Shown: positions 1 through 64,000 of the stretch, one piece after another
How positions within the stretch are numbered: position 1 is the stretch's first letter
Layout: each line of letters opens with the position of its first letter
Origin: an uncultured Clostridia bacterium
GTDB lineage: Bacteria > Bacillota > Clostridia > Christensenellales > UBA1242
NCBI GenBank assembly: GCA_944381135.1
Contig: CALWJY010000001.1
Span: 1-64,000 of the forward strand
DNA length: 64,000 nucleotides
Direction: 5' to 3'
Program-made: the position numbers and the translations under genes
Notes under the pieces: model-generated
Seen by the model: only the letters and a program-made list of their open reading frames with translations
Database searches by the model: none
What the model was told of the DNA's origin: nothing

Positions 1-217
1 TTTTTTGTCCTACAAATTGATTTAAATTATTTAAATTTGTTTTGTTTTAAGTTTATATTAAAATAACTTTTGTATTTAATTTACGGAATTTTGAGATAAG
101 TTAATTGAAATAAGTCATTTTTGTATAATATGTTTTGTGTTTTATGTTTTTGACAGAATTTTTAATTTGATTTAATGTGTTGATTTTTGTTTTGAAAGAA
201 GAAAGGAATATTATTTC
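1..217. other. AT-rich non-coding start of window
   Basis: No convincing gene is seen. The stretch is very T-rich. One arm of a 12-base inverted repeat lies at 151-162 (TGACAGAATTTT) and the other at 222-233, inside the last codons of the PIN gene. It may act as a 3' hairpin for that minus-strand gene, but the 59-base spacer makes this weak. Confidence 0.5.
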
Positions 218-934
218 TCACAAAATTCTGTCAGCTTTAATTTTTGTGTTGTCATCAACATAGTTTGCAGTGAAATGTTCAAAATCATTGGATATGATTG
301 GACCAATTGTTCCTATTGTGATTGGTTTTGGGACGATTATAAAATCGCTGCCAACTGCTTTTTCGCAATAGCCATTTTGAATGTTTATTTGAACAATTCC
401 GGCACTTCTGTCATGTTTACTGCGTGTTCTTACATTTTCTATGAAATCTTTCTTATTGGCAGTTAAAACCATTGCACCTTCAATTGAAGCTTCTGCCATT
501 ATGTAGGCATCATTGGTCGGAACGTAACTTTTTGCAAAAGCATTGTAGGTGGCTTTCATTGGTGCTGGGCACTCTTTGTCTTTATAGGTGTAAGGTTTGC
601 AGTATAGATTTGCGAGTTTTTCCGTTTTTGCAGATTTGTCATTATAGTTCACTATGTTGATGTCTGGAAAATAGCAATATTTTTTTATGAAGTTGCATAG
701 TGATGGCGAATGCTTGCTTTCTTGATAAACCGTGTTGACAATGAGAAGGCGAATTTCATCGGCTCTTACAATTTTCATCAGAGTTTGTAAATAGTCAGCG
801 TTTCTCTTTAAGAAATGGTCGTCTGATTTTTCGAAATCATAGTATGGATTTTTTTCCAAACATAAATCCAAATTTGTCAGCGCACGAAGAATGTCGGAGT
901 CTATGGCAATGTATATATGCTTATTTTCTTCCAT
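218..934 (-). CDS. PIN-domain protein, possible toxin ribonuclease
   Basis: Predicted 238-aa protein of the PIN nuclease type. The N-terminus has an AIDSDIL strand with acidic residues at about positions 11-14, a middle YQES segment supplies a Glu, and TNDAYIMAEA followed by a VLTANKKDF strand resembles the conserved C-terminal Asp region of PIN folds. PIN proteins usually cut RNA using Mg-binding acidic residues. The start at 934 is supported by a strong AAAGGAGG site. It overlaps the upstream 50-aa gene by 14 bases, as toxin-antitoxin pairs often do. About 60 residues follow the PIN core, longer than simple VapC toxins, so a general RNA-processing role is also possible. Confidence 0.65.
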   Translation of the reverse strand: MEENKHIYIAIDSDILRALTNLDLCLEKNPYYDFEKSDDHFLKRNADYLQTLMKIVRADEIRLLIVNTVYQESKHSPSLCNFIKKYCYFPDINIVNYNDKSAKTEKLANLYCKPYTYKDKECPAPMKATYNAFAKSYVPTNDAYIMAEASIEGAMVLTANKKDFIENVRTRSKHDRSAGIVQINIQNGYCEKAVGSDFIIVPKPITIGTIGPIISNDFEHFTANYVDDNTKIKADRIL

Positions 935-1073
935 GTTTGCCTCCTTTAATTTTCACATTGTTGTTTGCGATAAATTCGGCAAATTCTTTGTTTTGCTCTG
1001 AATATGACTTATGTTCTTTTTTGACAATTTCATCATTCTTGGCAAGTTCTTCAAAAAACTCTTTTTCTGTCAT
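921..1073 (-). CDS. small charged protein upstream of PIN gene
   Basis: A 50-aa lysine- and glutamate-rich protein beginning MTEKEFFEELAKND and ending GGKHGRK. The start at 1073 is chosen because AAAGGAG lies six bases upstream; an in-frame ATG at 1121 lacks such a site. No family is recognised. Its 3' end overlaps the PIN gene by 14 bases, implying co-transcription and translational coupling. By position it could be an antitoxin, but no DNA-binding motif is visible. Confidence 0.5.
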   Translation of the reverse strand: MTEKEFFEELAKNDEIVKKEHKSYSEQNKEFAEFIANNNVKIKGGKHGRK

Positions 1074-1219
1074 GCTTTCTCCTTTTGTTTGAATTTTATC
1101 ATTAATTTGCAGTTTTGTCAATATGGTTTTTGTTGCATCAAAATAACAAGAAGATAATTAAATTAATAAATTTTTAGAAAATTTAATTCCTTAGTTTTTA
1201 TGATTTTATGCAAAACGGT

Positions 1220-1738
1220 TTAATTTTCAAAGGTGCCAGAGGATTTGTTTAAGTCAAAAAGTAATTCAATGAATGATGGCTTATATTTGATGAATTTTCC
1301 AGATTTTAAAAAGGTTAAAATTTCTTGTTTGCTTGCCCGTTTGACATTTTGAACTTCGTTGTCCTTGAATGTGACATCCGAAAGTTTTATGTCTGCTTTT
1401 TTAATGAAAATGTCATCAAAACCGGTGTCAAACGAAATTGTTAGGGCAGGGCAATCTTGTGAAAAATCGAGATTGAGCCCAAGTTCTTCATTTGTTTCTC
1501 TTTGAACAGCGGATTGAGAATCTTCACCACTTTGAACACATCCACCGAGAGATATGTCCCACTTGTTTGGGTTGCTTGATTTGTTTGAAGAGCGTTGTTG
1601 GATGAGCATTTCATCTTTTTCATTGAAAATGCACAAATGAACAACAAGTCGGAAAGTCCCGTGTGGGCATTTTTCACCGCGACTTATTGTTTTTTCAATT
1701 TTGTTTCTTTTGCAATCATATAAATCAAATTTTTCCAT
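1220..1738 (-). CDS. Nudix hydrolase, IPP-isomerase-like subgroup
   Basis: A 172-aa protein with a complete Nudix box at about residues 66-88: a Gly, the Glu of SGED five residues on, then RETNEELGL, fitting GX5EX7REUXEEXGU. The N-terminal layout (LYDCKRNKIEKTISRGE, then PHGTFRLVVHLCIFN) is that of Idi/YfcD-like Nudix proteins. These hydrolyse or isomerise diphosphate-linked substrates in the cytoplasm; the substrate cannot be read here. AAAGGA upstream supports the start. It stands alone on the minus strand between the PIN pair and the penicillin-binding protein. Confidence 0.85.
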   Translation of the reverse strand: MEKFDLYDCKRNKIEKTISRGEKCPHGTFRLVVHLCIFNEKDEMLIQQRSSNKSSNPNKWDISLGGCVQSGEDSQSAVQRETNEELGLNLDFSQDCPALTISFDTGFDDIFIKKADIKLSDVTFKDNEVQNVKRASKQEILTFLKSGKFIKYKPSFIELLFDLNKSSGTFEN

Positions 1739-1912
1739 GCGTTTTTCCTTTGTGTTTTGATTTTTGCTTTTGAAATCAAGTTTTGTGCTGATTTTTCAAT
1801 TTTGTTTCTTTGCCAACTTTATTTTCTTTAACATAAAAACATCTTAACTGATTTTCAAAACAAAAGTCAAGATTTTTAAGTTTTAATTGTTTTAATGCTT
1901 GTTTTTGCCGTT

Positions 1913-4168
1913 TTAAATATACCACTTCTCTTTTGGCTGAGGTTTTGGGGCGGTGCGTTTGAGATTGAATGTCTTTATGTCAGACAAGGCATTTTGTGTG
2001 TCTGAGTCCTCTGGGGTGGAATAGGACGCCACAATCTTCAAGGCGCACTCGTTTTCTGGAAAGTTTATGCGGAGTTTCAGTTCTCCACTTTTTTCTTTGA
2101 TGTTTTGATATGGAATGTTGTCTTTGAAAATTTGATATGTCAGATGTTTTTGTGCGTTGAGTGACAGCACAATTTGTCCATCTTCCACGCTTGCTTCGGC
2201 GCTGATTTGGGGTTTTTGTGAGAAGTTTTCAGACACCTCGTTTGGCATATTGAACCTCGAAAAGAGCGCTGTTTTTGTGAAACGCTCTGGGGCATATGGG
2301 CTGGCAAGCACAAGGCGGTGATTTTCTTCAAGTTCCAACGCGTCAATTTTTGCAGTGGCAACAGAGGACGGAACTTCAAATTCAGTCTTCTCATATTTTT
2401 GACTTTGCACAAATTTTCGCACCACCTCTGTTGGTTGATTTCCGCCCACAATTTGAACCGCGTCGTTGGATAAATTTCCAAACCAAACACCAATCACTTC
2501 TTCTGGAGTGCAAGAGATGTTGTAGGCATCCGTGTTGCCAGAGGTGTTTTTCTTGCCAACAGTTCCGGTTTTCGAGGCAATTTCGGTGTTTGATATGGAA
2601 GAAAGTTTGCGCGCTGTGCCGGTTTTGGCGGTTTCTTGCAGGATGTTTGTCATGAGATAGGCGCTGTCTTCCCTCAGCACCATGTGAGGCTGAGGTTTGT
2701 GGACATACACCAATTTGCCGTCACTGTTTGTTATGTATTGCACAAAGGTGGCAGGAGAAAATTCGCCTTTGTTTGAAAAAGTGGTGTAGGCGGAAGTCAA
2801 ATCCATCAAATTGACGCCATATGTCATTCCGCCAAGTGCAATGGCATAACTGTCATCTTTTTCGTCAAATTTTATGCCCATTTTTTCGGCATATTGCTTG
2901 CCTGTGTCAATTCCAATGTAGGAAAGCACCTTTATGGCTGGAATGTTGACCGAATTTTTCACAGCGTCCGTCACGGACAAATATCCCGCATATTTTTTGC
3001 TGACATTTGAGGGGCTGTAGCCTCCAATTGTGATTTTTTCATCCAAAATTTGTGTGTCGGGACTGATGACACCTTCATTGAGCGCAGGAGCATACACCAA
3101 AAGCGGTTTGATGCAGGATGCTGGCTGTCTTTGGCAGTCCAAAACTTTAAAATTGCTGTTTGCAGAATAGGCGCTCACTCCAAAGGTTTCTGCGTCAATC
3201 ACAATTCCCGCGTTATCAGCATTTTCTGCTTGGCACGAGGTAAGTGCATTTTCCAATTCTGTTTGTTTTGCTTCATTTTGATAGGTGTGAATTTGAAACC
3301 CGCCAATTGCAATTTGTTTCGGCGAAAGTTTCAAAATTTTTGACGCTTCATCTATGGCACTTTGGGAATAGGAATTGATTTTGCTGTTTGTGTTGTGTTT
3401 TTGAACATCCAATTTGAGAGGTTGATTTTGCGCTTGAATTTTCTCACTTGCCGAAATGAAGCCATCTTTTTCCATTTCGGAAAGCACCAAATTTCTGCGA
3501 GTGAGACAATTTTCCGGATTGGTGATGGGAGAATATTTGCTTGGGCTTTTAATGAGCCCTGCAAGGACGCAACTTTCATCCAAGGACAATTCGCTGGCGT
3601 TTTTGTTGAAATAATATTCACTTGCGCTTTCAAGACCATAGCAATTGTTACCAAAAAAGATTATGTTTAAATAACTTTCTAAAATTTCATCCTTGTCAAA
3701 AGCTTTCTCCAATTTTTTTGTCAGAGCAATTTCTTTCAGTTTTCGTTCAAAGGTTTTTTCGCCACTTAAATGGGTGTTTTTGATGAGTTGTTGGCTTATT
3801 GTGGATGCACCTTCTTTGAGACTGAGGCTTTTGAGGTTGTTTAGCATTGCGCCAGCCATTCGCTTATAATTCAAGCCGTGATGATGATAGAACTCTTTGT
3901 CCTCAATTGAAATGAAGGCGTTTTTTGTGTTGTCGCTTAGCGTTTCAAGTTTGCAAAAATCGCCATTAAATTGGTTTTCTTCGTCAATTTTTTTGTTTTC
4001 GAAAGAATAGACATCAATGGAAAGAGACGGACTTGTCAGTGCCTCTGTGTTGAGCGGAATTGATTGAAATTTGATGAGGTTGATTCCAACATATCCACCC
4101 ACAAACACTGTTGCAAAAACTCCAAGCGTCAAAAACGAAAACAGACAAAATTTGACAAATTTCTTCAT
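1913..4168 (-). CDS. class A penicillin-binding protein (glycosyltransferase-transpeptidase)
   Basis: A 751-aa bifunctional peptidoglycan synthase. An N-terminal membrane anchor (about 7-30) precedes a GT51 glycosyltransferase with EDKEFYHHHG (catalytic Glu about 89) and ASTISQQLIKN. The transpeptidase has SCIK (Ser351, Lys354), SVN (406-408) and KTG (533-535). It polymerises lipid II and cross-links stem peptides outside the membrane. A C-terminal extension of about 150 residues after the transpeptidase may be a beta-sandwich. No normal Shine-Dalgarno site is placed before the ATG. A CATAAT box ends six bases before it, and the short interval to divergent miaB suggests back-to-back leaderless promoters. 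Confidence 0.93.
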   Translation of the reverse strand: MKKFVKFCLFSFLTLGVFATVFVGGYVGINLIKFQSIPLNTEALTSPSLSIDVYSFENKKIDEENQFNGDFCKLETLSDNTKNAFISIEDKEFYHHHGLNYKRMAGAMLNNLKSLSLKEGASTISQQLIKNTHLSGEKTFERKLKEIALTKKLEKAFDKDEILESYLNIIFFGNNCYGLESASEYYFNKNASELSLDESCVLAGLIKSPSKYSPITNPENCLTRRNLVLSEMEKDGFISASEKIQAQNQPLKLDVQKHNTNSKINSYSQSAIDEASKILKLSPKQIAIGGFQIHTYQNEAKQTELENALTSCQAENADNAGIVIDAETFGVSAYSANSNFKVLDCQRQPASCIKPLLVYAPALNEGVISPDTQILDEKITIGGYSPSNVSKKYAGYLSVTDAVKNSVNIPAIKVLSYIGIDTGKQYAEKMGIKFDEKDDSYAIALGGMTYGVNLMDLTSAYTTFSNKGEFSPATFVQYITNSDGKLVYVHKPQPHMVLREDSAYLMTNILQETAKTGTARKLSSISNTEIASKTGTVGKKNTSGNTDAYNISCTPEEVIGVWFGNLSNDAVQIVGGNQPTEVVRKFVQSQKYEKTEFEVPSSVATAKIDALELEENHRLVLASPYAPERFTKTALFSRFNMPNEVSENFSQKPQISAEASVEDGQIVLSLNAQKHLTYQIFKDNIPYQNIKEKSGELKLRINFPENECALKIVASYSTPEDSDTQNALSDIKTFNLKRTAPKPQPKEKWYI

Positions 4169-4198
4169 TTCCTTATTATGTGTCTAAATTCTCCAAAA
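4169..4198 (-). promoter_or_regulatory. possible leaderless promoter of the PBP gene
   Basis: Reading the minus strand, TTGTAT, an 18-base spacer, then CATAAT, then six bases (AAGGAA) and ATG. The geometry matches other putative leaderless starts in this window. AAGGAA directly abutting the ATG is too close to serve as a normal Shine-Dalgarno site. The match is moderate because the -35 is weak. Confidence 0.4.
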
Positions 4199-4211
4199 AT
4201 ACAAAATTTTC

Positions 4212-4246
4212 TTGCCAAAATGACTTTATTTTTGTATAATATGCAT
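4212..4246 (+). promoter_or_regulatory. leaderless promoter of miaB
   Basis: TTGCCA at 4212-4217, a 17-base spacer, and a perfect TATAAT at 4235-4240. Transcription should start near 4247, which is the A of the miaB ATG. No Shine-Dalgarno sequence is possible in this spacing. An alternative ATG lies at 4241, immediately after the -10 box, so 4247 is preferred. Confidence 0.7.
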
Positions 4247-5365
4247 ATGAAATATTTTATCGTCACTTATGGATGCCAAATGAATGTGCACGAATCGGAA
4301 AAACTCGCTTCAATTTGCGAGAAGATGGGCTATACCCTTGCGGACAAGCGCGAGGATGCCGACCTTATTGTTTTCAACACCTGTGCCATTCGTGAGGGCG
4401 CGGAAGACAGAGTTTTTGGAAATGTTGGGGCTTTGAAAAAGTTGAAAAAACAAAAGCCTTCGCTCATCATTGCTGTGTGCGGATGTTCGACACAAAAAGA
4501 AAGCACGGCAAACCGCATCATGCGAACTTTTCCTTTTGTTGACATTGTGATTGGCACTTTCAATTTGCCAAATTTTCAGCACTATGTTGAGGCGGTGAAA
4601 ACGGGCAGACAACTTGAACTTTTCAGCGAGGGCGACATTGACGAAAGCATTCCGTATAAGCGCACAAGCGGGGACAACGCGTGGGTGAACATCATGCAAG
4701 GTTGCAACAATTTTTGCACCTATTGCATTGTGCCATATGTGCGCGGAAGAGAGAAAAGCAGGCAAGAAGAAAACATCTTAAACGAAATTCGCGAGATTGT
4801 TGCTGAGGGGAAATATAAAAAAATCACGCTTCTTGGGCAGAATGTCAACTCCTATGGCAAAGATTTGACGCCAGCGGTGCCATTTTCCAAACTTCTGCGT
4901 GATGTTTGTGCCATTCCGGGAGATTTTAAGGTTTCTTTCATGACCTCTCATCCAAAAGATTTGACGGATGATGTGATTGACGCCATTGCTGAAGAGGACA
5001 AGGTTTTGAAGGAAATTCATCTTCCAGCGCAGAGCGGAAATAATCGAATTTTGGCACTTATGAACAGAAAATACACGCGTGAGAAATATTTGGACATCAT
5101 CCGAAAAATTCGCGAAAAAATGCCAAATGCAAGAATAACATCAGACTTCATTGTTGGGTTTCCGACAGAGACGGAAGAGGAGTTTAAAGACACCATGAGT
5201 CTTGTTGAAGAGGTGAAGTTTGACGGAATTTTTGCCTTTATGTTTTCTGCGCGCGAGGGCACAGTGGCAAGCAAAATGGACGGGCAAATTCCGCAAGAAG
5301 TCAAACAAAGGCGTGTCAACGAACTTTTGGCACTTGAAAAGAAAATTCAGGAAGGGAAGAAATGA
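4247..5365 (+). CDS. miaB: tRNA-2-methylthio-N6-dimethylallyladenosine synthase lacking TRAM
   Basis: A 372-aa radical-SAM methylthiotransferase that adds the ms2 group to i6A37 of tRNA. The N-terminal domain carries Cys10, Cys46 and Cys80 for one FeS cluster, and the radical-SAM motif GCNNFCTYC supplies Cys153, Cys157 and Cys160. Family members are normally about 430-450 aa and end in an RNA-binding TRAM domain. This one stops right after the radical-SAM domain, at LALEKKIQEGKK. Its stop overlaps the mutS start (ATGA). The partner enzyme gene miaA lies downstream. The start at 4247 fits homologues (KYFIVTYGCQMN) and the promoter geometry. Confidence 0.93.
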   Translation: MKYFIVTYGCQMNVHESEKLASICEKMGYTLADKREDADLIVFNTCAIREGAEDRVFGNVGALKKLKKQKPSLIIAVCGCSTQKESTANRIMRTFPFVDIVIGTFNLPNFQHYVEAVKTGRQLELFSEGDIDESIPYKRTSGDNAWVNIMQGCNNFCTYCIVPYVRGREKSRQEENILNEIREIVAEGKYKKITLLGQNVNSYGKDLTPAVPFSKLLRDVCAIPGDFKVSFMTSHPKDLTDDVIDAIAEEDKVLKEIHLPAQSGNNRILALMNRKYTREKYLDIIRKIREKMPNARITSDFIVGFPTETEEEFKDTMSLVEEVKFDGIFAFMFSAREGTVASKMDGQIPQEVKQRRVNELLALEKKIQEGKK

Positions 5366-7989
5366 GCGAAACAAAAAAGGTGGCAAGCGTCAAAGAGCCA
5401 TCACCAATGATTAAACAATATCTTCAAATCAAAGAGGCATACAAAGACTGTGTGCTGTTCTATCGTTTGGGAGATTTTTATGAACTTTTCTATGATGACG
5501 CCATTGAAATTTCCGAAGTGCTTGACCTTGCTTTGACGGGCAAAAACTGCGGAATGGACGAGCGTGCGCCAATGTGTGGTGTGCCATATCACTCTGCCGA
5601 AAGTTATATTGCCAAACTTGTGTCGCTTGGATTTAAGGTGGCAATTTGTGAGCAGACGGGCGAAATCACAAAAGGCTCAAAAGACCCTGTGAAGCGTGAA
5701 GTTGTGCGCGTCATCACGGCGGGAACGGTGACGGACGATGTCATGCTTGAAGAAAACAAAAACAACTTCATCATGTCCATATTTTTGGCAAACGACAACC
5801 TTGCAGTTGTTTGGTGTGACATAACAACAGGCGACTTCAATTTGTGCCATTTTGACGGCGGGCTTGAGAGCAATTTTTCAGACCTCATCAACCGCGTCAT
5901 GCCATCGCAAGTGATTGGAAATTCCAGCGCAAAAGAGTTCTACACATCTCTTCCAATTCAGAAACTTGGCGTATATCCAAGATTTGAGGAATATTTGGAA
6001 TATGCTTTCGAACAGGACAAGGCAAAAGACAACATCAAAAATCAATTTGGCGAAAATGCACTTAATGTTTTTGAACTCAAAAACAAACAAGACATTTCGG
6101 CAATTGGCTCGCTTTTGGAATATTTAAGTGAGACGCAGAAGCGTTCGCTTAAAAACATCACAAAAATCACCAAAATTAAAAACGACAAGTTTATGACCAT
6201 AGACATGAACACAAGGCGAAATCTTGAACTTGTCGAGTCCATCCGCGAGCGCAAAAAATATGGTTCGCTTCTGTGGCTTATGGACAAAACAAAAACCAGC
6301 ATGGGCGCAAGATTTTTCAGGTCGATGTTCGACCAGCCATTGCAAAATTCAACAGAAATCAATGACCGTTTGGATGCGGTTGAAGAGCTTTCCAAAAACC
6401 TCATTATGCGTGACCGTTTGAGCGAAGCACTGTCAAAAATTCGAGACATAGAGCGCATTTGCGGAAAGATTGCCTTTGGAAATGTGACGCCTGTTGACCT
6501 TCTCAGTTTCAAGACCTCACTTGCAGAAATTCCAAACTTGAAGCAAGTGCTTTCAAATGTCAAATCCAAACTTTTGACATCTTGCAGAGATGGCATGGAA
6601 GACTTTGGCGAAATTGTCACACTTCTCGACAACGCCATAGACCCAAAAGCGCCAGCACTCATGAAAGAGGGAAGATATATCAAGGAGGGTTTCAACACAG
6701 AACTTGATGAACTTCGCCACGCAAAAGAGATTGCCAAGAAGCAATGCAAGAAATTGGAAGAGTTGGAAAAAGAGCAGACGGGCATCAAAAACTTGAAGAT
6801 TGAAAGCAACAATGTGTTTGGATATTACATCGAAGTCAGCAAAGGGCAGACAGACCTTGTTCCACTTCGCTATGTCAGAAAGCAGACACTCACAAATGCC
6901 GAGCGCTACACGACGCCAGACCTCAAAGAAATTGAGGACAGAATTTTAAATTCAGACGAAAATGCCATCAAATTGGAAGAAAAGTTATATAAAATGCTGT
7001 TGGAATATTTGTGCAACTATCTTTCTTCTTTCACAACTGTGGCAAAAATGATTGCACAGGTGGACGCGCTTTTGTCTTTGGCAACTGTTGCAGTGAAATA
7101 TAATTTCTGCAAGCCTGTCATCAACAGAAATGTCAAAAAAATTGAGATTGTTGCGGGCAGACATCCAATTGTCGAGAATTTCGCAAAAGAGGGGTCGTTC
7201 ATTGCCAACGACACACTTCTTGACTGCGACGAAAACAAGATGATGATCATCACCGGACCAAACATGGCGGGAAAAAGCACATACATGCGTCAAGTGGCAA
7301 TCATCACATTTTTGGCACATATTGGCAGTTTTGTTCCAGCAAAAAGCGCCGAAATTGCCATAACCGACCGCATTTTCACGCGTGTGGGCGCAAGTGACGA
7401 CCTTGCTTTTGGGCAGAGCACTTTCATGGTGGAGATGAGCGAGGTTGCCAACATCCTTTTGAACGCAACTGACAAGAGTTTGGTTGTTTTGGACGAAATT
7501 GGACGCGGAACTTCCACTTTTGACGGGCTTTCAATTGCATGGGCTGTGGTGGAATATATTTGCAAGAACCTAAAATGCAAGACACTTTTTGCAACACACT
7601 ATCACGAACTTTCCGAACTTGAGGGGCTTTTGCAGGGTGTGAAGAACTATAAAATCACTGTCAAGGAAATTGGAGACACTGTGGTGTTTTTGCGTAAGAT
7701 TGTCAGAGGTCATGCAAGCAAGAGTTTTGGCGTGGAGGTTGCCAAACTTGCAGGCGTTCCTCAAAAAGTGATTGAGCGCGCAAAAGAAATCAGCATCAAC
7801 CTTGAAAAAGTCAACGAAAAACTTGATATGAACATTTTTGGAGAGGATGAAGAAAAGCGCAAGGCAGAGAAGATGAACAAAATCGGTCAAGAGGTGCTTT
7901 CAGTGCTTCGAGATTTGGACATCAACCGCATGTCGCCAATTGAAAGTTTTGAGGTGCTTCAAGATTTGATTGAGCGTGCAAAAGGCTGA
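5362..7989 (+). CDS. mutS: DNA mismatch repair ATPase MutS
   Basis: An 875-aa full-length MutS. The N-terminal mismatch-recognition domain has the FYRLGDFYELF motif containing the Phe-X-Glu mismatch wedge, followed by connector, lever and clamp domains. The ATPase has Walker A GPNMAGKST at about 632-640, Walker B VVLDEIGRGTS and the ATHYHEL switch. It binds mispairs and recruits MutL. It overlaps miaB by four bases (ATGA), so translation is probably coupled, and the two share a transcript. A 194-base gap with its own Shine-Dalgarno site separates it from mutL. Confidence 0.98.
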   Translation: MSETKKVASVKEPSPMIKQYLQIKEAYKDCVLFYRLGDFYELFYDDAIEISEVLDLALTGKNCGMDERAPMCGVPYHSAESYIAKLVSLGFKVAICEQTGEITKGSKDPVKREVVRVITAGTVTDDVMLEENKNNFIMSIFLANDNLAVVWCDITTGDFNLCHFDGGLESNFSDLINRVMPSQVIGNSSAKEFYTSLPIQKLGVYPRFEEYLEYAFEQDKAKDNIKNQFGENALNVFELKNKQDISAIGSLLEYLSETQKRSLKNITKITKIKNDKFMTIDMNTRRNLELVESIRERKKYGSLLWLMDKTKTSMGARFFRSMFDQPLQNSTEINDRLDAVEELSKNLIMRDRLSEALSKIRDIERICGKIAFGNVTPVDLLSFKTSLAEIPNLKQVLSNVKSKLLTSCRDGMEDFGEIVTLLDNAIDPKAPALMKEGRYIKEGFNTELDELRHAKEIAKKQCKKLEELEKEQTGIKNLKIESNNVFGYYIEVSKGQTDLVPLRYVRKQTLTNAERYTTPDLKEIEDRILNSDENAIKLEEKLYKMLLEYLCNYLSSFTTVAKMIAQVDALLSLATVAVKYNFCKPVINRNVKKIEIVAGRHPIVENFAKEGSFIANDTLLDCDENKMMIITGPNMAGKSTYMRQVAIITFLAHIGSFVPAKSAEIAITDRIFTRVGASDDLAFGQSTFMVEMSEVANILLNATDKSLVVLDEIGRGTSTFDGLSIAWAVVEYICKNLKCKTLFATHYHELSELEGLLQGVKNYKITVKEIGDTVVFLRKIVRGHASKSFGVEVAKLAGVPQKVIERAKEISINLEKVNEKLDMNIFGEDEEKRKAEKMNKIGQEVLSVLRDLDINRMSPIESFEVLQDLIERAKG

Positions 7990-8183
7990 GTTTTTAGGAA
8001 GTGCAAAGCAAATTGACATGGCAAAATGTATGAAGTTTAACCATTAGTTTAAGCATTAATGAAAGGAAAAAGTTAATCCATTTTGATTTTTGGACACAGA
8101 AAAAGTTGATGTCGAATTTTCAAAAGAGAAAACAAAACAGACGCATGGCATTGAAACTGAATTGCGTTTGAAAAGGAGGAAAC

Positions 8184-10241
8184 ATGGCAATAAATTTGTT
8201 GTCACCAAGAATTTATAATCGAATTGCGGCGGGCGAGGTTGTTGAAAGACCGGCATCTGTCGTCAAAGAACTTGTTGAAAACAGTTTGGATGCGGGTGCA
8301 ACACAAATTAGAGTTGAAATCGCTGAAGGCGGAATCAAGAAAATTTCCGTTTCGGACAATGGTTGTGGAATTTCAAAAGAAGATTTGCCACTTGCTTTTT
8401 TGCCACATGCCACAAGCAAAATTTCCAATCTTGAAGATTTGGACGAGATTGCAACTTTAGGGTTTCGTGGTGAGGCGCTTGCAAGCATTGCGTCAGTTTC
8501 GATGGTCAGTTTGACAACCAAAACAAAGGGCGAAGAGACAGGTCACAGAATTGAAGCCAACGGCGGAGAAATTTCAAAAATCAGCGAAGTTGCAAGGCTT
8601 GACGGAACAACAATCACTGTGGACAATTTGTTCTACAACACTCCAGCACGCGCAAAATTTTTGAAGAAACCAAAATCGGAAGAGGGCGAGGTGACGCATC
8701 TTTTTGAAAAGTTCATGATGGCGCATCCTGAAGTGGACTTTTGCTATGTTGTGGACGGAAAAGAAATCTACAACCACTCTTCAGGCACTTTGGATGAAGT
8801 GATTTATCTCATCTATGGGCGTGAGGTTTTTGACAACCTTTTAAAACTTGATTTTCAGGATGAGAACATCAAGGTGAGTGGATATGTTGTCTCTCCAAAA
8901 ATGACGCGTCCAAACAGAACCTATCAAACCTTGTTTGTCAACGGCAGATATGTTGAAAACTATATGGTTTCGGCGTGCGTTCAGGGAGTGTTTGAGCGCA
9001 TGATTATGAAAGGCAGATTTCCAATCTATGTCATCAAACTTGAAATGCCTTTTGACAAGGTGGATGTCAATGTTCATCCAAACAAAAAGGAAGTTAAGTT
9101 TGAAAATTCTTCGCGTGTTTTTGGTGTCATCAGGCGTGCAGTCGAAAAGGCACTTGTTTCAAGCAATTTGATTGCCGATTTTGAATATTCCGAAAAAGAA
9201 GAGAAAGAATGGAGCAAATTCAGCATAAAGGGTGACGAAAATTTGGCTCAAACCGGTTTCAACGCCATTCAAGACAGAAAATATGAAAAATTGCGTGACG
9301 GTGAGGGTGCAAGTTATGTTGTTTCCGTTGATGATGACAGTATGAAAGAGAAAATTCTCTCACCAAAGGACTATCAAAAGAAAGGCATTGACATCATCAA
9401 TATGCCAAACTTTTCGTCAGTCAAATCGGACGCCGAAAGCAAGAAGAACCGCAAAGGCGGAAACATTTTCTTTGACCATTCGGGAGACAGTCTGTTGCAC
9501 GAAGTTGAAATTTCTGTGCAAAAAGATGAAGAGGATGCTCAAAAACTTGCCGAAAATTCCAAAGAGGCTGACACAACACAAGCGGATGTTTTTGGCGAGG
9601 TGAGGCAGGAAAATGGGCAAGAATTTGCAAAAAGAACACCAAACTTCGTTGAGGAAAAGTTTTTGAAAGTTGGTGCAGATGAAATCAAAATTGTTGGCGT
9701 GGTGTTTAGGACCTACATCATCACTGAATTTGACGACAGCATTTATGTCATCGACCAGCACGCTATGCACGAAAGACAGAATTATGACAAATTGAAAGCG
9801 CAAATTGAAAATCACAATGTTGCAAAACAAGATTTGCTTTTGCCATATGAAATCAATTTGCTCTCCAAAGACCGCGAGAAAATGGAAAACGCTTTGGACA
9901 ATTTGCACCAAATTGGTTTTGAAATTCAGCAAAATGGTGGAAACTTCAAAGTGACAAGTGTGCCTTTTGTGCTTTCTGGAATTGACATGAACAAGTTTTT
10001 GCAAGAAATTTTGCAAGAGGATGTGATTGGCGAAAAGACGGCAAGTGGACTTATCAACGAAAAACTTTGTCAGTCGGCATGTAAGCATTCAATCAGAGCA
10101 GGCGACAACATTTCAAAGGACGAAATCATGTTTTTGATTGACAAAATCAAGGACGGCGTGACTCTTTGTCCACACGGCAGACCAATCATTGTGAAAATCA
10201 CAAGAAAAGAACTTGAAAAAATGTTTAAAAGAACATTGTGA
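8184..10241 (+). CDS. mutL: DNA mismatch repair endonuclease MutL
   Basis: A 685-aa MutL. The N-terminal GHKL ATPase shows IAAGEVVERPASVVKELVEN, DNGCGI and GFRGEAL. A poorly conserved acidic linker (about 330-490) leads to the dimerisation domain. Endonuclease-type residues are present: DQHAMHERQNYD (the usual final Glu is Asp), SACKHSI and CPHGRP, so it probably nicks the daughter strand as in bacteria without MutH. AAAAGGAGG lies just before the ATG. It follows mutS and precedes miaA, the standard Firmicutes order. Confidence 0.98.
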   Translation: MAINLLSPRIYNRIAAGEVVERPASVVKELVENSLDAGATQIRVEIAEGGIKKISVSDNGCGISKEDLPLAFLPHATSKISNLEDLDEIATLGFRGEALASIASVSMVSLTTKTKGEETGHRIEANGGEISKISEVARLDGTTITVDNLFYNTPARAKFLKKPKSEEGEVTHLFEKFMMAHPEVDFCYVVDGKEIYNHSSGTLDEVIYLIYGREVFDNLLKLDFQDENIKVSGYVVSPKMTRPNRTYQTLFVNGRYVENYMVSACVQGVFERMIMKGRFPIYVIKLEMPFDKVDVNVHPNKKEVKFENSSRVFGVIRRAVEKALVSSNLIADFEYSEKEEKEWSKFSIKGDENLAQTGFNAIQDRKYEKLRDGEGASYVVSVDDDSMKEKILSPKDYQKKGIDIINMPNFSSVKSDAESKKNRKGGNIFFDHSGDSLLHEVEISVQKDEEDAQKLAENSKEADTTQADVFGEVRQENGQEFAKRTPNFVEEKFLKVGADEIKIVGVVFRTYIITEFDDSIYVIDQHAMHERQNYDKLKAQIENHNVAKQDLLLPYEINLLSKDREKMENALDNLHQIGFEIQQNGGNFKVTSVPFVLSGIDMNKFLQEILQEDVIGEKTASGLINEKLCQSACKHSIRAGDNISKDEIMFLIDKIKDGVTLCPHGRPIIVKITRKELEKMFKRTL

Positions 10242-10273
10242 AATCTATAATTTGTTGAAAAAGTGAAAAATAT

Positions 10274-11191
10274 ATGGAAGAAAAGAAAGATAAGGTCATT
10301 TTCATTCTTGGGCCAACAGCGGTGGGCAAAAGTTTTGTCAGCGTAAGCCTTGCAAAAAAAATTAATGGAGAAATCATTTCGGCAGACAGCGTTCAGATTT
10401 TCAAGGGGCTTGACATCGGCTCGGCAAAAGTGACAAAAGATGAAATGGGCGGAATTGTCCACCATGCAATTGACATATGTGAGCCAGAGGACAGTTTCAC
10501 AGTTTTTGATTTTGTGGAATACACAAAGAAGAAAATCAAGGAAATTTGCGCGCGAGGAAAACTTCCAATTGTGGTTGGTGGAACGGGGCTTTATGTCAAG
10601 GCGCTGACGCAGGGCTTCAATTTTGGCGGAGTGGATAAGGATGAAAATTTAAGGCAAAAATTGGAACAGATTGCGGACGAAAAAGGAAATGATGCACTGT
10701 TTGAAATGTTGAAAGAAAAAGATGTAAGTTTGGCGGAAAAAACAGACAGATTCAACCGTGTCAGGCTTGTCCGAGCACTTGAGATTGCTTTTTCAAAAGG
10801 TGAGAAAATCACTTCAAGCGTGGAATTTGAATCACTTTTGATTGTATTGACAAAACCGCGAGAAGAGTTATATCAAGCCATCAATGTGCGCGTTGACAAG
10901 ATGATTGAAGACGGGCTTGTGCAAGAGGTTGAGGGCTTGAAAAGGCGCGGGCTTAGTGAAGAAAACCAATCTATGCACGCGATTGGATATAAAGAAGTGT
11001 TGGCATTTTTGGATGGCAAAATTGCCAAAGATGAGATGATTTCGCTTGTCAAACAACACAGCCGAAACTATGCCAAAAGGCAGATGACTTTTTTGCGCGG
11101 GATGAAAGATGTCCATATGGTTGACATGCAAAATGTGACAGATGGGCTTATGGAAGTTGAAAAATTGGTGGGAGAATATTTGAAAAAGTGA
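10274..11191 (+). CDS. miaA: tRNA dimethylallyltransferase
   Basis: A 305-aa enzyme that transfers dimethylallyl from DMAPP to A37 of tRNAs, giving the i6A substrate for MiaB. The P-loop GPTAVGKS is near residue 14, followed by ISADSVQIFKGLDIGSAK and VVGGTGLYVKAL, all characteristic. It has the expected length. It follows mutL by 32 bases. No Shine-Dalgarno site precedes the ATG; a TATAAT at 10246-10251 would give a short leader of roughly 16 bases, so it may have its own promoter besides mutL read-through. Confidence 0.97.
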   Translation: MEEKKDKVIFILGPTAVGKSFVSVSLAKKINGEIISADSVQIFKGLDIGSAKVTKDEMGGIVHHAIDICEPEDSFTVFDFVEYTKKKIKEICARGKLPIVVGGTGLYVKALTQGFNFGGVDKDENLRQKLEQIADEKGNDALFEMLKEKDVSLAEKTDRFNRVRLVRALEIAFSKGEKITSSVEFESLLIVLTKPREELYQAINVRVDKMIEDGLVQEVEGLKRRGLSEENQSMHAIGYKEVLAFLDGKIAKDEMISLVKQHSRNYAKRQMTFLRGMKDVHMVDMQNVTDGLMEVEKLVGEYLKK

Positions 11192-11219
11192 GATTTTCAA
11201 AAGAAATGAGGTTATTTTA

Positions 11220-12458
11220 ATGAAAAACAAATTGATTGATGAAGAAAAACTGAGCAAAATTGAAGAGATTGAAAAGAAATTGGAGGGCAAATTTAAGGAA
11301 ATTGAAAAAATTGCGCTCATAAATCAGAAAAAAGTGCTTGACGCGTTTTCTGAAATTGGCGTGACGACTTCACATTTCGCCGGCACAACGGGCTATGGCT
11401 ACACCGACAAGGGCAGAGACGATTTTGCAAGAGTTGTTGCCAAAATTTTTGGCGCTGAGGATGCCATTTGTTCGCCACATCTCACTTGCGGAACACACAC
11501 AATTGCAACGGCGCTCTATGGACTTTTGCGTCCAAAAGATTTGATGGTTTCCATAACGGGCGACCTATATGACACACTTCATGACACTCTTTATGGCAAA
11601 GACAATGGAAGTCTTGAAAGTTTGGGTATTGATTTCAAATTCATTGATTTGCTCTCTGACGAAAGTTTTGACGAAGAAAAAATTTTCAAAACCGTCAAAA
11701 AACACAAGCCAAGAGTGGTTTTTGTTCAGAAATCGAGAGGATATTCCAACAGACGCGCACTTTCTTGCACTGAAATGGAACCAATTTTCAAAAAAATCAA
11801 GGAACTTTCGCCTAAAACTTTCATTGTTGTGGACAACTGCTATGGCGAATTTGTGGAAGAAATTGAACCAACCAATGTCGGCGCAGATGTTTGCATGGGG
11901 TCGTTCATAAAAAATTTGGGAGGCTCACTTGCTCCAACGGGCGGATATATTGTCGGCACAAAGGAGGCAATTGGAAAAATTGAAAACCGCTTCACTTGTC
12001 CATCTCTTGGGCGCGAAACGGGCAGTTATGAGGGTGGCTATCGCCTTTTCTATCAAGGACTTTTCCTTGCGCCACATGTTGTCAGCCAAGCGGTGAAAGG
12101 AAGTTTGCTTATTGGTGAAGTGATGAAAGCGCAGGGGTATAAAATTATCCCAGAGACTGATGCAAAATGTTGTGACATAATCAAAAGTGTGGTTTTTGAC
12201 ACGCAAGAAGAACTCATCTCTTTTGTGCAACTCATTCAAAGGCTTTCACCGGTGGACAGCACATTTGTGCCTGTTCCATACGCAATGGCGGGCTACACCA
12301 CCGATGTCATCATGGCTGCAGGAACTTTTGTTGAGGGGGCAAGTTTGGAACTTTCTTGCGACAGTCCAATCAAAAAGCCATACATTGCCTATTTTCAAGG
12401 TGGCATAACATATGAGCAACTTCGTCTTGTCGCCATTGCACTTCTTGAATTAAAATGA
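11220..12458 (+). CDS. PLP-dependent methionine gamma-lyase family protein (YnbB-like)
   Basis: A 412-aa fold-type I PLP enzyme of the family once called aluminium-resistance protein. An N-terminal charged helix precedes FAGTTGYGYTDKGRD. Later come the cofactor-side VVDNCYGEF strand and the presumed Schiff-base lysine in GSFIKNLGGSLAPTGGY. Relatives are annotated as cystathionine beta-lyase or methionine gamma-lyase-like, but the true substrate is not established. In Bacillus the same family gene lies downstream of miaA-hfq; here hfq is absent and the gene directly follows miaA by 28 bases. It ends the mutS-mutL-miaA run. Confidence 0.85.
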   Translation: MKNKLIDEEKLSKIEEIEKKLEGKFKEIEKIALINQKKVLDAFSEIGVTTSHFAGTTGYGYTDKGRDDFARVVAKIFGAEDAICSPHLTCGTHTIATALYGLLRPKDLMVSITGDLYDTLHDTLYGKDNGSLESLGIDFKFIDLLSDESFDEEKIFKTVKKHKPRVVFVQKSRGYSNRRALSCTEMEPIFKKIKELSPKTFIVVDNCYGEFVEEIEPTNVGADVCMGSFIKNLGGSLAPTGGYIVGTKEAIGKIENRFTCPSLGRETGSYEGGYRLFYQGLFLAPHVVSQAVKGSLLIGEVMKAQGYKIIPETDAKCCDIIKSVVFDTQEELISFVQLIQRLSPVDSTFVPVPYAMAGYTTDVIMAAGTFVEGASLELSCDSPIKKPYIAYFQGGITYEQLRLVAIALLELK

Positions 12459-12523
12459 TGAATTTTTGTTTAGCGAAACTCAACCTCCAAATTGAGATGT
12501 TAAGCAAAATTTAAAACAAATTT

Positions 12524-12550
12524 AGAACAGCAAATTGCTGTTCTTTTTCT
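12524..12550 (+). terminator. Rho-independent terminator after YnbB-like gene
   Basis: A perfect palindrome at 12524-12544 (AGAACAGCAA and TTGCTGTTCT around one base) followed by a T run. It closes the mutS-miaA-ynbB transcript about 65 bases after the last stop codon. Confidence 0.85.
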
Positions 12551-12574
12551 TCTTTTATATTAATAAGATAAAAT

Positions 12575-13198
12575 ATGGTCAAGTCCTATAAAGCACATTC
12601 ATTCATAAATGGGTTGCGATTTTCGTGTGCGAATGCCATAAAGGCAAACAAAGTGAAAATCATCATAACTTTCATTTTGATTTTGGTGGCAATTTTCACG
12701 GGGGTTTTTATTGCGGTTCGAAGTCACAACACATACTCACTCTATAATCTTCAAGAAATTTCGCTTGATGATTTCTATTCCGGCATGGCTGCCTCGGCGT
12801 CCGCTTTTGGCTCGCGCACACTTTCGCTTTTCATCAATGTGACAATTCTTGTGTGCCTTTCATTTTCACCATATCTTTTTCCATTGTCACTGATTTTGTT
12901 TGTCTATCGTGGATATTTGTTTGGTCTGAACTTTGCACTGATTTTCATTTTCTATGGTGTTGGTTCAATTTTCACGGCAGTCATCATCATTCTTCCTTGC
13001 CAACTTTTGACGCTTTTCGTCATGGTGATTTTCTATCTTGTGCTTGAACGAATGAATTGCAATTGCAGGCGTTTTGGGAAAGGTGATTGCAATCGTTTGT
13101 TCTACATCTTGGCGGGGTTTGTGCTTTTGGTTTTAATCAACCTTGTTGAAACCTTGCTTTTGTGCCTCTTGAGTGGCAGGGTGATTATGGTCATTTAA
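12575..13198 (+). CDS. spoIIM: stage II sporulation protein M family membrane protein
   Basis: A 207-aa multi-pass membrane protein of the SpoIIM/DUF95 family. TM segments are near residues 25-48, 85-110, 115-150 and 172-195. In spore formers SpoIIM joins SpoIID and SpoIIP in peptidoglycan remodelling during engulfment. The VRSHNTYSL and YRGYLFGLNFALI segments fit the family. There is no Shine-Dalgarno site before the ATG; a TATATT lies at 12556-12561, so the leader may be very short. It sits next to dacF, another sporulation-linked wall gene. Confidence 0.8.
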   Translation: MVKSYKAHSFINGLRFSCANAIKANKVKIIITFILILVAIFTGVFIAVRSHNTYSLYNLQEISLDDFYSGMAASASAFGSRTLSLFINVTILVCLSFSPYLFPLSLILFVYRGYLFGLNFALIFIFYGVGSIFTAVIIILPCQLLTLFVMVIFYLVLERMNCNCRRFGKGDCNRLFYILAGFVLLVLINLVETLLLCLLSGRVIMVI

Positions 13199-13351
13199 CT
13201 TTCCTTTTGTTGTGCAAATTAAAACAAGATTTTAATTTTTGTGATTATAGAAATGGTTTGTGAAATTCATTTTGACATTTTAAATCAAAAAAGGTTGACG
13301 AATAAAAACCGAATGATTGAAAAAACTATTTAACAAAAGGAGATTTGGAAG

Positions 13352-14512
13352 ATGAGAAAAATTTACATATCTTGTGTATTATGCATACTTGCATTCGCCA
13401 TATTTTGTGGTGGTATGCAAGGTTTGACGCATTTTGTTTATGCCTCAAATGATGTTGACATCACAAGCAAAAGTGCAATTTTGATGGAATATGACAGCGG
13501 AGAAGTTTTGTTTGCAAAAGACGAAACTCAGCATTTGCCGGTTGCCAGCATGGTGAAGATGATGACAATTTTGATTGCACTCGAAGAACTTGACGCGGGA
13601 AACATCTCACTTGACACGCTCATCACAACAACTGAAAATGCGTCAAGCATGGGTGGGTCACAAGTGTTCATTGACCCTTATGTTGACTATTCCTTTGAGG
13701 ACCTTTTGAAGTCGGTCATCATGGCATCGGCAAACGATGCGTCCGTTGCGCTTGCGGAATATTTCAACGGGAATGAAAAGGCTTTTGTCAACCGCATGAA
13801 CAAGCGTGCCAAAGAACTTGGCATGACTGACACAAACTATGTCAACTGCACTGGACTTCCAGCACCGGAGCAATATTCTTCTGCAAAGGACACTGCCATT
13901 TTGTTGAAAGAAATTATGAAACATGAAACCTATCATGCCTACAGCACCATTTGGATGGACGAACTTGTGCATCCATCTGGGCGCAAGACCGAACTTGTCA
14001 ACACAAACAGATTGATTAGATATTATCAAGGTTGTGACGGCGGAAAAACAGGCTCGACAAATGAAGCAGGATGTTGTCTTGGGGCGTCTGCAAAACGCGG
14101 TGACATGAGGTTGATTTCAGTGGTTGTTGGTGCGCCAAACAGCAAGACCCGCTTCAATGAAAGTGCCACACTTTTCAACTACGGCTTTGCAAATTTTGAA
14201 AGTGAAAAACTTGTCAAAACAGACACACCAATTTCAAATGTAGCTATTTCAAAAGGAAAAATTGACGCTGTTGATGTGTTTGCGCAGGAAGATTTTTCGG
14301 CAGTTGTGAAGAAAGGTGACACATCGGGATATGAGGTCAGCGTGGAAGTGGAAGAGAAGGTTAAAGCACCAACAAAGGCAGGACAACAAGTTGGAGAAGT
14401 TGTGGTCACAAGAAACGGAAACATTGTCAAAAGAATTCCAATTGTTGTCAAAGAAGACATCAAACATCTGTCATACTTTGAAACCGCACAAAAAGTGATT
14501 AATGAGTGGTAA
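13352..14512 (+). CDS. dacF: D-alanyl-D-alanine carboxypeptidase (DacF/PBP5 type)
   Basis: A 386-aa secreted serine peptidase (S11). It has a signal peptide (about 1-31), SMVK with catalytic Ser66 and Lys69, SAN at 126-128, and KTG at 232-234. It removes the terminal D-Ala of stem peptides and so limits cross-linking. The C-terminal part (about 280-386) is the usual beta-rich PBP5-C domain, followed by a short hydrophilic end without a clear amphipathic anchor. AAAGGAG precedes the ATG by nine bases. DacF rather than DacA is inferred from the adjacency to spoIIM and scpAB, as in Bacillus and Clostridium, so the subtype is less certain. Confidence 0.88.
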   Translation: MRKIYISCVLCILAFAIFCGGMQGLTHFVYASNDVDITSKSAILMEYDSGEVLFAKDETQHLPVASMVKMMTILIALEELDAGNISLDTLITTTENASSMGGSQVFIDPYVDYSFEDLLKSVIMASANDASVALAEYFNGNEKAFVNRMNKRAKELGMTDTNYVNCTGLPAPEQYSSAKDTAILLKEIMKHETYHAYSTIWMDELVHPSGRKTELVNTNRLIRYYQGCDGGKTGSTNEAGCCLGASAKRGDMRLISVVVGAPNSKTRFNESATLFNYGFANFESEKLVKTDTPISNVAISKGKIDAVDVFAQEDFSAVVKKGDTSGYEVSVEVEEKVKAPTKAGQQVGEVVVTRNGNIVKRIPIVVKEDIKHLSYFETAQKVINEW

Positions 14513-14739
14513 AACCAAAACGCAATCGAAAGGTTGTCAACCAAAATTGAAAATGAGCAAATGAAACGGATGATGCAAAAATTGTGAATGAAAAATGAAA
14601 TGTATGTTAAATAAAAATTGGGAAATGAATGTTTGGTGAAAATTTAATGAAACAAATTTTTAAATGAAATTTTCAAACAAAAATTAAACCACGAATTAAG
14701 TCCATTTAACTATTAATTAAATCCATAATGAATTGACAG

Positions 14740-14764
14740 AAAAAGCGAAACTTCGCTTTTTTTG
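14740..14764 (+). terminator. terminator between dacF and scpA
   Basis: AAAAAGCGAA and TTCGCTTTTT form a ten-base stem around two bases, running into further Ts. It separates dacF from the scpA promoter. Confidence 0.85.
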
Positions 14765-14774
14765 TTTTATTTGC

Positions 14775-14810
14775 TTGATTTTGCGGTGCTTAACATGATA
14801 TACTTTTTGT
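14775..14810 (+). promoter_or_regulatory. leaderless promoter of scpA
   Basis: TTGATT at 14775-14780, an 18-base spacer, and TGA-TATACT (extended -10) ending at 14804. The GTG start of scpA is six bases further on. There is no room for a Shine-Dalgarno site. Confidence 0.7.
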
Positions 14811-15665
14811 GTGAAAACTGCAGAGCAACAAATCACAGAACAACAGGAAGAATTGAAGTCGCAGCAAGGCGAAGTTTCAGAAGCTCAAAACGAAATGGCA
14901 GGCAATGGCGAAACAACAACCGCGCAAGGTGACATGCTTTTAAATTCTGACACATACCGCTTTAAATTGGACAATTTTGAGGGTCCATTGGATTTATTGT
15001 TGCACCTCATCAAAGAGGCAAAACTTGACATTGCCACAGTCAAACTTGCGGACATCACGGAGCAATATTTGGAATATATGCAAGACATCAAGAATGTGGA
15101 CATGGACAAGGCGAGTGAGTTCATCACAGTGGCGGCAACCTTGATTGAAATCAAATCAAAAAGCGTTCTGCCTGTGGAGCAAGAGGAAGTCCCTGAGGAA
15201 GAGGATGACGAGGCTTTGCTTTTGCGTAGGCTGAAAGAATATGAACTTTTCAAAGAGGTTGGGAAAGACCTTAAACAAATTGAAGATGTTGGAAAGTTAT
15301 ATCGCGCGCCAGGCAAAGAAACTGAGAAAGTGAAAGTCATCATGAAAGACATGGTGCTTGACCAACTTCTTGACGCCTTTGCAAAACTTATGACGCGTGA
15401 AGAGCTGAAAAAGGCAGTTCAAAACGAGCAACCAAAGAAGATTGTCAAAGACCGCTTCACAGTTGCAGAAAAAATCATTGAAATTCGAAATTTTGCCAAA
15501 GAAAGAAAGCGCTTTGAGTTTGAAGAATTGTTTGATGACGATTTGACAAAAAGTGAACTTATCAACACATTTTTGGCGCTTTTGGAACTTTTGAAATTGC
15601 AGACGGTGAAAGTGATTCAAGGCGAAATTTTTGGGCATATCATCATAACAGCAAACGAGGTGTGA
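14811..15665 (+). CDS. scpA: segregation and condensation protein A (kleisin)
   Basis: A 284-aa kleisin that bridges the Smc ATPase heads and works with ScpB in chromosome condensation. The conserved core begins at about residue 50 with YRFKLDNFEGPLDLLLHLI, continues through EIKSKSVLP and ends in a winged-helix region (FEELFDDDLTKSELINTFLALLEL). The first about 45 residues are a Gln/Glu-rich extension not usual in the family. Translation starts at GTG; TATACT six bases upstream suggests a leaderless message. ScpB follows after one base. Confidence 0.96.
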   Translation: MKTAEQQITEQQEELKSQQGEVSEAQNEMAGNGETTTAQGDMLLNSDTYRFKLDNFEGPLDLLLHLIKEAKLDIATVKLADITEQYLEYMQDIKNVDMDKASEFITVAATLIEIKSKSVLPVEQEEVPEEEDDEALLLRRLKEYELFKEVGKDLKQIEDVGKLYRAPGKETEKVKVIMKDMVLDQLLDAFAKLMTREELKKAVQNEQPKKIVKDRFTVAEKIIEIRNFAKERKRFEFEELFDDDLTKSELINTFLALLELLKLQTVKVIQGEIFGHIIITANEV

Positions 15666-15666
15666 A

Positions 15667-16323
15667 ATGAATGTTGAAAACAAAAAAGACCTTAAAGAAA
15701 TTGTGCTTTCAATTCTTTTCGTGGCAGGCGAGGGGATTGAAAAAGACTTTATCATGCAAAAACTCAACCTCACTGACAAAGAACTTTCAAAGGTGATTGA
15801 CGAACTAAAGAAAGAATATGACGGCGACAAAGGCATTCACATCATCACCTACAAAAACAAAGTGCAACTTGCGTCAAATCCGGCATATTCCGAATATATC
15901 AGCGAGGTTCTCAACCCAATTCGTGAAAAATCTTTGACGCGCGCGGCACTTGAAACGCTGGCAATTATTGCATACAAACAACCAATCACAAAACTTGAAA
16001 TTGAGGACATCAGACGCGTGAATTGTGACTATGCTGTGCAAATTTTGGTTGACCAAAACATGATTGAAGTTGTTGGCAGAAAAGATGCAGTTGGAAAACC
16101 GCTCCTTTTTGGCACAACTGAAAATTTTTTGAAGAGGTTTAATCTTTCAGACCTTGCCGATTTGCCAGACTATGAGGCACTTTTGGAGAGAATCAAAGTG
16201 ATTGAAGAGGGGCAAGATGAGCAACCACAAAGTGATAGTCTCTATAACGAGTTTAAACTTCCAGAAGAAGAGGAACTTCCGGAATTTTTGAAAGGTGAAG
16301 AGAGCATTCAAAAAGTTGAATAA
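15667..16323 (+). CDS. scpB: segregation and condensation protein B
   Basis: A 218-aa partner of ScpA and Smc with two winged-helix domains. The motif ALETLAIIAYKQPITKLEIE is diagnostic, followed by GRKDAVGKPLLFGTTENFLKRF. The last about 40 residues are acidic. Its start lies one base after the scpA stop, and the GAGGTG before the ATG lies within the last scpA codons, so the two are co-translated in fixed ratio. Confidence 0.97.
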   Translation: MNVENKKDLKEIVLSILFVAGEGIEKDFIMQKLNLTDKELSKVIDELKKEYDGDKGIHIITYKNKVQLASNPAYSEYISEVLNPIREKSLTRAALETLAIIAYKQPITKLEIEDIRRVNCDYAVQILVDQNMIEVVGRKDAVGKPLLFGTTENFLKRFNLSDLADLPDYEALLERIKVIEEGQDEQPQSDSLYNEFKLPEEEELPEFLKGEESIQKVE

Positions 16324-16350
16324 GTGGCAGAACTTTTTGCCACTTTTTTG
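16322..16350 (+). terminator. terminator after scpB
   Basis: AAGTGGCA and TTGCCACTT enclose a short loop, followed by a T run. The stem starts within the scpB stop codon. Confidence 0.85.
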
Positions 16351-16428
16351 TTTATGCAAAATATTAAATCAAGACAAAACAAGACATCGCATTCTTGATG
16401 TTTCCTGTTTAATAATATTTAACAATTC

Positions 16429-16456
16429 GTCACCCTGAGCGTAGTCGAAGGGTCTC
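16429..16456. repeat. dispersed CACCCTGAGC-type repeat
   Basis: One copy of the GTCACCCTGAGCG...GAAGGGTCTC sequence that recurs at 33303-33333 and several times in 41769-41940. It lies in the scpB to small-ORF interval. Similar short repeats are widespread between genes in unrelated bacteria; function unknown. Confidence 0.7.
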
Positions 16457-16559
16457 TTTAAAATTGAGAAACTTGCAGAAATTGTTAACTTCTGTAGAAA
16501 TGTTTTTATTAAAATTCAAAAAGAATGGTATTTGGCAAAATTTAGGCATAAAATGTTTT

Positions 16560-16703
16560 ATGGACAAGCAAAAATCTTATGGTGAAAATTATCAGCAAAC
16601 AAAACTTAAGCACCGATTTTCTCTTCGTTTTGTGCTTATCACCATTTTTTGCTGTGTTTTGACTGTGGCACTTGTTGCAACTTTGGTGGGTGTGCTTCTA
16701 TGA
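16560..16703 (+). CDS. small single-pass membrane protein coupled to M50 protease
   Basis: A 47-aa ORF: a polar, basic N-terminus (MDKQKSYGENYQQTKLKHR) followed by one hydrophobic helix of about 25 residues (RFVLITIFCCVLTVALVATL). Its stop overlaps the start of the protease gene (ATGA). No family is recognised and no Shine-Dalgarno site is clear; TAAAAT ends five bases before the ATG. In Bacillus the SpoIVFB protease is preceded by its regulator SpoIVFA, so a tiny membrane partner at this position is suggestive, but there is no sequence similarity to claim. Confidence 0.45.
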   Translation: MDKQKSYGENYQQTKLKHRFSLRFVLITIFCCVLTVALVATLVGVLL

Positions 16704-17542
16704 AAAAATTTGCAATTCATCCTGTCAGTTTGATTGTTTGGGTTTGGCTTTTGATTGTTCTTGGTCCGCTTCTTGCGTTGTCGTATGTGGTGGCAATTGT
16801 CATTCATGAATTTGGGCATTTTTTTGTTGCAAAACGGTTGGGATATGCTTTGTCGCGCTTTTCCATTTCGCCCTATGGGGTGGCGCTTTCATACTATCAG
16901 CAAAATTTGAACTATGCTGATGAAATCAAAATTGCTTTCGCAGGACCTCTTGCCAATTTGATTTCAGTGCTTTTTGTGCTTGGGTTTTGGTGGATTTTCC
17001 CGTCTGTCTATGCGTTCACAGAAAGTTTTGTGGTTGTCAGCACTCTGCTTGCGCTGTTCAACCTCTTGCCAGCATATCCAATGGACGGCGGGCGAATTTT
17101 CATCGGATGCGCATCGCACTTTATGTCGCAAGAGGTGGCAAGGAAAATCACAATTGTTGTTAACATTGTGTTGAGCATTTTGTTTTTTGCCTTGTTTGTT
17201 GCGTTTATGTTCATCAATTTCAATCCAACCTATTTGCTTTTTGTGTTTTTCTTGGTGGCGGGGGTGTTAGATTTGAAAAGTGTCACAAAGTTTGAAAAAA
17301 TCAACATATTTTGCAAGAAGAGCAAAGATTTTGTTCGCCCTACAATTTTTTGTGTGTCAAAAGATGTCAAACTTAAAGAACTGCTCGGAAAAATGCAAAC
17401 TTCCAAAACTTGTGTTTTCCTTTTGGAACTTGAAAACGGAAAGACTGTTGTTTTAAGCGAAAAGGCAGTCATAAAATTGTTGCTTACAAACAACTATGAC
17501 GCAACATTGTATGAAGTGCTGGAAAAATCAAATAAAAAATGA
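16700..17542 (+). CDS. spoIVFB: site-2 zinc metalloprotease, SpoIVFB-like (M50)
   Basis: A 280-aa intramembrane protease. TM1 is about 8-30, the zinc motif HEFGH is at about 36-40, and the third ligand is in NLLPAYPMDGGRI (about 125). Further TM helices reach about 190. The C-terminal 80 residues (FVRPTIFCVSKDVKLKELL) resemble a CBS-like module, as in SpoIVFB, which cuts pro-sigma-K in spore formers. No sigK is in this window, so the substrate is open. The start overlaps the 47-aa ORF by four bases. A second, RseP-type site-2 protease lies at 38431. Confidence 0.85.
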   Translation: MKKFAIHPVSLIVWVWLLIVLGPLLALSYVVAIVIHEFGHFFVAKRLGYALSRFSISPYGVALSYYQQNLNYADEIKIAFAGPLANLISVLFVLGFWWIFPSVYAFTESFVVVSTLLALFNLLPAYPMDGGRIFIGCASHFMSQEVARKITIVVNIVLSILFFALFVAFMFINFNPTYLLFVFFLVAGVLDLKSVTKFEKINIFCKKSKDFVRPTIFCVSKDVKLKELLGKMQTSKTCVFLLELENGKTVVLSEKAVIKLLLTNNYDATLYEVLEKSNKK

Positions 17543-17633
17543 TGTCGGAATTTGTTGAAAATAATAAAAAAAGAGATAAAAATGGGATATTCTGTCAAAA
17601 ACGGCTCAAAATATGCTTATAAGGAGAGGGAAA

Positions 17634-18083
17634 ATGGATAAGAAAGAAAAAATGACGAAATATCTCAACGCAATATATCAAAACACACGCACTGCCATCC
17701 AATCAATTGAGGACATAATCACAAAAACCGAGGACAAAAAATTGATTGAAGAGTTGGCGAAAGAGGAGGATGAATATTCCTGCCTTGCCAAAGAGTGTGA
17801 AAATTTTGCCAAAGCAGAAAAAATTGAGGACATCAAAGACAACAATTGGATTGAAAAAACAAAACTGTGGGGCGCAATCAACATGGGGACAATGATGGAC
17901 AAAACCACTCGCAACATTGCTGAAATGATGCTTGTTGGCACTTTCATGGGCATCATCACTTGCATAAAAGACAAAGATGATCACAAGGGTGTTTCGGCGG
18001 AGTTGGACGAAATTTTGGACAAACTCTATGAGTTTGAGCGCAAAAACATTGACAGACTTTTGCCGTTTTTGGAAGAGAATTGA
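17634..18083 (+). CDS. helical protein of unknown function
   Basis: A 149-aa, strongly charged protein predicted to be all-helical. It has an N-terminal coiled region (about 1-65, with Cys at CLAKEC), a hydrophobic stretch NIAEMMLVGTFMGIITCI (about 97-114), and a final charged helix ending RLLPFLEEN. The methionine-rich hydrophobic helix may be membrane-associated or a buried bundle helix, somewhat like ferritin-like folds, but no metal ligands are obvious. AAGGAGAGG supports the start. It follows the protease by about 90 bases; no function can be assigned. Confidence 0.75.
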   Translation: MDKKEKMTKYLNAIYQNTRTAIQSIEDIITKTEDKKLIEELAKEEDEYSCLAKECENFAKAEKIEDIKDNNWIEKTKLWGAINMGTMMDKTTRNIAEMMLVGTFMGIITCIKDKDDHKGVSAELDEILDKLYEFERKNIDRLLPFLEEN

Positions 18084-18428
18084 GGTTATTTAATTAATCA
18101 TTTTCAAAATAATAAATATAATAATTTTTCAAATTAATAATTCAAATCAAATTAAAATTTTCAAATTGATGTAAAAACAAAATAATATAAAAATAGTGAA
18201 AAACCTTCACTATTTTTTTTTGAGGTTTCAAATGCTTAAATGCTTAAATGTTTCAATTGATTTAATGTTTAAATGTTTCAAGAGATATAAAAGCTTCAGG
18301 TGTTGCAAGTCCTACATTTTTCTTGAAACTGAACGACAATTTGCGTCATTTTAACTTTCAGTCAAGAAAGGACATGTTTCGACAAAATTTTCGTGTATCA
18401 AAATTGTTTAGTTTCGCAAAATAAGCGC
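18084..18428. other. intergenic region with terminator and short direct repeats
   Basis: This holds a terminator (18191-18230), then a direct repeat TTAAATGTTTCAA at 18244 and 18269 (period 25) within a run of AAATG-type words. No gene is seen. A promoter for the cyclase must lie here, but no clear -35/-10 pair is visible. Confidence 0.6.
18191..18230 (+). terminator. terminator after helical protein gene
   Basis: AAATAGTGAA and TTCACTATTT form a ten-base stem with a five-base loop followed by nine Ts. Confidence 0.85.
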
Positions 18429-19847
18429 ATGAGAACATCAACAAAAATCATTCTTGTCATTACAATTGCACTTTTTGTTGCAAACATTTTTTTGACAGGA
18501 AGTTTGATTTCTGCAATTGTGCCAACGGGAAGTGGGTTTGAATTTAATTTCACTCCACTTGCTTGGGTCAGTTTGACGCTTCAAATTTTGTTTTCAATTT
18601 TTTCAACCATTTTGTTTTTCCGTTTTCTCAAAACTCAAAGGTTGTCAAACATGATTTTCTTTTCAATTGCACCGCTGACACTTGTTTATGGCGCATTTAT
18701 GGTCTATATTGTCAGCGTGAAAGATATGACAAATTTGACTGCACAATCTGTGCGTGCAACGCTCAACATCTCCACGGCAGACGATGCCTATAACCATCTT
18801 TTATGGGCGGGGCTTGCAACATTAATTTTCCTTGTCGCCGTTTTTGTGATTGTGTTGTTTGCGTGCCGACCGCTTTCCAAAGTCGAAAACATCACAGAGA
18901 AGTTGGGCGATGGCAGAACAAAATTTGACAATTTTAAAGTTGGTGGTGGAAAGCAATTTCAAGAGATTGAAAACTCGCTGAACAAAATCAATTATTCGTT
19001 TAAAGAAAAGGAAAACAAAATCAGGCAAACCAATTTGGAAGCGCAAAAATTCATTCCAAAGCAGTTTTTCAAATTTCTTGGCAAAAACAGCATTTCAGAA
19101 CTTGAACTTGGAAACCAGGTCAAGAAGAATGCCACCACACTTTTTTGTGACCTCAAAAGTGCAACAAACATAAGTCGAAGTTTGAGTCTGGAAGAAAATT
19201 TCAACTACATCAACTCCTATCTCAAAGTTGTTGCCCCACTCATAAGAAAGTTTGACGGCTTCATTGACAAATATCTTGGCGACGGGGTGCTTTCTGTCTT
19301 TTCAAAACCTCAAAACGCCATAGAGTGCGCGCACGCCATTTTGCGTGCAATTGACGTGAAGAATAAGTCGCAAAAAGAACTTCCAAACATAGATGCAAGG
19401 ATTTCCATCAACACAGGCGAGATTATTTTTGGAATTGTTGGAGATGAGGAGCGAAAAAGTCCAACCATCATTTCGGATGTTGTGAACCTTGCCAGCAAAA
19501 TGGAGGAAATTAACCTCTATATTGGCACAAAACTTCTCATTTCCAAAACGACACTCAACGAACTTCCGCAAAATTTCGAATTTGACTATCGCTATACCGG
19601 TGCGCTGTCTTTGGAGGATGGAACTCAAATTCCGTTGTTTGAAAGTTTGAACTATTATTCCAAAACCAAGCGTGAGAAATTGAAAAAATTGAAAAACAAA
19701 TTTGAAAGCGGAGTGAGGGCATACAACGAGCGAAATTATGCTGAGGCAAAGGAAATTTTTGAATATGTGCTTCACTATGTTCCAGATGACAAACCTTCAT
19801 ATGTCTATTTCAACAAAGCAAGCGAAAAATTGAAAGAGGTTGCATGA
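18429..19847 (+). CDS. membrane class III adenylate/guanylate cyclase
   Basis: A 472-aa protein with four predicted TM helices (about 5-25, 40-65, 75-95, 120-145), a HAMP-like linker and a class III cyclase domain at about 225-400. The metal Asp residues are in LFCDLKSATN and KYLGDGVLSVF. The nucleotide-binding segment reads DVVNLASKME: the Asn is kept but the Arg usual in VNLAARLE is Lys. A TPR-like helical pair follows (AYNERNYAEAKEIFEYVL). It should make a cyclic nucleotide from NTP at the membrane, if active. The start at 18429 places TM1 first; no Shine-Dalgarno site is seen. A tandem repeat begins at its last codons. Confidence 0.83.
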   Translation: MRTSTKIILVITIALFVANIFLTGSLISAIVPTGSGFEFNFTPLAWVSLTLQILFSIFSTILFFRFLKTQRLSNMIFFSIAPLTLVYGAFMVYIVSVKDMTNLTAQSVRATLNISTADDAYNHLLWAGLATLIFLVAVFVIVLFACRPLSKVENITEKLGDGRTKFDNFKVGGGKQFQEIENSLNKINYSFKEKENKIRQTNLEAQKFIPKQFFKFLGKNSISELELGNQVKKNATTLFCDLKSATNISRSLSLEENFNYINSYLKVVAPLIRKFDGFIDKYLGDGVLSVFSKPQNAIECAHAILRAIDVKNKSQKELPNIDARISINTGEIIFGIVGDEERKSPTIISDVVNLASKMEEINLYIGTKLLISKTTLNELPQNFEFDYRYTGALSLEDGTQIPLFESLNYYSKTKREKLKKLKNKFESGVRAYNERNYAEAKEIFEYVLHYVPDDKPSYVYFNKASEKLKEVA

Positions 19848-19947
19848 GAGTTGCACGAAAGGTTGTTGTGAGAAGTTGCTTGACAATTGCACGAGAGGTT
19901 GCATAAGAGGCTGTTATGAGAGTTTGGATGAGAGTTGCACGAAAGAG
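19840..19947. repeat. 12-base tandem minisatellite after the cyclase gene
   Basis: About nine degenerate units of 11-14 bases with consensus TTGCAYGAGAGG (for example TTGCATGAGAG, TTGCACGAAAGG, TTGCACGAGAGG, TTGCATAAGAGG). It begins in the last codons of the cyclase, spans its stop and runs into the terminator stem, which uses the last unit as one arm. Confidence 0.7.
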
Positions 19948-19963
19948 GTGCAACTTTTTTTTG
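19934..19963 (+). terminator. terminator after cyclase
   Basis: GTTGCAC and GTGCAAC pair around a seven-base loop, followed by eight Ts. The stem has probably arisen from, or been captured by, the adjacent minisatellite. Confidence 0.8.
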
Positions 19964-20123
19964 TGTTTAAATTTGTGATTGTTTTCTATTTTCTCACCTA
20001 TTTTTTTGTTTAAGATTGTGTTAATAGTGCTTAAAATTGAAAGGGTGAACGAGAGCAATTAACATTTGAAAAGTAAAATTTTGCAACTTTTAATTTTTAT
20101 GATTTACATATTCTTTGATACAC

Positions 20124-20159
20124 TTGACTTTGTTTTGGTTATGTTTTAAAATATTGTAA
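20124..20159 (+). promoter_or_regulatory. leaderless promoter of TM2 gene
   Basis: TTGACT at 20124-20129, a 17-base spacer, TAAAAT at 20147-20152, then seven bases to the ATG at 20160. No Shine-Dalgarno site is present. Confidence 0.65.
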
Positions 20160-20903
20160 ATGAAGAAAAAAAGACCAAAAATTTTTCAGAAAGGAAAATC
20201 GTTTAAAGTTTGTCCAAGATGTGGCAACAAATGTTTAATCAATCAGACGAAATGCGAGGAGTGTGATTTGCTTTTTGCGCGCCTTGAATTTGCTTCCAAC
20301 ACTGCTGCAAAGAGGCAACTTAGGCGTTTCGACCGAGATTATATCATCTACACGAAAGATTTGCCAAAAGATGTAAGTTTCATCAAACTGCTTCTTTACA
20401 CAATTTTTTTCGGGGTTTTTGGTGTGCATTATTATTATGTTGGCAAATATTTCAAAGGCTTTTTGATGAGTTTAAGTTTTGTCTATCTCATTCTTTGCAC
20501 AGTTTTCAACGCTTACATCATGAACAACTTGGAGGCATATTCTTCATTGATTTTCTTTCCAATTGGTGTGGCGGCACTTTCGTGGATTGTAAGTTTGACT
20601 CTTGTCATCAGCAAAAAATTTAAAGTACCAATTCTTGTGGATATTCCAAAAGATGTTCAGGACGATTTGAAAGCCAAAAAAGAGGACTTTCAAAAATTCA
20701 GCCAAGAACTTAAGGCGGAAAATGAGAAACTTCGCCAAGAGCAAACAGGCGGAATGGAAGATGTTTCTGATGTGAAAAATGATGATGTTGTGAAGAGTCA
20801 AGTTGCTGAAAAGTGCGTGAAAAGCGAAAAAATTTCAAAGTCTAAAAAGAATGTTGACAGTTTCAAAATCATTGAAAAAGTTCTGGGAATTAAGAAAAAA
20901 TAA
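20160..20903 (+). CDS. zinc-ribbon and TM2-domain membrane protein
   Basis: A 247-aa protein. A zinc ribbon at about 19-36 (CPRCGNKC then CEEC) is followed by a TM2 domain at about 75-145, with two or three hydrophobic helices around GVFGVHYYYVGKYFKGF. The C-terminal 80 residues are a charged coiled-coil-like tail rich in Lys, Glu and Asp. TM2 proteins are small membrane proteins of unclear function. It precedes mnmA by 62 bases but mnmA has its own Shine-Dalgarno site. The ATG is seven bases after a -10 box, implying a leaderless message. Confidence 0.8.
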   Translation: MKKKRPKIFQKGKSFKVCPRCGNKCLINQTKCEECDLLFARLEFASNTAAKRQLRRFDRDYIIYTKDLPKDVSFIKLLLYTIFFGVFGVHYYYVGKYFKGFLMSLSFVYLILCTVFNAYIMNNLEAYSSLIFFPIGVAALSWIVSLTLVISKKFKVPILVDIPKDVQDDLKAKKEDFQKFSQELKAENEKLRQEQTGGMEDVSDVKNDDVVKSQVAEKCVKSEKISKSKKNVDSFKIIEKVLGIKKK

Positions 20904-20947
20904 AGAATGAAAACAAAACACATATGTGACAAAAATTAAAATGTTGA

Positions 20948-22036
<1,089 letters not shown>

Positions 22037-22114
22037 AATTGAATTTTGACCAACAAACAAATTAAGAAATGAAATTGTTTGTTTTTGATTATGAAAATAA
22101 AGATAATCAAGATG

Positions 22115-22159
22115 TTGCGTATTATGCAGTTAAAAATGTTTGCATAATACACAAGATGT
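22115..22159. repeat. palindromic TGCATAATACAC repeat, copy 1
   Basis: TTGCGTATTATGCA and, twelve bases later, TGCATAATACACAAGATGT form an inverted pair just after mnmA. Related copies lie at 29466-29520 and 59631-59690, each in the gap after a gene. Confidence 0.65.
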
Positions 22160-22219
22160 AGGGTTTTAGTTTTTAACTTTGGTGTTTTGTTTTTAGAAAA
22201 ACTATACTATATTTTTTAA

Positions 22220-23101
22220 ATGGAACAAAGCAAACATAAAACTTTAAGGAGAAAAATTTTGAGAGTTGCAGATTCGTGGAAAGAGGAATATCGTGTTTTG
22301 GCAACGGGTGATGGAGAGAAGTTGGAGTCTTGGTCTGGCATCACTCTTCTTCGTCCAGACCCTCAAGTGATTTGGCATAGAAAAAGAGACCTAACAAAAA
22401 ATGTTGACGCAATTTATGAAAGAAAAGAGGGTGGTGGTTTTTGGCATTTCAATAAACAAATTCCTGAGCAGTGGGTCATCACATGGAAAGGTTTGAAATT
22501 TATTGTCAAACCAATGGGCTTCAAGCACACAGGAATTTTTCCTGAACAGGCAGTGAATTGGGAAATGATGATGTCACTCATTCAGGCGCAAAAAAGAGAA
22601 ATTAAGGTTTTGAATCTTTTTGCATACACAGGTGGGGCGTCTGTTGCATGCAGTAAAGCCGGAGCCATTGTGACTCATGTGGATGCCAGCAAAGGCATGG
22701 TGGAGCGTGCGAAAGAAAATGCCAAACTTAACGGAATTTCCAACATTCGCTTTATTGTTGACGATTGTGAGAAATTTATTGAGCGAGAAATTCGGCGCGG
22801 AAACCGTTATGATGCCATAATTATGGATCCTCCAAGTTATGGTCGTGGGCCAAATGGCGAGATGTGGAAACTTGAAAACAATTTGGCAGATTTTGTGGAA
22901 CTTTCCAAAAAAGTTTTGTCAAACAAACCACTTTTTGTGTTGATTAATTCCTACACCACAGGGCTTCAGCCGACAGTTATTGCAAACATTTTGAAATGTG
23001 TTTTTGGTGCAAATGGTGTGGAGGCTGACGAAATTGGATTGCCGACTGATGAGGGTTTAATTTTGCCGTGCGGAGCAAGCGGGATTAAAATTTGGAAATA
23101 A
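22220..23101 (+). CDS. class I SAM-dependent rRNA methyltransferase, RlmI-like
   Basis: A 293-aa methyltransferase of the RlmI/Methyltrans_SAM family without the N-terminal PUA domain. SAM motif I is VLNLFAYTGGASVACSKAG (about 132-150), the acidic motif II is VTHVDASKGMV, and the catalytic-loop motif is IIMDPPSYGRG (about 195). Relatives methylate C5 of a 23S rRNA cytosine, though many members are uncharacterised. There is no Shine-Dalgarno site; TATATT ends six bases before the ATG and TATACT overlaps it, so a leaderless or very short leader is likely. Confidence 0.85.
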   Translation: MEQSKHKTLRRKILRVADSWKEEYRVLATGDGEKLESWSGITLLRPDPQVIWHRKRDLTKNVDAIYERKEGGGFWHFNKQIPEQWVITWKGLKFIVKPMGFKHTGIFPEQAVNWEMMMSLIQAQKREIKVLNLFAYTGGASVACSKAGAIVTHVDASKGMVERAKENAKLNGISNIRFIVDDCEKFIEREIRRGNRYDAIIMDPPSYGRGPNGEMWKLENNLADFVELSKKVLSNKPLFVLINSYTTGLQPTVIANILKCVFGANGVEADEIGLPTDEGLILPCGASGIKIWK

Positions 23102-23209
23102 AACTTATTGCAAAAATTAAGACGAATTTTTTGAATTTAGAGAAGAAACCAAACTAAATTTGAAGAACATAAACTTAAAAACATATTTGAAGATAAAAGG
23201 AAAACGAAC

Positions 23210-23908
23210 ATGGAAGATTTGACAGTGCTTTATGAAGACAATCAAGTTGTGGTTGTCATCAAACCGCAGAATGTGCCATGCGTGGCTGATGCAAGTGGAG
23301 ATGAGGACATGCTTTCGCGCGTCAAGGCATACATTAAAGAAAAATACAACAAGCCGGGCGAGGTTTTCATTGGGCTTGTTCACAGGCTTGACAGACCAAC
23401 AGGCGGAATTATGGTTTTTGCGCGAAACTCTAAATCTGCAAAAAGGTTGAGCGAACAATTCAAAACTCATGAAGTTGAAAAAATCTATTATGCGGTGACA
23501 AACGGGGTTGTGAAAATCAAGCGTCAGACGCTCATCAATTATGTCAAGAAAGACGAAAAAGAAAACATTGTCAAAATTGTCCCTATGAGTGAGCAAGGGG
23601 CTAAAAAAGCGGAACTTGTCTATAATGTTTTGGAAGATGATGGGAAATATTCTCTTTTGGAAGTCAAAATTTTGACAGGCAGAAGTCATCAAATTCGCTT
23701 ACAATTGGCAAACATAGGTTTCTCTCTTTTTGGCGATGTGAAGTATGGAAAGGCAAAAGGGCGAACAGGAAATCTTGGGCTTTGGGCTGGAAAACTTTCT
23801 TTCACTCATCCAACAACAAAAGAAAAAATGACATTCATTGCCTATCCTGACGAAACCAAAGAGCCATGGAACAAATTCAACATGCAAAAACACTTACTTT
23901 TCTTTTAG
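23210..23908 (+). CDS. RluA-family pseudouridine synthase
   Basis: A 232-aa single-domain pseudouridine synthase without S4 domain. The catalytic Asp lies in GLVHRLDRPTGGIMVFAR (about 60), followed by EKIYYAVTNG and GRSHQIRLQLANIG. The target uridine in rRNA or tRNA cannot be told from sequence. AAAGGAAAACGAAC precedes the ATG. A 14-base-pair hairpin spans its stop codon. It lies 108 bases after the RlmI-like gene, so both may belong to one RNA-modification transcript. Confidence 0.92.
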   Translation: MEDLTVLYEDNQVVVVIKPQNVPCVADASGDEDMLSRVKAYIKEKYNKPGEVFIGLVHRLDRPTGGIMVFARNSKSAKRLSEQFKTHEVEKIYYAVTNGVVKIKRQTLINYVKKDEKENIVKIVPMSEQGAKKAELVYNVLEDDGKYSLLEVKILTGRSHQIRLQLANIGFSLFGDVKYGKAKGRTGNLGLWAGKLSFTHPTTKEKMTFIAYPDETKEPWNKFNMQKHLLFF

Positions 23909-23924
23909 AAAAAAGAAAAGTAAG
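23892..23924. terminator. hairpin spanning the pseudouridine synthase stop codon
   Basis: CTTACTTTTCTTTT and AAAAGAAAAGTAAG form a perfect 14-base stem around five bases, including the stop codon at 23906. No T run follows on the plus strand, so it may protect the 3' end or terminate inefficiently. Confidence 0.5.
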
Positions 23925-24130
23925 CAAAAGAAAACCACTTGAACGAATTATTGGTTTTGTTTATAAAAAAGTTAAATAAGCAAAAGAAAACCGTTTGAAA
24001 ATTTTTTGTTTTGTAGTTAAGAAAAGATTAAATAAGTATAAGAGAACTACCTGTATGAATTATGGGTTATAATAAAAGTGAAGAACAAACAAAGCAAAAG
24101 AAAACCACTTGCTGAAAAAAAATAATTTAA
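23921..24130. repeat. four-copy direct repeat, about 56-base period
   Basis: The words TAAGCAAAAGAAAACCACTTG (23921), TAAGCAAAAGAAAACCGTTTG (23977), TAAGTATAAGAGAACTACCTG (24033) and AAAGCAAAAGAAAACCACTTG (24091) recur with a 56-58-base period; between them the sequence is AT-rich and only weakly conserved. It fills the gap between the pseudouridine synthase and pepF. Confidence 0.75.
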
Positions 24131-24166
24131 CAACAAAACTCTTTAAATTATGGAATTGGAGGGAAC

Positions 24167-25945
24167 ATGAAAAAAAGAAGTGAAATTGAGGAAAGATTTA
24201 AGTGGGATTTGACCAAATTTTGCAAGGATGACAAAGAGTTTTATTCTCGTCTTGATGCTGTTGCACAAAAAATTGGTGAATTTAAGAAATATGAAGGGAA
24301 ACTTTCAAATGACGACACCCTTTTTGAGTGTTTGGAGTTTGAAAGCATTTTTGGTATTGAGATTTCGCTGATTGCAGAATATGCTCATCTTCGACTTTGT
24401 GAAAACAATGCGGAAAGGTCGGCAAATGAAATGACGGAAAAACTGAGCGTTGTTGGGGCAAAATTTTCAACTGCAACTTCATATATTGATGTTGAAATCA
24501 GCAAGTTTAGTGATGAAAAATTGAAAGCGCTTCAAAACTATTCAAAATTCAAAAATTATAAGAGGTTTTTTGAAGCGGTGCTTCGCGACAAAAAACACAC
24601 CCTCTCCAAGAAAGAAGAGTTGTTGATTTCAAGGATGTCCGAATTTTTGGGCGGATATTCAAGTTGCTATGACAAGTTTTCTGATGTTGACTTGAAGTTT
24701 GACAAAATTAAAGATTCAAAAGGTGTCGAACACGAGTTTAATCAGTCGAATTATTCCATTTACGCCGAAAGCAAAGACCGCACATTGCGTGAGAACGCGT
24801 TTAGGGAAATCAACGGAAAGCGCGGAGAATTCATTAATTTTCTTGCCACAAACTACATCAATGACATCAAAGAGACTTGTGTGTTTGCAAAGATAAGAAA
24901 ACACAAATCGGCGCTTTCTGCTTCAATCTTCAATGAAGAGGCAAGCGAAGATGTTTACAACATGCTCATAAAGAAAGTGCGCGAGAATGTTGATTTGCAG
25001 GCGAGATATTTTGAAATTAAACGCAAAATGTTGAAGTTGCCAGAATTTGCAGTCTACGACACATTTGCGCCGGTGGTGAAAGATGTTGAAAAGAAATATA
25101 CCTATGATGAAGCAATCGACCTCATCAAAGAGGCGGTTTCGTGCTTGGGTGAAGAATATGTTTCGTTGATTCAGTGTGCAAAAGACGAGCGCTGGATTGA
25201 TGTCATGCCAAATCAAAACAAAGACAGTGGGGCATTTTCAAGTGGGGTTTATGGTGCAACGCCTGTTGTGCTGATGAACTTCGAGGGAAATCTTGAAAGT
25301 GTGTTCATTTTGGCGCACGAACTTGGTCATGCAATGCACACCTATCATTCTTGCAAACATCAGCCTGTCCAAACCGCAGACTATGTGATTTTTGTGGCAG
25401 AAGTGGCAAGCAATGTCAACGAACAACTGCTTTTGCGTCACTTGCTTTCGAAGGCAAAGACAAACGATGAAAAAATTTTCTTATATGACCACTTTTTGAA
25501 AGATATGCGCTCTTCAATTTTCAGGCAGACAATGTTTGCCGAATTTGAGCAGTTTGCACATGAGGAATATGAGAAGGAAAATCCACTTTCTGCCGAATTT
25601 TTGTGTGAGAAATATGAAGAACTCAACAATTTCTATCATGGCAAAAATGTTGTGCAAATTCCTGAAATGAAGTTTGAATGGGCAAGAATTCCACATTTCT
25701 ATCGCAGATTTTATGTGTATAAATATGCAACCGGTTTGATTTGTGCAATCAAAATTGCTTCAAAACTTTTGACAGAAAAAGGCTTTGCGAAGAAATATTT
25801 AAAATTCCTCTCAGCAGGTTGCTCAGCCGACCCAATTTCACTTTTGAAAATTGCAGATTGCGACCTTACAAAAGAAGAAACTTTTGATGACGCCTTCAAA
25901 ACATGTGAAGAATACATCAAGAAATGGGAGACTTTGTTGCAATAA
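24167..25945 (+). CDS. pepF: oligoendopeptidase F (M3B metallopeptidase)
   Basis: A 592-aa cytoplasmic zinc peptidase that degrades short peptides. The catalytic motif HELGHAMHTY lies at about 386-395, with the third ligand Glu about 25 residues downstream in VAEVASNVNEQLL. The N-terminal half is helical and opens with EERFKWDLTKFC, typical of PepF. Length matches the family (about 600). TGGAGG before the ATG supports the start. It is monocistronic: the repeat array precedes it and terminators follow. Confidence 0.96.
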   Translation: MKKRSEIEERFKWDLTKFCKDDKEFYSRLDAVAQKIGEFKKYEGKLSNDDTLFECLEFESIFGIEISLIAEYAHLRLCENNAERSANEMTEKLSVVGAKFSTATSYIDVEISKFSDEKLKALQNYSKFKNYKRFFEAVLRDKKHTLSKKEELLISRMSEFLGGYSSCYDKFSDVDLKFDKIKDSKGVEHEFNQSNYSIYAESKDRTLRENAFREINGKRGEFINFLATNYINDIKETCVFAKIRKHKSALSASIFNEEASEDVYNMLIKKVRENVDLQARYFEIKRKMLKLPEFAVYDTFAPVVKDVEKKYTYDEAIDLIKEAVSCLGEEYVSLIQCAKDERWIDVMPNQNKDSGAFSSGVYGATPVVLMNFEGNLESVFILAHELGHAMHTYHSCKHQPVQTADYVIFVAEVASNVNEQLLLRHLLSKAKTNDEKIFLYDHFLKDMRSSIFRQTMFAEFEQFAHEEYEKENPLSAEFLCEKYEELNNFYHGKNVVQIPEMKFEWARIPHFYRRFYVYKYATGLICAIKIASKLLTEKGFAKKYLKFLSAGCSADPISLLKIADCDLTKEETFDDAFKTCEEYIKKWETLLQ

Positions 25946-26052
25946 TCAACTCAAAAACGAAACTTTATGGTTTATTTAAAATTATGTTTTTCGTTTCATT
26001 CGTTTCTTTAGAGTCTTTATGAACATTTCATTGAAAAATTAAACAATCGTTT

Positions 26053-26080
26053 ATGCACACTTTAAGGTGTGCATTTTTTA
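26053..26080 (+). terminator. terminator after pepF
   Basis: ATGCACAC and GTGTGCAT pair around a six-base loop and are followed by six Ts. Confidence 0.85.
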
Positions 26081-26202
26081 TAAGTGCAAAAAGTGATTTT
26101 TTATGAATTTGATTTTATATAAATTTTTACACGGATAAAACCAAAAATATGTTTTAATATTCATAAAAATGCATAAATATGCAAAACAATTTATAAAAAT
26201 AA

Positions 26203-26245
26203 AAAAGAGCAAGAAGTTTTATATGGTTTCTTGCTCTTCTTTTTG
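26203..26245. terminator. bidirectional terminator
   Basis: AAGAGCAAGAA and TTCTTGCTCTT form an eleven-base stem. A T-rich tract follows on the plus strand and a longer one on the minus strand, so it can end both pepF read-through and the minus-strand Cys/Pro-rich gene. Confidence 0.8.
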
Positions 26246-26391
26246 GATATCATGTTAAGTTTTTATTGTTTATATTTTTAAAGACATTCGAAATTTTATA
26301 GATTTTTAAGATCTTCCAATTTTATTTTTCAAGAAATTTAAGTTTTAAAGACTATTTCTGAAATTTAAGAGAACTTAACCTGCTTGAAATC

Positions 26392-26604
26392 TCATTGATT
26401 GTTTCGATTTCCGATTAGATATCCGATTGTGAAATAAAGGATGTTTTCGCTCACACAAATTTGATTGCCAAAACAACAAGGGGAATGATGTGGCTGGCAA
26501 GGACAACATTGTGGAGGACATTGCGGTGGGCATTGCGGTCTGCAACATCCACCCGGACGCAAATCTTGGTAACAACCCGGACAGTATCTTGTTGAATAGT
26601 TCAT
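26392..26604 (-). CDS. cysteine/proline-rich small protein, coat-like
   Basis: A 70-aa protein with about eleven cysteines. The centre is a Cys-Pro-Gln repeat (RPQCPPQCPPQCCPCQP) flanked by CPGCYQDL and SPCCFGNQ. The last 20 residues (ILYFTIGYLIGNRNNQ) are hydrophobic. The start has a clear TGGAGG site. Such Cys/Pro-rich short proteins are typical of disulphide- or metal-linked spore-coat and surface proteins, but no specific family is recognised and the role is inferred from composition only. It is monocistronic with a terminator about 150 bases downstream. Confidence 0.65.
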   Translation of the reverse strand: MNYSTRYCPGCYQDLRPGGCCRPQCPPQCPPQCCPCQPHHSPCCFGNQICVSENILYFTIGYLIGNRNNQ

Positions 26605-26801
26605 TTGTTTGCCTCCATTATCAATCTATGTGCATTTTGAAAAAATGTCACTTGTTTTTGAGATTAATTTATTTTATAGAAAAGTGGGGCTAAAACCACA
26701 AACGCACTGAATGAGCACTGATTATATTTTGCCGTTTTGGTTGGTCAATTTTGCATAAAAAATTTTATCTTTGATTTGCGAATGAATTATTTTCTTCCGC
26801 T

Positions 26802-26835
26802 TTGCATTTGGTTTTTGTTGTGATATAATTGGAAT
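26802..26835 (+). promoter_or_regulatory. leaderless promoter of tlyA
   Basis: TTGCAT at 26802-26807, a 16-base spacer, then TGA-TATAAT (extended -10) at 26821-26829, and six bases to the ATG at 26836. No Shine-Dalgarno site fits. Confidence 0.7.
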
Positions 26836-27582
26836 ATGAAAAGATTGGATGTCCTTTTGGTTGAAATAGGTTTGTATCCCTCAAGAGAAAAGGCAAAACA
26901 AGCAATTGAAAGTGGAAGAGTTGAAGTGAACGGGCAAAAGGTCACTAAGCCTGCTTTGCTTTTTGATGAAAACTGCACAATCAATGCTCTTCCTTTTGAA
27001 TTCGTTTCAAGAGGTGGTTTCAAATTGCAAAAAGCGCTTGAGGAATTTGAAATCAATCTGTCTGGACGAACGGTTCTGGATGTTGGGGCGTCAACGGGAG
27101 GCTTCACAGATGTGTGTTTGCAAAATGGAGCAGAAAAAGTTTTTGCGGTTGACACAGGCGAGGGGCAACTTGTTGAAAGTTTGAGAAAAGATGGGCGTGT
27201 CGTGAATTTGGAAAATACCAACTTTCTTACGCTTAAAAAAGAAGAATTGAAAGATGTCAGTTTTGTTTGTGTGGATGTTTCCTTTGTCAGTCTGACGAAA
27301 CTTGCATGGAAATTTGCAGAATTGTTTGCAGATAATGTCAATTTTGCAGGTGTTGGCAGTGTTGATATTGTTGCACTCATCAAGCCACAGTTTGAGTGCG
27401 GACTTCAGTATGCGCGCAAACACAAAGGAGTTGTCAAAGATGAAAAAATCAGGCAAAAAGCAATCAAAGATGTTGTTGATGCTTTTGATGCTGTCGGATT
27501 TAAAAATCGAGGAATTGTCACTTCGCCAATTAAGGGCGGAGATGGCAATGTGGAATTTTTGGCTTGGTTTTCAAGCAAGTGA
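26836..27582 (+). CDS. tlyA: TlyA-family rRNA 2'-O-methyltransferase
   Basis: A 248-aa protein with an N-terminal S4 RNA-binding domain (RLDVLLVEIGLYPSREKAKQ, about 2-60) and an FtsJ-like SAM methyltransferase (VLDVGASTGGFTDVCL, about 78-93; FVCVDVSFVSL, about 145). TlyA methylates ribose of 16S and/or 23S rRNA cytidines and is often called a hemolysin without direct evidence. The message is probably leaderless. In many Firmicutes tlyA sits with xseAB-ispA-dxs; none of these is nearby here. Confidence 0.93.
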   Translation: MKRLDVLLVEIGLYPSREKAKQAIESGRVEVNGQKVTKPALLFDENCTINALPFEFVSRGGFKLQKALEEFEINLSGRTVLDVGASTGGFTDVCLQNGAEKVFAVDTGEGQLVESLRKDGRVVNLENTNFLTLKKEELKDVSFVCVDVSFVSLTKLAWKFAELFADNVNFAGVGSVDIVALIKPQFECGLQYARKHKGVVKDEKIRQKAIKDVVDAFDAVGFKNRGIVTSPIKGGDGNVEFLAWFSSK

Positions 27583-27700
27583 TTTTTGATTGTTAATAAC
27601 TTTTTGTTTTGTCAATTTTATAAATTTAAAATTTAAAAATCGTTCCAGATTTTTTTATTGAAATCTGATGCAAATTTTGCCGTTTTAAATTTTTTCTTAA

Positions 27701-28501
27701 TCAAACCTTTTGTTTCTTGTTTGGGTTTTTATAGAAAATTCTGGTCAAAGTTTTTGTCATAAAATTGTCGGTGAGGGCTTTTCTGCAGAAATTGAAGAAT
27801 TTATATTGTTTGCCAATGATGTAACGAGGTTTAAGATGTTTTTTCTCGCAGATTTTGTGCAACTTTTTGATGGCGTTTTCAGGCTTCATTCTGCGACTTT
27901 CCGTTTTTTCGGTTGGTTTTGTGGAAAGTTCGATTGAATTTCCATATCTCTCATTTGTTTCATAGTTTTTCACTCGGTTGTTTGAGAAATTTGTTCGGAT
28001 GTCGCCAGGGCAAATGGAGGTGACTTGAATGTTTGTGTGGCTCAGTTCCATTCTGAGACTGTGGGCGAAACTGTCAACTGCGGACTTACTGGCACAGTAG
28101 TAAGCCTTAAATGGCAACGGAAACAGACCTGCAGCAGATGAAATGATGACAATTTTTCCGTTCTTCTTCATCATTGGAATGGCATATTTGCAGGCATTTG
28201 CAGTGCCGAAGAAGTTGACCTCAAACTGTTTTTTTGTGTCGCTCTCTTTGAGAAGTTCGACTGCACCACTCAAGCCATAGCCGGCGCAGGTGATGAGCAT
28301 GTCAATTTCGCCATAGTTGAGGAGGATGTCGTCAAAGGTAGATTTCAACTTCTTGTGGTCGGCGACATCAATGGCATAGTCTTTTCCGCTGAGAGAAATG
28401 TCAATCACCTTGTCTCCAAGTTTTTCAAATTTTTCTTTAAGTCCAAGACCAAGACCGCTTGAAGCGCCGGTGATGACAATTGTTCTTTTTTCAATTCTCA
28501 T
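27701..28501 (-). CDS. short-chain dehydrogenase/reductase
   Basis: A 266-aa classical SDR. The cofactor motif is TGASSGLGLG (about 9-18), the structural motif CAGYGLSGAV is near 90, catalytic Ser is in VIISSAAGLF, and YYCASK carries the Tyr and Lys (about 153-157). NAD(P)-dependent oxidoreductase; the substrate is unknown. The start at 28501 has GGAGAG upstream; an in-frame ATG 45 bases earlier lacks one. The last about 50 residues are basic and may be membrane-peripheral. It is convergent with tlyA and stands alone. Confidence 0.9.
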   Translation of the reverse strand: MRIEKRTIVITGASSGLGLGLKEKFEKLGDKVIDISLSGKDYAIDVADHKKLKSTFDDILLNYGEIDMLITCAGYGLSGAVELLKESDTKKQFEVNFFGTANACKYAIPMMKKNGKIVIISSAAGLFPLPFKAYYCASKSAVDSFAHSLRMELSHTNIQVTSICPGDIRTNFSNNRVKNYETNERYGNSIELSTKPTEKTESRRMKPENAIKKLHKICEKKHLKPRYIIGKQYKFFNFCRKALTDNFMTKTLTRIFYKNPNKKQKV

Positions 28502-28928
28502 AATTTTCTCTCCGTTTTCTTTATGGTTTTTATTTTTTCTTGCCAAATCTAAAGGAATTTGTTTAAAAATTTAATACAATTATATATAAATTTTCGACAT
28601 CACGGGATGTTGGAGGTTGCAAGAAGATTGCTTTTCAAGTTTCATCTATTGCTCTTTTAATCATTTTATAACAAAATCTGTTTTTTTCAAAATAATTTGA
28701 CAAATAATTTGGTAAAATGTTAATATAGCATATAATGTGTTTCAAATGAATTGAAAAACATTGGCGCATGGTTTGAGAATTTTTAAATTATGAGAATTTT
28801 TAAATTCGAGAAATTTGAGCAGAGGAAATTTGAATAAAGAGAAATTATGCAAAAATCTTTCAACAAACTGAAAAGGACGTCATCTGAAATTTGAATTTTG
28901 GAATATTTGCAAACTTTGGAGGGAAAAT
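28502..28928. other. divergent intergenic region
   Basis: Lies between the divergent SDR and SHOCT genes. A promoter-like pair, TTGACA at 28697-28702 and TAATAT at 28721-28726 (18-base spacer), points to the SHOCT gene and would leave a leader of nearly 200 bases. A direct repeat GAGAATTTTTAAATT occurs at 28775 and 28792. No gene or known riboswitch is seen. Confidence 0.5.
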
Positions 28929-29453
28929 ATGTATTATATGAACAAAACAAAACGAAACTTAATTCTTGCAGCGGCAATTTTGAACTTAATTGGAATCACT
29001 GCAAGTTTAGTCCTTTCAATTATATTAATTGTCAATCGTGAAGCAGTGCAGGAATATTTGGAACTTTACTATTTTGTCAGTTATTCCACCAACATTGTTT
29101 ACACAATCATTTCATTTATAATTGGTTTGGTTGGAAGCATTTTGTTGATTTATTCTGTGCGCGCAAAAGGAAAATATTTCAGAAGGTCGCAGGGGATGTA
29201 TCTCACAGGTTTCATCATCATAATCTTCTTTGGCGGATTTATTCCTTGGATTTTGCTTTTCATCTCTCTGTTTGTTTCAGATGTGATTGTCATCAATTCT
29301 CGAAGTGAACTTAGAGAAGAAGAAAAACAGGAAATCAAAAACGACCAAGCCTATGAACTCAAAAAGAGAAAAATTGAAGAATTGAAGCGTTTGCGTGACA
29401 GTGGAGAAATCACTGAAGAGGAATATAAACAAAAACTTTTTGAGTTGCTCTGA
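28929..29453 (+). CDS. membrane protein with C-terminal SHOCT domain
   Basis: A 174-aa protein with three to four TM helices (about 8-32, 45-72, 86-115). It ends in a SHOCT domain of about 30 residues, KRKIEELKRLRDSGEITEEEYKQ split as a short helix-turn-helix with the typical GEITEEEY core. SHOCT modules are small oligomerisation or tethering segments on membrane proteins; function unknown. TTGGAGGG precedes the ATG. It is flanked by a palindromic repeat downstream. Confidence 0.8.
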   Translation: MYYMNKTKRNLILAAAILNLIGITASLVLSIILIVNREAVQEYLELYYFVSYSTNIVYTIISFIIGLVGSILLIYSVRAKGKYFRRSQGMYLTGFIIIIFFGGFIPWILLFISLFVSDVIVINSRSELREEEKQEIKNDQAYELKKRKIEELKRLRDSGEITEEEYKQKLFELL

Positions 29454-29465
29454 TTTTTGAAAAGT

Positions 29466-29520
29466 TTGCATACTACACAAAATATGGTGTATTATTCATT
29501 GCATAATACACTATATTTTT
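29466..29520. repeat. palindromic TGCATAATACAC repeat, copy 2
   Basis: TTGCATACTACACAAAAT, GTGTATTATTCA and TGCATAATACAC occur in alternating orientation within 55 bases, then a T-rich tract. It sits between the convergent SHOCT and tadA genes, so it may also act as a terminator. Confidence 0.65.
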
Positions 29521-29647
29521 TATTTTCGTGAAATTTTCACAATTTGCAATTTCTTTGAAATTTTGGAGAATTTTTGGAGGATTTTAAGATTTTTGTTTTT
29601 TTATGACTTTTCTTTATGGCTTTTTGGCACACTGTTTTTGAGGTTTG

Positions 29648-30163
29648 TCATTCTTGCTTTTTTAAGACTTCTCTTTTTGATTTAAAAAAGTTTGTCAAAA
29701 GGTCTGAGCACTCCTTTTCATTTTCCTCATCTTGCGCAAAAATGCATTTGTGGTTTAAGCGGTTGCTTGTGAGAATTTGCTCGAAGAGGTTGTCTTGCGA
29801 TGTTTTTTCTTTTGCCCCATATGTCACTTTTTCAAGGCGAGCATTTGCAATTGCGCCAGCACACATTGGACATGGCTCAAGTGTGACATATATCTCGCAA
29901 CCGTCAAGTCTCCAACTGTGAAGTTTTTTGCAAGCCTTCTCAATTGCCACCACTTCGGCATGCATAAGGGCATTTTGCTTTCTTTCGCGCATGTTTCGTC
30001 CTTTGGAAAGAATTTTTCCGTCTTTCACAATCACAGCACCAATTGGAACTTCTCCTTTTTTGAGTGCCTTTTTTGCTTCCTCAATTGCAATTTGTATGAA
30101 ATTTTCTTGAGAAGTTTTGGTTTCTTTTGTTTGCTTTGTTGTTTGTTTTGTTTGTTTGTTCAT
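29648..30163 (-). CDS. tadA: tRNA-specific adenosine deaminase
   Basis: A 171-aa zinc deaminase converting A34 to inosine in tRNA-Arg(ACG). Zinc ligands are in MHAEVVAIEKA (about 71-80) and TLEPCPMCAGAI (about 102-113), with the catalytic Glu in HAE. The first about 20 residues are an unusual Lys/Gln/Thr-rich extension (MNKQTKQTTKQTKETK) before the conserved IQIAIEEAKKALKKGE. TGAGGA upstream supports the start at 30163. It is divergent from the CPBP protease gene. Confidence 0.93.
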   Translation of the reverse strand: MNKQTKQTTKQTKETKTSQENFIQIAIEEAKKALKKGEVPIGAVIVKDGKILSKGRNMRERKQNALMHAEVVAIEKACKKLHSWRLDGCEIYVTLEPCPMCAGAIANARLEKVTYGAKEKTSQDNLFEQILTSNRLNHKCIFAQDEENEKECSDLLTNFFKSKREVLKKQE

Positions 30164-30272
30164 TTTTTCCTCAATTTACTTAATTTTTCTTTTTCTCCAT
30201 TTCTGTCTTGCTTCTTCTTGTTTTTTATTTGAATATTTTAAACAAAAAATTGATGTTTGTCCAACAGATTGT

Positions 30273-30308
30273 TTGTTTTTTCAAAAATTTTGTGATATTA
30301 TATTTTCC
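30273..30308 (+). promoter_or_regulatory. leaderless promoter of CPBP gene 1
   Basis: TTGTTT at 30273-30278, a 17-base spacer, TATTAT at 30296-30301, then seven bases to ATG at 30309. No Shine-Dalgarno site. Confidence 0.6.
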
Positions 30309-31325
30309 ATGAGTGACATTTCAGACGCATTAAAACAATATAAACCACGAAATTTCTACTCCATTCGCGACAGCGGAATTGTCTATCTTTGGGCAATTCT
30401 TTTGCCTTTGGTTGTTGGAATTGTTTTTGGATACATCTCCATGTTTATTGCCTCAAATTTTGGCATGGAGTTTGCTGAGGGGAGCAATATTATTGCGGAC
30501 CTTTTCGCAAACTATCTTTGGTTCAGCATTCCGTATGCGCTTCTGACGCAAATTGTTTTTGTGTGCCTCTATTTTGTTTTCCACAAAGTCAACAAAATTT
30601 CATATAAAGCCACAACAATTTCTTTCAAAAAAGCAAACATTTGGACGGCTTTTCTTTCAGTTTTGGTGGGCATAATTTGTGTTCTTGGCTTCATTTGGTT
30701 GATTGAAGGTTGTTTTGGCGCGATGTTTGACCGTATGGGAATTGAAACATCTTCATTGGGGCTTCCTCTCAGCAATGTTGGATGGCTTTTCCTTAACTTG
30801 CTTATTCTTGGTGTTGTGCCGGCAATTTGTGAGGAGTTCATTTTCAGAGGAATCGTCTTCAAAGGACTTCGCGAAAAATTCTCGGGCACGGCAAGTGTGC
30901 TTCTCTGCGGGCTTATGTTTGCACTCATTCACCAAAGCATAACGCAGTTCATCTATCCGTTCATTTTGGGTTGTCTGCTTTCGTTTGTCATGGAGAAAAC
31001 CAACAATTTGCTCTACCCAATTCTCATCCACATGTTCAACAATTTCACAACCATAATCATCAGTTTCTTGCAGGAGACGGGCGTCATCACGCTTTCTTTC
31101 AATGTTGCTTGGTGGGGTGTGATTTGTGCAATTTTGATTGCTGTTGCAACTTGCGCACTTTTGTGGGTGATTTATCGTTTCTATCTCAAAAAACAGCAAA
31201 AACTTGAGGAAGAAAGAAGCGGACAGGTGACACAAGCGCCACCAATTATGGTTGGGAAACTTCCGCTGACAATTGTTTGCGGAATCATCTGCACTGTCAT
31301 CTTGATTGTTATAAATTTACTTTAA
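30309..31325 (+). CDS. CPBP-family intramembrane glutamic endopeptidase 1
   Basis: A 338-aa membrane protein with about eight TM helices. Family motifs are CEEFIFRGIVFKGL (catalytic Glu pair and Arg, about 176-189), FALIHQS (His, about 207) and LIHMFNN. CPBP/Abi proteins are intramembrane proteases of the Rce1 type, with roles from immunity to cell-wall stress. The start at 30309 is chosen because it follows a promoter at leaderless spacing; an in-frame upstream extension would run through the tadA 5' region. A second CPBP gene follows after 77 bases. Confidence 0.88.
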   Translation: MSDISDALKQYKPRNFYSIRDSGIVYLWAILLPLVVGIVFGYISMFIASNFGMEFAEGSNIIADLFANYLWFSIPYALLTQIVFVCLYFVFHKVNKISYKATTISFKKANIWTAFLSVLVGIICVLGFIWLIEGCFGAMFDRMGIETSSLGLPLSNVGWLFLNLLILGVVPAICEEFIFRGIVFKGLREKFSGTASVLLCGLMFALIHQSITQFIYPFILGCLLSFVMEKTNNLLYPILIHMFNNFTTIIISFLQETGVITLSFNVAWWGVICAILIAVATCALLWVIYRFYLKKQQKLEEERSGQVTQAPPIMVGKLPLTIVCGIICTVILIVINLL

Positions 31326-31402
31326 GGAGAGTAAGATATTTTAACGAAATGTCTTGCAAGCGTTGCTTGTGAGGCTGACAAAGAAAAACAAGGACTTTCG
31401 CT

Positions 31403-32590
31403 ATGTCAAAAAGAATTTCATACTTCACCAATCTAATCTATTTTGTTGTGCTTGTGGTTTTTGTTGTGGTCAGGGTTTGTTCTGCCTATGGTCTTTTTTC
31501 TTTTATGGGTGAATATGGCTCATACATCATGAGTTTCATCACGCAAGTTGGAATCATTTTCTTGCTTCCGCTTGTGCTTTTCAAAATGCTGAACAAATTT
31601 TCTTTCAGAACAACTTTCAATTTCTATGGTTTCAAAAAAGTTTCCTACAAAACCGTGCTTGTTGCAATTGTGCTTGGGGCGGTGGTGTTTCTCTTGAATG
31701 TCTATGTTTCAAGTTTTTTCAACTCCATGATTCAACTTTTCGGCTACACACCATCGTCTTCCTCGTCCTCGCTTCCTGCAACTTGGTGGGTGTTTGTGCT
31801 TAACCTCATTACCACCGCCATTTTGCCTGCAATTTGCGAGGAAACTTTGCACAGAGGCATGCTTTTGAAAGGCAATTCTCAAATGGGCATAAAGAAAAGC
31901 ATCATCATTTCGGGCTTTCTGTTTGGACTTCTGCACCTGAACATAGAGCAATTTTTCTATGCCACCATCATTGGTTTGTTTTTGGGATATCTTTGCTGGG
32001 GTTGCAACTCAATCTATCCTTGCATAATTGTGCATTTCATGAACAACGCAATCAGTGTTTTTCTCTCGTTTGCGCAGGCAAAGGGATGGGCAATTGGAAA
32101 CATTCTGAACACTTTTTCAAACTTTGTTCTTCAAAGTGGAGCAATTGGTTTTTTGATTTTTGTGCTTGTTTTGGTGCTTTTTGTGGTGATTGCAATTGAA
32201 CTGACGCGCTTTTTGATTAAAGATTCTTTCAACTACAACTTCGGCAGGCGTCAAAAAGAACTTGCCAACATGGCAATCAGAGACAGTTTTTTCAGACAAA
32301 TTGACGACATCAAAAACGACCAACAAGTTGAAAATTCCATCTATTCGACAGATAAAAACATAATTTACATCGATTTTAAAGATTTCTTGGAATTTGTCAA
32401 CAAGAATTTTGAAAATCTTAAGAAAGAGGTTGGTGGTGCAGAGAACAAATTTGCTGGTAAGAATGAAAAAATTTCGAAGCAAAAACCAATTGAGAATGTG
32501 GACCTTAAAATCAAAATTTTGATGTGGGGGTCGATTGCGCTTTCGGCGGTGGTCACATTTATGACTTTCATTTGGGGGCTGCTGCGATGA
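31403..32590 (+). CDS. CPBP-family intramembrane glutamic endopeptidase 2
   Basis: A 395-aa paralogue of the preceding gene. The motifs are CEETLHRGMLLKG (about 149-161), FGLLHLNIEQF (about 174) and CIIVHFMNN. After the eighth TM helix comes a cytoplasmic region of about 100 residues (270-370) rich in charged residues, then one more TM helix at the very end. This tail is absent from the first copy. An AAGGAC precedes the ATG. The stop overlaps the rlmH start (ATGA), so the two are translationally coupled. Confidence 0.87.
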   Translation: MSKRISYFTNLIYFVVLVVFVVVRVCSAYGLFSFMGEYGSYIMSFITQVGIIFLLPLVLFKMLNKFSFRTTFNFYGFKKVSYKTVLVAIVLGAVVFLLNVYVSSFFNSMIQLFGYTPSSSSSSLPATWWVFVLNLITTAILPAICEETLHRGMLLKGNSQMGIKKSIIISGFLFGLLHLNIEQFFYATIIGLFLGYLCWGCNSIYPCIIVHFMNNAISVFLSFAQAKGWAIGNILNTFSNFVLQSGAIGFLIFVLVLVLFVVIAIELTRFLIKDSFNYNFGRRQKELANMAIRDSFFRQIDDIKNDQQVENSIYSTDKNIIYIDFKDFLEFVNKNFENLKKEVGGAENKFAGKNEKISKQKPIENVDLKIKILMWGSIALSAVVTFMTFIWGLLR

Positions 32591-33045
32591 TGACAATAAA
32601 TTTGATTTGTGTTGGAAATTTAAAAGAAAAGTTTTCGCGTGAGGAGCAGGCGGAATATCTCAAAAGATTGTCTGCTTTTTGCAAGGTGAATGTTGTTGAA
32701 ATTAAAGAACAAAACCAACTTCAACAGCCGGCATTGATTGTTGAAAAAGAGAGTGAGGAAATTTTGTCTCATCTTTCGGGATACATAATTCTTTGTGACA
32801 TTGAGGCAAAGGAGAGTTCAAGCCCTGCATTTGCAAAACACTTGCAAGACCTTATGCAAACAACATCCACAATTTCTTTTGTTGTGGGTGGCAGTTATGG
32901 CGTAAGTGAAAAGGTGAGGAAAAAGTGCAATGAAAGAATGTCGTTTTCACCAATGACTTTTCCACACAATCTCTTCCGCATTATGCTTTTGGAACAAGTC
33001 TATCGCGCTTTCACCATTATCAATGGAAAAACATATCATAAATAG
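32587..33045 (+). CDS. rlmH: 23S rRNA (pseudouridine1915-N3)-methyltransferase
   Basis: A 152-aa SPOUT-class enzyme methylating pseudouridine 1915 in the 23S rRNA helix 69. Conserved parts are INLICVGNLKE at the start, the knotted SAM site SFVVGGSYGVS (about 97-107), and MSFSPMTFPHNLFRIMLLEQ with the C-terminal HK. Length equals the family norm (about 155). It overlaps the CPBP gene by four bases; a second ATG lies one codon later. A repeat-rich gap follows, so it ends the operon. Confidence 0.95.
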   Translation: MMTINLICVGNLKEKFSREEQAEYLKRLSAFCKVNVVEIKEQNQLQQPALIVEKESEEILSHLSGYIILCDIEAKESSSPAFAKHLQDLMQTTSTISFVVGGSYGVSEKVRKKCNERMSFSPMTFPHNLFRIMLLEQVYRAFTIINGKTYHK

Positions 33046-33120
33046 GCGAAAAAACTGCGCTGAGGGCTCACATTTGCCACCTTGTGTCAAATGTATCACT
33101 TGTACGCTTGTTTTTTCGCC
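33045..33120. repeat. structured intergenic repeat, module A copy 1
   Basis: Starts inside the rlmH stop codon. Outer arms GGCGAAAAAAC (33045-33055) and GTTTTTTCGCC (33110-33120) are perfectly complementary. An inner hairpin ACATTTGCCAC/GTGTCAAATGT lies at 33070-33094. The core words AAAACTGCGCTG and ACGCTTGTTTT are shared with copies at 41311 and 41489. Confidence 0.75.
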
Positions 33121-33122
33121 CT

Positions 33123-33164
33123 CCGCACCAAACGAAAATCTCGCTTACGCTCGATTTTGTGCGG
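33123..33164. repeat. structured intergenic repeat, module B copy 1
   Basis: CCGCAC (33123-33128) and GTGCGG (33159-33164) are complementary outer arms around AAAATC...GATTTT, and the tail ACTCTCTTGCGAAG follows. The same arrangement with different outer arms lies at 41389-41431. Confidence 0.7.
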
Positions 33165-33210
33165 ACTCTCTTGCGAAGTGGGGCGCTGTGGGCAAAAAGT
33201 GGAATGTGAG

Positions 33211-33276
33211 TTTGAAACTGCGCTGATGGCTCTCATTTCCAAAATTGTCACTCTGAGGCGTCCATGACGCTTTTTG
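33211..33276. repeat. decayed copy of module A
   Basis: TGAAACTGCGCTGATGGCTC at the left and ATGACGCTTTTTG at the right match the module A core, but the arms no longer pair well. Confidence 0.5.
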
Positions 33277-33302
33277 TTAATAGTCATTTCAATTCATATT
33301 TT

Positions 33303-33333
33303 ATCACTCTGAGCGAAGCCCGTTGGGTCTCGG
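33303..33333. repeat. dispersed CACTCTGAGC-type repeat
   Basis: ATCACTCTGAGCGAAGCCCG followed by TTGGGTCTCGG; same family as 16429-16456 and 41769-41940. Confidence 0.65.
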
Positions 33334-33416
33334 CAACAATAAACAATGTTGATTTGAAAATTAAATAAATAAAAGCTGTCATTGACGGAGATTTTTTGAA
33401 AATTGGCGCAAAATGC

Positions 33417-33445
33417 TTGATTTTTTCTGCGCGGTGTGATATGAT
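33417..33445 (+). promoter_or_regulatory. rpsB-tsf promoter
   Basis: TTGATT at 33417-33422, a 17-base spacer and TATGAT at 33440-33445, preceded by TG one base away (extended -10). Transcription would start near 33452, leaving about 205 bases before the rpsB start, where AAGGAGG provides ribosome binding. The leader may carry S2 autoregulation, but no known motif was matched. Confidence 0.65.
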
Positions 33446-33657
33446 GAGGAAGTCATTGAAGACAAATTAACACTCAAAGCGTATTTGAAAATCTGTTGCC
33501 TGAACGCATTTGGTCTTTGGTTTGTTTGAATTTTCTTTCGAATTTGACCATTTGCAAAAGTGCTTGTGGACTTTGATGGGCTGTCCTGTGGCACTTGGGT
33601 GGGTTTTTGAAAATTGAAACTTTGGGGAAGACAAAAAACAAGGAGGTATGAAAAATT

Positions 33658-34572
33658 ATGTCAGTTATTTCAATGAAACAACTTTTGGAGGCTGGTGTTC
33701 ACTTTGGTCACCAAACAAGAAAATGGAACCCAAAGATGAAAAAATACATTTTCACCGCAAGAAATGATATTCACATCATCAACCTCGAACTTACTTCAGA
33801 ACAAGTGGACAAGGCTTATACATTTGTTCGTGACATTGTTGCAAGCGGAAAAAGTGTGCTTTTTGTTGGCACAAAGAAACAGGCTCAAGAGGCTGTTAAG
33901 GAAGAAGCAGAAAGATGTGGAATGTTCTATGTCAACACTCGTTGGCTTGGCGGAACTCTCACAAACTTCAAAACAATCAGAAACAGAATTGAGAGACTCA
34001 ACAAACTTAATCAAATGGAAAAGGTTGGAGAATTTGACCTTTTGCCTAAAAAAGAAGTTGCTCTTTTGAAACAAGAAAGAGACAAACTTGAAAAGAACCT
34101 TGGCGGAATTAAGGATATGAGAGATTTGCCAGGCGTTATCTTTGTTGTTGACCCATCAAACGAAAAGATTTGCGTTCATGAAGCAAAAATTTTGAAAATT
34201 CCTGTTGTTAGCCTTGTTGACACAAACTGCGACCCAAGCGATGTGACAGTTGTCATTCCAGGAAATGATGATGCCATCCGTTCTGTCAAATTGATTGCAA
34301 GTGCAATTGCAGATGCAGTCATTGAGGCAAGAGAAGGCGTTTCCATGAAGAAAGAGGAAGAAGAGGCTCCAGCAGAAGAAAATGTTGACCTTGAAGCACT
34401 TTTGGAACAAGCAAAACCAAGTGTTGAGCAAGCAGAAGCAGGCGAGGAAGAAAAGAAAGCAGCAAAGAAGTCAAGAAAGAAACCTGCCGTGAAAAAAGAA
34501 ACAAAGAAAGACGAAAAGTCTGAAGAAAAAGTTGAAGAGAAATCTGAAACCGAAACAAAAACTGAAGAATGA
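33658..34572 (+). CDS. rpsB: 30S ribosomal protein S2 with long C-terminal tail
   Basis: A 304-aa S2. The core (1-230) is typical: [51 protein letters not shown] and [15 protein letters not shown]. Residues about 231-304 are a highly charged tail rich in Glu, Lys and Ala with several KKE repeats, beyond the usual 230-260 aa. S2 binds late to the 30S head near S1; the tail may be disordered. Strong AAGGAGG precedes the ATG. It heads the rpsB-tsf unit. Confidence 0.98.
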
Positions 34573-34811
34573 TGATTTTTGTGTCTTAATTTAAAATCTT
34601 AACTTTAAAAATTTCGATTTCTTTAAATCGTCAAAAATTACCAAAAATTGACAGTTTTTCAGATTTCGCTTAAATGCTGAGTTAAAATCTGGAAATTTTA
34701 CATCAAGTGAAGTTGAAAAGCCCAAAATTTAAGAAATAAAAAATAATACATGAAAAAAACACATCTTCAAAATTAATGAGATTGAAAAAGAAAGAAAAGG
34801 AGAATTTGATT

Positions 34812-35465
34812 ATGAGTTTTACAGCACAGGATGTCGCAAAACTTCGCGCTCAAACAGGCGTTGGAATGATGGAATGCAAAAAGGCGCTCACAGATGCAAA
34901 TGGAGATTTTGAAAAGGCAATTGTCCTCTTGAGAGAAAGAGGGCTTAAGGCTGTTGACAAAAAGCAAGGAAGAATTGCCTCTGAAGGTTTGGTTGCTTCC
35001 TACATCCACATGGGTGGAAGAATTGGTGTTTTGGTGGAAGTTAACTGCGAAACAGACTTCGTTGCAAAAAGCGAAGATTTTCAAACTTTGGTTAAGGATA
35101 TTGCAATGCACATTGCTGCAGCAAATCCAAAATATGTTTCTGAAAGTGATGTTGACCCTGCAGAACTTGAACAAGAGAAAGAAATTTTGCGTGTTCAAGC
35201 AACAAACGAGGGCAAACCTGCAAACATCATTGAAAAGATGATTGAAGGCAGAATTAAGAAATTCTATGAGGATGTTTGCCTTTTGAATCAACACTTTGTC
35301 AAGAATCCTGATTTGACAATCAAAGACCTTTTGACAGAAGCAACACTCAAAATTGGCGAAAAAATTGCCATCCGCAGATTTGTTAGATATGAACTTGGCG
35401 AAGGTTTGGAAAAGAGAAACGACAACCTTGCTGAAGAAGTTGCAAAACAAATGGCAGGAAAATGA
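34812..35465 (+). CDS. tsf: translation elongation factor Ts
   Basis: A 217-aa guanine-nucleotide exchange factor for EF-Tu. The N-terminal UBA-like domain has [19 protein letters not shown], and the core [18 protein letters not shown] contacts EF-Tu. It is a short form with one core subdomain, as in several Firmicutes and thermophiles (E. coli has 283 aa). The start at 34812 is preceded by AAAGGAG; an in-frame ATG at 34776 has no site. Usually followed by pyrH; here a terminator follows instead. Confidence 0.97.
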
Positions 35466-35562
35466 GATTTCATGCTTTTGCAAAAGAACTTGAAAATTGA
35501 TGATTTGTTTTGATGCGTCAAGAAATTGAAACAAACTTCAAAAAACAATTAAAATTTGAATT

Positions 35563-35587
35563 AAACGGCAAATTTGCCGTTTTTTCT
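35563..35587 (+). terminator. terminator after tsf
   Basis: AAACGGCAAA and TTTGCCGTTT form a ten-base palindrome followed by a T-rich tract. Confidence 0.88.
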
Positions 35588-35599
35588 TTGTTTAAATAT

Positions 35600-35629
35600 T
35601 TGCAAAATGGGTGCTTGGTGTGATAAACT
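35600..35629 (+). promoter_or_regulatory. frr operon promoter
   Basis: TTGCAA at 35600-35605, an 18-base spacer and TGA-TAAACT (extended -10) ending at 35629. It would drive frr-uppS-cdsA with a leader of about 145 bases. Confidence 0.5.
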
Positions 35630-35781
35630 AAGAAAGTTAGAGCAACAGATTGTTTTTATTTTGAGGTGGAAAAGAGAAGCAAACAGTTAAGGTTTGTCAA
35701 ATTTGCATGAAATTAAAATGAAAACAAATGCTTGAACTTTAAAATTTAAACGGGTCACTGACCCAAAAGGAGAAAATTTTT

Positions 35782-36348
35782 ATGGATGAAATGGTGGCGG
35801 AAATTTTTGAAAATTTGAAACAAGATTTGGAAAAAGCATATTCTCACCAACAGAATGAATATCTTGTTATAAGGGCGGGCAGAGCCAACCCACACATCTT
35901 GGACAAGGTTATGGTGGAATATTATGGTGTGCCAACTCCAATTGTGCAAATGGGCACAATCACGGTTTCAGAAGCGCGCATTTTGAACATCAATGTTTGG
36001 GACGCATCACAAATCAAGAATGTTGAAAAAGCAATTTCGCAATCTGACATTGGAATCACTCCAACCGATGATGGAAAAACAATCAGACTTGTTTTCCCAA
36101 TGTTGACGGAAGAGCGCAGAAAAGAAATTGTCAAAAATGTCAAAAAGATTTGCGAGGAAACCAAAATTGCCATGAGGAATGCACGCCGTGACGCACTTGA
36201 CATGCTGAAAGACCTCAAAAAAGACAGTGCAATTTCTGAAGATGAATTTTCGTCTTACGAGAAAGAGGTTCAAAAGCAAATTGACAAATACACTGACATG
36301 GCTGAGAAACAGGCAGAAGACAAAGAAAAAGAGGTTATGACCGTTTGA
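35782..36348 (+). CDS. frr: ribosome recycling factor
   Basis: A 188-aa RRF that splits post-termination ribosomes with EF-G. Domain I residues RAGRANPHILDKVMVEYYG and the C-terminal helical hairpin EERRKEIVKNVKKICEE are diagnostic. Length equals the family norm (185). AAAGGAG lies 11-12 bases before the ATG; a second in-frame Met three codons on is possible. First gene of the frr-uppS-cdsA unit. Confidence 0.97.
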   Translation: MDEMVAEIFENLKQDLEKAYSHQQNEYLVIRAGRANPHILDKVMVEYYGVPTPIVQMGTITVSEARILNINVWDASQIKNVEKAISQSDIGITPTDDGKTIRLVFPMLTEERRKEIVKNVKKICEETKIAMRNARRDALDMLKDLKKDSAISEDEFSSYEKEVQKQIDKYTDMAEKQAEDKEKEVMTV

Positions 36349-36503
36349 TTTTTGGTTTTAATTGATTTTAGGTCAAAATTCAAAAAACGCAAAATGTCCG
36401 CTTTGTTGTGCGTTTTGTTAATGTTTTCCTTTGTTCTTGCCATTTCAAACTTAAAAACAGCCAAAGAAGCAACCAACAAAAGACCGATATTGAAATTTTT
36501 TAG

Positions 36504-37220
36504 GTGGATATGTTCAGAAAAAAGAAAAAAAACTTAATAAAATTGCCAACTCACATTGCTTTCATCATGGATGGAAATCGCAGGTGGGCGGTTGCGCGTG
36601 GGCTTAACAAGATGATTGGGCACAAACAAGGCGCAATTGCAATGAAAAACATCATTGAAACGCTCATGAAAATTAAAGAAATCAAATATGCTTCATTTTT
36701 TGCTTTTTCAACAGAAAATTGGAACAGAGACAGGCGAGAGATTGACTATTTGTTTGATTTGATTTATAATTTTGTTGAAGACAATGAGGAAAAATATAAA
36801 AAAGAAAATGTGAAAGTTGTTGTCATGGGTGACCTTTCGCGTTTTCCACAGAAATTGCAAGACATTTGCGTTCGTGCCATGAAAGAAACTGAAAACAACA
36901 CCGGACTTGTTGTCAATTTGGCAATGAACTATGGCGGAAGAGACGACATTGTGCACGCGGTCAACAAATTGATTGAAAGCGGTGAAAAGAAAGTGACAAT
37001 TGAAAATTTGCAGAAAAATTTATATTCTTTCCCGGCTCCAGACATAGACCTTTTGATTCGAACCAGCGGAGAGATGAGAATTTCAAATTTTATGCTTTTT
37101 CAAATGGCATACAGCGAACTTTATTTCACAAAAACTTTCTGGCCAGATTTTGATGAAAAATGTCTGCAGAAAGCACTTGTTGAATTTTCAAAACGAAACA
37201 GAAGATTTGGAGGAACATGA
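36504..37220 (+). CDS. uppS: isoprenyl transferase (undecaprenyl diphosphate synthase)
   Basis: A 238-aa cis-prenyltransferase making the lipid carrier for wall synthesis. HIAFIMDGNRRWAVARG carries the catalytic Asp and Asn, with FFAFSTENWNR and the C-terminal IRTSGEMRISNFMLFQ and ELYFTKTFWPDF. The Gly usual in MDGNGRWA is Arg. Start is uncertain: GTG at 36504 or ATG at 36510; AGGTGG lies only two bases before the ATG. The stop overlaps the cdsA start. Confidence 0.95.
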   Translation: MDMFRKKKKNLIKLPTHIAFIMDGNRRWAVARGLNKMIGHKQGAIAMKNIIETLMKIKEIKYASFFAFSTENWNRDRREIDYLFDLIYNFVEDNEEKYKKENVKVVVMGDLSRFPQKLQDICVRAMKETENNTGLVVNLAMNYGGRDDIVHAVNKLIESGEKKVTIENLQKNLYSFPAPDIDLLIRTSGEMRISNFMLFQMAYSELYFTKTFWPDFDEKCLQKALVEFSKRNRRFGGT

Positions 37221-38182
37221 TGAAAAACAGAATCTACACATCCATTGCAATTGTCATCACATTGGTGCTTTTGTTTGTGCTTAAAATTTATGTGAGCGAC
37301 TATTTCTTTGATGCGTTCTTTGCAATCATTGCGTGCATTGCAGCGTTTGAAATGTCGAGACTTTTGACAAAAATTGGAAAATATAACTTTCAACTTGTTG
37401 CAATTGCATTTCCAACGCTGCTTTTGGTTGTCAATTTGGTGGGAGTGCATTTCACCACTGTGACGGGTGACATTTTTGTGTTTCTTTACACAATTTTGGC
37501 TGACATTGGTGTGGCAATTTTGATGTTTTTGGGTGTGTTTTTGTTTGGACTTTGTCGAAAAAAGAAAACTTTGCATGAAATTGGCGTCAGAAACCTTACA
37601 AACATTTCTGTTGCTGAATTTTCAATCAAAAAGGCGCTGAACACTGCAATCACTTTCATCTATCCAGCATTTTTGTTCTTGTTTTTCAATTTTCTCAACC
37701 ACTTCAACATTATGCCACTTGGAAAACTGACGGACATTGGTTCAAATGTCAGCGTTTTTGTGCTCATCACAGCGCTCATCATTCCGATGATTACTGACAC
37801 TTTTGCAATGCTGACAGGTTCTTTGATTGGTGGCAAAAAATTGTGTCCAAAAATCAGTCCGGGAAAGACAATTTCGGGTTCAATTGGCGGTGTGCTTTGG
37901 TGCGTGCTTTTTGGCGCGTGTGTGTATTTGATTTTCGGTTGCATTGAAAGTTTTGCTCCATTCATGGAAGTTTTTCCAATTTGGGCATATCTCATCATTG
38001 TTTTCATTGGCTCTTGCGTGGCACAGGGCGGAGACCTTTTTGAATCGGTCATCAAACGCCGTGCGGGTGTTTCTGACAGCGGAAAAATTTTGCCAGGACA
38101 TGGCGGAATGCTTGACAGGATTGATTCCTACATCTTTATGTCGCCATACATTTTGCTTGCGTTCTGGATTTTCACTCTTTGA
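37217..38182 (+). CDS. cdsA: phosphatidate cytidylyltransferase
   Basis: A 321-aa membrane enzyme forming CDP-diacylglycerol from phosphatidate and CTP. It has about eight TM helices and the signature GDLFESVIKRRAGVSDSGKI then LPGHGGMLDRIDSYIF at the C-terminus. A cytoplasmic loop of about 30 residues (FGLCRKKKTLHEIGVRNL) lies near 115-140. GGAGG sits just before the ATG at 37217 in the uppS end. In the usual order dxr follows; here a 248-base gap leads straight to rseP. Confidence 0.95.
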   Translation: MMKNRIYTSIAIVITLVLLFVLKIYVSDYFFDAFFAIIACIAAFEMSRLLTKIGKYNFQLVAIAFPTLLLVVNLVGVHFTTVTGDIFVFLYTILADIGVAILMFLGVFLFGLCRKKKTLHEIGVRNLTNISVAEFSIKKALNTAITFIYPAFLFLFFNFLNHFNIMPLGKLTDIGSNVSVFVLITALIIPMITDTFAMLTGSLIGGKKLCPKISPGKTISGSIGGVLWCVLFGACVYLIFGCIESFAPFMEVFPIWAYLIIVFIGSCVAQGGDLFESVIKRRAGVSDSGKILPGHGGMLDRIDSYIFMSPYILLAFWIFTL

Positions 38183-38430
38183 TGAATTTTGTCTCAAATT
38201 GCGGGTTTGACAAATTTGATTTGCTTTGATTTGCCCTTTCGTTATATTTGCGTCATAAATGCTGAAAATGTGGAAACTCTAAGAAAAGGCGTCTGAATTT
38301 GAAAATGAATTCCTTAAAAATTTTTTGATTTGAATTCTTTTTGAATTTAAAATCTTTGAAATTGGAATCGAAAAATCAAATCGAAAAAATGAAACGAAAG
38401 ACCAACACAAGTGTTTAAAAGGTTTTTGTT

Positions 38431-39561
38431 ATGATTGTTGTTTACATTTTGCTTGCCATAGTCATTCTGCTTTTCATGGTGCTTATCCATGAATTTGGAC
38501 ACTATGTTGCAGGCAAAATTTTGAAGTTTAAAATCACAGAATTTTCTGTTGGTTTTGGCTTTCCAATCTTCACGCGAACGAGCAAGAAAACGGGCGAAAA
38601 ATTTTCGCTCAGAATTTTTCCATTGGGTGGATATTGCTCTTTTGAAGGCGAGGACGACGAGGGAGAATCTTCTTCTCCAACAGCATTCAACAATCAAAAG
38701 CCTTGGAAAAGAATCATTGTGTTTTTGGCGGGCGTGACAGCAAACTTTTTGACAGCCATAATTTTTTCTTGGATTTTGCTTTGCACAATTGGATATGATG
38801 TTCCGCAAATTGCGCGTTTCAATCAAGTCTACACAAATCCATATCAAGTTGGAGATGTCATCACTCACATTGAGGGACAAAAAATTGATTTTGCATTTGG
38901 CGGAAATTTTGTTGACCTTGTCACAAGTGAAAAACAGACGGCTTTGGCGCAGTATAGAGAGCAGTATGAGGCAAATGGCAACAGTCTTGAGGGCGTTGAG
39001 GCTTCCTATACATTTGAAATGACTGTCAAGCGTGACGGAGAACTTCAAAATTTGACAATCACAATCTATCCTGTTGTTGAAGTCAACAGCACGAATGGTG
39101 AAGAATATGTAAATGTCTATACAGGGCTTGAAAGCGCGGAGGGTGAAGACCCTTGCACAGTTGCATATGTCTATGACGCATGGTCGGGCTTTTGTCGTTC
39201 GTTTGAAATGGCATTTGGCTTTGCTTGGGTGGTTCTGAAGAGCCTTTGGATGCTCATTACATTTCAAATTCCAATCACGGAAATGGGCGGAACAATTGCC
39301 ACAATTTCCACAATTGCAACCATGGCGTCACAAAGCATGTCCTACATTTTGGTTTTCATCCCGCTGATTGCGGCGAATTTGGCGGTGTTTAATGTCTTGC
39401 CGTTTCCGGCGCTGGACGGCTCGCATGTGCTTTTCACAATCATAGAGTGGATTCGAGGCAAGCCAATTAATCGAAAAGTTGAGAGCATGATTCACTTTGT
39501 CGGGCTTTGCATTTTGTTTGGTTTTGTGATTATTGTGGACATATTGCATTTTGTCCTATGA
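38431..39561 (+). CDS. rseP: RseP-type site-2 metalloprotease with PDZ domain
   Basis: A 376-aa intramembrane zinc protease of the RseP/RasP family that cuts anti-sigma factors and leftover signal peptides. TM1 contains HEFGHYVAGKIL (about 21-25). A PDZ region follows TM2 (about 125-220), and the third ligand motif NVLPFPALDGSHVLF is near 323. There is no good Shine-Dalgarno site before the ATG. Upstream gap 38183-38430 shows no gene. Confidence 0.95.
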   Translation: MIVVYILLAIVILLFMVLIHEFGHYVAGKILKFKITEFSVGFGFPIFTRTSKKTGEKFSLRIFPLGGYCSFEGEDDEGESSSPTAFNNQKPWKRIIVFLAGVTANFLTAIIFSWILLCTIGYDVPQIARFNQVYTNPYQVGDVITHIEGQKIDFAFGGNFVDLVTSEKQTALAQYREQYEANGNSLEGVEASYTFEMTVKRDGELQNLTITIYPVVEVNSTNGEEYVNVYTGLESAEGEDPCTVAYVYDAWSGFCRSFEMAFGFAWVVLKSLWMLITFQIPITEMGGTIATISTIATMASQSMSYILVFIPLIAANLAVFNVLPFPALDGSHVLFTIIEWIRGKPINRKVESMIHFVGLCILFGFVIIVDILHFVL

Positions 39562-39582
39562 TTTTTGAATGATGATATGAAT

Positions 39583-39612
39583 AAGGAACGGCGAAATGAC
39601 CGTTCTTTTTTT
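39583..39612 (+). terminator. terminator after rseP
   Basis: AAGGAACGG and CCGTTCTT pair around an eight-base loop, followed by a T run. Confidence 0.85.
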
Positions 39613-39744
39613 AATAAAACTTTTTTATGTAAATTTTCAAAGTTTACAAGAGAGGATGATGTCGTGTCAAGTTTGTTTTTGGTTTGCTTTCTTTTCTGAG
39701 AAGTGATTGTTGTTCTGTGCATTTAAAATTAATTTCATATGTGC

Positions 39745-39779
39745 TTGACAAATTTTCAAGTTTGACATAAAATTGTTGT
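39745..39779 (+). promoter_or_regulatory. leaderless promoter of PolC-like exonuclease
   Basis: A consensus TTGACA at 39745-39750, a 17-base spacer, TAAAAT at 39768-39773 and six bases to the ATG at 39780. The clearest leaderless arrangement in the window together with miaB. Confidence 0.75.
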
Positions 39780-41312
39780 ATGAATTTCCAGCAAGAGTTT
39801 GCCACAAAGTTTGGCGAAAAATATCCAACACTTCAACTTAAAAGCGTTGCGGTCAAGAAAAGCACAGGGGCGTTTTTCATCACTTTTTTATATCCATCCA
39901 CCGACACAGAACTTTCTGATGAGCAAAAAAGCGAAATCACGCAGTGGATTTGCCAATTTTTGAAACTTGAAAATCTGCAAGTCAGAGTCAAGTTTATGCG
40001 TGTTTTTGTGGAAGAAAGGCTGATTATGAAGTCGGTTTTGTCTTTCTTTGAAAACAAATATAAATTGATTTCAACCTATCTTTCTGAGAAAAGTTTTCAA
40101 ATCAAAATCACACCAATTGATGTTCAGATTGGAGTTGAGGTGAGTTCGAGACTTTTTAATTTCTTCGTGGAGCACAACATTTCGGCAGAACTTTCAAAAC
40201 ATCTTAAAGACAACTTTTTGGTGGATTTTGTTGTGGAACTTCATGAAAATGCCAACTTGGTTGATGAAGTGGACATCGACAATGTCCAAATGAAAACGAA
40301 ATATAAAATTGTTCACAGATATAAAGTTGACATCGTGAAAGAGATTGTAGGCAAAGACATCAATCCGACACCAGAATTTATTTCTTTCATTAAACAGCCA
40401 AAAAATTCGGTTATCGTTGCAGGCTTTGTTGACAAACTTGAACGTCGAGATTTCATCATCAAAAAAGGCAAACGCGAAGGTCAACAGAAAGCATATTTCA
40501 GTTTCAAAATTGATGACGGAAAAGGCAAAATGGACTGCATTTTCTTCTGTGCAAAAAAATATGAAAAAGTGATGGACTCTTTGGAAGACTGCATGTTTTT
40601 GCTTTTGCGCGGGGATGTCAGACTGAACCAAATGGGCAAACTTTGCCTTTATGTTGATAAAATTGCTTTGGCAAGTCGAACGGAAGAGCCTCAAGAAATC
40701 ATAAAACCACAGAAGAGTTATGATGGAAAAGTGGTTGAGGTTGAAAAACTGACCGCCATGGAACAAGACAGCATGTTTGAGCACAAAAACAAATATAACG
40801 CCAAAATTATGGGTAAAACAATTGTGGTGTTTGACATTGAAACGACAGGGCTTGACACAAATTCCGACCAAATCATCGAACTTGGTGCTGTGAAATTGGA
40901 AAATGGAAACATTGTCGAAAAATTTTCCACTTTTGTCAAACCAACAATACGAATTCCGTTTGCTGTTGTTGAACTGACAGGAATCACGAATGAAATGGTG
41001 GAAGATGCACCACCAATTGAATTTGTCATCAAAGATTTCTATGACTTCACGCGCGGATGTGTTTTGTGTGGACATAATGCAATTGAATTTGACATCAAAT
41101 TCATCAGGCGCGAGGGGGCAAATTTGGGACTTAATTTTGACAATGAAATCATTGACACCATGAATGAGGCTCGTGTTTCAAGGCTTAAAATTTCGCGTTT
41201 CAATTTGGCAACAGTTTTGCGAGCTTTGGGGTTGACAAACGAAGGGGCTCACCGTGCGTGGAACGATGCTTACGCAACTGCTCAGGTGCTTTTGAAACTA
41301 AACGAAGCTTGA
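39780..41312 (+). CDS. PolC-like protein: N-terminal, OB and DEDDh exonuclease, no polymerase
   Basis: A 510-aa protein at the position where Firmicutes carry polC (rseP-polC-rimP-nusA). Residues 1-200 resemble the PolC N-terminal domains. About 208-300 is an OB fold (SVIVAGFVDKLERRDF ... FSFKIDDGKGKMDCIFF). The exonuclease occupies 345-510 with all DEDDh residues: Asp352 and Glu354 in FDIETTGLD, Asp438 in HNAIEFDIKF, His491 and Asp496 in HRAWNDAYA. The PHP segments that flank the exonuclease in PolC, and the whole polymerase, are missing. The stop is followed by repeats, not by out-of-frame polymerase sequence. It could be a proofreading or repair nuclease acting with DnaE; that is inference. 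Confidence 0.88.
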   Translation: MNFQQEFATKFGEKYPTLQLKSVAVKKSTGAFFITFLYPSTDTELSDEQKSEITQWICQFLKLENLQVRVKFMRVFVEERLIMKSVLSFFENKYKLISTYLSEKSFQIKITPIDVQIGVEVSSRLFNFFVEHNISAELSKHLKDNFLVDFVVELHENANLVDEVDIDNVQMKTKYKIVHRYKVDIVKEIVGKDINPTPEFISFIKQPKNSVIVAGFVDKLERRDFIIKKGKREGQQKAYFSFKIDDGKGKMDCIFFCAKKYEKVMDSLEDCMFLLLRGDVRLNQMGKLCLYVDKIALASRTEEPQEIIKPQKSYDGKVVEVEKLTAMEQDSMFEHKNKYNAKIMGKTIVVFDIETTGLDTNSDQIIELGAVKLENGNIVEKFSTFVKPTIRIPFAVVELTGITNEMVEDAPPIEFVIKDFYDFTRGCVLCGHNAIEFDIKFIRREGANLGLNFDNEIIDTMNEARVSRLKISRFNLATVLRALGLTNEGAHRAWNDAYATAQVLLKLNEA

Positions 41313-41387
41313 CTCGAAAACTGCGCTGTTTGCTCATTTTTGGCATTTCATGCCAAAAAGCATCGCTCTGACGCTTGTTTTCGAGTC
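41311..41387. repeat. structured intergenic repeat, module A copy 2
   Basis: Outer arms GACTCGAAAAC (41311-41321) and GTTTTCGAGTC (41377-41387) pair perfectly. Inner hairpin TTTTTGGCAT-TTC-ATGCCAAAAA lies at 41337-41359. It starts within the stop codon of the PolC-like gene, just as copy 1 starts at the rlmH stop. Confidence 0.8.
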
Positions 41388-41388
41388 A

Positions 41389-41431
41389 TCGCGCCAGACG
41401 AAAATCTCACTGACGTTGCGATTTTGCGCGA
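41389..41431. repeat. structured intergenic repeat, module B copy 2
   Basis: TCGCGC (41389-41394) pairs with GCGCGA (41426-41431); inside, AAAATC (41401) pairs with GATTTT (41420). A further stem CTCTCTT/AAGAGAG (41432-41462) follows. Confidence 0.7.
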
Positions 41432-41488
41432 CTCTCTTGCGAAGAATGAGATTCTAAGAGAGATGGTGTTTTTTTAGAAAGTAGCACT

Positions 41489-41565
41489 GCCACAAAACCG
41501 CGCTGTTTGCTTATTTTTGCCATTTCATGCCAAAAAGTTTCGCCCTGACGCTTGTTTTCGGTGGC
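41489..41565. repeat. structured intergenic repeat, module A copy 3
   Basis: GCCACAAAAC (41489-41498) pairs with GTTTTCGGTGGC (41554-41565) with a two-base bulge. The core AAAACCGCGCTGTTTGCT and GACGCTTGTTTT match copy 2; the inner hairpin has one mismatch. Confidence 0.7.
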
Positions 41566-41639
41566 ATTGCCACAATTTAAAGAATGCAAATTAAAAGGGG
41601 TTCAAAAAAATTCTTAAATTTTTGGGAAAAGGAATGACC

Positions 41640-41735
41640 AAGCATTTTCCGAGTGCTTGCGAAAAGCAAGCCGAGTTTGAGCGCGGGTCATAACGCGGTC
41701 GCGACTCTCCTATCGAAGTGGGAGATTCTAAGAAA
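41640..41735. repeat. diverged relative of module B
   Basis: Hairpin GCTTGC-GAAAA-GCAAGC (about 41655-41671), then GCGACTCTCCTATCGAAG and GGGAGATTCTAAG, matching the tail of module B copy 2. Confidence 0.55.
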
Positions 41736-41768
41736 AAGATGTGTGTTTTAAAAAGTGGCACTGCCACC

Positions 41769-41940
41769 ATCACTCTGAGCAAAGCCCGTTGTTTTGAACT
41801 TATATTTGTCACCCTGAGCGAAGTCGAAGGGTCTCATGGTGATTAAAAAGGAAAGAGATTCTTCGACACAGCCTGTCGGCTGGCTCAGAATGACGAAGAA
41901 AATTGCCGAATGTCATTCTGACCGAAGTGGAAGAATCTCG
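41769..41940. repeat. cluster of CACCCTGAGC-type repeats
   Basis: Four units: 41769-41790, 41808-41835, an inverted unit at 41856-41894 (AGATTCTTCGACACAG...GGCTCAGAATGAC) and 41912-41940. Adjacent direct and inverted units can fold on each other. Confidence 0.75.
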
Positions 41941-42028
41941 GACTACACTTAAGGTGGCGGTGGAGCACTAATTTTTAAAAAAAACACAAAATTGTTATAA
42001 TAAAATTTTTAATTTTTTGAAAAAATCC

Positions 42029-42057
42029 TTGCTTTTTATGATTTTTTGGGTTATAAT
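42029..42057 (+). promoter_or_regulatory. rimP-nusA-infB operon promoter
   Basis: TTGCTT at 42029-42034, a 17-base spacer and a perfect TATAAT at 42052-42057. Transcription should begin near 42064, just upstream of the leader hairpin. Confidence 0.75.
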
Positions 42058-42074
42058 GTTTATATCTTGACATT

Positions 42075-42098
42075 GGAGGGGGCATTTTTGCCTCCTCC
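42075..42098 (+). promoter_or_regulatory. leader hairpin of rimP-nusA operon
   Basis: GGAGGGGGC and GCCTCCTCC form a nine-base stem (one G-U) with a six-base loop, about 10 bases after the predicted start of transcription. No T run follows, so it is not a simple terminator. The 5' arm contains an anti-SD-like purine tract and the 3' arm could alternatively pair with the rimP GGAGG site at 42129. Confidence 0.55.
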
Positions 42099-42138
42099 TT
42101 GTGTTAAAAAGACATTTTTGCAAAAAATTGGAGGAAAA

Positions 42139-42597
42139 ATGGCAAAGATTAAACAAATTTGTGAAGAAAAACTTAAGAGCGTGGTTGAGGAAATGGGCTA
42201 TGAACTTGTGGACGTGGACTATGTCAAAGAGGGCAGTGGAATGAGCCTTATTTTCACCATAGACAAAGATGGTGGCGTGAATGTTGACGATTGCGAACTT
42301 GTCAGCAAACAACTTGACCCAATTCTTGATGAAATCAACCCAACGGAAGACAAACCTTATACACTTGTGGTTTCATCTCCGGGTCTTGACAGACCACTTA
42401 AGACGGACAGAGATTTGAAACGCAATTTGGGCGAAGAAGTTGAAGTGACTCTCTTTGCAAAACTTGACGGAAAGAAAAAGTTTGTTGGAGTTTTGGAAAG
42501 TTTTGACGAGAAGAATATCACTTTGAAAATGGAAAAAGAAAGCAAGACATTTGAGAGAGAAAAAATTGGCTCAATCAAACTTGTCATCAAATTTTAA
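42139..42597 (+). CDS. rimP: ribosome maturation factor RimP
   Basis: A 152-aa protein needed for 30S assembly. VEEMGYELVDVDYVKEGSGMSLIFTID, CELVSKQLDPILDE and VSSPGLDRPLKTDRDLKRNLGEEVEV are the family signature; the C-terminal Sm-like domain follows. The start at 42139 has GGAGG seven bases upstream; earlier in-frame ATG codons fall in the leader hairpin. First gene of the rimP-nusA-ylxR-ylxQ-infB operon. Confidence 0.96.
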   Translation: MAKIKQICEEKLKSVVEEMGYELVDVDYVKEGSGMSLIFTIDKDGGVNVDDCELVSKQLDPILDEINPTEDKPYTLVVSSPGLDRPLKTDRDLKRNLGEEVEVTLFAKLDGKKKFVGVLESFDEKNITLKMEKESKTFEREKIGSIKLVIKF

Positions 42598-42607
42598 GGA
42601 GAAGAAA

Positions 42608-43795
42608 ATGGTTAATAAAGATTTTTTCAAGGCACTTGACGACCTTGAGGCAGAAAGAAAAATTGATAAGGAAACTTTCATTCAGACACTTGAAACCGCT
42701 TTGACATCTGCATACAAAAAGATGTATGGCGAGGCAAAATCTGCAATGGTGAAACTCTATCCAGAGCGCAACACCATCAAGATTTATTCCTATAAAACTG
42801 TTGTGGAAGAGCCAGAAGATTTGGACAAAGAAATTTCACTTGCTGACGCACGACAAATCAAGAAGTCATATAAGGTTGGCGACATTGTTGCAGTTGAAGA
42901 AAGTACGAAGGATTTTGGAAGAATTGCGGCTCAAACAGCAAAGCAAGTTGTTATGCAAAAATTGCGCGAAATGGAACGCCAAAATGCTGCAAGCGAACTT
43001 GCTGAAAAAGAAGACGAACTTTTGACAACCGTTGTCAAACGCATTGACGGAGACAATGTGTATGTGCAAATTCCGGGCACAAACACTGAGGGTGTCATGA
43101 TGAAAAGCGACCAAATTCCTGGTGACAAATTTAATGTTGGCGACAGAGTTAAAGTGTATGTCAAGAAAATTAAGGACAGTTTCAAAGGTCCACAAATTCA
43201 AGTTTCAAGAAGCAACATTGGATTCCTTAGAAAATTGTTTGAACTTGAAATTCCAGAGGTTGCAAGCGGAGATGTTAAAATCAAAAACATTGCGCGAGAC
43301 CCGGGAAATCGTGCCAAAGTTGCAGTTTTCACTGAAAAACAGAATGTTGACCCAATTGGCGCTTGCGTTGGAAACAGAGGAAGCAGAATCAACACAATCA
43401 TCAACGAACTTAACGGCGAGAAGATTGATTTGGTGGAATATTCTGACGACCCACTTGAATATATTGCAAGAGCGCTCAGCCCAGCGAAAGTGCTTTCTGT
43501 TGAGACAAATGACAGTTTGAACATGTCTCAAGTGATTGTTCCTGATGACAAACTTTCACTTGCAATTGGAAAGAGCGGACAAAATGTCAGACTTGCAGCA
43601 AGATTGACAGGGTGGAAGATTGATGTCAAACCGGAAAGCTATCTTAAGCCTGCCGAAACATCTCAAAGTGAAGAGACGGAATATGAACTCACCGAACTTT
43701 CAGACGACACATCGTTTGATATGGGCGACTTGGAAGAACTTGAGCCAATTGAAAATGAATTTGGAGAGTTGGAAGATTTAGATGACAAAGAATAA
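42608..43795 (+). CDS. nusA: transcription termination/antitermination factor NusA
   Basis: A 395-aa NusA: an RNA-polymerase-binding N-terminal domain (1-130), S1 domain (about 135-200), and KH1-KH2 (about 200-345, with DPIGACVGNRGSRI and LAIGKSGQNVRLAARLTGW). An acidic tail of about 45 residues closes it. It lacks the C-terminal repeats of E. coli NusA, as in other Firmicutes. GGAGAAG precedes the ATG 10 bases after rimP. The stop overlaps ylxR by 14 bases. Confidence 0.98.
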   Translation: MVNKDFFKALDDLEAERKIDKETFIQTLETALTSAYKKMYGEAKSAMVKLYPERNTIKIYSYKTVVEEPEDLDKEISLADARQIKKSYKVGDIVAVEESTKDFGRIAAQTAKQVVMQKLREMERQNAASELAEKEDELLTTVVKRIDGDNVYVQIPGTNTEGVMMKSDQIPGDKFNVGDRVKVYVKKIKDSFKGPQIQVSRSNIGFLRKLFELEIPEVASGDVKIKNIARDPGNRAKVAVFTEKQNVDPIGACVGNRGSRINTIINELNGEKIDLVEYSDDPLEYIARALSPAKVLSVETNDSLNMSQVIVPDDKLSLAIGKSGQNVRLAARLTGWKIDVKPESYLKPAETSQSEETEYELTELSDDTSFDMGDLEELEPIENEFGELEDLDDKE

Positions 43796-44063
43796 TCAAC
43801 CACAAAAACAGCAGAAAGAAAAATTGCGTATGTGCATTGTTTGCAGAGGTCAAAGCGACAAAAGGGAACTTCTTCGAATTGTCAAAAATAAAGCGGGAGA
43901 AATTTTTGTTGATAAAACCGGAAAAGCAAATGGGCGCGGGGCATATGTCTGCAAAAACAAAGAATGCTTTGAGACTCTTTGCAAAAAGAAAGCGCTGAAC
44001 CGCGCATTCAAGTGTGAAGTTCCGCAAAGTGTTTATGAAAAAATAGGAGAAGAAATTGAGTGA
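43782..44063 (+). CDS. ylxR: YlxR/RnpM RNA-binding protein
   Basis: A 93-aa DUF448 protein with MCIVCRGQSDKRELLRIV and GRGAYVCKNKECFE, whose cysteines lie near the RNA-binding face. In Bacillus YlxR (RnpM) binds RNase P RNA and modulates its activity. The start overlaps the nusA end by 14 bases; the first 15 residues are Gln/Lys-rich. It overlaps ylxQ at its 3' end. Confidence 0.94.
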   Translation: MTKNNQPQKQQKEKLRMCIVCRGQSDKRELLRIVKNKAGEIFVDKTGKANGRGAYVCKNKECFETLCKKKALNRAFKCEVPQSVYEKIGEEIE

Positions 44064-44355
44064 TTTGAATGGTCTTGTCATGATTGCAAGAAAGGGCGGT
44101 TATGTGATTGTCGGTCAAGACAAATTGGCTGGTTATGAGAAAAAACTCTACCTTCTTTTGCTTGATGAGACGGCGGGAAAATCGCTTGTGCGAGAGATGA
44201 ATTTTCTTGCACATAAGAAAAATATTCCGCTTTGTATAGTCAAAAATCTTCCAGAAATTTCGAAAATTCCAAATTGTAAAGTGATTGGAATTAAAAATAA
44301 GAATTTGAGTGATGAAATTTTAAAAGTTTTGGACGAAGTTTCTCACAAAAATTAG
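44056..44355 (+). CDS. ylxQ: L7Ae-like K-turn-binding protein YlxQ
   Basis: A 99-aa protein of the L7Ae/L30e/YlxQ group, binding kink-turn RNA. GLVMIARKGGYVIVGQDK and LLLLDETAGKSLVREM fit, with variable sequence typical of YlxQ. Translation starts at TTG (44056) with GGAGAAG upstream, overlapping ylxR by eight bases. It precedes infB as in Bacillus. Confidence 0.88.
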   Translation: MSDLNGLVMIARKGGYVIVGQDKLAGYEKKLYLLLLDETAGKSLVREMNFLAHKKNIPLCIVKNLPEISKIPNCKVIGIKNKNLSDEILKVLDEVSHKN

Positions 44356-44408
44356 AACAATTGCCAAAATTGTTTAAAATGTGTAAAATAAATTTAAAGG
44401 AGTATGAA

Positions 44409-46931
44409 TTGGCACAACAATTGAACGCACTTAAAACAATAAACAACATGCAGAGAGATGGTTCTTTGCAAAATCTTTTATTGTCTATTAAGCAGTCAAG
44501 AACTGAAGTTGAAAACTTTTCAAAGCAAATTCAAGAGCAAAAATCAAAACTTCAAGCTTTGGCTTTGGCAAAAGCAAAAGAAGAAGAACAGAAGAAATTG
44601 CAAATTGAAAAAGAAAAAGTGCAGGAACAAAAAGAGCCTGCTTCAGTTTCTGTTGCCTCAGAGAAAAAAGAGGAGCCTAAGAAGCAGATTTTCTCTCAGG
44701 GAAACAACCAAAACAATAACTTCAGAAAATTTGACGGACAGAACAGTGGTGGGCGTTTCCAACAACGCGGAGGCGACAGACAAAGAAATTTTGGCAACAA
44801 TTCAAACTCCAACTTTGCCGGCAAGCCAAATGGACAGAAATTTGGGCAAAGACCTGGGCAAAACAACAATGGGCAAAATCGACCAAAAGGTGCGGGCTCT
44901 TTTGTTTCAACAAGAGCAAACAACTTCAAATCTTTTGCTCAACCAACTGAAAGCAGTGCCGTTTTGGCAACAAACGAACGCAATTTTGGCAACAAAAACA
45001 AACAACGCAGAAACATTGATGAAAGTAAAAAAATCAGTGCAAAACAGCGTGCAATGCAAAACAAACAAAACAACATTTTGGTGCTGGATGAGGACGGTTT
45101 TGAAGAAGAGGCAATGGGTTCAAGAAAACTTGCACGAAAGAAGAAAGAAGTGCAAACTGTTGTTGCTCCAAAAATCACTCATGCAGTTTTAAACAGCAGA
45201 GAAATCACAGTCAAAGAACTTTCTGAAAAAATTGGAAAGCCTGTGACAGAAATTGTCAAGAAGCTGATGCTTCTTGGGGTTATGGCAACCATCAACAGCA
45301 CAATTGATTTTGACACTTGCGAACTTGTTGCTGGTGACCTTGGTGTGACTCTTGAACTTAAACTTGACAAAACATTTGAAGAAAAACTTATGGATGTTTC
45401 AAACGAAGCAGACGATGAGAAAGATTTGGTGAAGAGACCTCCTGTTGTCACAGTTATGGGACATGTTGACCATGGCAAGACTTCGCTTTTGGATGCTTTC
45501 AGAAAGACCAATGTTGTTCAAGGTGAAGCGGGTGGAATCACTCAAAAAATTGGTGCATATCAAATTTCGTTTAATGGCGAAAAAATCACATTTTTGGACA
45601 CTCCTGGCCATGCTGCATTCACTTCCATGCGCGCGCGTGGGGCAGAAGTGACAGACATTGCAATTTTGGTTGTTGCTGCAGATGATGGAATTATGCCTCA
45701 AACAATTGAAGCAATCAATCACATCAAGGCTGCAAATGTGCCAATGATTGTTGCAATCAACAAAATGGATAAGCCGGAGGCAAATCCAGAGCGCGTCAAA
45801 CAACAACTTGCAGAGCAAGGAATTTTGCCTGAAGAGTGGGGCGGTGACGCAATTTGTGTTCCAATTTCTGCAAAAACAGGAATGGGTCTTGACGAACTTA
45901 AGAAGATGATTCTTCTTGTTGCTGAGATGCAAGACCTCAAAGCAAATCCAAACAAAATGGCAACAGGAACAATCATTGAGGCTGAACTTGACAAAAATCG
46001 TGGTGCGGTTGCAACTGTGCTTGTTCAAAACGGAACGCTTAAGATTGGAGATTCCATCATGAGCGGAATCACATATGGAAAAGTTAAGGCAATGTTTGAC
46101 GAGAATGGAAAAGCGGTCAAGAAAGCAGGGCCATCCACACCTGTGGCAGTCATGGGCTTTAACGATGTTCCAAATTCAGGTGACGCTGTCTATGCAGTTG
46201 AGGAAAGCCTTTCAAAACATGTCATCAGTGAAAGAATCAACAGAATCAAAGCAGAGCGTGCAAAACACACCTCGGGCGTGAGTGCTGATGACTTTATGAG
46301 CAGAATTCATGAGGGCAACTTGAAGAGCCTCAACATCATCATCAAGGCAGACACTCAAGGTTCTGTTGAAGCGCTTAAGGCTTCACTTGAGGCAATCAGA
46401 AATGATGAAGTTAAGGTTGTGTGCTTGCACAGTGCAGCTGGTGCAATTTCTGAGAGTGACATTGCATTGGCACAAACAACAGGCGCGGTGCTGATTGCAT
46501 TCAATTTAAAAATTCCAAACAAGACACTTCAAATGGCAGAAAATTTGAAAGTTCAAGTGATTGAATCAAAAATCATCTATGAAGTTGTTGACCAAGTGAC
46601 AAGACTTTCAAAAGGCATGATGGCGAAGAAATATGAAGAGAAATATATCGGAAGTGCCGAAATCCGTGTTGTTTTCAAATTGTCAAGCGCTGGAAAAGTT
46701 GCAGGAAGCTATGTGCTTGATGGAAAAATTCAGCGAAATGCCATTGCCAAAATTAAGCGCGGAAACGAAATTATTGCTGACACAACAATTGAGAGTCTTA
46801 AGATTGTCAAGGATGAGAAGAGCGAAGTTGCCAAAGGCTTTGAATGCGGAATTAAACTCAAAGACAATGTGGACTTCCAAGAAGGCGACATTTTGGAATG
46901 CTATTTAAAACAAGAAGTTGAAAGAGATTAA
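44409..46931 (+). CDS. infB: translation initiation factor IF-2
   Basis: An 840-aa GTPase that brings fMet-tRNA to the 30S. N-terminal residues about 1-210 are low complexity, first Lys/Glu/Gln coiled-coil then Asn/Gln/Gly/Arg-rich ([27 protein letters not shown]). An IF2-N domain follows (about 270-320). The GTPase has GHVDHGKTS (about 352), [15 protein letters not shown] and NKMDKP; domains II-IV complete the fold. The start chosen is TTG at 44409, six bases after AAAGGAG; an ATG at 44404 is out of frame. Confidence 0.97.
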
Positions 46932-46955
46932 AAATTTAATCTCTTTTATTTTTTT
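46921..46955 (+). terminator. terminator overlapping infB stop
   Basis: AAAGAGATTAAA and TTTAATCTCTTT form a twelve-base stem that includes the infB stop codon, followed by a T-rich tract. It would separate infB from rbfA. Confidence 0.8.
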
Positions 46956-47270
46956 GGACGCTTTCAAGGCGCAAAAGGTTTGCAAATTTTGCATTTTGTT
47001 TTTATTTTTATTTTAAATTTATTTTTATTTTAAATTTATTTTTGCTGGTTTTATTTTTTTTGCTTGTCCTTTGTTTTTTATTGATTTTCGTTAATCATTT
47101 TCATTTATTTGTATATTTCTTTTTTAATTGTATTTTCGTTTATTTTTGTTTAATTTTTCAAAAATGATTTTTATGATTTTGCATTCAAACTTAAAATTTT
47201 TCTTAAAACACTTTGAGATAATTTGCATTTGGTGGTAAAATATAATCAAATCACAGATTTGGAGGAGAAA
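46932..47270. other. T-rich gap before rbfA
   Basis: After the infB terminator come about 230 bases of extremely T-rich sequence with repeats of TTTATTTTTATTTTAAA type. A perfect TATAAT at 47241-47246, without a good -35, probably starts the rbfA-nrnA transcript. No gene is seen. Confidence 0.6.
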
Positions 47271-47636
47271 ATGAATAAGAGAATGGAACGCGCAAACAGT
47301 GAGATTAAAAGGGTGCTTATGGAAATTGTCCAAACAAAAATGAACGACCCTCGACTTAATCAAATTGTCAACATAACAGAAGTTAATGTGACTCCGGATT
47401 TCAAATATTGCAAAGCAAAGGTCAGCGTTTTGGACTTGAAACAAATTGACGAAGTGACAAAAGTTCTTCAAAAAAGTGAAGGCTTCATCAAGAGAGAACT
47501 TGCCAAAGCGGTTGACATGCCTCAAGTGCCAAAAATCAGTTTTGTGGTTGACAAAAGCACTGAAAACGCCATCAGAGTGGAAGAAATTTTGAGGAATTTA
47601 AACATTCCAAGGGAGGAAGATAATGACCAAGAGTGA
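47271..47636 (+). CDS. rbfA: 30S ribosome-binding factor A
   Basis: A 121-aa KH-type factor for late 30S maturation. MNKRMERANSEIKRVLMEIV, MNDPRLNQIVNITEVNVTPD and KYCKAKVSVL fit the family. The start at 47271 has GGAGGAG directly upstream. It overlaps nrnA by 14 bases, whose own GGAGGAAG site lies inside rbfA. Confidence 0.96.
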   Translation: MNKRMERANSEIKRVLMEIVQTKMNDPRLNQIVNITEVNVTPDFKYCKAKVSVLDLKQIDEVTKVLQKSEGFIKRELAKAVDMPQVPKISFVVDKSTENAIRVEEILRNLNIPREEDNDQE

Positions 47637-48591
47637 GGTGCTTAAAACCATCAAGAAAGCAAAAAATGTTGCACTTTTTGCACACAAAAATCCTGACCCA
47701 GATGCATATGGGGCAATGTTTGCAATGCGAGAGGCGCTTGCAAGTTTTGGCGCGCATGCTGATGTTTTTGCAATTAGAAATGAGAAAAGCAATTTGGATT
47801 TAATTTTTCCACTTGATGAAGTCAAAACAAAATTCAATGCGGAAGAATATGACCTTTGCATTATGCTTGACATTTTTGCACTCAAAAGAATTAATCCAGA
47901 GTTTGTTGATGGTTTACAGAACTCAGAAAAAATCCTCATCATCGACCATCACCATGTTGGCTCGGATGAAAAGGTGGCATCAGAAAACTTTTTCATTGAA
48001 CCGGAAAAATCAGCAACCTGTGAAATTTTGACAGACCTTTTCACAGAATTTAAAATTGAAATCACGCCAAAAATGGCAACATATCTTTGGGCGGGCTTAA
48101 TTGGAGACACTGACAGATTTTTACATAACAATTTGTCAAAAAATGTGCTTAAAACTGCTTGCGCTCTGTTTGAACACGGCGCCGACGCACAGTTTGTCTA
48201 TGACGCGCTGTTTCGCAGTGTTTCCATGAGGCAACTTGGGCTTAACAAGGCTTTCATCAACAAATTGAAATTTTTGGAAGACGGCAAAGTTGGATATGTG
48301 ATTTTCACTACGAAAGATTTGAAGAAATTGGACATCGACCGCGACAATTTATATACGCTCTATGCTGAAATAGTCAAAATACAGGGCGTTGAGGCATCAT
48401 TTTTCATATCGCAAATTGATGAAAAGCACTTTAAAGTCAGCGTCAGAACAAAAGGGCTTGACTCTCTTAAAGTCAGTCACAAAATGGGCGGAGGTGGACA
48501 CACTTGTGCTTCTGCTTTTGAATGCAACATGCGTTTGCCTGAAATTAAACGCGCGGTTCACTCTTGGGCGAAAACGATCATAGAAAAGTAG
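47623..48591 (+). CDS. nrnA: DHH/DHHA1 phosphoesterase, NrnA-like nanoRNase
   Basis: A 322-aa bifunctional oligoribonuclease / pAp phosphatase relative. Metal-binding motifs are ALFAHKNPDPDAYGAM (about 14-29), MLDIFA (about 84) and the DHH signature IIDHHHVG (about 105). The C-terminal DHHA1 domain has GGGGHTCASAF (about 287). It degrades 2-5-nt RNAs and pAp. Position between rbfA and truB is conserved in Firmicutes. The motif-I residue usual as Asp in DHDPDAYGS reads Asn here (KNPDPDA). Confidence 0.92.
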   Translation: MTKSEVLKTIKKAKNVALFAHKNPDPDAYGAMFAMREALASFGAHADVFAIRNEKSNLDLIFPLDEVKTKFNAEEYDLCIMLDIFALKRINPEFVDGLQNSEKILIIDHHHVGSDEKVASENFFIEPEKSATCEILTDLFTEFKIEITPKMATYLWAGLIGDTDRFLHNNLSKNVLKTACALFEHGADAQFVYDALFRSVSMRQLGLNKAFINKLKFLEDGKVGYVIFTTKDLKKLDIDRDNLYTLYAEIVKIQGVEASFFISQIDEKHFKVSVRTKGLDSLKVSHKMGGGGHTCASAFECNMRLPEIKRAVHSWAKTIIEK

Positions 48592-48640
48592 GAATTTATT
48601 TTTCTCATCTTGGACAGAATGCAGAAAAAAAGGAGATGCG

Positions 48641-49513
48641 ATGCTTAATTTAAATGCACAAAAGGGAAATATGAACGGAATTGTGCTTGTAAATAAACCG
48701 GCTGGCATTTCCTCGAATGCTGTTGTCAACATTGTCAAGCGGGTGCTTGGTGCAAAAAAATGCGGACATTTGGGAACATTGGACTTGGAGGGCGAGGGTT
48801 TGTTGCCGGTGACAGTGAATGCCGGCACAAAACTTTTTGATTTTTTTCTTGGAAAAGACAAAACCTATGAGGCGGTGTTTGAATTTGGTGTTGAGACTGA
48901 CACTTTAGATTTGGCTGGGCAAGTGACAAAGCGTCAAGATTGTTCCATAACGCTTGAGCAAGTTGAACAAGTTTGCAAAGAGATGATTGGAAAATATGCT
49001 CAAATGCCTCCGCAATATTCCGCAAAAAAAGTGAATGGTCAGGTGGCATATAAGGCAGCAAGGAAAGGTGAAACGGTTGAACTTAAACCCAAAGAAATTG
49101 AAATTTTTTCTTTGAAAGTTTTAAGCGAGGTTGGACACAACATTTTCCGATTTGAAATTTCATGTTCAAGCGGAACATACATCAGAAGTTTGTGTCGAGA
49201 TATGGCACAAAAAATGTCAACATGTGGTGTTATGCATTGCATACTACGCACAAGATGTGGACAATTTTACCTCAAAAACGCCTACACGCTTGATGAAATC
49301 AAAAATGGAAATTTCAAAATTGTTCCGTGTGAGGATGTTTTTGATTTTGCAATTTTGAAACTTGACACCGTTGAGGCGGAGAAACTTTTGAATGGGCAAA
49401 CAATTTTCAAAAAGGCCTCAAACGGAACATACAGACTGTTTCAACAAAATGTTTTTCTTGGACTTGGAAAGGTTGAAAACGAGTTGTTGAAAATTTCTTT
49501 AAGACTTATTTAA
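48641..49513 (+). CDS. truB: tRNA pseudouridine55 synthase
   Basis: A 290-aa enzyme forming pseudouridine 55 in the T loop. The catalytic Asp is in KCGHLGTLDLEGEGLLPV (about 48; the usual Thr in GHTGTLDP is Leu). VTKRQD, MPPQYSAKKVNGQVAYKAARKG and CSSGTYIRSLCRDM also match. AAAGGAG precedes the ATG. It is the last gene of the nusA cluster; ribF, which usually follows, is missing. Confidence 0.96.
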   Translation: MLNLNAQKGNMNGIVLVNKPAGISSNAVVNIVKRVLGAKKCGHLGTLDLEGEGLLPVTVNAGTKLFDFFLGKDKTYEAVFEFGVETDTLDLAGQVTKRQDCSITLEQVEQVCKEMIGKYAQMPPQYSAKKVNGQVAYKAARKGETVELKPKEIEIFSLKVLSEVGHNIFRFEISCSSGTYIRSLCRDMAQKMSTCGVMHCILRTRCGQFYLKNAYTLDEIKNGNFKIVPCEDVFDFAILKLDTVEAEKLLNGQTIFKKASNGTYRLFQQNVFLGLGKVENELLKISLRLI

Positions 49514-49527
49514 AAAATGGAGGAAAA

Positions 49528-50418
49528 ATGACCGAGGTGCTTTTTGGGCCGTCTGGCAACAGTGAATCATTCTATGCAGAAGGCTTTAAGTCAACTTTGG
49601 AGACTCCTGGGTGGCTTAAGAAGCAAGGAGAGGACTTGTTTGATGGTGGGCTTGATTTGTTTGAATACAGTTTCGGTCAAGGATATCGCATGAGCACCGA
49701 AAAGGCAGAACAAATTGGAAAAGAATTTGAAAAATATGGAATTGAAATTTCCTTGCATGCTCCATATTTCATCAATTTTGCAAATCCTGACCCACTTATG
49801 TTTGAAAAGTCATTGGGATACATCAAAACGGGAATTAAATTTATGAAAGCATTTGGGGCAAATCGAATGACTTTTCATTCGGGCTCTTGCGGAAAAGAAA
49901 CGCGAGAAAATGCAATTAAACTTTTGACAGAGCGTTTCAAAGAATTTATGCCACTTTTTGAACAAGAACTTGATGCCGACATGTTTTTGTGCCCAGAAAC
50001 CATGGGCAAGCATATGCAAATTGGCACATGGAAAGAAATCATCGACCTTTGCACAATTTCAGACAAACTTATGCCAACTTTTGACTTTGGGCACATAAAT
50101 GCTTGGACGCAGGGATCACTTAAAAATGCTGAGGATTTTCAAAGAATTTTCGACTATTGCTTTGAAAAATTGGGCGAGGAACGCACAAAAAATGCGCACA
50201 TTCATTTTTCGAAAATTCAATATGGCGAAAAGGGTGAAATTCGACATCTGACTTTTGAGGACGAAACATTTGGGCCGAATTTTGAACCGCTTTGCGAGGT
50301 TCTTGTCAAAAACAATCTTGCATGTCATGTGATTTGTGAGAGCAACGGAACTATGGCAGAGGACAGCGTTGAAATGAAAAAAGTCTATTTGCAACACTTG
50401 ATAGAGGAAAAAGTTTGA
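49528..50418 (+). CDS. endonuclease IV-like TIM-barrel protein
   Basis: A 296-aa AP-endonuclease-family-2/Nfo-like barrel. Candidate metal ligands occur in order as in endonuclease IV: His in SLHAPYFIN, His in TFHSGSCG, Glu in CPETMGK, Asp and His in FDFGHINA, His in HIHFSK and Glu in CESNG. True Nfo cuts AP sites with a tri-zinc centre. Overall conservation allows this, but related sugar isomerases share the fold, so the DNA-repair role is moderately sure. GGAGG precedes the ATG 14 bases after truB, so it is probably co-transcribed. Confidence 0.82.
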   Translation: MTEVLFGPSGNSESFYAEGFKSTLETPGWLKKQGEDLFDGGLDLFEYSFGQGYRMSTEKAEQIGKEFEKYGIEISLHAPYFINFANPDPLMFEKSLGYIKTGIKFMKAFGANRMTFHSGSCGKETRENAIKLLTERFKEFMPLFEQELDADMFLCPETMGKHMQIGTWKEIIDLCTISDKLMPTFDFGHINAWTQGSLKNAEDFQRIFDYCFEKLGEERTKNAHIHFSKIQYGEKGEIRHLTFEDETFGPNFEPLCEVLVKNNLACHVICESNGTMAEDSVEMKKVYLQHLIEEKV

Positions 50419-50457
50419 TTTTTGTTGAAACTGCATAAGAAAAGTTTGTCTTTTCTC

Positions 50458-50487
50458 TTGCAAAATGACATAACAGTGTGTTATAAT
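50458..50487 (+). promoter_or_regulatory. efp promoter
   Basis: TTGCAA at 50458-50463, an 18-base spacer and TGT-TATAAT (extended -10) at 50479-50487, with a leader of about 125 bases to efp. Confidence 0.65.
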
Positions 50488-50620
50488 CAATATGATTGGA
50501 GTGAAATTTTTGGCTTTTATGTGGGTTTGTGTTTAATGAACGAACTTTGAAAGAAAACATTATAGAAAAAGAAGCAAAATTTCACAAGTCGCATAAATTT
50601 TAAGACAGGAGAGTGTTATT

Positions 50621-51184
50621 ATGGTTACAGCAGGTGATTTCAGAAAAGGAACAACATTTGAAATGGATGGAGCAGTTTATAATGTCATTGACTTTTTGCA
50701 TGTTAAACCGGGAAAGGGTTCTCCATTTGTTCGTGCAAAAATTAAGAATGTCATGACAGGGCAGGTGCGTGAAGACACTTTCAACCCATCTGACAAATTT
50801 CAAGATGCAGTCATTGAAAAGAAAGAAATGCTCTATCTTTACAACGATGGCGAACTTTATTATTTCATGGACAATGAAACATACGAGCAAATGCCACTCA
50901 ACAAAGACGCAGTCGCAGACGCTTTGAATTTCATTGTTGAAAACATGCCAACAACAATGTATATGTATAAGGGTGTGCCTTTTGCAGTCTATCCACCAAC
51001 TTTTGTTGAACTTGAAGTTGTGGACACAGAACCGGGCATTCAAGGTGACACATCAAAAGCGTCCAAAAAACCAGCAAAACTCATCACAGGATACACCATC
51101 AACGTTCCACTTTTTGTCAACATTGGAGACATCATCCGTGTTGACACAAGAGACGGTTCCTATATGGAAAAAGTTAACAAGTAA
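50621..51184 (+). CDS. efp: translation elongation factor P
   Basis: A 187-aa EF-P that rescues ribosomes stalled at polyproline. The KOW-like domain I holds the modified-residue loop [14 protein letters not shown] (Lys about 32), and domain III ends [17 protein letters not shown]. No epmA/epmB-type modification genes are near. AGGAGAG lies 10 bases before the ATG. Its own promoter and terminator make it monocistronic. Confidence 0.98.
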
Positions 51185-51281
51185 GAGTTTTTGCAAGGTT
51201 TTCAATTTTGCCAAATTTAAACTTTTTGTCGAATTTAATGTATCGTAAATCAATTTGTTTGATTTAACTTATAACAATAGA

Positions 51282-51309
51282 AAACACGGCGCAATTGTCG
51301 TGTTTTTTT
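51282..51309 (+). terminator. terminator after efp
   Basis: AAACACGGC and GTCGTGTTT pair (with one mismatch) around a short loop and run into seven Ts. Confidence 0.8.
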
Positions 51310-51381
51310 AAATTATGGTTTTTCATAATGTCTTAGATTAAGATATAATTTGTTTTATTTTTTATTGCCATTCATAAAACA

Positions 51382-52392
51382 TCATTCAGAAATTGTCTTT
51401 TTGATTTGTCTAAGCCATTTTGTCATGGTGCCGTCTTCAATCAGTTCTTTAAGCATGCCAGGGCGTATTCTTTCCATTTTGATGACATAGGAAATTAAAC
51501 TCATGACATAGTCAAAGGATTGGTCTTTGACGGAAATCTTTTTGAGTGCCTGAACATTGTCTGGAACGACAATCATTTTTTCTGGATTGTTGATTTCAAA
51601 TTCGTGAAAATCTTGCACAAAGTTTTTGACATCTTCATCATAGATGACAAAAGGTTTTTGAAGAATGACATTGTCCATCGGGGTGTCGGATGACCAATCG
51701 CCAGCAGTGTCCATATCTTTGAAAATGGCAAGATATTTCACAATTTGGTTGTTGATGTTGGTGCGCCTGAGTTCTTTTTTGAAACATGCATAGCAGAGTC
51801 CTTGATAGGTGTGTTTGCCTTCTTTTTCTTCATCGACATCAAATGTCAAAAAACCATTGATGAAATGAGCATTCATTGTGGCTTTGTTTTTGCAACGGCA
51901 ATCGGTTTTGATTTCTTGCACGGAATCACTGATTTCCAAAAGGCGCTTTGAGCCCTCAAAGAGTTGTGTGTCAAAATTTACTTTAAGTCCAAAGCAAAAA
52001 ACATTGGCGTTTTCAGAAATTTTACGCAGATTTTCAACTTGTATTGTTGTGCAAAGTTGAGCATCTTCAACAACGACAACATCAATCTTTTTGTCATGAC
52101 TTTTTTCCTCAAAAAGTTCAACCAAATTGGTTTCAGCTGAAATGGAGACAACTTCAACATCTTCAAATTTTTGCAAGTCGATTTTATTTTTTGTTTTTGA
52201 TTTTTTTGCAGAATTTTCGGCGTTTGCATCCGAAAGGGATTCGTGAGATTTTGCTTCAGAAAACTTGTTTTTGGCAGTTGTTTTTATGAAAAGAATTGTT
52301 GAACCTTTTTCTGCATATGTTTTGCAACATTCTTCTGCAGAATCAACAAAAGAAAATCCAACTGTTCCATATTTAAAGTTTAATTTTGCCAT
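51382..52392 (-). CDS. degenerate thymidine-kinase homologue with C-terminal extension
   Basis: A 336-aa protein. Residues about 1-208 align by eye with bacterial TK1-type thymidine kinase: LNFKYG start, VVVVEDAQL (TK: IDEAQF), VFCFGLKVNFDTQLFEGSKR and LLEISDSVQEIKTDCRCKN, with zinc Cys165, 167, 200 and 203. The P-loop is gone: where TK has GAMNSGKS this reads GTVGFSFVDS, and the catalytic Glu after the Walker B Asp is swapped (Glu109-Asp110). Residues 40-70 are a Lys/Ser/Glu-rich insert. About 128 C-terminal residues match nothing recognised. Kinase activity is unlikely; a structural or regulatory role is inference. TGGAGG supports the start at 52392. Confidence 0.75.
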   Translation of the reverse strand: MAKLNFKYGTVGFSFVDSAEECCKTYAEKGSTILFIKTTAKNKFSEAKSHESLSDANAENSAKKSKTKNKIDLQKFEDVEVVSISAETNLVELFEEKSHDKKIDVVVVEDAQLCTTIQVENLRKISENANVFCFGLKVNFDTQLFEGSKRLLEISDSVQEIKTDCRCKNKATMNAHFINGFLTFDVDEEKEGKHTYQGLCYACFKKELRRTNINNQIVKYLAIFKDMDTAGDWSSDTPMDNVILQKPFVIYDEDVKNFVQDFHEFEINNPEKMIVVPDNVQALKKISVKDQSFDYVMSLISYVIKMERIRPGMLKELIEDGTMTKWLRQIKKTISE

Positions 52393-52551
52393 TTTGACCT
52401 CCATAAAGTTGAATTTGCGCAAAACAGGCGATGGGCTGAAATTTAAATGCAAACCTTTCACCAATTGCAAAAGCAACATTCATGCTTTCAGACATATGAT
52501 ATCAAATTCTGCATAAAAATCAAAATGAATAACAAATTTTGCGAGTTTTAT

Positions 52552-52581
52552 TTGGAAAAAGTTTGTTTTTGATGTTAAAAT
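52552..52581 (+). promoter_or_regulatory. lepA promoter
   Basis: TTGGAA at 52552-52557, an 18-base spacer, TAAAAT at 52576-52581; leader about 35 bases, ending in AAGGAG before the TTG start. Confidence 0.45.
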
Positions 52582-52622
52582 TGTTATGAAAATTTTTATT
52601 TGTTCATCAAGGAGATTTTGGC

Positions 52623-54428
52623 TTGAAAGATTTAAGTTTAATCAGAAATTTTTGCATAATTGCACATATCGACCATGGGAAAAGCACTCTTGCGGACAGA
52701 TTAATTGAAATGACGGGGACTGTTTCTAAGCGCGACATGCAAGATCAAATTTTGGACAGTATGGAACTTGAGCGTGAAAAGGGAATCACAATCAAACTTG
52801 CTCCAACGCGTCTTGTTTATGAATATGCTGGAAAGGAATACATCCTCAATTTGATTGACACACCTGGTCATGTGGACTTCACATATGAAGTTTCGCGCTC
52901 GCTTGCAGCATGCGAGGGGGCATTGCTTTTGGTTGATGCGTCTCAAGGTGTTGAAGCGCAAACACTTGCAAACACCTATTTGGCACTTGACAACAATTTG
53001 GAAATTGTGCCTGTCATCAACAAAATTGATTTGCCGTCAGCACGAGTTGATGAAGTTAAGGCTGAAATTGAAGAGGTGATTGGGCTTGATGCCGAAAATT
53101 GTCCGTGCATTTCGGCAAAAGATGGATTGAACATCGACCAAGTTTTGCGTGCTGTTGTGGAGCAAATTCCTGCACCAAGTGGAGATGAGAATAAACCGCT
53201 CAAAGCGCTGATTTTTGACAGCCATTATGACAATTTCAAGGGCGCAATTTGTCTCATCAGGGTTTTTGACGGGTCGGTGAAGCGCGGAGACCGCATTTTG
53301 ATGATGCGCACAGGCAAAATTTTTGAGGCGACCGAGGTTGGAATTTTTGTTCCAAACACAAAAGAAACGGCTGTGCTTTCGGCAGGAGATGTTGGATATA
53401 TTGCGGCTTCAATCAAAACAATTTCAGATGTGCGTGTTGGTGACACGGTCACACTTGCTGACAATCCAATTTCGGAAGCGCTTCCGGGTTATAAAGAAGT
53501 TCAACCTGTTGTTTTTTGCGGAATTTTTACTGTGGATGGCGCAAAATATGACGAACTTAAAGACAGTTTGGAAAAATTGAAACTCAACGATGCAAGTCTG
53601 CAATTTTCGCCTGAGGTTTCATCTGCGCTTGGTTTTGGTTTCAGATGTGGTTTTTTAGGACTTTTGCACTTGGAAATCATCACGGAAAGGTTGGAGCGCG
53701 AGTTTAATTTGGACATCATCACCACAGCGCCAAGTGTGTCGTATGTTGTACATAAAACAAATGGCGAAGTGCTTGAAATTTCAAATCCATCAAATTTTCC
53801 ATCGGCGGTTGAGATTTCGCGCATTGAAGAGCCAATTGTGAATGTCAGCGTCTTCACTCCACCAGAGTATGTTGGTGCAATTATGGACTTGTGTCAAGAA
53901 AAACGCGGAATTTATAAAGACATGCAATATATCGACAAGCGCCGTGTTGAGATGAAATATGTTATGCCACTTGGTGAAATCATCTATGACTTTTTTGACA
54001 GTTTGAAGTCCCGGACAAAGGGATATGCAAGTTTTGACTATGAGTTTGCAGGAACGGCACCTGCAGATTTGGTTAAGGTTGACCTTTTGTTAAACGGCGA
54101 AAAGTGTGACGCATTGTCACTTATTGTGCATAAGGACAAGGCATATTCTCGAGGAAGAGAGTTGACCGAACGTCTGAAAAAAATCATTCCACGTCAACTT
54201 TTCGAAGTGCCAATTCAGGCATGCATTGGAAACAAAATCATTGCGCGCGAAACCATTTCGGCAATGCGCAAGGATGTGCTTGCAAAGTGCTATGGAGGCG
54301 ACATCACCAGAAAGCGCAAACTTTTGGAGAAGCAGAAGGAAGGGAAGAAGCGTATGCGAAAAATTGGCTCAGTTGAAATTCCGTCTGAGGCTTTCATGAG
54401 CATTTTGAAACTTGATGACAATAAATGA
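52623..54428 (+). CDS. lepA: elongation factor 4 (LepA) GTPase
   Basis: A 601-aa ribosome-associated GTPase implicated in 30S assembly and back-translocation. It has [10 protein letters not shown] (about 14-23), [22 protein letters not shown], and the LepA-specific C-terminal domain ending [26 protein letters not shown]. Length is normal. The start is TTG at 52623 with AAGGAG eight bases upstream. It precedes hemW as in most Firmicutes. Confidence 0.98.
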
Positions 54429-54613
54429 TTTGTTTCATAAAATCTTCAATGTTCAGAGGTTCAAATTATGCAGTTTATTCAAATTGTGCGACTTATGAAA
54501 TTGATTTATGTCATATTGATTGGATGCGAAGAAAAAGAAAGTAAATGGAAATTCATTAAATAAATTCAAAAAAAGTTGAAAAAAGCTGAAAAAGAGGCTG
54601 AAAAAACGAAAAC

Positions 54614-55708
54614 ATGCAAGAAAAACCAATTTCAATTTATGTTCACATACCTTTTTGTGAGAAAAAGTGCGCCTATTGCGCATTTAATTCTTTTTGTGCC
54701 TCAGAAAAGCAAAAAGAGGAATGTCTTGACTTTTTGTGCAAAGAAATTGCATCCAGAAAAGTTGCTCGACCTGTTGCAACAATTTATGTTGGAGGTGGGA
54801 CGCCAAGCGTCTTAACAGAAGAGCAAATTGAGCGTGTTGCAAACGCGATTTATGACAATTTTGATGTTTATGAAGATGCCGAATTCACAATTGAAGCAAA
54901 TCCAAATTCCATAACAGAAAATTTGCTCAAGAAATGGAAAAGTTTGAGAGTGAACCGTCTAAGCATTGGCGTTCAGACTTTAAACGAGCGCTCACTTAAA
55001 CAAATTGGCAGACTGCATGACAGAAAAACTGCGCTTGAAAAAGTGAAGTTGGCAAGAAAATTTTTTGCAAATGTCTCTTGCGATTTGATTATTGGTCTGG
55101 AGGGGCAAACCGAGAAAGATTTGTGTAGGGACGCAAAAACACTTTTGGAACTTGGAGTGAAACACATTTCGTGCTATCTTTTGGAGGTCTATGAAAACAC
55201 TCCGCTTGCACGCATGATTGCAAATGGCAAGTTTTTACCGCTTGATGAAGAGCAAACCATTTCTGCGTTCAACAAATTGGCAACTTTTCTGCAAGATGAG
55301 GGGATGACTCGCTATGAAATCAGCAACTTTGCTTTTGATGGTTGGGAAAGCAGACACAACTTGAATTATTGGGCGCGAGGAGAATATCTTGGTTTTGGTT
55401 TGTCGGCTCATTCATTTTTAAATGGGAAGCGTTTTCAGAATGCAGAAACGCTGGAAAAATATTCCAATGGAGAGGTTGTTGAAGAAAATCTTTCGGCAAA
55501 AGAAGAGGATGAAGAAAGGGTTATGTTGGGGTTGAGGTGCAATCTTGGAGTTGACTTGTCAACCATTCAAACATATGACATCACCCAAAATGCATATTTT
55601 GATGAATATCTCTCTCAAGGAATTTTGCAAAGAAAAGGAGACCGACTTTTTCTTAACCCACTTTTTTGGCATGTCAGCAACACAATCATTTCCAATCTTC
55701 TTCCATAG
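54614..55708 (+). CDS. hemW: radical-SAM heme chaperone HemW
   Basis: A 364-aa HemN-like protein. The cluster motif is PFCEKKCAYCAF (Cys14, 18, 21 by rough count), followed by TIYVGGGTPSVL and VNRLSIGVQTL. True HemN coproporphyrinogen oxidases have an extra Cys (CxxxCxxCxC); here the fourth is Phe, as in HemW, which carries heme. No heme genes are nearby. No clear Shine-Dalgarno site is near the ATG. Gap 54429-54613 to lepA shows nothing. Confidence 0.92.
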   Translation: MQEKPISIYVHIPFCEKKCAYCAFNSFCASEKQKEECLDFLCKEIASRKVARPVATIYVGGGTPSVLTEEQIERVANAIYDNFDVYEDAEFTIEANPNSITENLLKKWKSLRVNRLSIGVQTLNERSLKQIGRLHDRKTALEKVKLARKFFANVSCDLIIGLEGQTEKDLCRDAKTLLELGVKHISCYLLEVYENTPLARMIANGKFLPLDEEQTISAFNKLATFLQDEGMTRYEISNFAFDGWESRHNLNYWARGEYLGFGLSAHSFLNGKRFQNAETLEKYSNGEVVEENLSAKEEDEERVMLGLRCNLGVDLSTIQTYDITQNAYFDEYLSQGILQRKGDRLFLNPLFWHVSNTIISNLLP

Positions 55709-55764
55709 AGGAGAATTTTTTCTTAAATGTTTTATTCGGTTTTTAAAAAAAATCATAAAAATGA

Positions 55765-55793
55765 TTGCATTTTTCGTTTTGTTGTGATATAAT
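55765..55793 (+). promoter_or_regulatory. ylxM-ffh promoter
   Basis: TTGCAT at 55765-55770, a 17-base spacer and TGA-TATAAT (extended -10) at 55785-55793. Just upstream AATCAT-AAAA-ATGATT is a weak hairpin that may end hemW. Confidence 0.7.
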
Positions 55794-55834
55794 CAAAATG
55801 TCAAGTGAAAATACTTGATTTGTTTGAGGTGAAC

Positions 55835-56167
55835 ATGCCAAAAATTGAACTTGAAAATTTTGTGGAATATGGTCAACTGTTTGAAATTTATGGCAAACTT
55901 CTAAGTTTTGACAGGCAAAAAATTTGTGAGGAATATTTTTCTTTCAACATGACAATTGCCGAAATTTCGGATGAGAAAAAAATTTCAAGACAGGCAGTTT
56001 TTGACGCAATTCACAAATCTTGCGAAAAATTGGAGGAGTTTGAAAAAACTCTTGGCATTTTGCAAAACAGAAGAAAACTGACAGATCAACTTGAGACTAT
56101 TGCTGTTTTGGCACAAGATTCACCAAAAATCAAAGAAAAAGTCGAAAAAATTTTAAAGGAAATCTAA
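55835..56167 (+). CDS. ylxM: YlxM SRP-associated helix-turn-helix protein
   Basis: A 110-aa protein of the YlxM/p13 family. It resembles sigma-factor region 4: a helix pair then ISDEKKISRQAVFDAIHKSCEKLEEFEKTL, with an HTH at about 37-58. In Streptococcus and Bacillus relatives it associates with Ffh/SRP. The start at 55835 (TGAGGTG upstream) gives the family length; a GTG at 55805 would add ten residues. Its stop overlaps ffh (TAATG). Confidence 0.9.
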   Translation: MPKIELENFVEYGQLFEIYGKLLSFDRQKICEEYFSFNMTIAEISDEKKISRQAVFDAIHKSCEKLEEFEKTLGILQNRRKLTDQLETIAVLAQDSPKIKEKVEKILKEI

Positions 56168-57480
56168 TGGCATTATTTTCATCGTTATCTGAAAAATTCA
56201 ACCATATTTTTTCAAAGCTCACAAAGCGCGGGAAATTGACTGAACTTGAAATCAAGGAAGCTATGCGTGAAGTGCGCATTGCACTTTTGGAAGCTGATGT
56301 CAACTATATGGTGGCAAAAAAGTTTGTTGCTGATGTTTCTGAAAAGGCTTGTGGCGAAGAGGTCATGAAAAGTCTCACGCCGGGGCAGATGGTCATCAAA
56401 ATTGTCAAGGACGAACTGACAAAATTGATTTCTTCTGACAATCAAAAGTTGACAATTGCTTCAAATCCGCCAACCATAATCATGATGTGTGGGTTGCAAG
56501 GTGCTGGAAAAACAACCATGTGCGGAAAACTTGCGGCTTATTTGAAGAAAAGTGGCAAAAAACCATTGCTTGTGGCTTGTGACATCTATCGTCCTGCAGC
56601 AATCAACCAACTTCAAGTTGTCGGAAAAACTGCAAATGTTGAGGTTTTTGAGCGTGGAACTCAAAATCCGGTCAAAACCGCAAAGCAGGCCGTTGAGCAT
56701 GCTCGAAAACAAGGCTTTGATGTTGTCATAATTGACACGGCTGGGCGTTTGCACATCAATCAAGAGTTGATGGACGAACTTAAAGAAATCAAAAAAGAAG
56801 TCAAGCCTCATGAAATCTTGCTTATTGTTGACGCAATGACAGGACAAGACGCTGTCACGATTGCTGAAAGTTTCAACAAAGATTTGGACATCACAGGCGT
56901 TGTTTTGACAAAACTTGACGGCGACACACGAGGCGGTGCGGCACTTTCAATCAAAGCAATCACAGGCAAACCAATCAAATTCTCGGGCGTTGGAGAAAAA
57001 ATTGGAGACCTCGAACCATTTCATCCAGACAGAATTGCAAGTCGAATTCTTGGAATGGGCGATGTGCTTTCGCTCATTGAAAAAGCACAAGAGGCTGTGA
57101 CGGAAGAGGAAGCGCGCAAGATGACAGAGAAGTTGCGCGAAAACTCATTCACTTTTGAGGACTATCTCACGCAAATGGAAAGTCTGAAAAAGATGGGAAG
57201 TTTGCAAGACATCATAGGCATGATTCCGGGGCTTTCAAGCAAGATGAAAGGCGTGACAATTGATGAAAAACAATTGCAGACAAACAAAGCAATCATCCAA
57301 AGCATGACCAGAGAAGAACGCTTGAACCCAGACATCATCAAGGCAAGCAGGCGCAAGAGAATTGCACAAGGAAGTGGAACAACAATTCAGCAGGTCAACA
57401 CTCTTCTCAAGCAATTTGAGCAGTCAAAGGAAATGATGAAGATGATGAAAAACAAGAAAGGCTTGCGTGGATTGTTTTAG
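56167..57480 (+). CDS. ffh: signal recognition particle protein Ffh
   Basis: A 437-aa SRP54 GTPase. An N domain (1-85), G domain with GLQGAGKTTMCGKLA (about 106), DTAGRLHINQELM and TKLDGDTRGGAA, and a Met-rich M domain (about 300-437, ending MMKMMKNKKGLRGLF) that binds 4.5S RNA and signal peptides. It is co-translated with ylxM. No ffs RNA gene was seen nearby. Confidence 0.98.
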   Translation: MALFSSLSEKFNHIFSKLTKRGKLTELEIKEAMREVRIALLEADVNYMVAKKFVADVSEKACGEEVMKSLTPGQMVIKIVKDELTKLISSDNQKLTIASNPPTIIMMCGLQGAGKTTMCGKLAAYLKKSGKKPLLVACDIYRPAAINQLQVVGKTANVEVFERGTQNPVKTAKQAVEHARKQGFDVVIIDTAGRLHINQELMDELKEIKKEVKPHEILLIVDAMTGQDAVTIAESFNKDLDITGVVLTKLDGDTRGGAALSIKAITGKPIKFSGVGEKIGDLEPFHPDRIASRILGMGDVLSLIEKAQEAVTEEEARKMTEKLRENSFTFEDYLTQMESLKKMGSLQDIIGMIPGLSSKMKGVTIDEKQLQTNKAIIQSMTREERLNPDIIKASRRKRIAQGSGTTIQQVNTLLKQFEQSKEMMKMMKNKKGLRGLF

Positions 57481-57680
57481 AAACACGGAAAGCACAAAGA
57501 CGGCAAAATTTTTTATAACTCAAAGACAAGATCTTTGATTTATATAATGCAATTTGACAAGTTGACAAAAGTTTAAAGCAAATAGGAAACCGTGGGCGGT
57601 GAATTTATGAAGACGCGTCGAATAATTGCAATTCGAAAGAGAAAATCTTTCAAAAATTTCAAATAAAAGGAGAGACGAAA

Positions 57681-57944
57681 ATGGCTGTAAAAATCAGACT
57701 TACAAGAATGGGAGACAAAAAATCACCTTTCTATCGTGTTGTTGTTGCTGATTCAAGAAGTCCAAGAGACGGCAAATATATCGATTTGATTGGAACATAC
57801 AATCCACTCACAAATCCTGCCGAAATCAAGATTGACAACGAAAAGGCACAAAAATGGCTCAAAAATGGTGCAACTCCAACAGAGACTGCAAAATCCATTT
57901 TGGTTAAGAGCGGTGCAATCAGTTCAGAATCTGAAAACAAATAA
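57681..57944 (+). CDS. rpsP: 30S ribosomal protein S16
   Basis: An 87-aa S16 with [26 protein letters not shown] split across the conserved start, then [16 protein letters not shown] and ALKWL-like [19 protein letters not shown] lies just upstream. It starts the rpsP-khpA-rimM-trmD group; the 200-base gap before it shows no gene, with a TATAAT at 57543 but no good -35. Confidence 0.98.
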
Positions 57945-57964
57945 CTTTCAGAAAGGAGAAAGAT

Positions 57965-58195
57965 ATGGACGAACTTTTGAAATTTTTGGTGAAGAGCCTT
58001 GTCGAAAATGAAGAGGCTGTTGAAGTGACCAAAGAAGAGGACGAAAAGGCAATCACCTATCGTGTCAAAGTTGCAGAAAACGACCTTGGCAAAGTGATTG
58101 GAAAAAACGGAAAAACCGCAATGAGCATAAGAACCATCATCAAGTCAATTGCAAACAAACTTCATAAGAAAGTTTTTGTGAAGTTTGAGGACTGA
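57965..58195 (+). CDS. khpA: KH-domain RNA-binding protein KhpA
   Basis: A 76-aa single KH domain with the GKVIGKNGKTAMSIRTIIKS GXXG loop (about 41-60). KhpA pairs with KhpB/EloR to regulate cell elongation and RNA stability in Firmicutes. AAAGGAG precedes the ATG 20 bases after rpsP. The rpsP-khpA-rimM order is standard. Confidence 0.96.
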   Translation: MDELLKFLVKSLVENEEAVEVTKEEDEKAITYRVKVAENDLGKVIGKNGKTAMSIRTIIKSIANKLHKKVFVKFED

Positions 58196-58232
58196 TTTTT
58201 GGATCGAATTTGGAATTGATTTGGGGACGCTT

Positions 58233-58730
58233 ATGGATTTCGTTTGTGTTGGAAAAATCATAAAACCGCAGGGTATCAAAGGGGAAGTGAAAATTCTTCC
58301 TCTAATTGATATTCCTGCGATTTTTAATGGCAAGCATTCACTTTACATTGAGAAAAAAGAAAGCAAAACAAAGAGTGTATCCTATCGTTTGGGATATGCT
58401 TATGTTCATTTTGAAGAGATTGCGGACAGAAATGTTGCAGAGAAATATCGCAACAAAAAAGTTTACATCACAAAAGAAGAATTCGAAAAGATTGCGGTTG
58501 ATGATTTTCTCATTGAAGATTTAGTTGGCACATTGATTTATGATGAAAAAGGCGAATATGTTGGGCAGATTATGGATGTGACTGACTATGGTTTTGACGA
58601 CATTATCATAATCAAAGAAAATGACCATCTCTATGAAGTGCCTTTCAGAAAGGAAATTTTCAAAACAGAAGGCAAGAGAATTTATGTGATCAGAGCCGAA
58701 TTTGATGGAGCAAAAATTCCTGAAGAATAA
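58233..58730 (+). CDS. rimM: 16S rRNA processing protein RimM
   Basis: A 165-aa 30S maturation factor that binds S19. The N-terminal barrel begins VCVGKIIKPQGIKGEVKILPL, and the PRC-barrel part carries DFLIEDLVGTLIYDEKGEYVG. The start at 58233 fits homologues; a preceding in-frame Met at 58185 lies inside khpA. GGGGA upstream is a weak Shine-Dalgarno site. Confidence 0.95.
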   Translation: MDFVCVGKIIKPQGIKGEVKILPLIDIPAIFNGKHSLYIEKKESKTKSVSYRLGYAYVHFEEIADRNVAEKYRNKKVYITKEEFEKIAVDDFLIEDLVGTLIYDEKGEYVGQIMDVTDYGFDDIIIIKENDHLYEVPFRKEIFKTEGKRIYVIRAEFDGAKIPEE

Positions 58731-58878
58731 AGTTGTTTTTGCTTTTGAAATCAGTTTGTGTGATGACTTGTCTGTTGATGGGAGGGGAATGAGCGCTTAT
58801 CTCATCAATTTTAAATGACAATTCTGACATTTTGAAATTGAATTGACAAATTGACTGATGAAAGATGAGAGGAAAAGA

Positions 58879-59622
58879 TTGAAGATTGACATTTTGACGC
58901 TTTTTCCAGACGCTTTTGCACCTCTTCAAACAAGCATTTTAAACAGGGCGCAAGAAGCGGGGAAATTGCAAATTAACACTGTTAACATCAGAGATTTTTC
59001 AAAGGATAAACACAAAAAATGTGATGACTATCCTTTCGGTGGTGGGGCAGGCATGTTGATGACTGTCCAGCCTCTTTTTGACGCAATTATGTCGGTTTGC
59101 AAAGATGAGATTGAAGAAGAAAAAGCAAAAAAAGCAGAAGAAAACGCAACCAAGTTTGTTTTGAAAAAAGGGACAAAAATCATTTTTCCATCTCCATCAG
59201 GGGAGGTGCTGACAGCAAAGAAAGGTGAAAGTCTTTCCAAGTTTAAACATTTGATTTTTGTTTGTGGGCACTATGAGGGTGTTGACGAAAGACTTTTCGA
59301 CCTTTTTCCAATTGAGCAAATTTCAATTGGCGACTATGTTTTGACCGGTGGAGAACTTCCAACAATGGTCATCATTGACACCTTGTCGCGTTTTGTTGAT
59401 GGAGTGATTTCAAAAGAAAGTTTGGAAAATGAAAGCTTTTCAAATGGGTTGTTGGAATATCCGCAATACACAAGACCTCAAACATTTATGGGGCTTTCTG
59501 TGCCTGAAGTGCTTGTTTCGGGCAATCATCAGGAGGTGGACAAGTGGCGCGAAGAACAAAGTTTGAAAAGAACAAAATCAAGAAGAAAAGACTTGCTTGA
59601 AAAATTTAAACGCGAAAACTGA
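58879..59622 (+). CDS. trmD: tRNA (guanine37-N1)-methyltransferase
   Basis: A 247-aa SPOUT enzyme making m1G37. DILTLFPDAF, YPFGGGAGMLMTVQPL, FVCGHYEGVDERL and SIGDYVLTGGELP are the knot motifs. An insert of about 25 residues rich in Lys/Glu (about 80-105) precedes the IFPSPSG strand. The start chosen is TTG at 58879, six bases after AGAGG; ATG at 58858 adds seven residues but has no site. rplS, normally next, is absent. Confidence 0.96.
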   Translation: MKIDILTLFPDAFAPLQTSILNRAQEAGKLQINTVNIRDFSKDKHKKCDDYPFGGGAGMLMTVQPLFDAIMSVCKDEIEEEKAKKAEENATKFVLKKGTKIIFPSPSGEVLTAKKGESLSKFKHLIFVCGHYEGVDERLFDLFPIEQISIGDYVLTGGELPTMVIIDTLSRFVDGVISKESLENESFSNGLLEYPQYTRPQTFMGLSVPEVLVSGNHQEVDKWREEQSLKRTKSRRKDLLEKFKREN

Positions 59623-59630
59623 AAATAATA

Positions 59631-59690
59631 TGCATACAACATAAAGTGTATTATGTATGCATACCACACAAAATGCTGTGTATTATGCAA
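59631..59690. repeat. palindromic TGCATAATACAC repeat, copy 3
   Basis: TGCATACAAC...GTGTATTATGTATGCATACCACACAAAA...GTGTATTATGCA is written in alternating orientation within 60 bases. It occupies the trmD-rbgA gap where rplS is expected. Confidence 0.7.
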
Positions 59691-59774
59691 GTTTTTCCAA
59701 TCATGCAAAAATTTGACATTGTTTTAAAATTGAAACAAAATTTTGAAATGAAAAAATAAGAAATTGAGGAATTT

Positions 59775-60587
59775 ATGAAAATCAATTGGTTTCCTGGACA
59801 TATGAATAAAGCTTTGAGAGACATAAGTGAACAATGCAAAAAAGTTGATGTTGTCACTTATGTGCTTGACGCACGCATTCCTCTTTCTTCTGTGAATCCA
59901 AGCCTTGACAAACTGACACAAAACAAACCGACACTCTATGTTTTCAACAAAATTGATTTGGCAGATGAAAACAGGCTGAAAGCAATTTTGCCACAGTTTC
60001 GAAGCATAACAACTGATTTTGTGTTGTTTGACAGCACAAAACTTGGGAAAAATTCGGTTGTTTTAAGCAAAATTAAGACGCTTGCGAAAACCAAACTTGA
60101 CAAATATGCAAGCAAAGGAATTAAGGCAACAATCAGAACGATGGTTGTTGGCATTCCAAATTGTGGCAAAAGCACTTTGGTGAACAACTTATGCAAAAAA
60201 GCAAAAACTGTCACAGGCAATCGCGCGGGAGTGACAAAGCGTGGACAATGGTTGAATGTTGCTGATTGCATTGAAGTTTATGACACACCCGGCACACTTT
60301 ATCCAAACATTGAAAATCAAGAAATTGCAAAGAGGTTGGCATATGTGGGAAGTGTTCGTGATGAAATTCTTGATTTTGTTGAACTTGGAAACGAGTTTTT
60401 GAAACTTCTTGCTTCAACATATCCAGACTTGTTGCAGAAAAGATATGGCAATGCTCAGACAGTTGAGGATGTGGCAAAACTCAGAAAATATGTGTCAAAC
60501 GGTGGTGAGATTGACCTGGAGCGTGCAGGTAGAGTGATTATTGACGATTTCCGAAAGGGGAGAATTGGAAAAATCACATTAGACTGA
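59775..60587 (+). CDS. rbgA: ribosome biogenesis GTPase RbgA (YlqF)
   Basis: A 270-aa circularly permuted GTPase needed for 50S assembly. Order of motifs is G4 FNKIDLAD (about 57), G1 GIPNCGKST (about 125), G3 DTPGTLYP (about 173). It starts INWFPGHMNKALRDI, typical of RbgA. Length matches (about 280). GAGGA lies before the ATG. It follows trmD after a repeat-filled gap. Confidence 0.96.
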   Translation: MKINWFPGHMNKALRDISEQCKKVDVVTYVLDARIPLSSVNPSLDKLTQNKPTLYVFNKIDLADENRLKAILPQFRSITTDFVLFDSTKLGKNSVVLSKIKTLAKTKLDKYASKGIKATIRTMVVGIPNCGKSTLVNNLCKKAKTVTGNRAGVTKRGQWLNVADCIEVYDTPGTLYPNIENQEIAKRLAYVGSVRDEILDFVELGNEFLKLLASTYPDLLQKRYGNAQTVEDVAKLRKYVSNGGEIDLERAGRVIIDDFRKGRIGKITLD

Positions 60588-60706
60588 AGCTTAAAATCTT
60601 TTTAAAAACCGAACAAAAAAATGTATCACTAAGATTCAAAAGATTTTTGCGGTTGTTTTTTGAAATTTGATTGAAGTTTTTATTAAAAGTGTTGAAAGAG
60701 GTTTGC

Positions 60707-61075
60707 ATGAAAGCATACGAAAAAGACGTTTCCAAAATGAAAAACAAAATTGAGGGTGAGGGCGGAGAAATCAGCGCTACTCAATTTTTGATTGATGAGG
60801 GCTATAGAATTTTGCAAACAAATTTCAAAACGAAATTTGGAGAGATTGATATTGTGGCTTTCAAAGACGGCGTGATTGTTTTCGTGGAAGTGAAACGCCG
60901 TTCAACTTTGGCATATGGAAGACCGATTGAGGCTGTCGACTTCCGTAAGCAACAAAAAATCAGAAAGGTTGCGGAGTTCTATCTGATGATGAAACACAAA
61001 CCCTATGCCGATTGTCGATTTGATGTGATTGAAATTTTGGACAAACAAATCAACCATGTTGAAAATGCTTTTTAA
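60707..61075 (+). CDS. yraN: YraN/UPF0102 nuclease-like protein
   Basis: A 122-aa restriction-endonuclease-like fold. Motifs: GEIDIVAFKDGVIVFVEVKRR (Asp, Glu and Lys of a PD-(D/E)XK site, about 47-67) and AVDFRKQQKIRKVAEFYL. Biochemical function is not settled; often linked to recombination or DNA uptake genes. The start at 60707 has AGAGG upstream; an in-frame ATG at 60671 lacks a site. rnhB, which often precedes yraN, is missing. Confidence 0.9.
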   Translation: MKAYEKDVSKMKNKIEGEGGEISATQFLIDEGYRILQTNFKTKFGEIDIVAFKDGVIVFVEVKRRSTLAYGRPIEAVDFRKQQKIRKVAEFYLMMKHKPYADCRFDVIEILDKQINHVENAF

Positions 61076-61160
61076 ATTCATTTTAACTTTCTTAATAACT
61101 GTTTAAGTGCGATTTTAGTTATAAAAAAATAATCTTATCATGTTGTTAAAATTTTTCACC

Positions 61161-61190
61161 AAATGTTTCAGGAATGAAACATTTTTTTTG
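61161..61190 (+). terminator. terminator before ddl
   Basis: AATGTTTCA and TGAAACATT pair around a short loop and run into eight Ts. Confidence 0.88.
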
Positions 61191-61210
61191 TTTTGTCATA
61201 TTTATTTGGT

Positions 61211-62398
61211 ATGAAGAAAAAAATTGCACTTATTTATGGCGGTGAAAGTGTGGAGCATGACATATCCATCATCACCGCACTGCAGGTTGTGAAAAGTTTG
61301 CCACCACAACTTGATTTTGTTTTGATTTACATAGACCGCACGGGCAAATGGTGGACGGCTGACAATCTTGACGACATAAAGATTTATGAAGATTTCCGCA
61401 AATTTGCAAAAAGTTTGAGGCAAGTTTCGCTGGTGATGGGAGAAAATAATTTGTTTATAAAAAAACACGGAAAGTTTGTTTATTGGCAAAAATTGTCTGC
61501 GGTTTTAAATTGTTGCCATGGCAGAATTGGAGAAGATGGCTCTCTTCAAGGGGTGTTTCGTGCCTGCAAAATTGCACAAAGTTCTGCGGGAGTGCTTTCG
61601 TCTGCATTGTGTATGGATAAGGCACTCATGAAAGATGTTTTCATTGCAAATGGAATTGAAACACCTGAATTTGTTTGTCTGAAAAAAGACGATTTTAATG
61701 CTTCAATAGAAAATCAACTTGAGGAAGAGGCTTGTCATAAAACGGATGGCAAAACAAAAGATGAGCGCGTCCAAATGCAGGCAATTCAAAACATCACTGA
61801 AAAGTTGGAATTTCCTTTGATTGTCAAGCCTGCAAATTTGGGAAGTTCAATTGCAATTTCTGTTTGTAAGAATGAAAGCGAACTTGCTGAAGCAATTGAA
61901 CTGTCTTTCAATTTTGACAAAAAAGTTGTCATCGAAAAATTGGTGGAGAATTTGCAAGAGTTTAATTGTGCGTGCTTGTCTTATAAGGGAGATTTTGTGC
62001 TTTCGTCTGTTTCGGAGGTGACAAATAAGGGCGAAATCTATTCCTTTGATGACAAATATCTTTCACGCGAAAGCAAAAATCAGGAGGTCGAAAAAGAACT
62101 TGCGCAAAAAATTAAAGATTTGACAGAGAAGGTCTATAAAACCTTTGATTGCCAAGGAATTGTGCGCGTGGATTTTCTTTTTGACCAAAAGACCAAAACG
62201 CTTTATGTCAATGAAATCAATTCCATTCCGGGTTCTTTGGCATTCTATCTTTTTAAAGATGTGACATTCAAAGAATTGATTTTCGCCGTGATTGAACAGA
62301 GTTTGCTTGACGAGGAGAGTGAGGAAAAACTGATTAAATCTTTTGACAGCGATGCACTTAAAACTTTCGAAAATGTCAGCGGGAAGATGAAAAAATGA
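61211..62398 (+). CDS. ddl: D-alanine--D-alanine ligase
   Basis: A 395-aa ATP-grasp ligase making D-Ala-D-Ala for MurF. KIALIYGGESVEHDISI (start) binds the first D-Ala, IVKPANLGSSIAIS and EKLVENLQEF are ATP-grasp elements, and LYVNEINSIPGSLAFYLF closes the site. An insert of about 25 residues (EEEACHKTDGKTKDERV) raises it above the usual 310-370 aa. No vanH/vanX genes accompany it, so D-Ala-D-Lac or D-Ser specificity is unlikely. The ATG at 61211 has no Shine-Dalgarno site; a TTG at 61193 is possible. Confidence 0.93.
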   Translation: MKKKIALIYGGESVEHDISIITALQVVKSLPPQLDFVLIYIDRTGKWWTADNLDDIKIYEDFRKFAKSLRQVSLVMGENNLFIKKHGKFVYWQKLSAVLNCCHGRIGEDGSLQGVFRACKIAQSSAGVLSSALCMDKALMKDVFIANGIETPEFVCLKKDDFNASIENQLEEEACHKTDGKTKDERVQMQAIQNITEKLEFPLIVKPANLGSSIAISVCKNESELAEAIELSFNFDKKVVIEKLVENLQEFNCACLSYKGDFVLSSVSEVTNKGEIYSFDDKYLSRESKNQEVEKELAQKIKDLTEKVYKTFDCQGIVRVDFLFDQKTKTLYVNEINSIPGSLAFYLFKDVTFKELIFAVIEQSLLDEESEEKLIKSFDSDALKTFENVSGKMKK

Positions 62399-62409
62399 AA
62401 AGATTTTGT

Positions 62410-62550
62410 GGTTTTATGCAGTGTAGACAAACATGAACGCGGTGTATAAGCGGTTTTATACAGTGTAGACAAACATGGCACTGTGCATAAGTGGTTTTAT
62501 GCAATGCATGCGAACATAGGTCTGTGCATAAATTGGGCGCTGTGCATAAT
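62410..62550. repeat. tandem repeat, about 42-base unit
   Basis: Units start with GGTTTTATGCAGTGTAGAC at 62410, 62452 and 62493, followed by ACAAACATG and a GTGCATAAG-type word, with a partial fourth unit at the right. TATGCA and TGCATA words give each unit hairpin potential. It fills the ddl-murE gap. Confidence 0.75.
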
Positions 62551-62628
62551 ATGTCGATTTGAAACTTTTTTTGACTTTGCATCAACATATCAATTTTTTC
62601 GTATTAAAATGGCTTTAAAGGAGAGAAT

Positions 62629-64000
62629 ATGGTTCTTGAAAAAATCATTTCATCAGATTTTCGTGCTCAGGGGTTGAAACCAGAAGATTTCAGTTTGGAT
62701 GTTCCTGGTTTAAGCCGTGACAGCAGAACGACAAAGAAAGGTGACGCGTTTTTCTGCTTGACTGAAGATGAAACTTTGGCACGAGAGCGTTGCACTCAAG
62801 CCAAGAAGAATGGGGCAAGTGTCGTTTTTTCAAATTTTGATTTTCCAGATGTGATTAAGGTTGAAGATGCTCGAGACGCGTTTGCCAAGGCTTGTGCAAA
62901 TTTTTACGAGCGCGTTTGCGACAAAATGAAGATTATTGGTTTGACAGGAACCAACGGCAAGACAACCACAACGCATTTGATTGCCGAAATTCTCAATCGA
63001 AATGGAAAAAAATCTGGCGTGATTGGCACAAACGGAGTTTTTTTTGACAATAAAACAAAACATTGTCCTCTCACAACGCCAGATGCAGATTTTTTGCACA
63101 AAACATTCAAAGAAATGCACGAGGCAGGTGTGGAATTTGTTGTTATGGAAGTTTCCGCACATGCAATTGCACAGAAGCGCATAAATGGAATCAATTTTGA
63201 GATTGGAATGTTGACCAACATCACGCAGGACCACTTGGACTATTTCAAAACTTTTGAAAAATACGAAAAAACAAAACTAAGTTTTTTCACAAAAAATCAC
63301 ATGAAAAAAGCGGTGGTGTGTTCTGACGATTTGTCGGCTTGCAAACTTTTGAGAAACTGTGATGTGCCAATTGTGACCTATGGTCTCAAAAACCCAAGTG
63401 ATACATTTGCCATTGATGTTTGTTGTTCCATTCAAGGCACGCACTTTGTTGGAAATGTGTGTGATGAGGTTGTCAACATAAAGACCAATTTGATTGGTGA
63501 CTATAATGTTTTAAACAGTCTTGGGGCAATGGCGGTTTGTCACAGTCTTGGTCTTGATGGCAAGCAGTTGGAACAGGGGCTCAATTATGTCTATCCAATT
63601 GAGGGAAGATTTAATGTCATAAATTTCACAGGGAAAAACATTGTCATTGATTTTGCACATTCGCCAGATGGTTTGAAAAAAGTGTTGGAGACAGCCAAAA
63701 CATTGACAGAAGGGAAGCTTTTTGTTGTGTTTGGATGTGGCGGAAACAGAGACAGGGGCAAACGGCACAAGATGGGGAAAATTGCCGAAGAGTTTGCTGA
63801 TGTTGTGTGTCTGACCGATGACAATCCGCGAATGGAAAAATCGGAGGACATCATTGCTGACATCGAAATGGGTATGAAAAAAAGTCATTTTGTCATACCG
63901 GACAGAACAACAGCAATTCGGACAATGATTGACGAAGCAAAGCCCGGAGATGTGCTTGTGATTGCAGGAAAGGGCGCGGAAAAATTCCAAGAGGTTGGAG
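62629..64000 (+). CDS. murE: UDP-MurNAc-tripeptide synthetase (meso-DAP type), truncated by window
   Basis: First 457 codons of a Mur ligase of about 490. ATP site GLTGTNGKTTTTHL (about 105-118); VSAHAIAQKRI (about 177); central VVFGCGGNRDRGKRHKMG; and LTDDNPRMEKSEDI (about 398-411). DNPR is the meso-diaminopimelate-binding motif (Lys-type enzymes carry DNPA-like sequences), so meso-DAP is expected. AAAGGAGAG precedes the ATG at 62629. The coding sequence continues past base 64000. Confidence 0.95.
   Translation, partial: MVLEKIISSDFRAQGLKPEDFSLDVPGLSRDSRTTKKGDAFFCLTEDETLARERCTQAKKNGASVVFSNFDFPDVIKVEDARDAFAKACANFYERVCDKMKIIGLTGTNGKTTTTHLIAEILNRNGKKSGVIGTNGVFFDNKTKHCPLTTPDADFLHKTFKEMHEAGVEFVVMEVSAHAIAQKRINGINFEIGMLTNITQDHLDYFKTFEKYEKTKLSFFTKNHMKKAVVCSDDLSACKLLRNCDVPIVTYGLKNPSDTFAIDVCCSIQGTHFVGNVCDEVVNIKTNLIGDYNVLNSLGAMAVCHSLGLDGKQLEQGLNYVYPIEGRFNVINFTGKNIVIDFAHSPDGLKKVLETAKTLTEGKLFVVFGCGGNRDRGKRHKMGKIAEEFADVVCLTDDNPRMEKSEDIIADIEMGMKKSHFVIPDRTTAIRTMIDEAKPGDVLVIAGKGAEKFQEVG

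Follow-up and report, generated by a model that had tools for sequence, protein, structure and literature searches.

What is an exonuclease without a polymerase doing at the place of polC? The question is raised by an open reading frame at 39780-41312 of the window (the whole stretch of 64,000 nucleotides that was analysed), which is open throughout, starts with ATG on the forward strand and encodes a product of 510 residues. Its neighbours in the window, judging from their proteins, are presumably cdsA and rseP upstream and rimP, nusA, ylxR, ylxQ and infB downstream (Table 1). Between the gene and rimP, in the intergenic stretch 41313-41990, we noticed by eye repeat-like elements of the GAAGTCGAAGG and TTCTTCGAC types.

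Table 1. Features of the polC locus and of the short gene that occupies it, in window coordinates.
Feature	Position	Strand	Remarks
rseP, upstream neighbour that marks the polC locus	38431..39561	+	named from its protein
Terminator-like hairpin 3' of rseP	39583..39608	+	consensus match only
Sigma-A-type promoter, TTGACA-17-TAAAAT, ending 6 nt 5' of ATG	39745..39773	+	11/12 consensus
PolC-derived exonuclease gene	39780..41312	+	510 aa, without PHP and polymerase
PolC-type N-terminal domains, NI/NII region (residues 1-210)	39780..40409	+	hhalign to PolC N-termini
OB fold (residues 215-295)	40422..40664	+	PF01336, E 2.7e-6; collinear with PolC OB
Putative beta-clamp-binding pentapeptide QDSMF (residues 329-333)	40764..40778	+	linker; PolC has its first PHP half there
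DEDDh exonuclease domain	40824..41291	+	no other PF00929 match in this genome
rimP, downstream neighbour that marks the polC locus	42139..42597	+	start chosen by eye within listed ORF 42046-42597; named from its protein

A Pfam search of the protein places an RNase_T domain at residues 349-504 (E 3.4e-34), in which the catalytic DEDDh set is complete (D352, E354, D438, H491, D496), and gives, up to E 1, no match to PHP (PF02811) or to the DNA_pol3_alpha polymerase core (PF07733), whereas a full PolC of the same order carries PF02811. The top NCBIfam model is PolC, which matches best over the exonuclease part, its score of 168 bits lying below the cut-off of 873; models of the DnaQ and DinG types also score high. 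Residues 1-210 yielded nothing convincing in Pfam, including its own PolC N-terminal model, which found no match. When the alignment of 40 proteins of the short form was compared, profile to profile (hhalign), with that of 27 full-length PolCs, these residues matched PolC N-termini with a probability of 95.5 (E 1.4e-8), and residues 1-345 matched the PolC N-terminus together with the OB fold with a probability of 99.3 (E 7.1e-21), nine unrelated families used as controls remaining at or below 1.8. The match is collinear and ends at the start of the PHP domain of PolC. At its other end the protein stops a few residues past the exonuclease, without an epsilon-like C-terminal alpha-binding tail, and no clamp-type motif follows the exonuclease in the 510-residue sequence. 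An earlier note had described the product as a PolC-like N-terminus, an OB fold and a full DEDDh exonuclease, with neither PHP half nor polymerase, and had named the same five catalytic residues; profile comparison, Pfam and residue alignment bear out this description in every part.

The note had also held that the gene lies exactly where polC does, between rseP and rimP-nusA, and both forms do occur there. By blastp, rseP upstream and rimP downstream were found in 39 of 47 short-form loci, a set in which some genomes are represented twice (e.g., L008 and L089). Three of the other eight (L010, L090, L134) are cut close to the gene, and five (L012, L129, L130, L131, L132) have markers on a single side, the missing side being either rearranged or beyond the blastp search. 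Among 11 full-PolC loci, six have both flanks, three rseP only and two neither (L138, L141). Since the rseP/rimP flanks are shared in most loci, the short gene corresponds to polC by position in the majority of genomes.

A further claim, that the promoter was retained from polC, did not hold. Of 33 distinct loci from the window's genus (three duplicate records having been dropped), 28 have the arrangement TTGACA-17-TAnnnT-6-ATG, and the remaining five have the same promoter with a spacer or gap that is, by eye, one nucleotide longer; other families, represented by 12 loci, give promoter matches of 9/12 at best and in no case the TTGACA-17-TAAAAT-6-ATG geometry, which makes the promoter a novelty of the genus. 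No Shine-Dalgarno sequence was seen in the 28 listed loci of the genus, in two of which the start had been misplaced at the -35 box. Because just 6 nt separate the promoter from the ATG and no Shine-Dalgarno sequence is present, the mRNA of the window's gene is predicted to be leaderless, and the gene is probably leaderless across the genus. As a general rule of this genome, leaderless transcription was considered and rejected: the promoter-6-ATG pattern has 35 matches genome-wide with up to one mismatch, against 0 in a reversed control, and, by eye, 21 of the 35 have a codon other than ATG at that place; within the window, nine matches with up to two mismatches compare with 3.64 expected.

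How widespread the short form is bears directly on its origin. Among 61 genomes searched, the window's own included, 49 carry the short form (37 of the window's genus and 12 of other families) and 12 a full PolC, G042 having been assigned from the polymerase search. A PolC-type polymerase match is present in 0 of the 49 short-form genomes and in all 12 others; DnaE gives one match in 47 of the 49 (an end piece only in G019), two pieces in G025 and none in G014. Over the 67 genomes in which it was examined, the short form measures about 480-600 residues and lies mostly at the same locus. In a sample of the order (141 genomes, 126 with a match), about 15 families have the short form and about 16 the long one among the matches listed, and no family was seen by eye to have both; several of these genomes, among them G042, G066, G120 and G127, hold fragments only and were given no form in this sample, and the short forms of G016, G150 (truncated), G158, G152 and G083 were unfetched or unplaced. 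Of the members of family f17, only G052 and G137 showed the gene at the polC locus; G101 and G166 gave just an exonuclease of 190-201 residues, and G080 and G119 no match. In a sample of the class (128 genomes), no full-length short form was seen by eye outside the order among the 105 genomes with a match at E 1e-12, a 413-residue piece in G269 (L179) being left out of all counts, those of the motif included.

The phylogenies are in line with a single origin from PolC. In a DnaE tree rooted with eight genomes that represent other families in the class (outgroup branch 74/98), the 20 short-form rows form one clade (100/100) nested among nine PolC-bearing genomes of the order, and an unrooted tree of 31 rows likewise separates 10 PolC rows from 21 of the short form; G042 was dropped from both trees, and G039 and G056, whose DnaE is partial, from the rooted one. 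Because the short-form genomes form one DnaE clade among PolC-bearing ones, we infer that polymerase and PHP were lost from PolC in one ancient event, which spans about 15 families among the matches listed. The check that the earlier note had proposed, an exonuclease tree with other DEDDh domains, gathers the short-form domains in one group (71/94) on the side of PolC, away from 17 other DEDDh domains, across a split of only moderate support (84/82); it includes 27 of 28 PolCs (the reverse-strand ORF of L139 was dropped), of which one (L137) falls on the other side.

What remains for replication in the window's own genome is a single polymerase of the C family. The assembly (1.19 Mb, 16 contigs, 98.5% complete) has one DNA_pol3_alpha match, a DnaE1 of 1205 residues with PHP, polymerase core, HhH and OB; no PolC was found elsewhere in it, nor a second RNase_T match beside that of the short gene, and MutL is present. 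The nine PHP metal residues of this DnaE1 read HHDHEHCDH, a signature counted as active in the account of PMC12926913, and its clamp-type motif is QISFF. The PHP signature is intact in 31 of 31 readable DnaE1 rows, the 32nd (G056) being unreadable. The genome search thus sides with the note's view that replication is left to DnaE, and its larger proposal, a replicative polymerase reduced to a stand-alone nuclease, gains support from the PolC homology, the locus and the exclusive distribution.

The linker directly before the exonuclease carries a feature of its own. Q329 is kept in 39 of 40 aligned short-form proteins and heads a pentapeptide that reads QDSMF in the window and QDNMF, QSNLF, QASLF, QENLF and similar elsewhere, a fit to the clamp consensus QL[S/D]LF (PMC3919608) that makes it a putative clamp-binding motif. 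Counting one protein per genome, the canonical form Q..[LMFI][FL] occurs in the linkers of 49 of 57 catalytically intact proteins, against 2.16 expected from shuffled linkers; the strict form Q..[LM]F occurs in 31 of 40 short forms (0.29 expected), and a looser pattern in 39 of 40 (5.2 expected) versus 1 of 27 PolC linkers. In PolC, the looser pattern is found inside the first PHP half in 5 of 27 proteins and a clamp-type motif at the C-terminus in 24 of 27. Eight of the 57 active proteins lack the canonical motif, five of them in family f6; by eye, four of these exceptions have K or R in place of Q before -LF, and the one in G078 has V before -VF.

Motif and catalysis decay together. The DEDDh set is intact in 57 of 67 short-form proteins and lost in ten (L131, L133, L164, L165, L166, L167, L168, L169, L170, L171), which belong to family f17 (two), family f20 (six) and one genus of family f32 (two). 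The decayed genes stay at the polC locus, eight with rseP and rimP and two with rseP only, and keep their length and their similarity over the exonuclease region, and none of the ten has a canonical clamp motif at the aligned place (QINFV, QSYLY and so on), the protein of G104 having a motif-like QTSLL further along the linker. This joint decay, in three lineages rather than ten independent events, ties motif and nuclease to one function. Active genes are under purifying selection: dN/dS is 0.04-0.18 in seven pairs, some of which approach saturation of dS. In all seven, amino-acid change is slower in the exonuclease third (for one pair by an uncorrected comparison), and dN/dS is lower there in all six pairs that allowed it to be computed. 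Among four decayed pairs, three are saturated overall and one has a dN/dS of 0.33 (0.23 in the exonuclease third versus 0.39), which is weaker constraint. Possibly, the decayed forms serve as a non-catalytic part of the replisome.

Two genomes with a decayed copy hold further exonuclease-like sequences. In G155, a second stretch (L177, G155:C1:201527-202087) contains two stops, and G052 encodes a 449-residue protein (L163) with a separate DEDDh domain that groups with other DEDDh domains and not with PolC. A co-loss of mismatch repair with the decayed exonuclease was considered as a pattern and rejected, MutL_C being matched in 15 of 17 genomes tested: the two misses are G055 of family f20, of which all six other tested members are over the cut-off (G168 weakly), and G166, an 88% complete genome.

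Our preferred reading, to which we assign a probability of roughly two in three, is that PolC was dismantled into an epsilon-like proofreader that serves DnaE1 while tethered to the clamp. The gene's identity and locus, the single loss, the intact catalytic set and the motif with its joint decay are read from the sequences themselves; the course of events and the functional steps would be as follows. In the ancestor of about 15 families of uncultured Clostridia, among the matches listed, PolC lost its PHP domain and polymerase; the N-terminal domains, the OB fold and the DEDDh exonuclease stayed, and in the linker directly N-terminal to the exonuclease there arose a pentapeptide that would bind the clamp. 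The product would work like epsilon: the linker motif would tie it to the beta clamp, its N-terminal/OB part perhaps forming a second tether, to the clamp loader or DnaE1, and it would remove mispaired 3' ends made by DnaE1, the sole replicative polymerase left. DnaE1 retains a second, PHP-type proofreading site, so that the exonuclease may be useful but dispensable, its catalysis having decayed in three lineages; the PolC-derived exonuclease thus need not be the sole proofreader, and another may be superfluous. In B. subtilis, the exonuclease of PolC is believed to act in trans on errors made by DnaE and to correct them (PMC11890065), and PMC3919608 ascribes to clostridial DnaE1 a clamp motif, an intact PHP site and a conserved surface that is a putative binding site for epsilon, and proposes that the N-terminal part of PolC contacts the clamp loader; given PolC exonuclease action in trans and these features of DnaE1, losing the polymerase and keeping a clamp-tethered exonuclease would be a short step. 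The full stepwise course, from one loss of PHP and polymerase through a clamp motif in the scar and convergence on epsilon to a joint decay that leaves an N-terminal/OB part in the replisome, we would back at even odds.

The other readings divide into those that question what the gene is and those that question what it does. An ordinary exonuclease of the DnaQ or DinG type, fused to an OB domain and standing at the polC locus by chance, would account for the high scores of the corresponding NCBIfam models, and DEDDh domains are common, but the PolC homology of N-terminus and OB fold, the position of full PolC and the mutually exclusive distribution make it very improbable, and the PolC-side exonuclease (84/82) together with the PolC N-terminus led us to reject descent from the DnaQ lineage. 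The chance that the short gene is an assembly artefact, a frameshift or a split polC is negligible: although the genome is in 16 contigs and the stretch after the gene looks repetitive by eye, the short form recurs in 67 genomes, mostly at the same locus, under purifying selection, the own genome has no second polymerase match and no PolC-type match exists in 49 short-form genomes. Misassembly and a hidden PolC were rejected on the same grounds, and with them both objections that the note had foreseen, loss of the polymerase part at 41312 (excluded by the recurrence of the short form) and an intact polC elsewhere (not found, DnaE1 being the only match).

As to function, a remnant nuclease could serve DNA repair or trim the ends of Okazaki fragments on the clamp, with DnaE1 proofreading itself through its PHP domain. 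The intact PHP signature and the loss of catalysis in 10 of 67 proteins would suit such a role, and the OB fold could bind single strands; descent from a replicative proofreading domain and retention of the PolC part for which clamp-loader contact is proposed (PMC3919608) speak against it, and we regard it as unlikely. Less likely still is a structural role throughout, in which the N-terminal/OB part acts as a connector within the replisome and the exonuclease fold is gradually being lost. It would explain why ten proteins in three lineages keep their place, length and similarity without a catalytic set; against it, 57 of 67 keep all five residues, the exonuclease third is under the stronger constraint in active pairs, and constraint is relaxed in the decayed pair, even if its exonuclease third again has the lower value.

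In the main texts of open-licence papers we found no description of a stand-alone exonuclease derived from PolC, the nearest published cases being clostridial PolCs that lack the exonuclease and clostridia that have just one DnaE1 (PMC3919608). New here are the linker motif at the site of PHP loss, the old loss across families and the later catalytic decay. Surveys of the C family distinguish three replicase sets, DnaE1 alone, PolC + DnaE1 and PolC + DnaE3, and call the second uncharacterised, asking whether DnaE1 is its real replicase (PMC3919608; PMC12926913). The clade described here suggests an answer by evolution, namely that the PolC polymerase is dispensable and that its proofreading and tethering parts are kept. 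If this is true, these genomes are natural experiments: they show clostridial DnaE1 copying the entire chromosome and reveal the parts of PolC worth keeping, and they offer a proofreader design of a novel type. We would predict that the clade escapes inhibitors of the PolC active site such as ibezapolstat; for annotation, a partial 'PolC' match need not mean a PolC polymerase.

Compared with known systems, the protein is best read as a PolC derivative that would work like epsilon and falls short of the full definition of either family. With PolC-type DNA polymerase III (NF001688 / TIGR01405) it shares the N-terminal domains, the OB fold, the DEDDh exonuclease, their order and the locus; unlike PolC, it has no PHP, polymerase, HhH or C-terminal clamp motif, and its motif lies in the linker instead. 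With E. coli epsilon (DnaQ) it shares the state of a separate DEDDh exonuclease polypeptide beside a DnaE1, and by sequence a putative clamp-binding motif adjoins its exonuclease. In epsilon, the clamp motif is QTSMAF and follows the exonuclease, whereas the short form is built from PolC, has its motif N-terminal to the exonuclease along with a large N-terminal/OB part, and lacks the C-terminal tail for the PHP domain. In exonuclease-helicases of the DinG type a helicase follows the exonuclease, whereas the short form ends at residue 510, its exonuclease extending to 504. In mycobacteria, too, the non-canonical DnaQ is a DEDDh exonuclease on a polypeptide of its own, in a system that has DnaE1 alone and an active PHP domain. 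To our knowledge, it has no PolC N-terminus. It acts with a PHP-active DnaE1 and, in the account of PMC12926913, is not described as derived from PolC. The PolCs of Clostridia and Negativicutes that lack the Exo insertion (PMC3919608) resemble the short form in lacking a part of PolC and, in clostridia, in being paired with DnaE1, and they are its mirror case: they keep the polymerase and miss the exonuclease, and the short form does the reverse.
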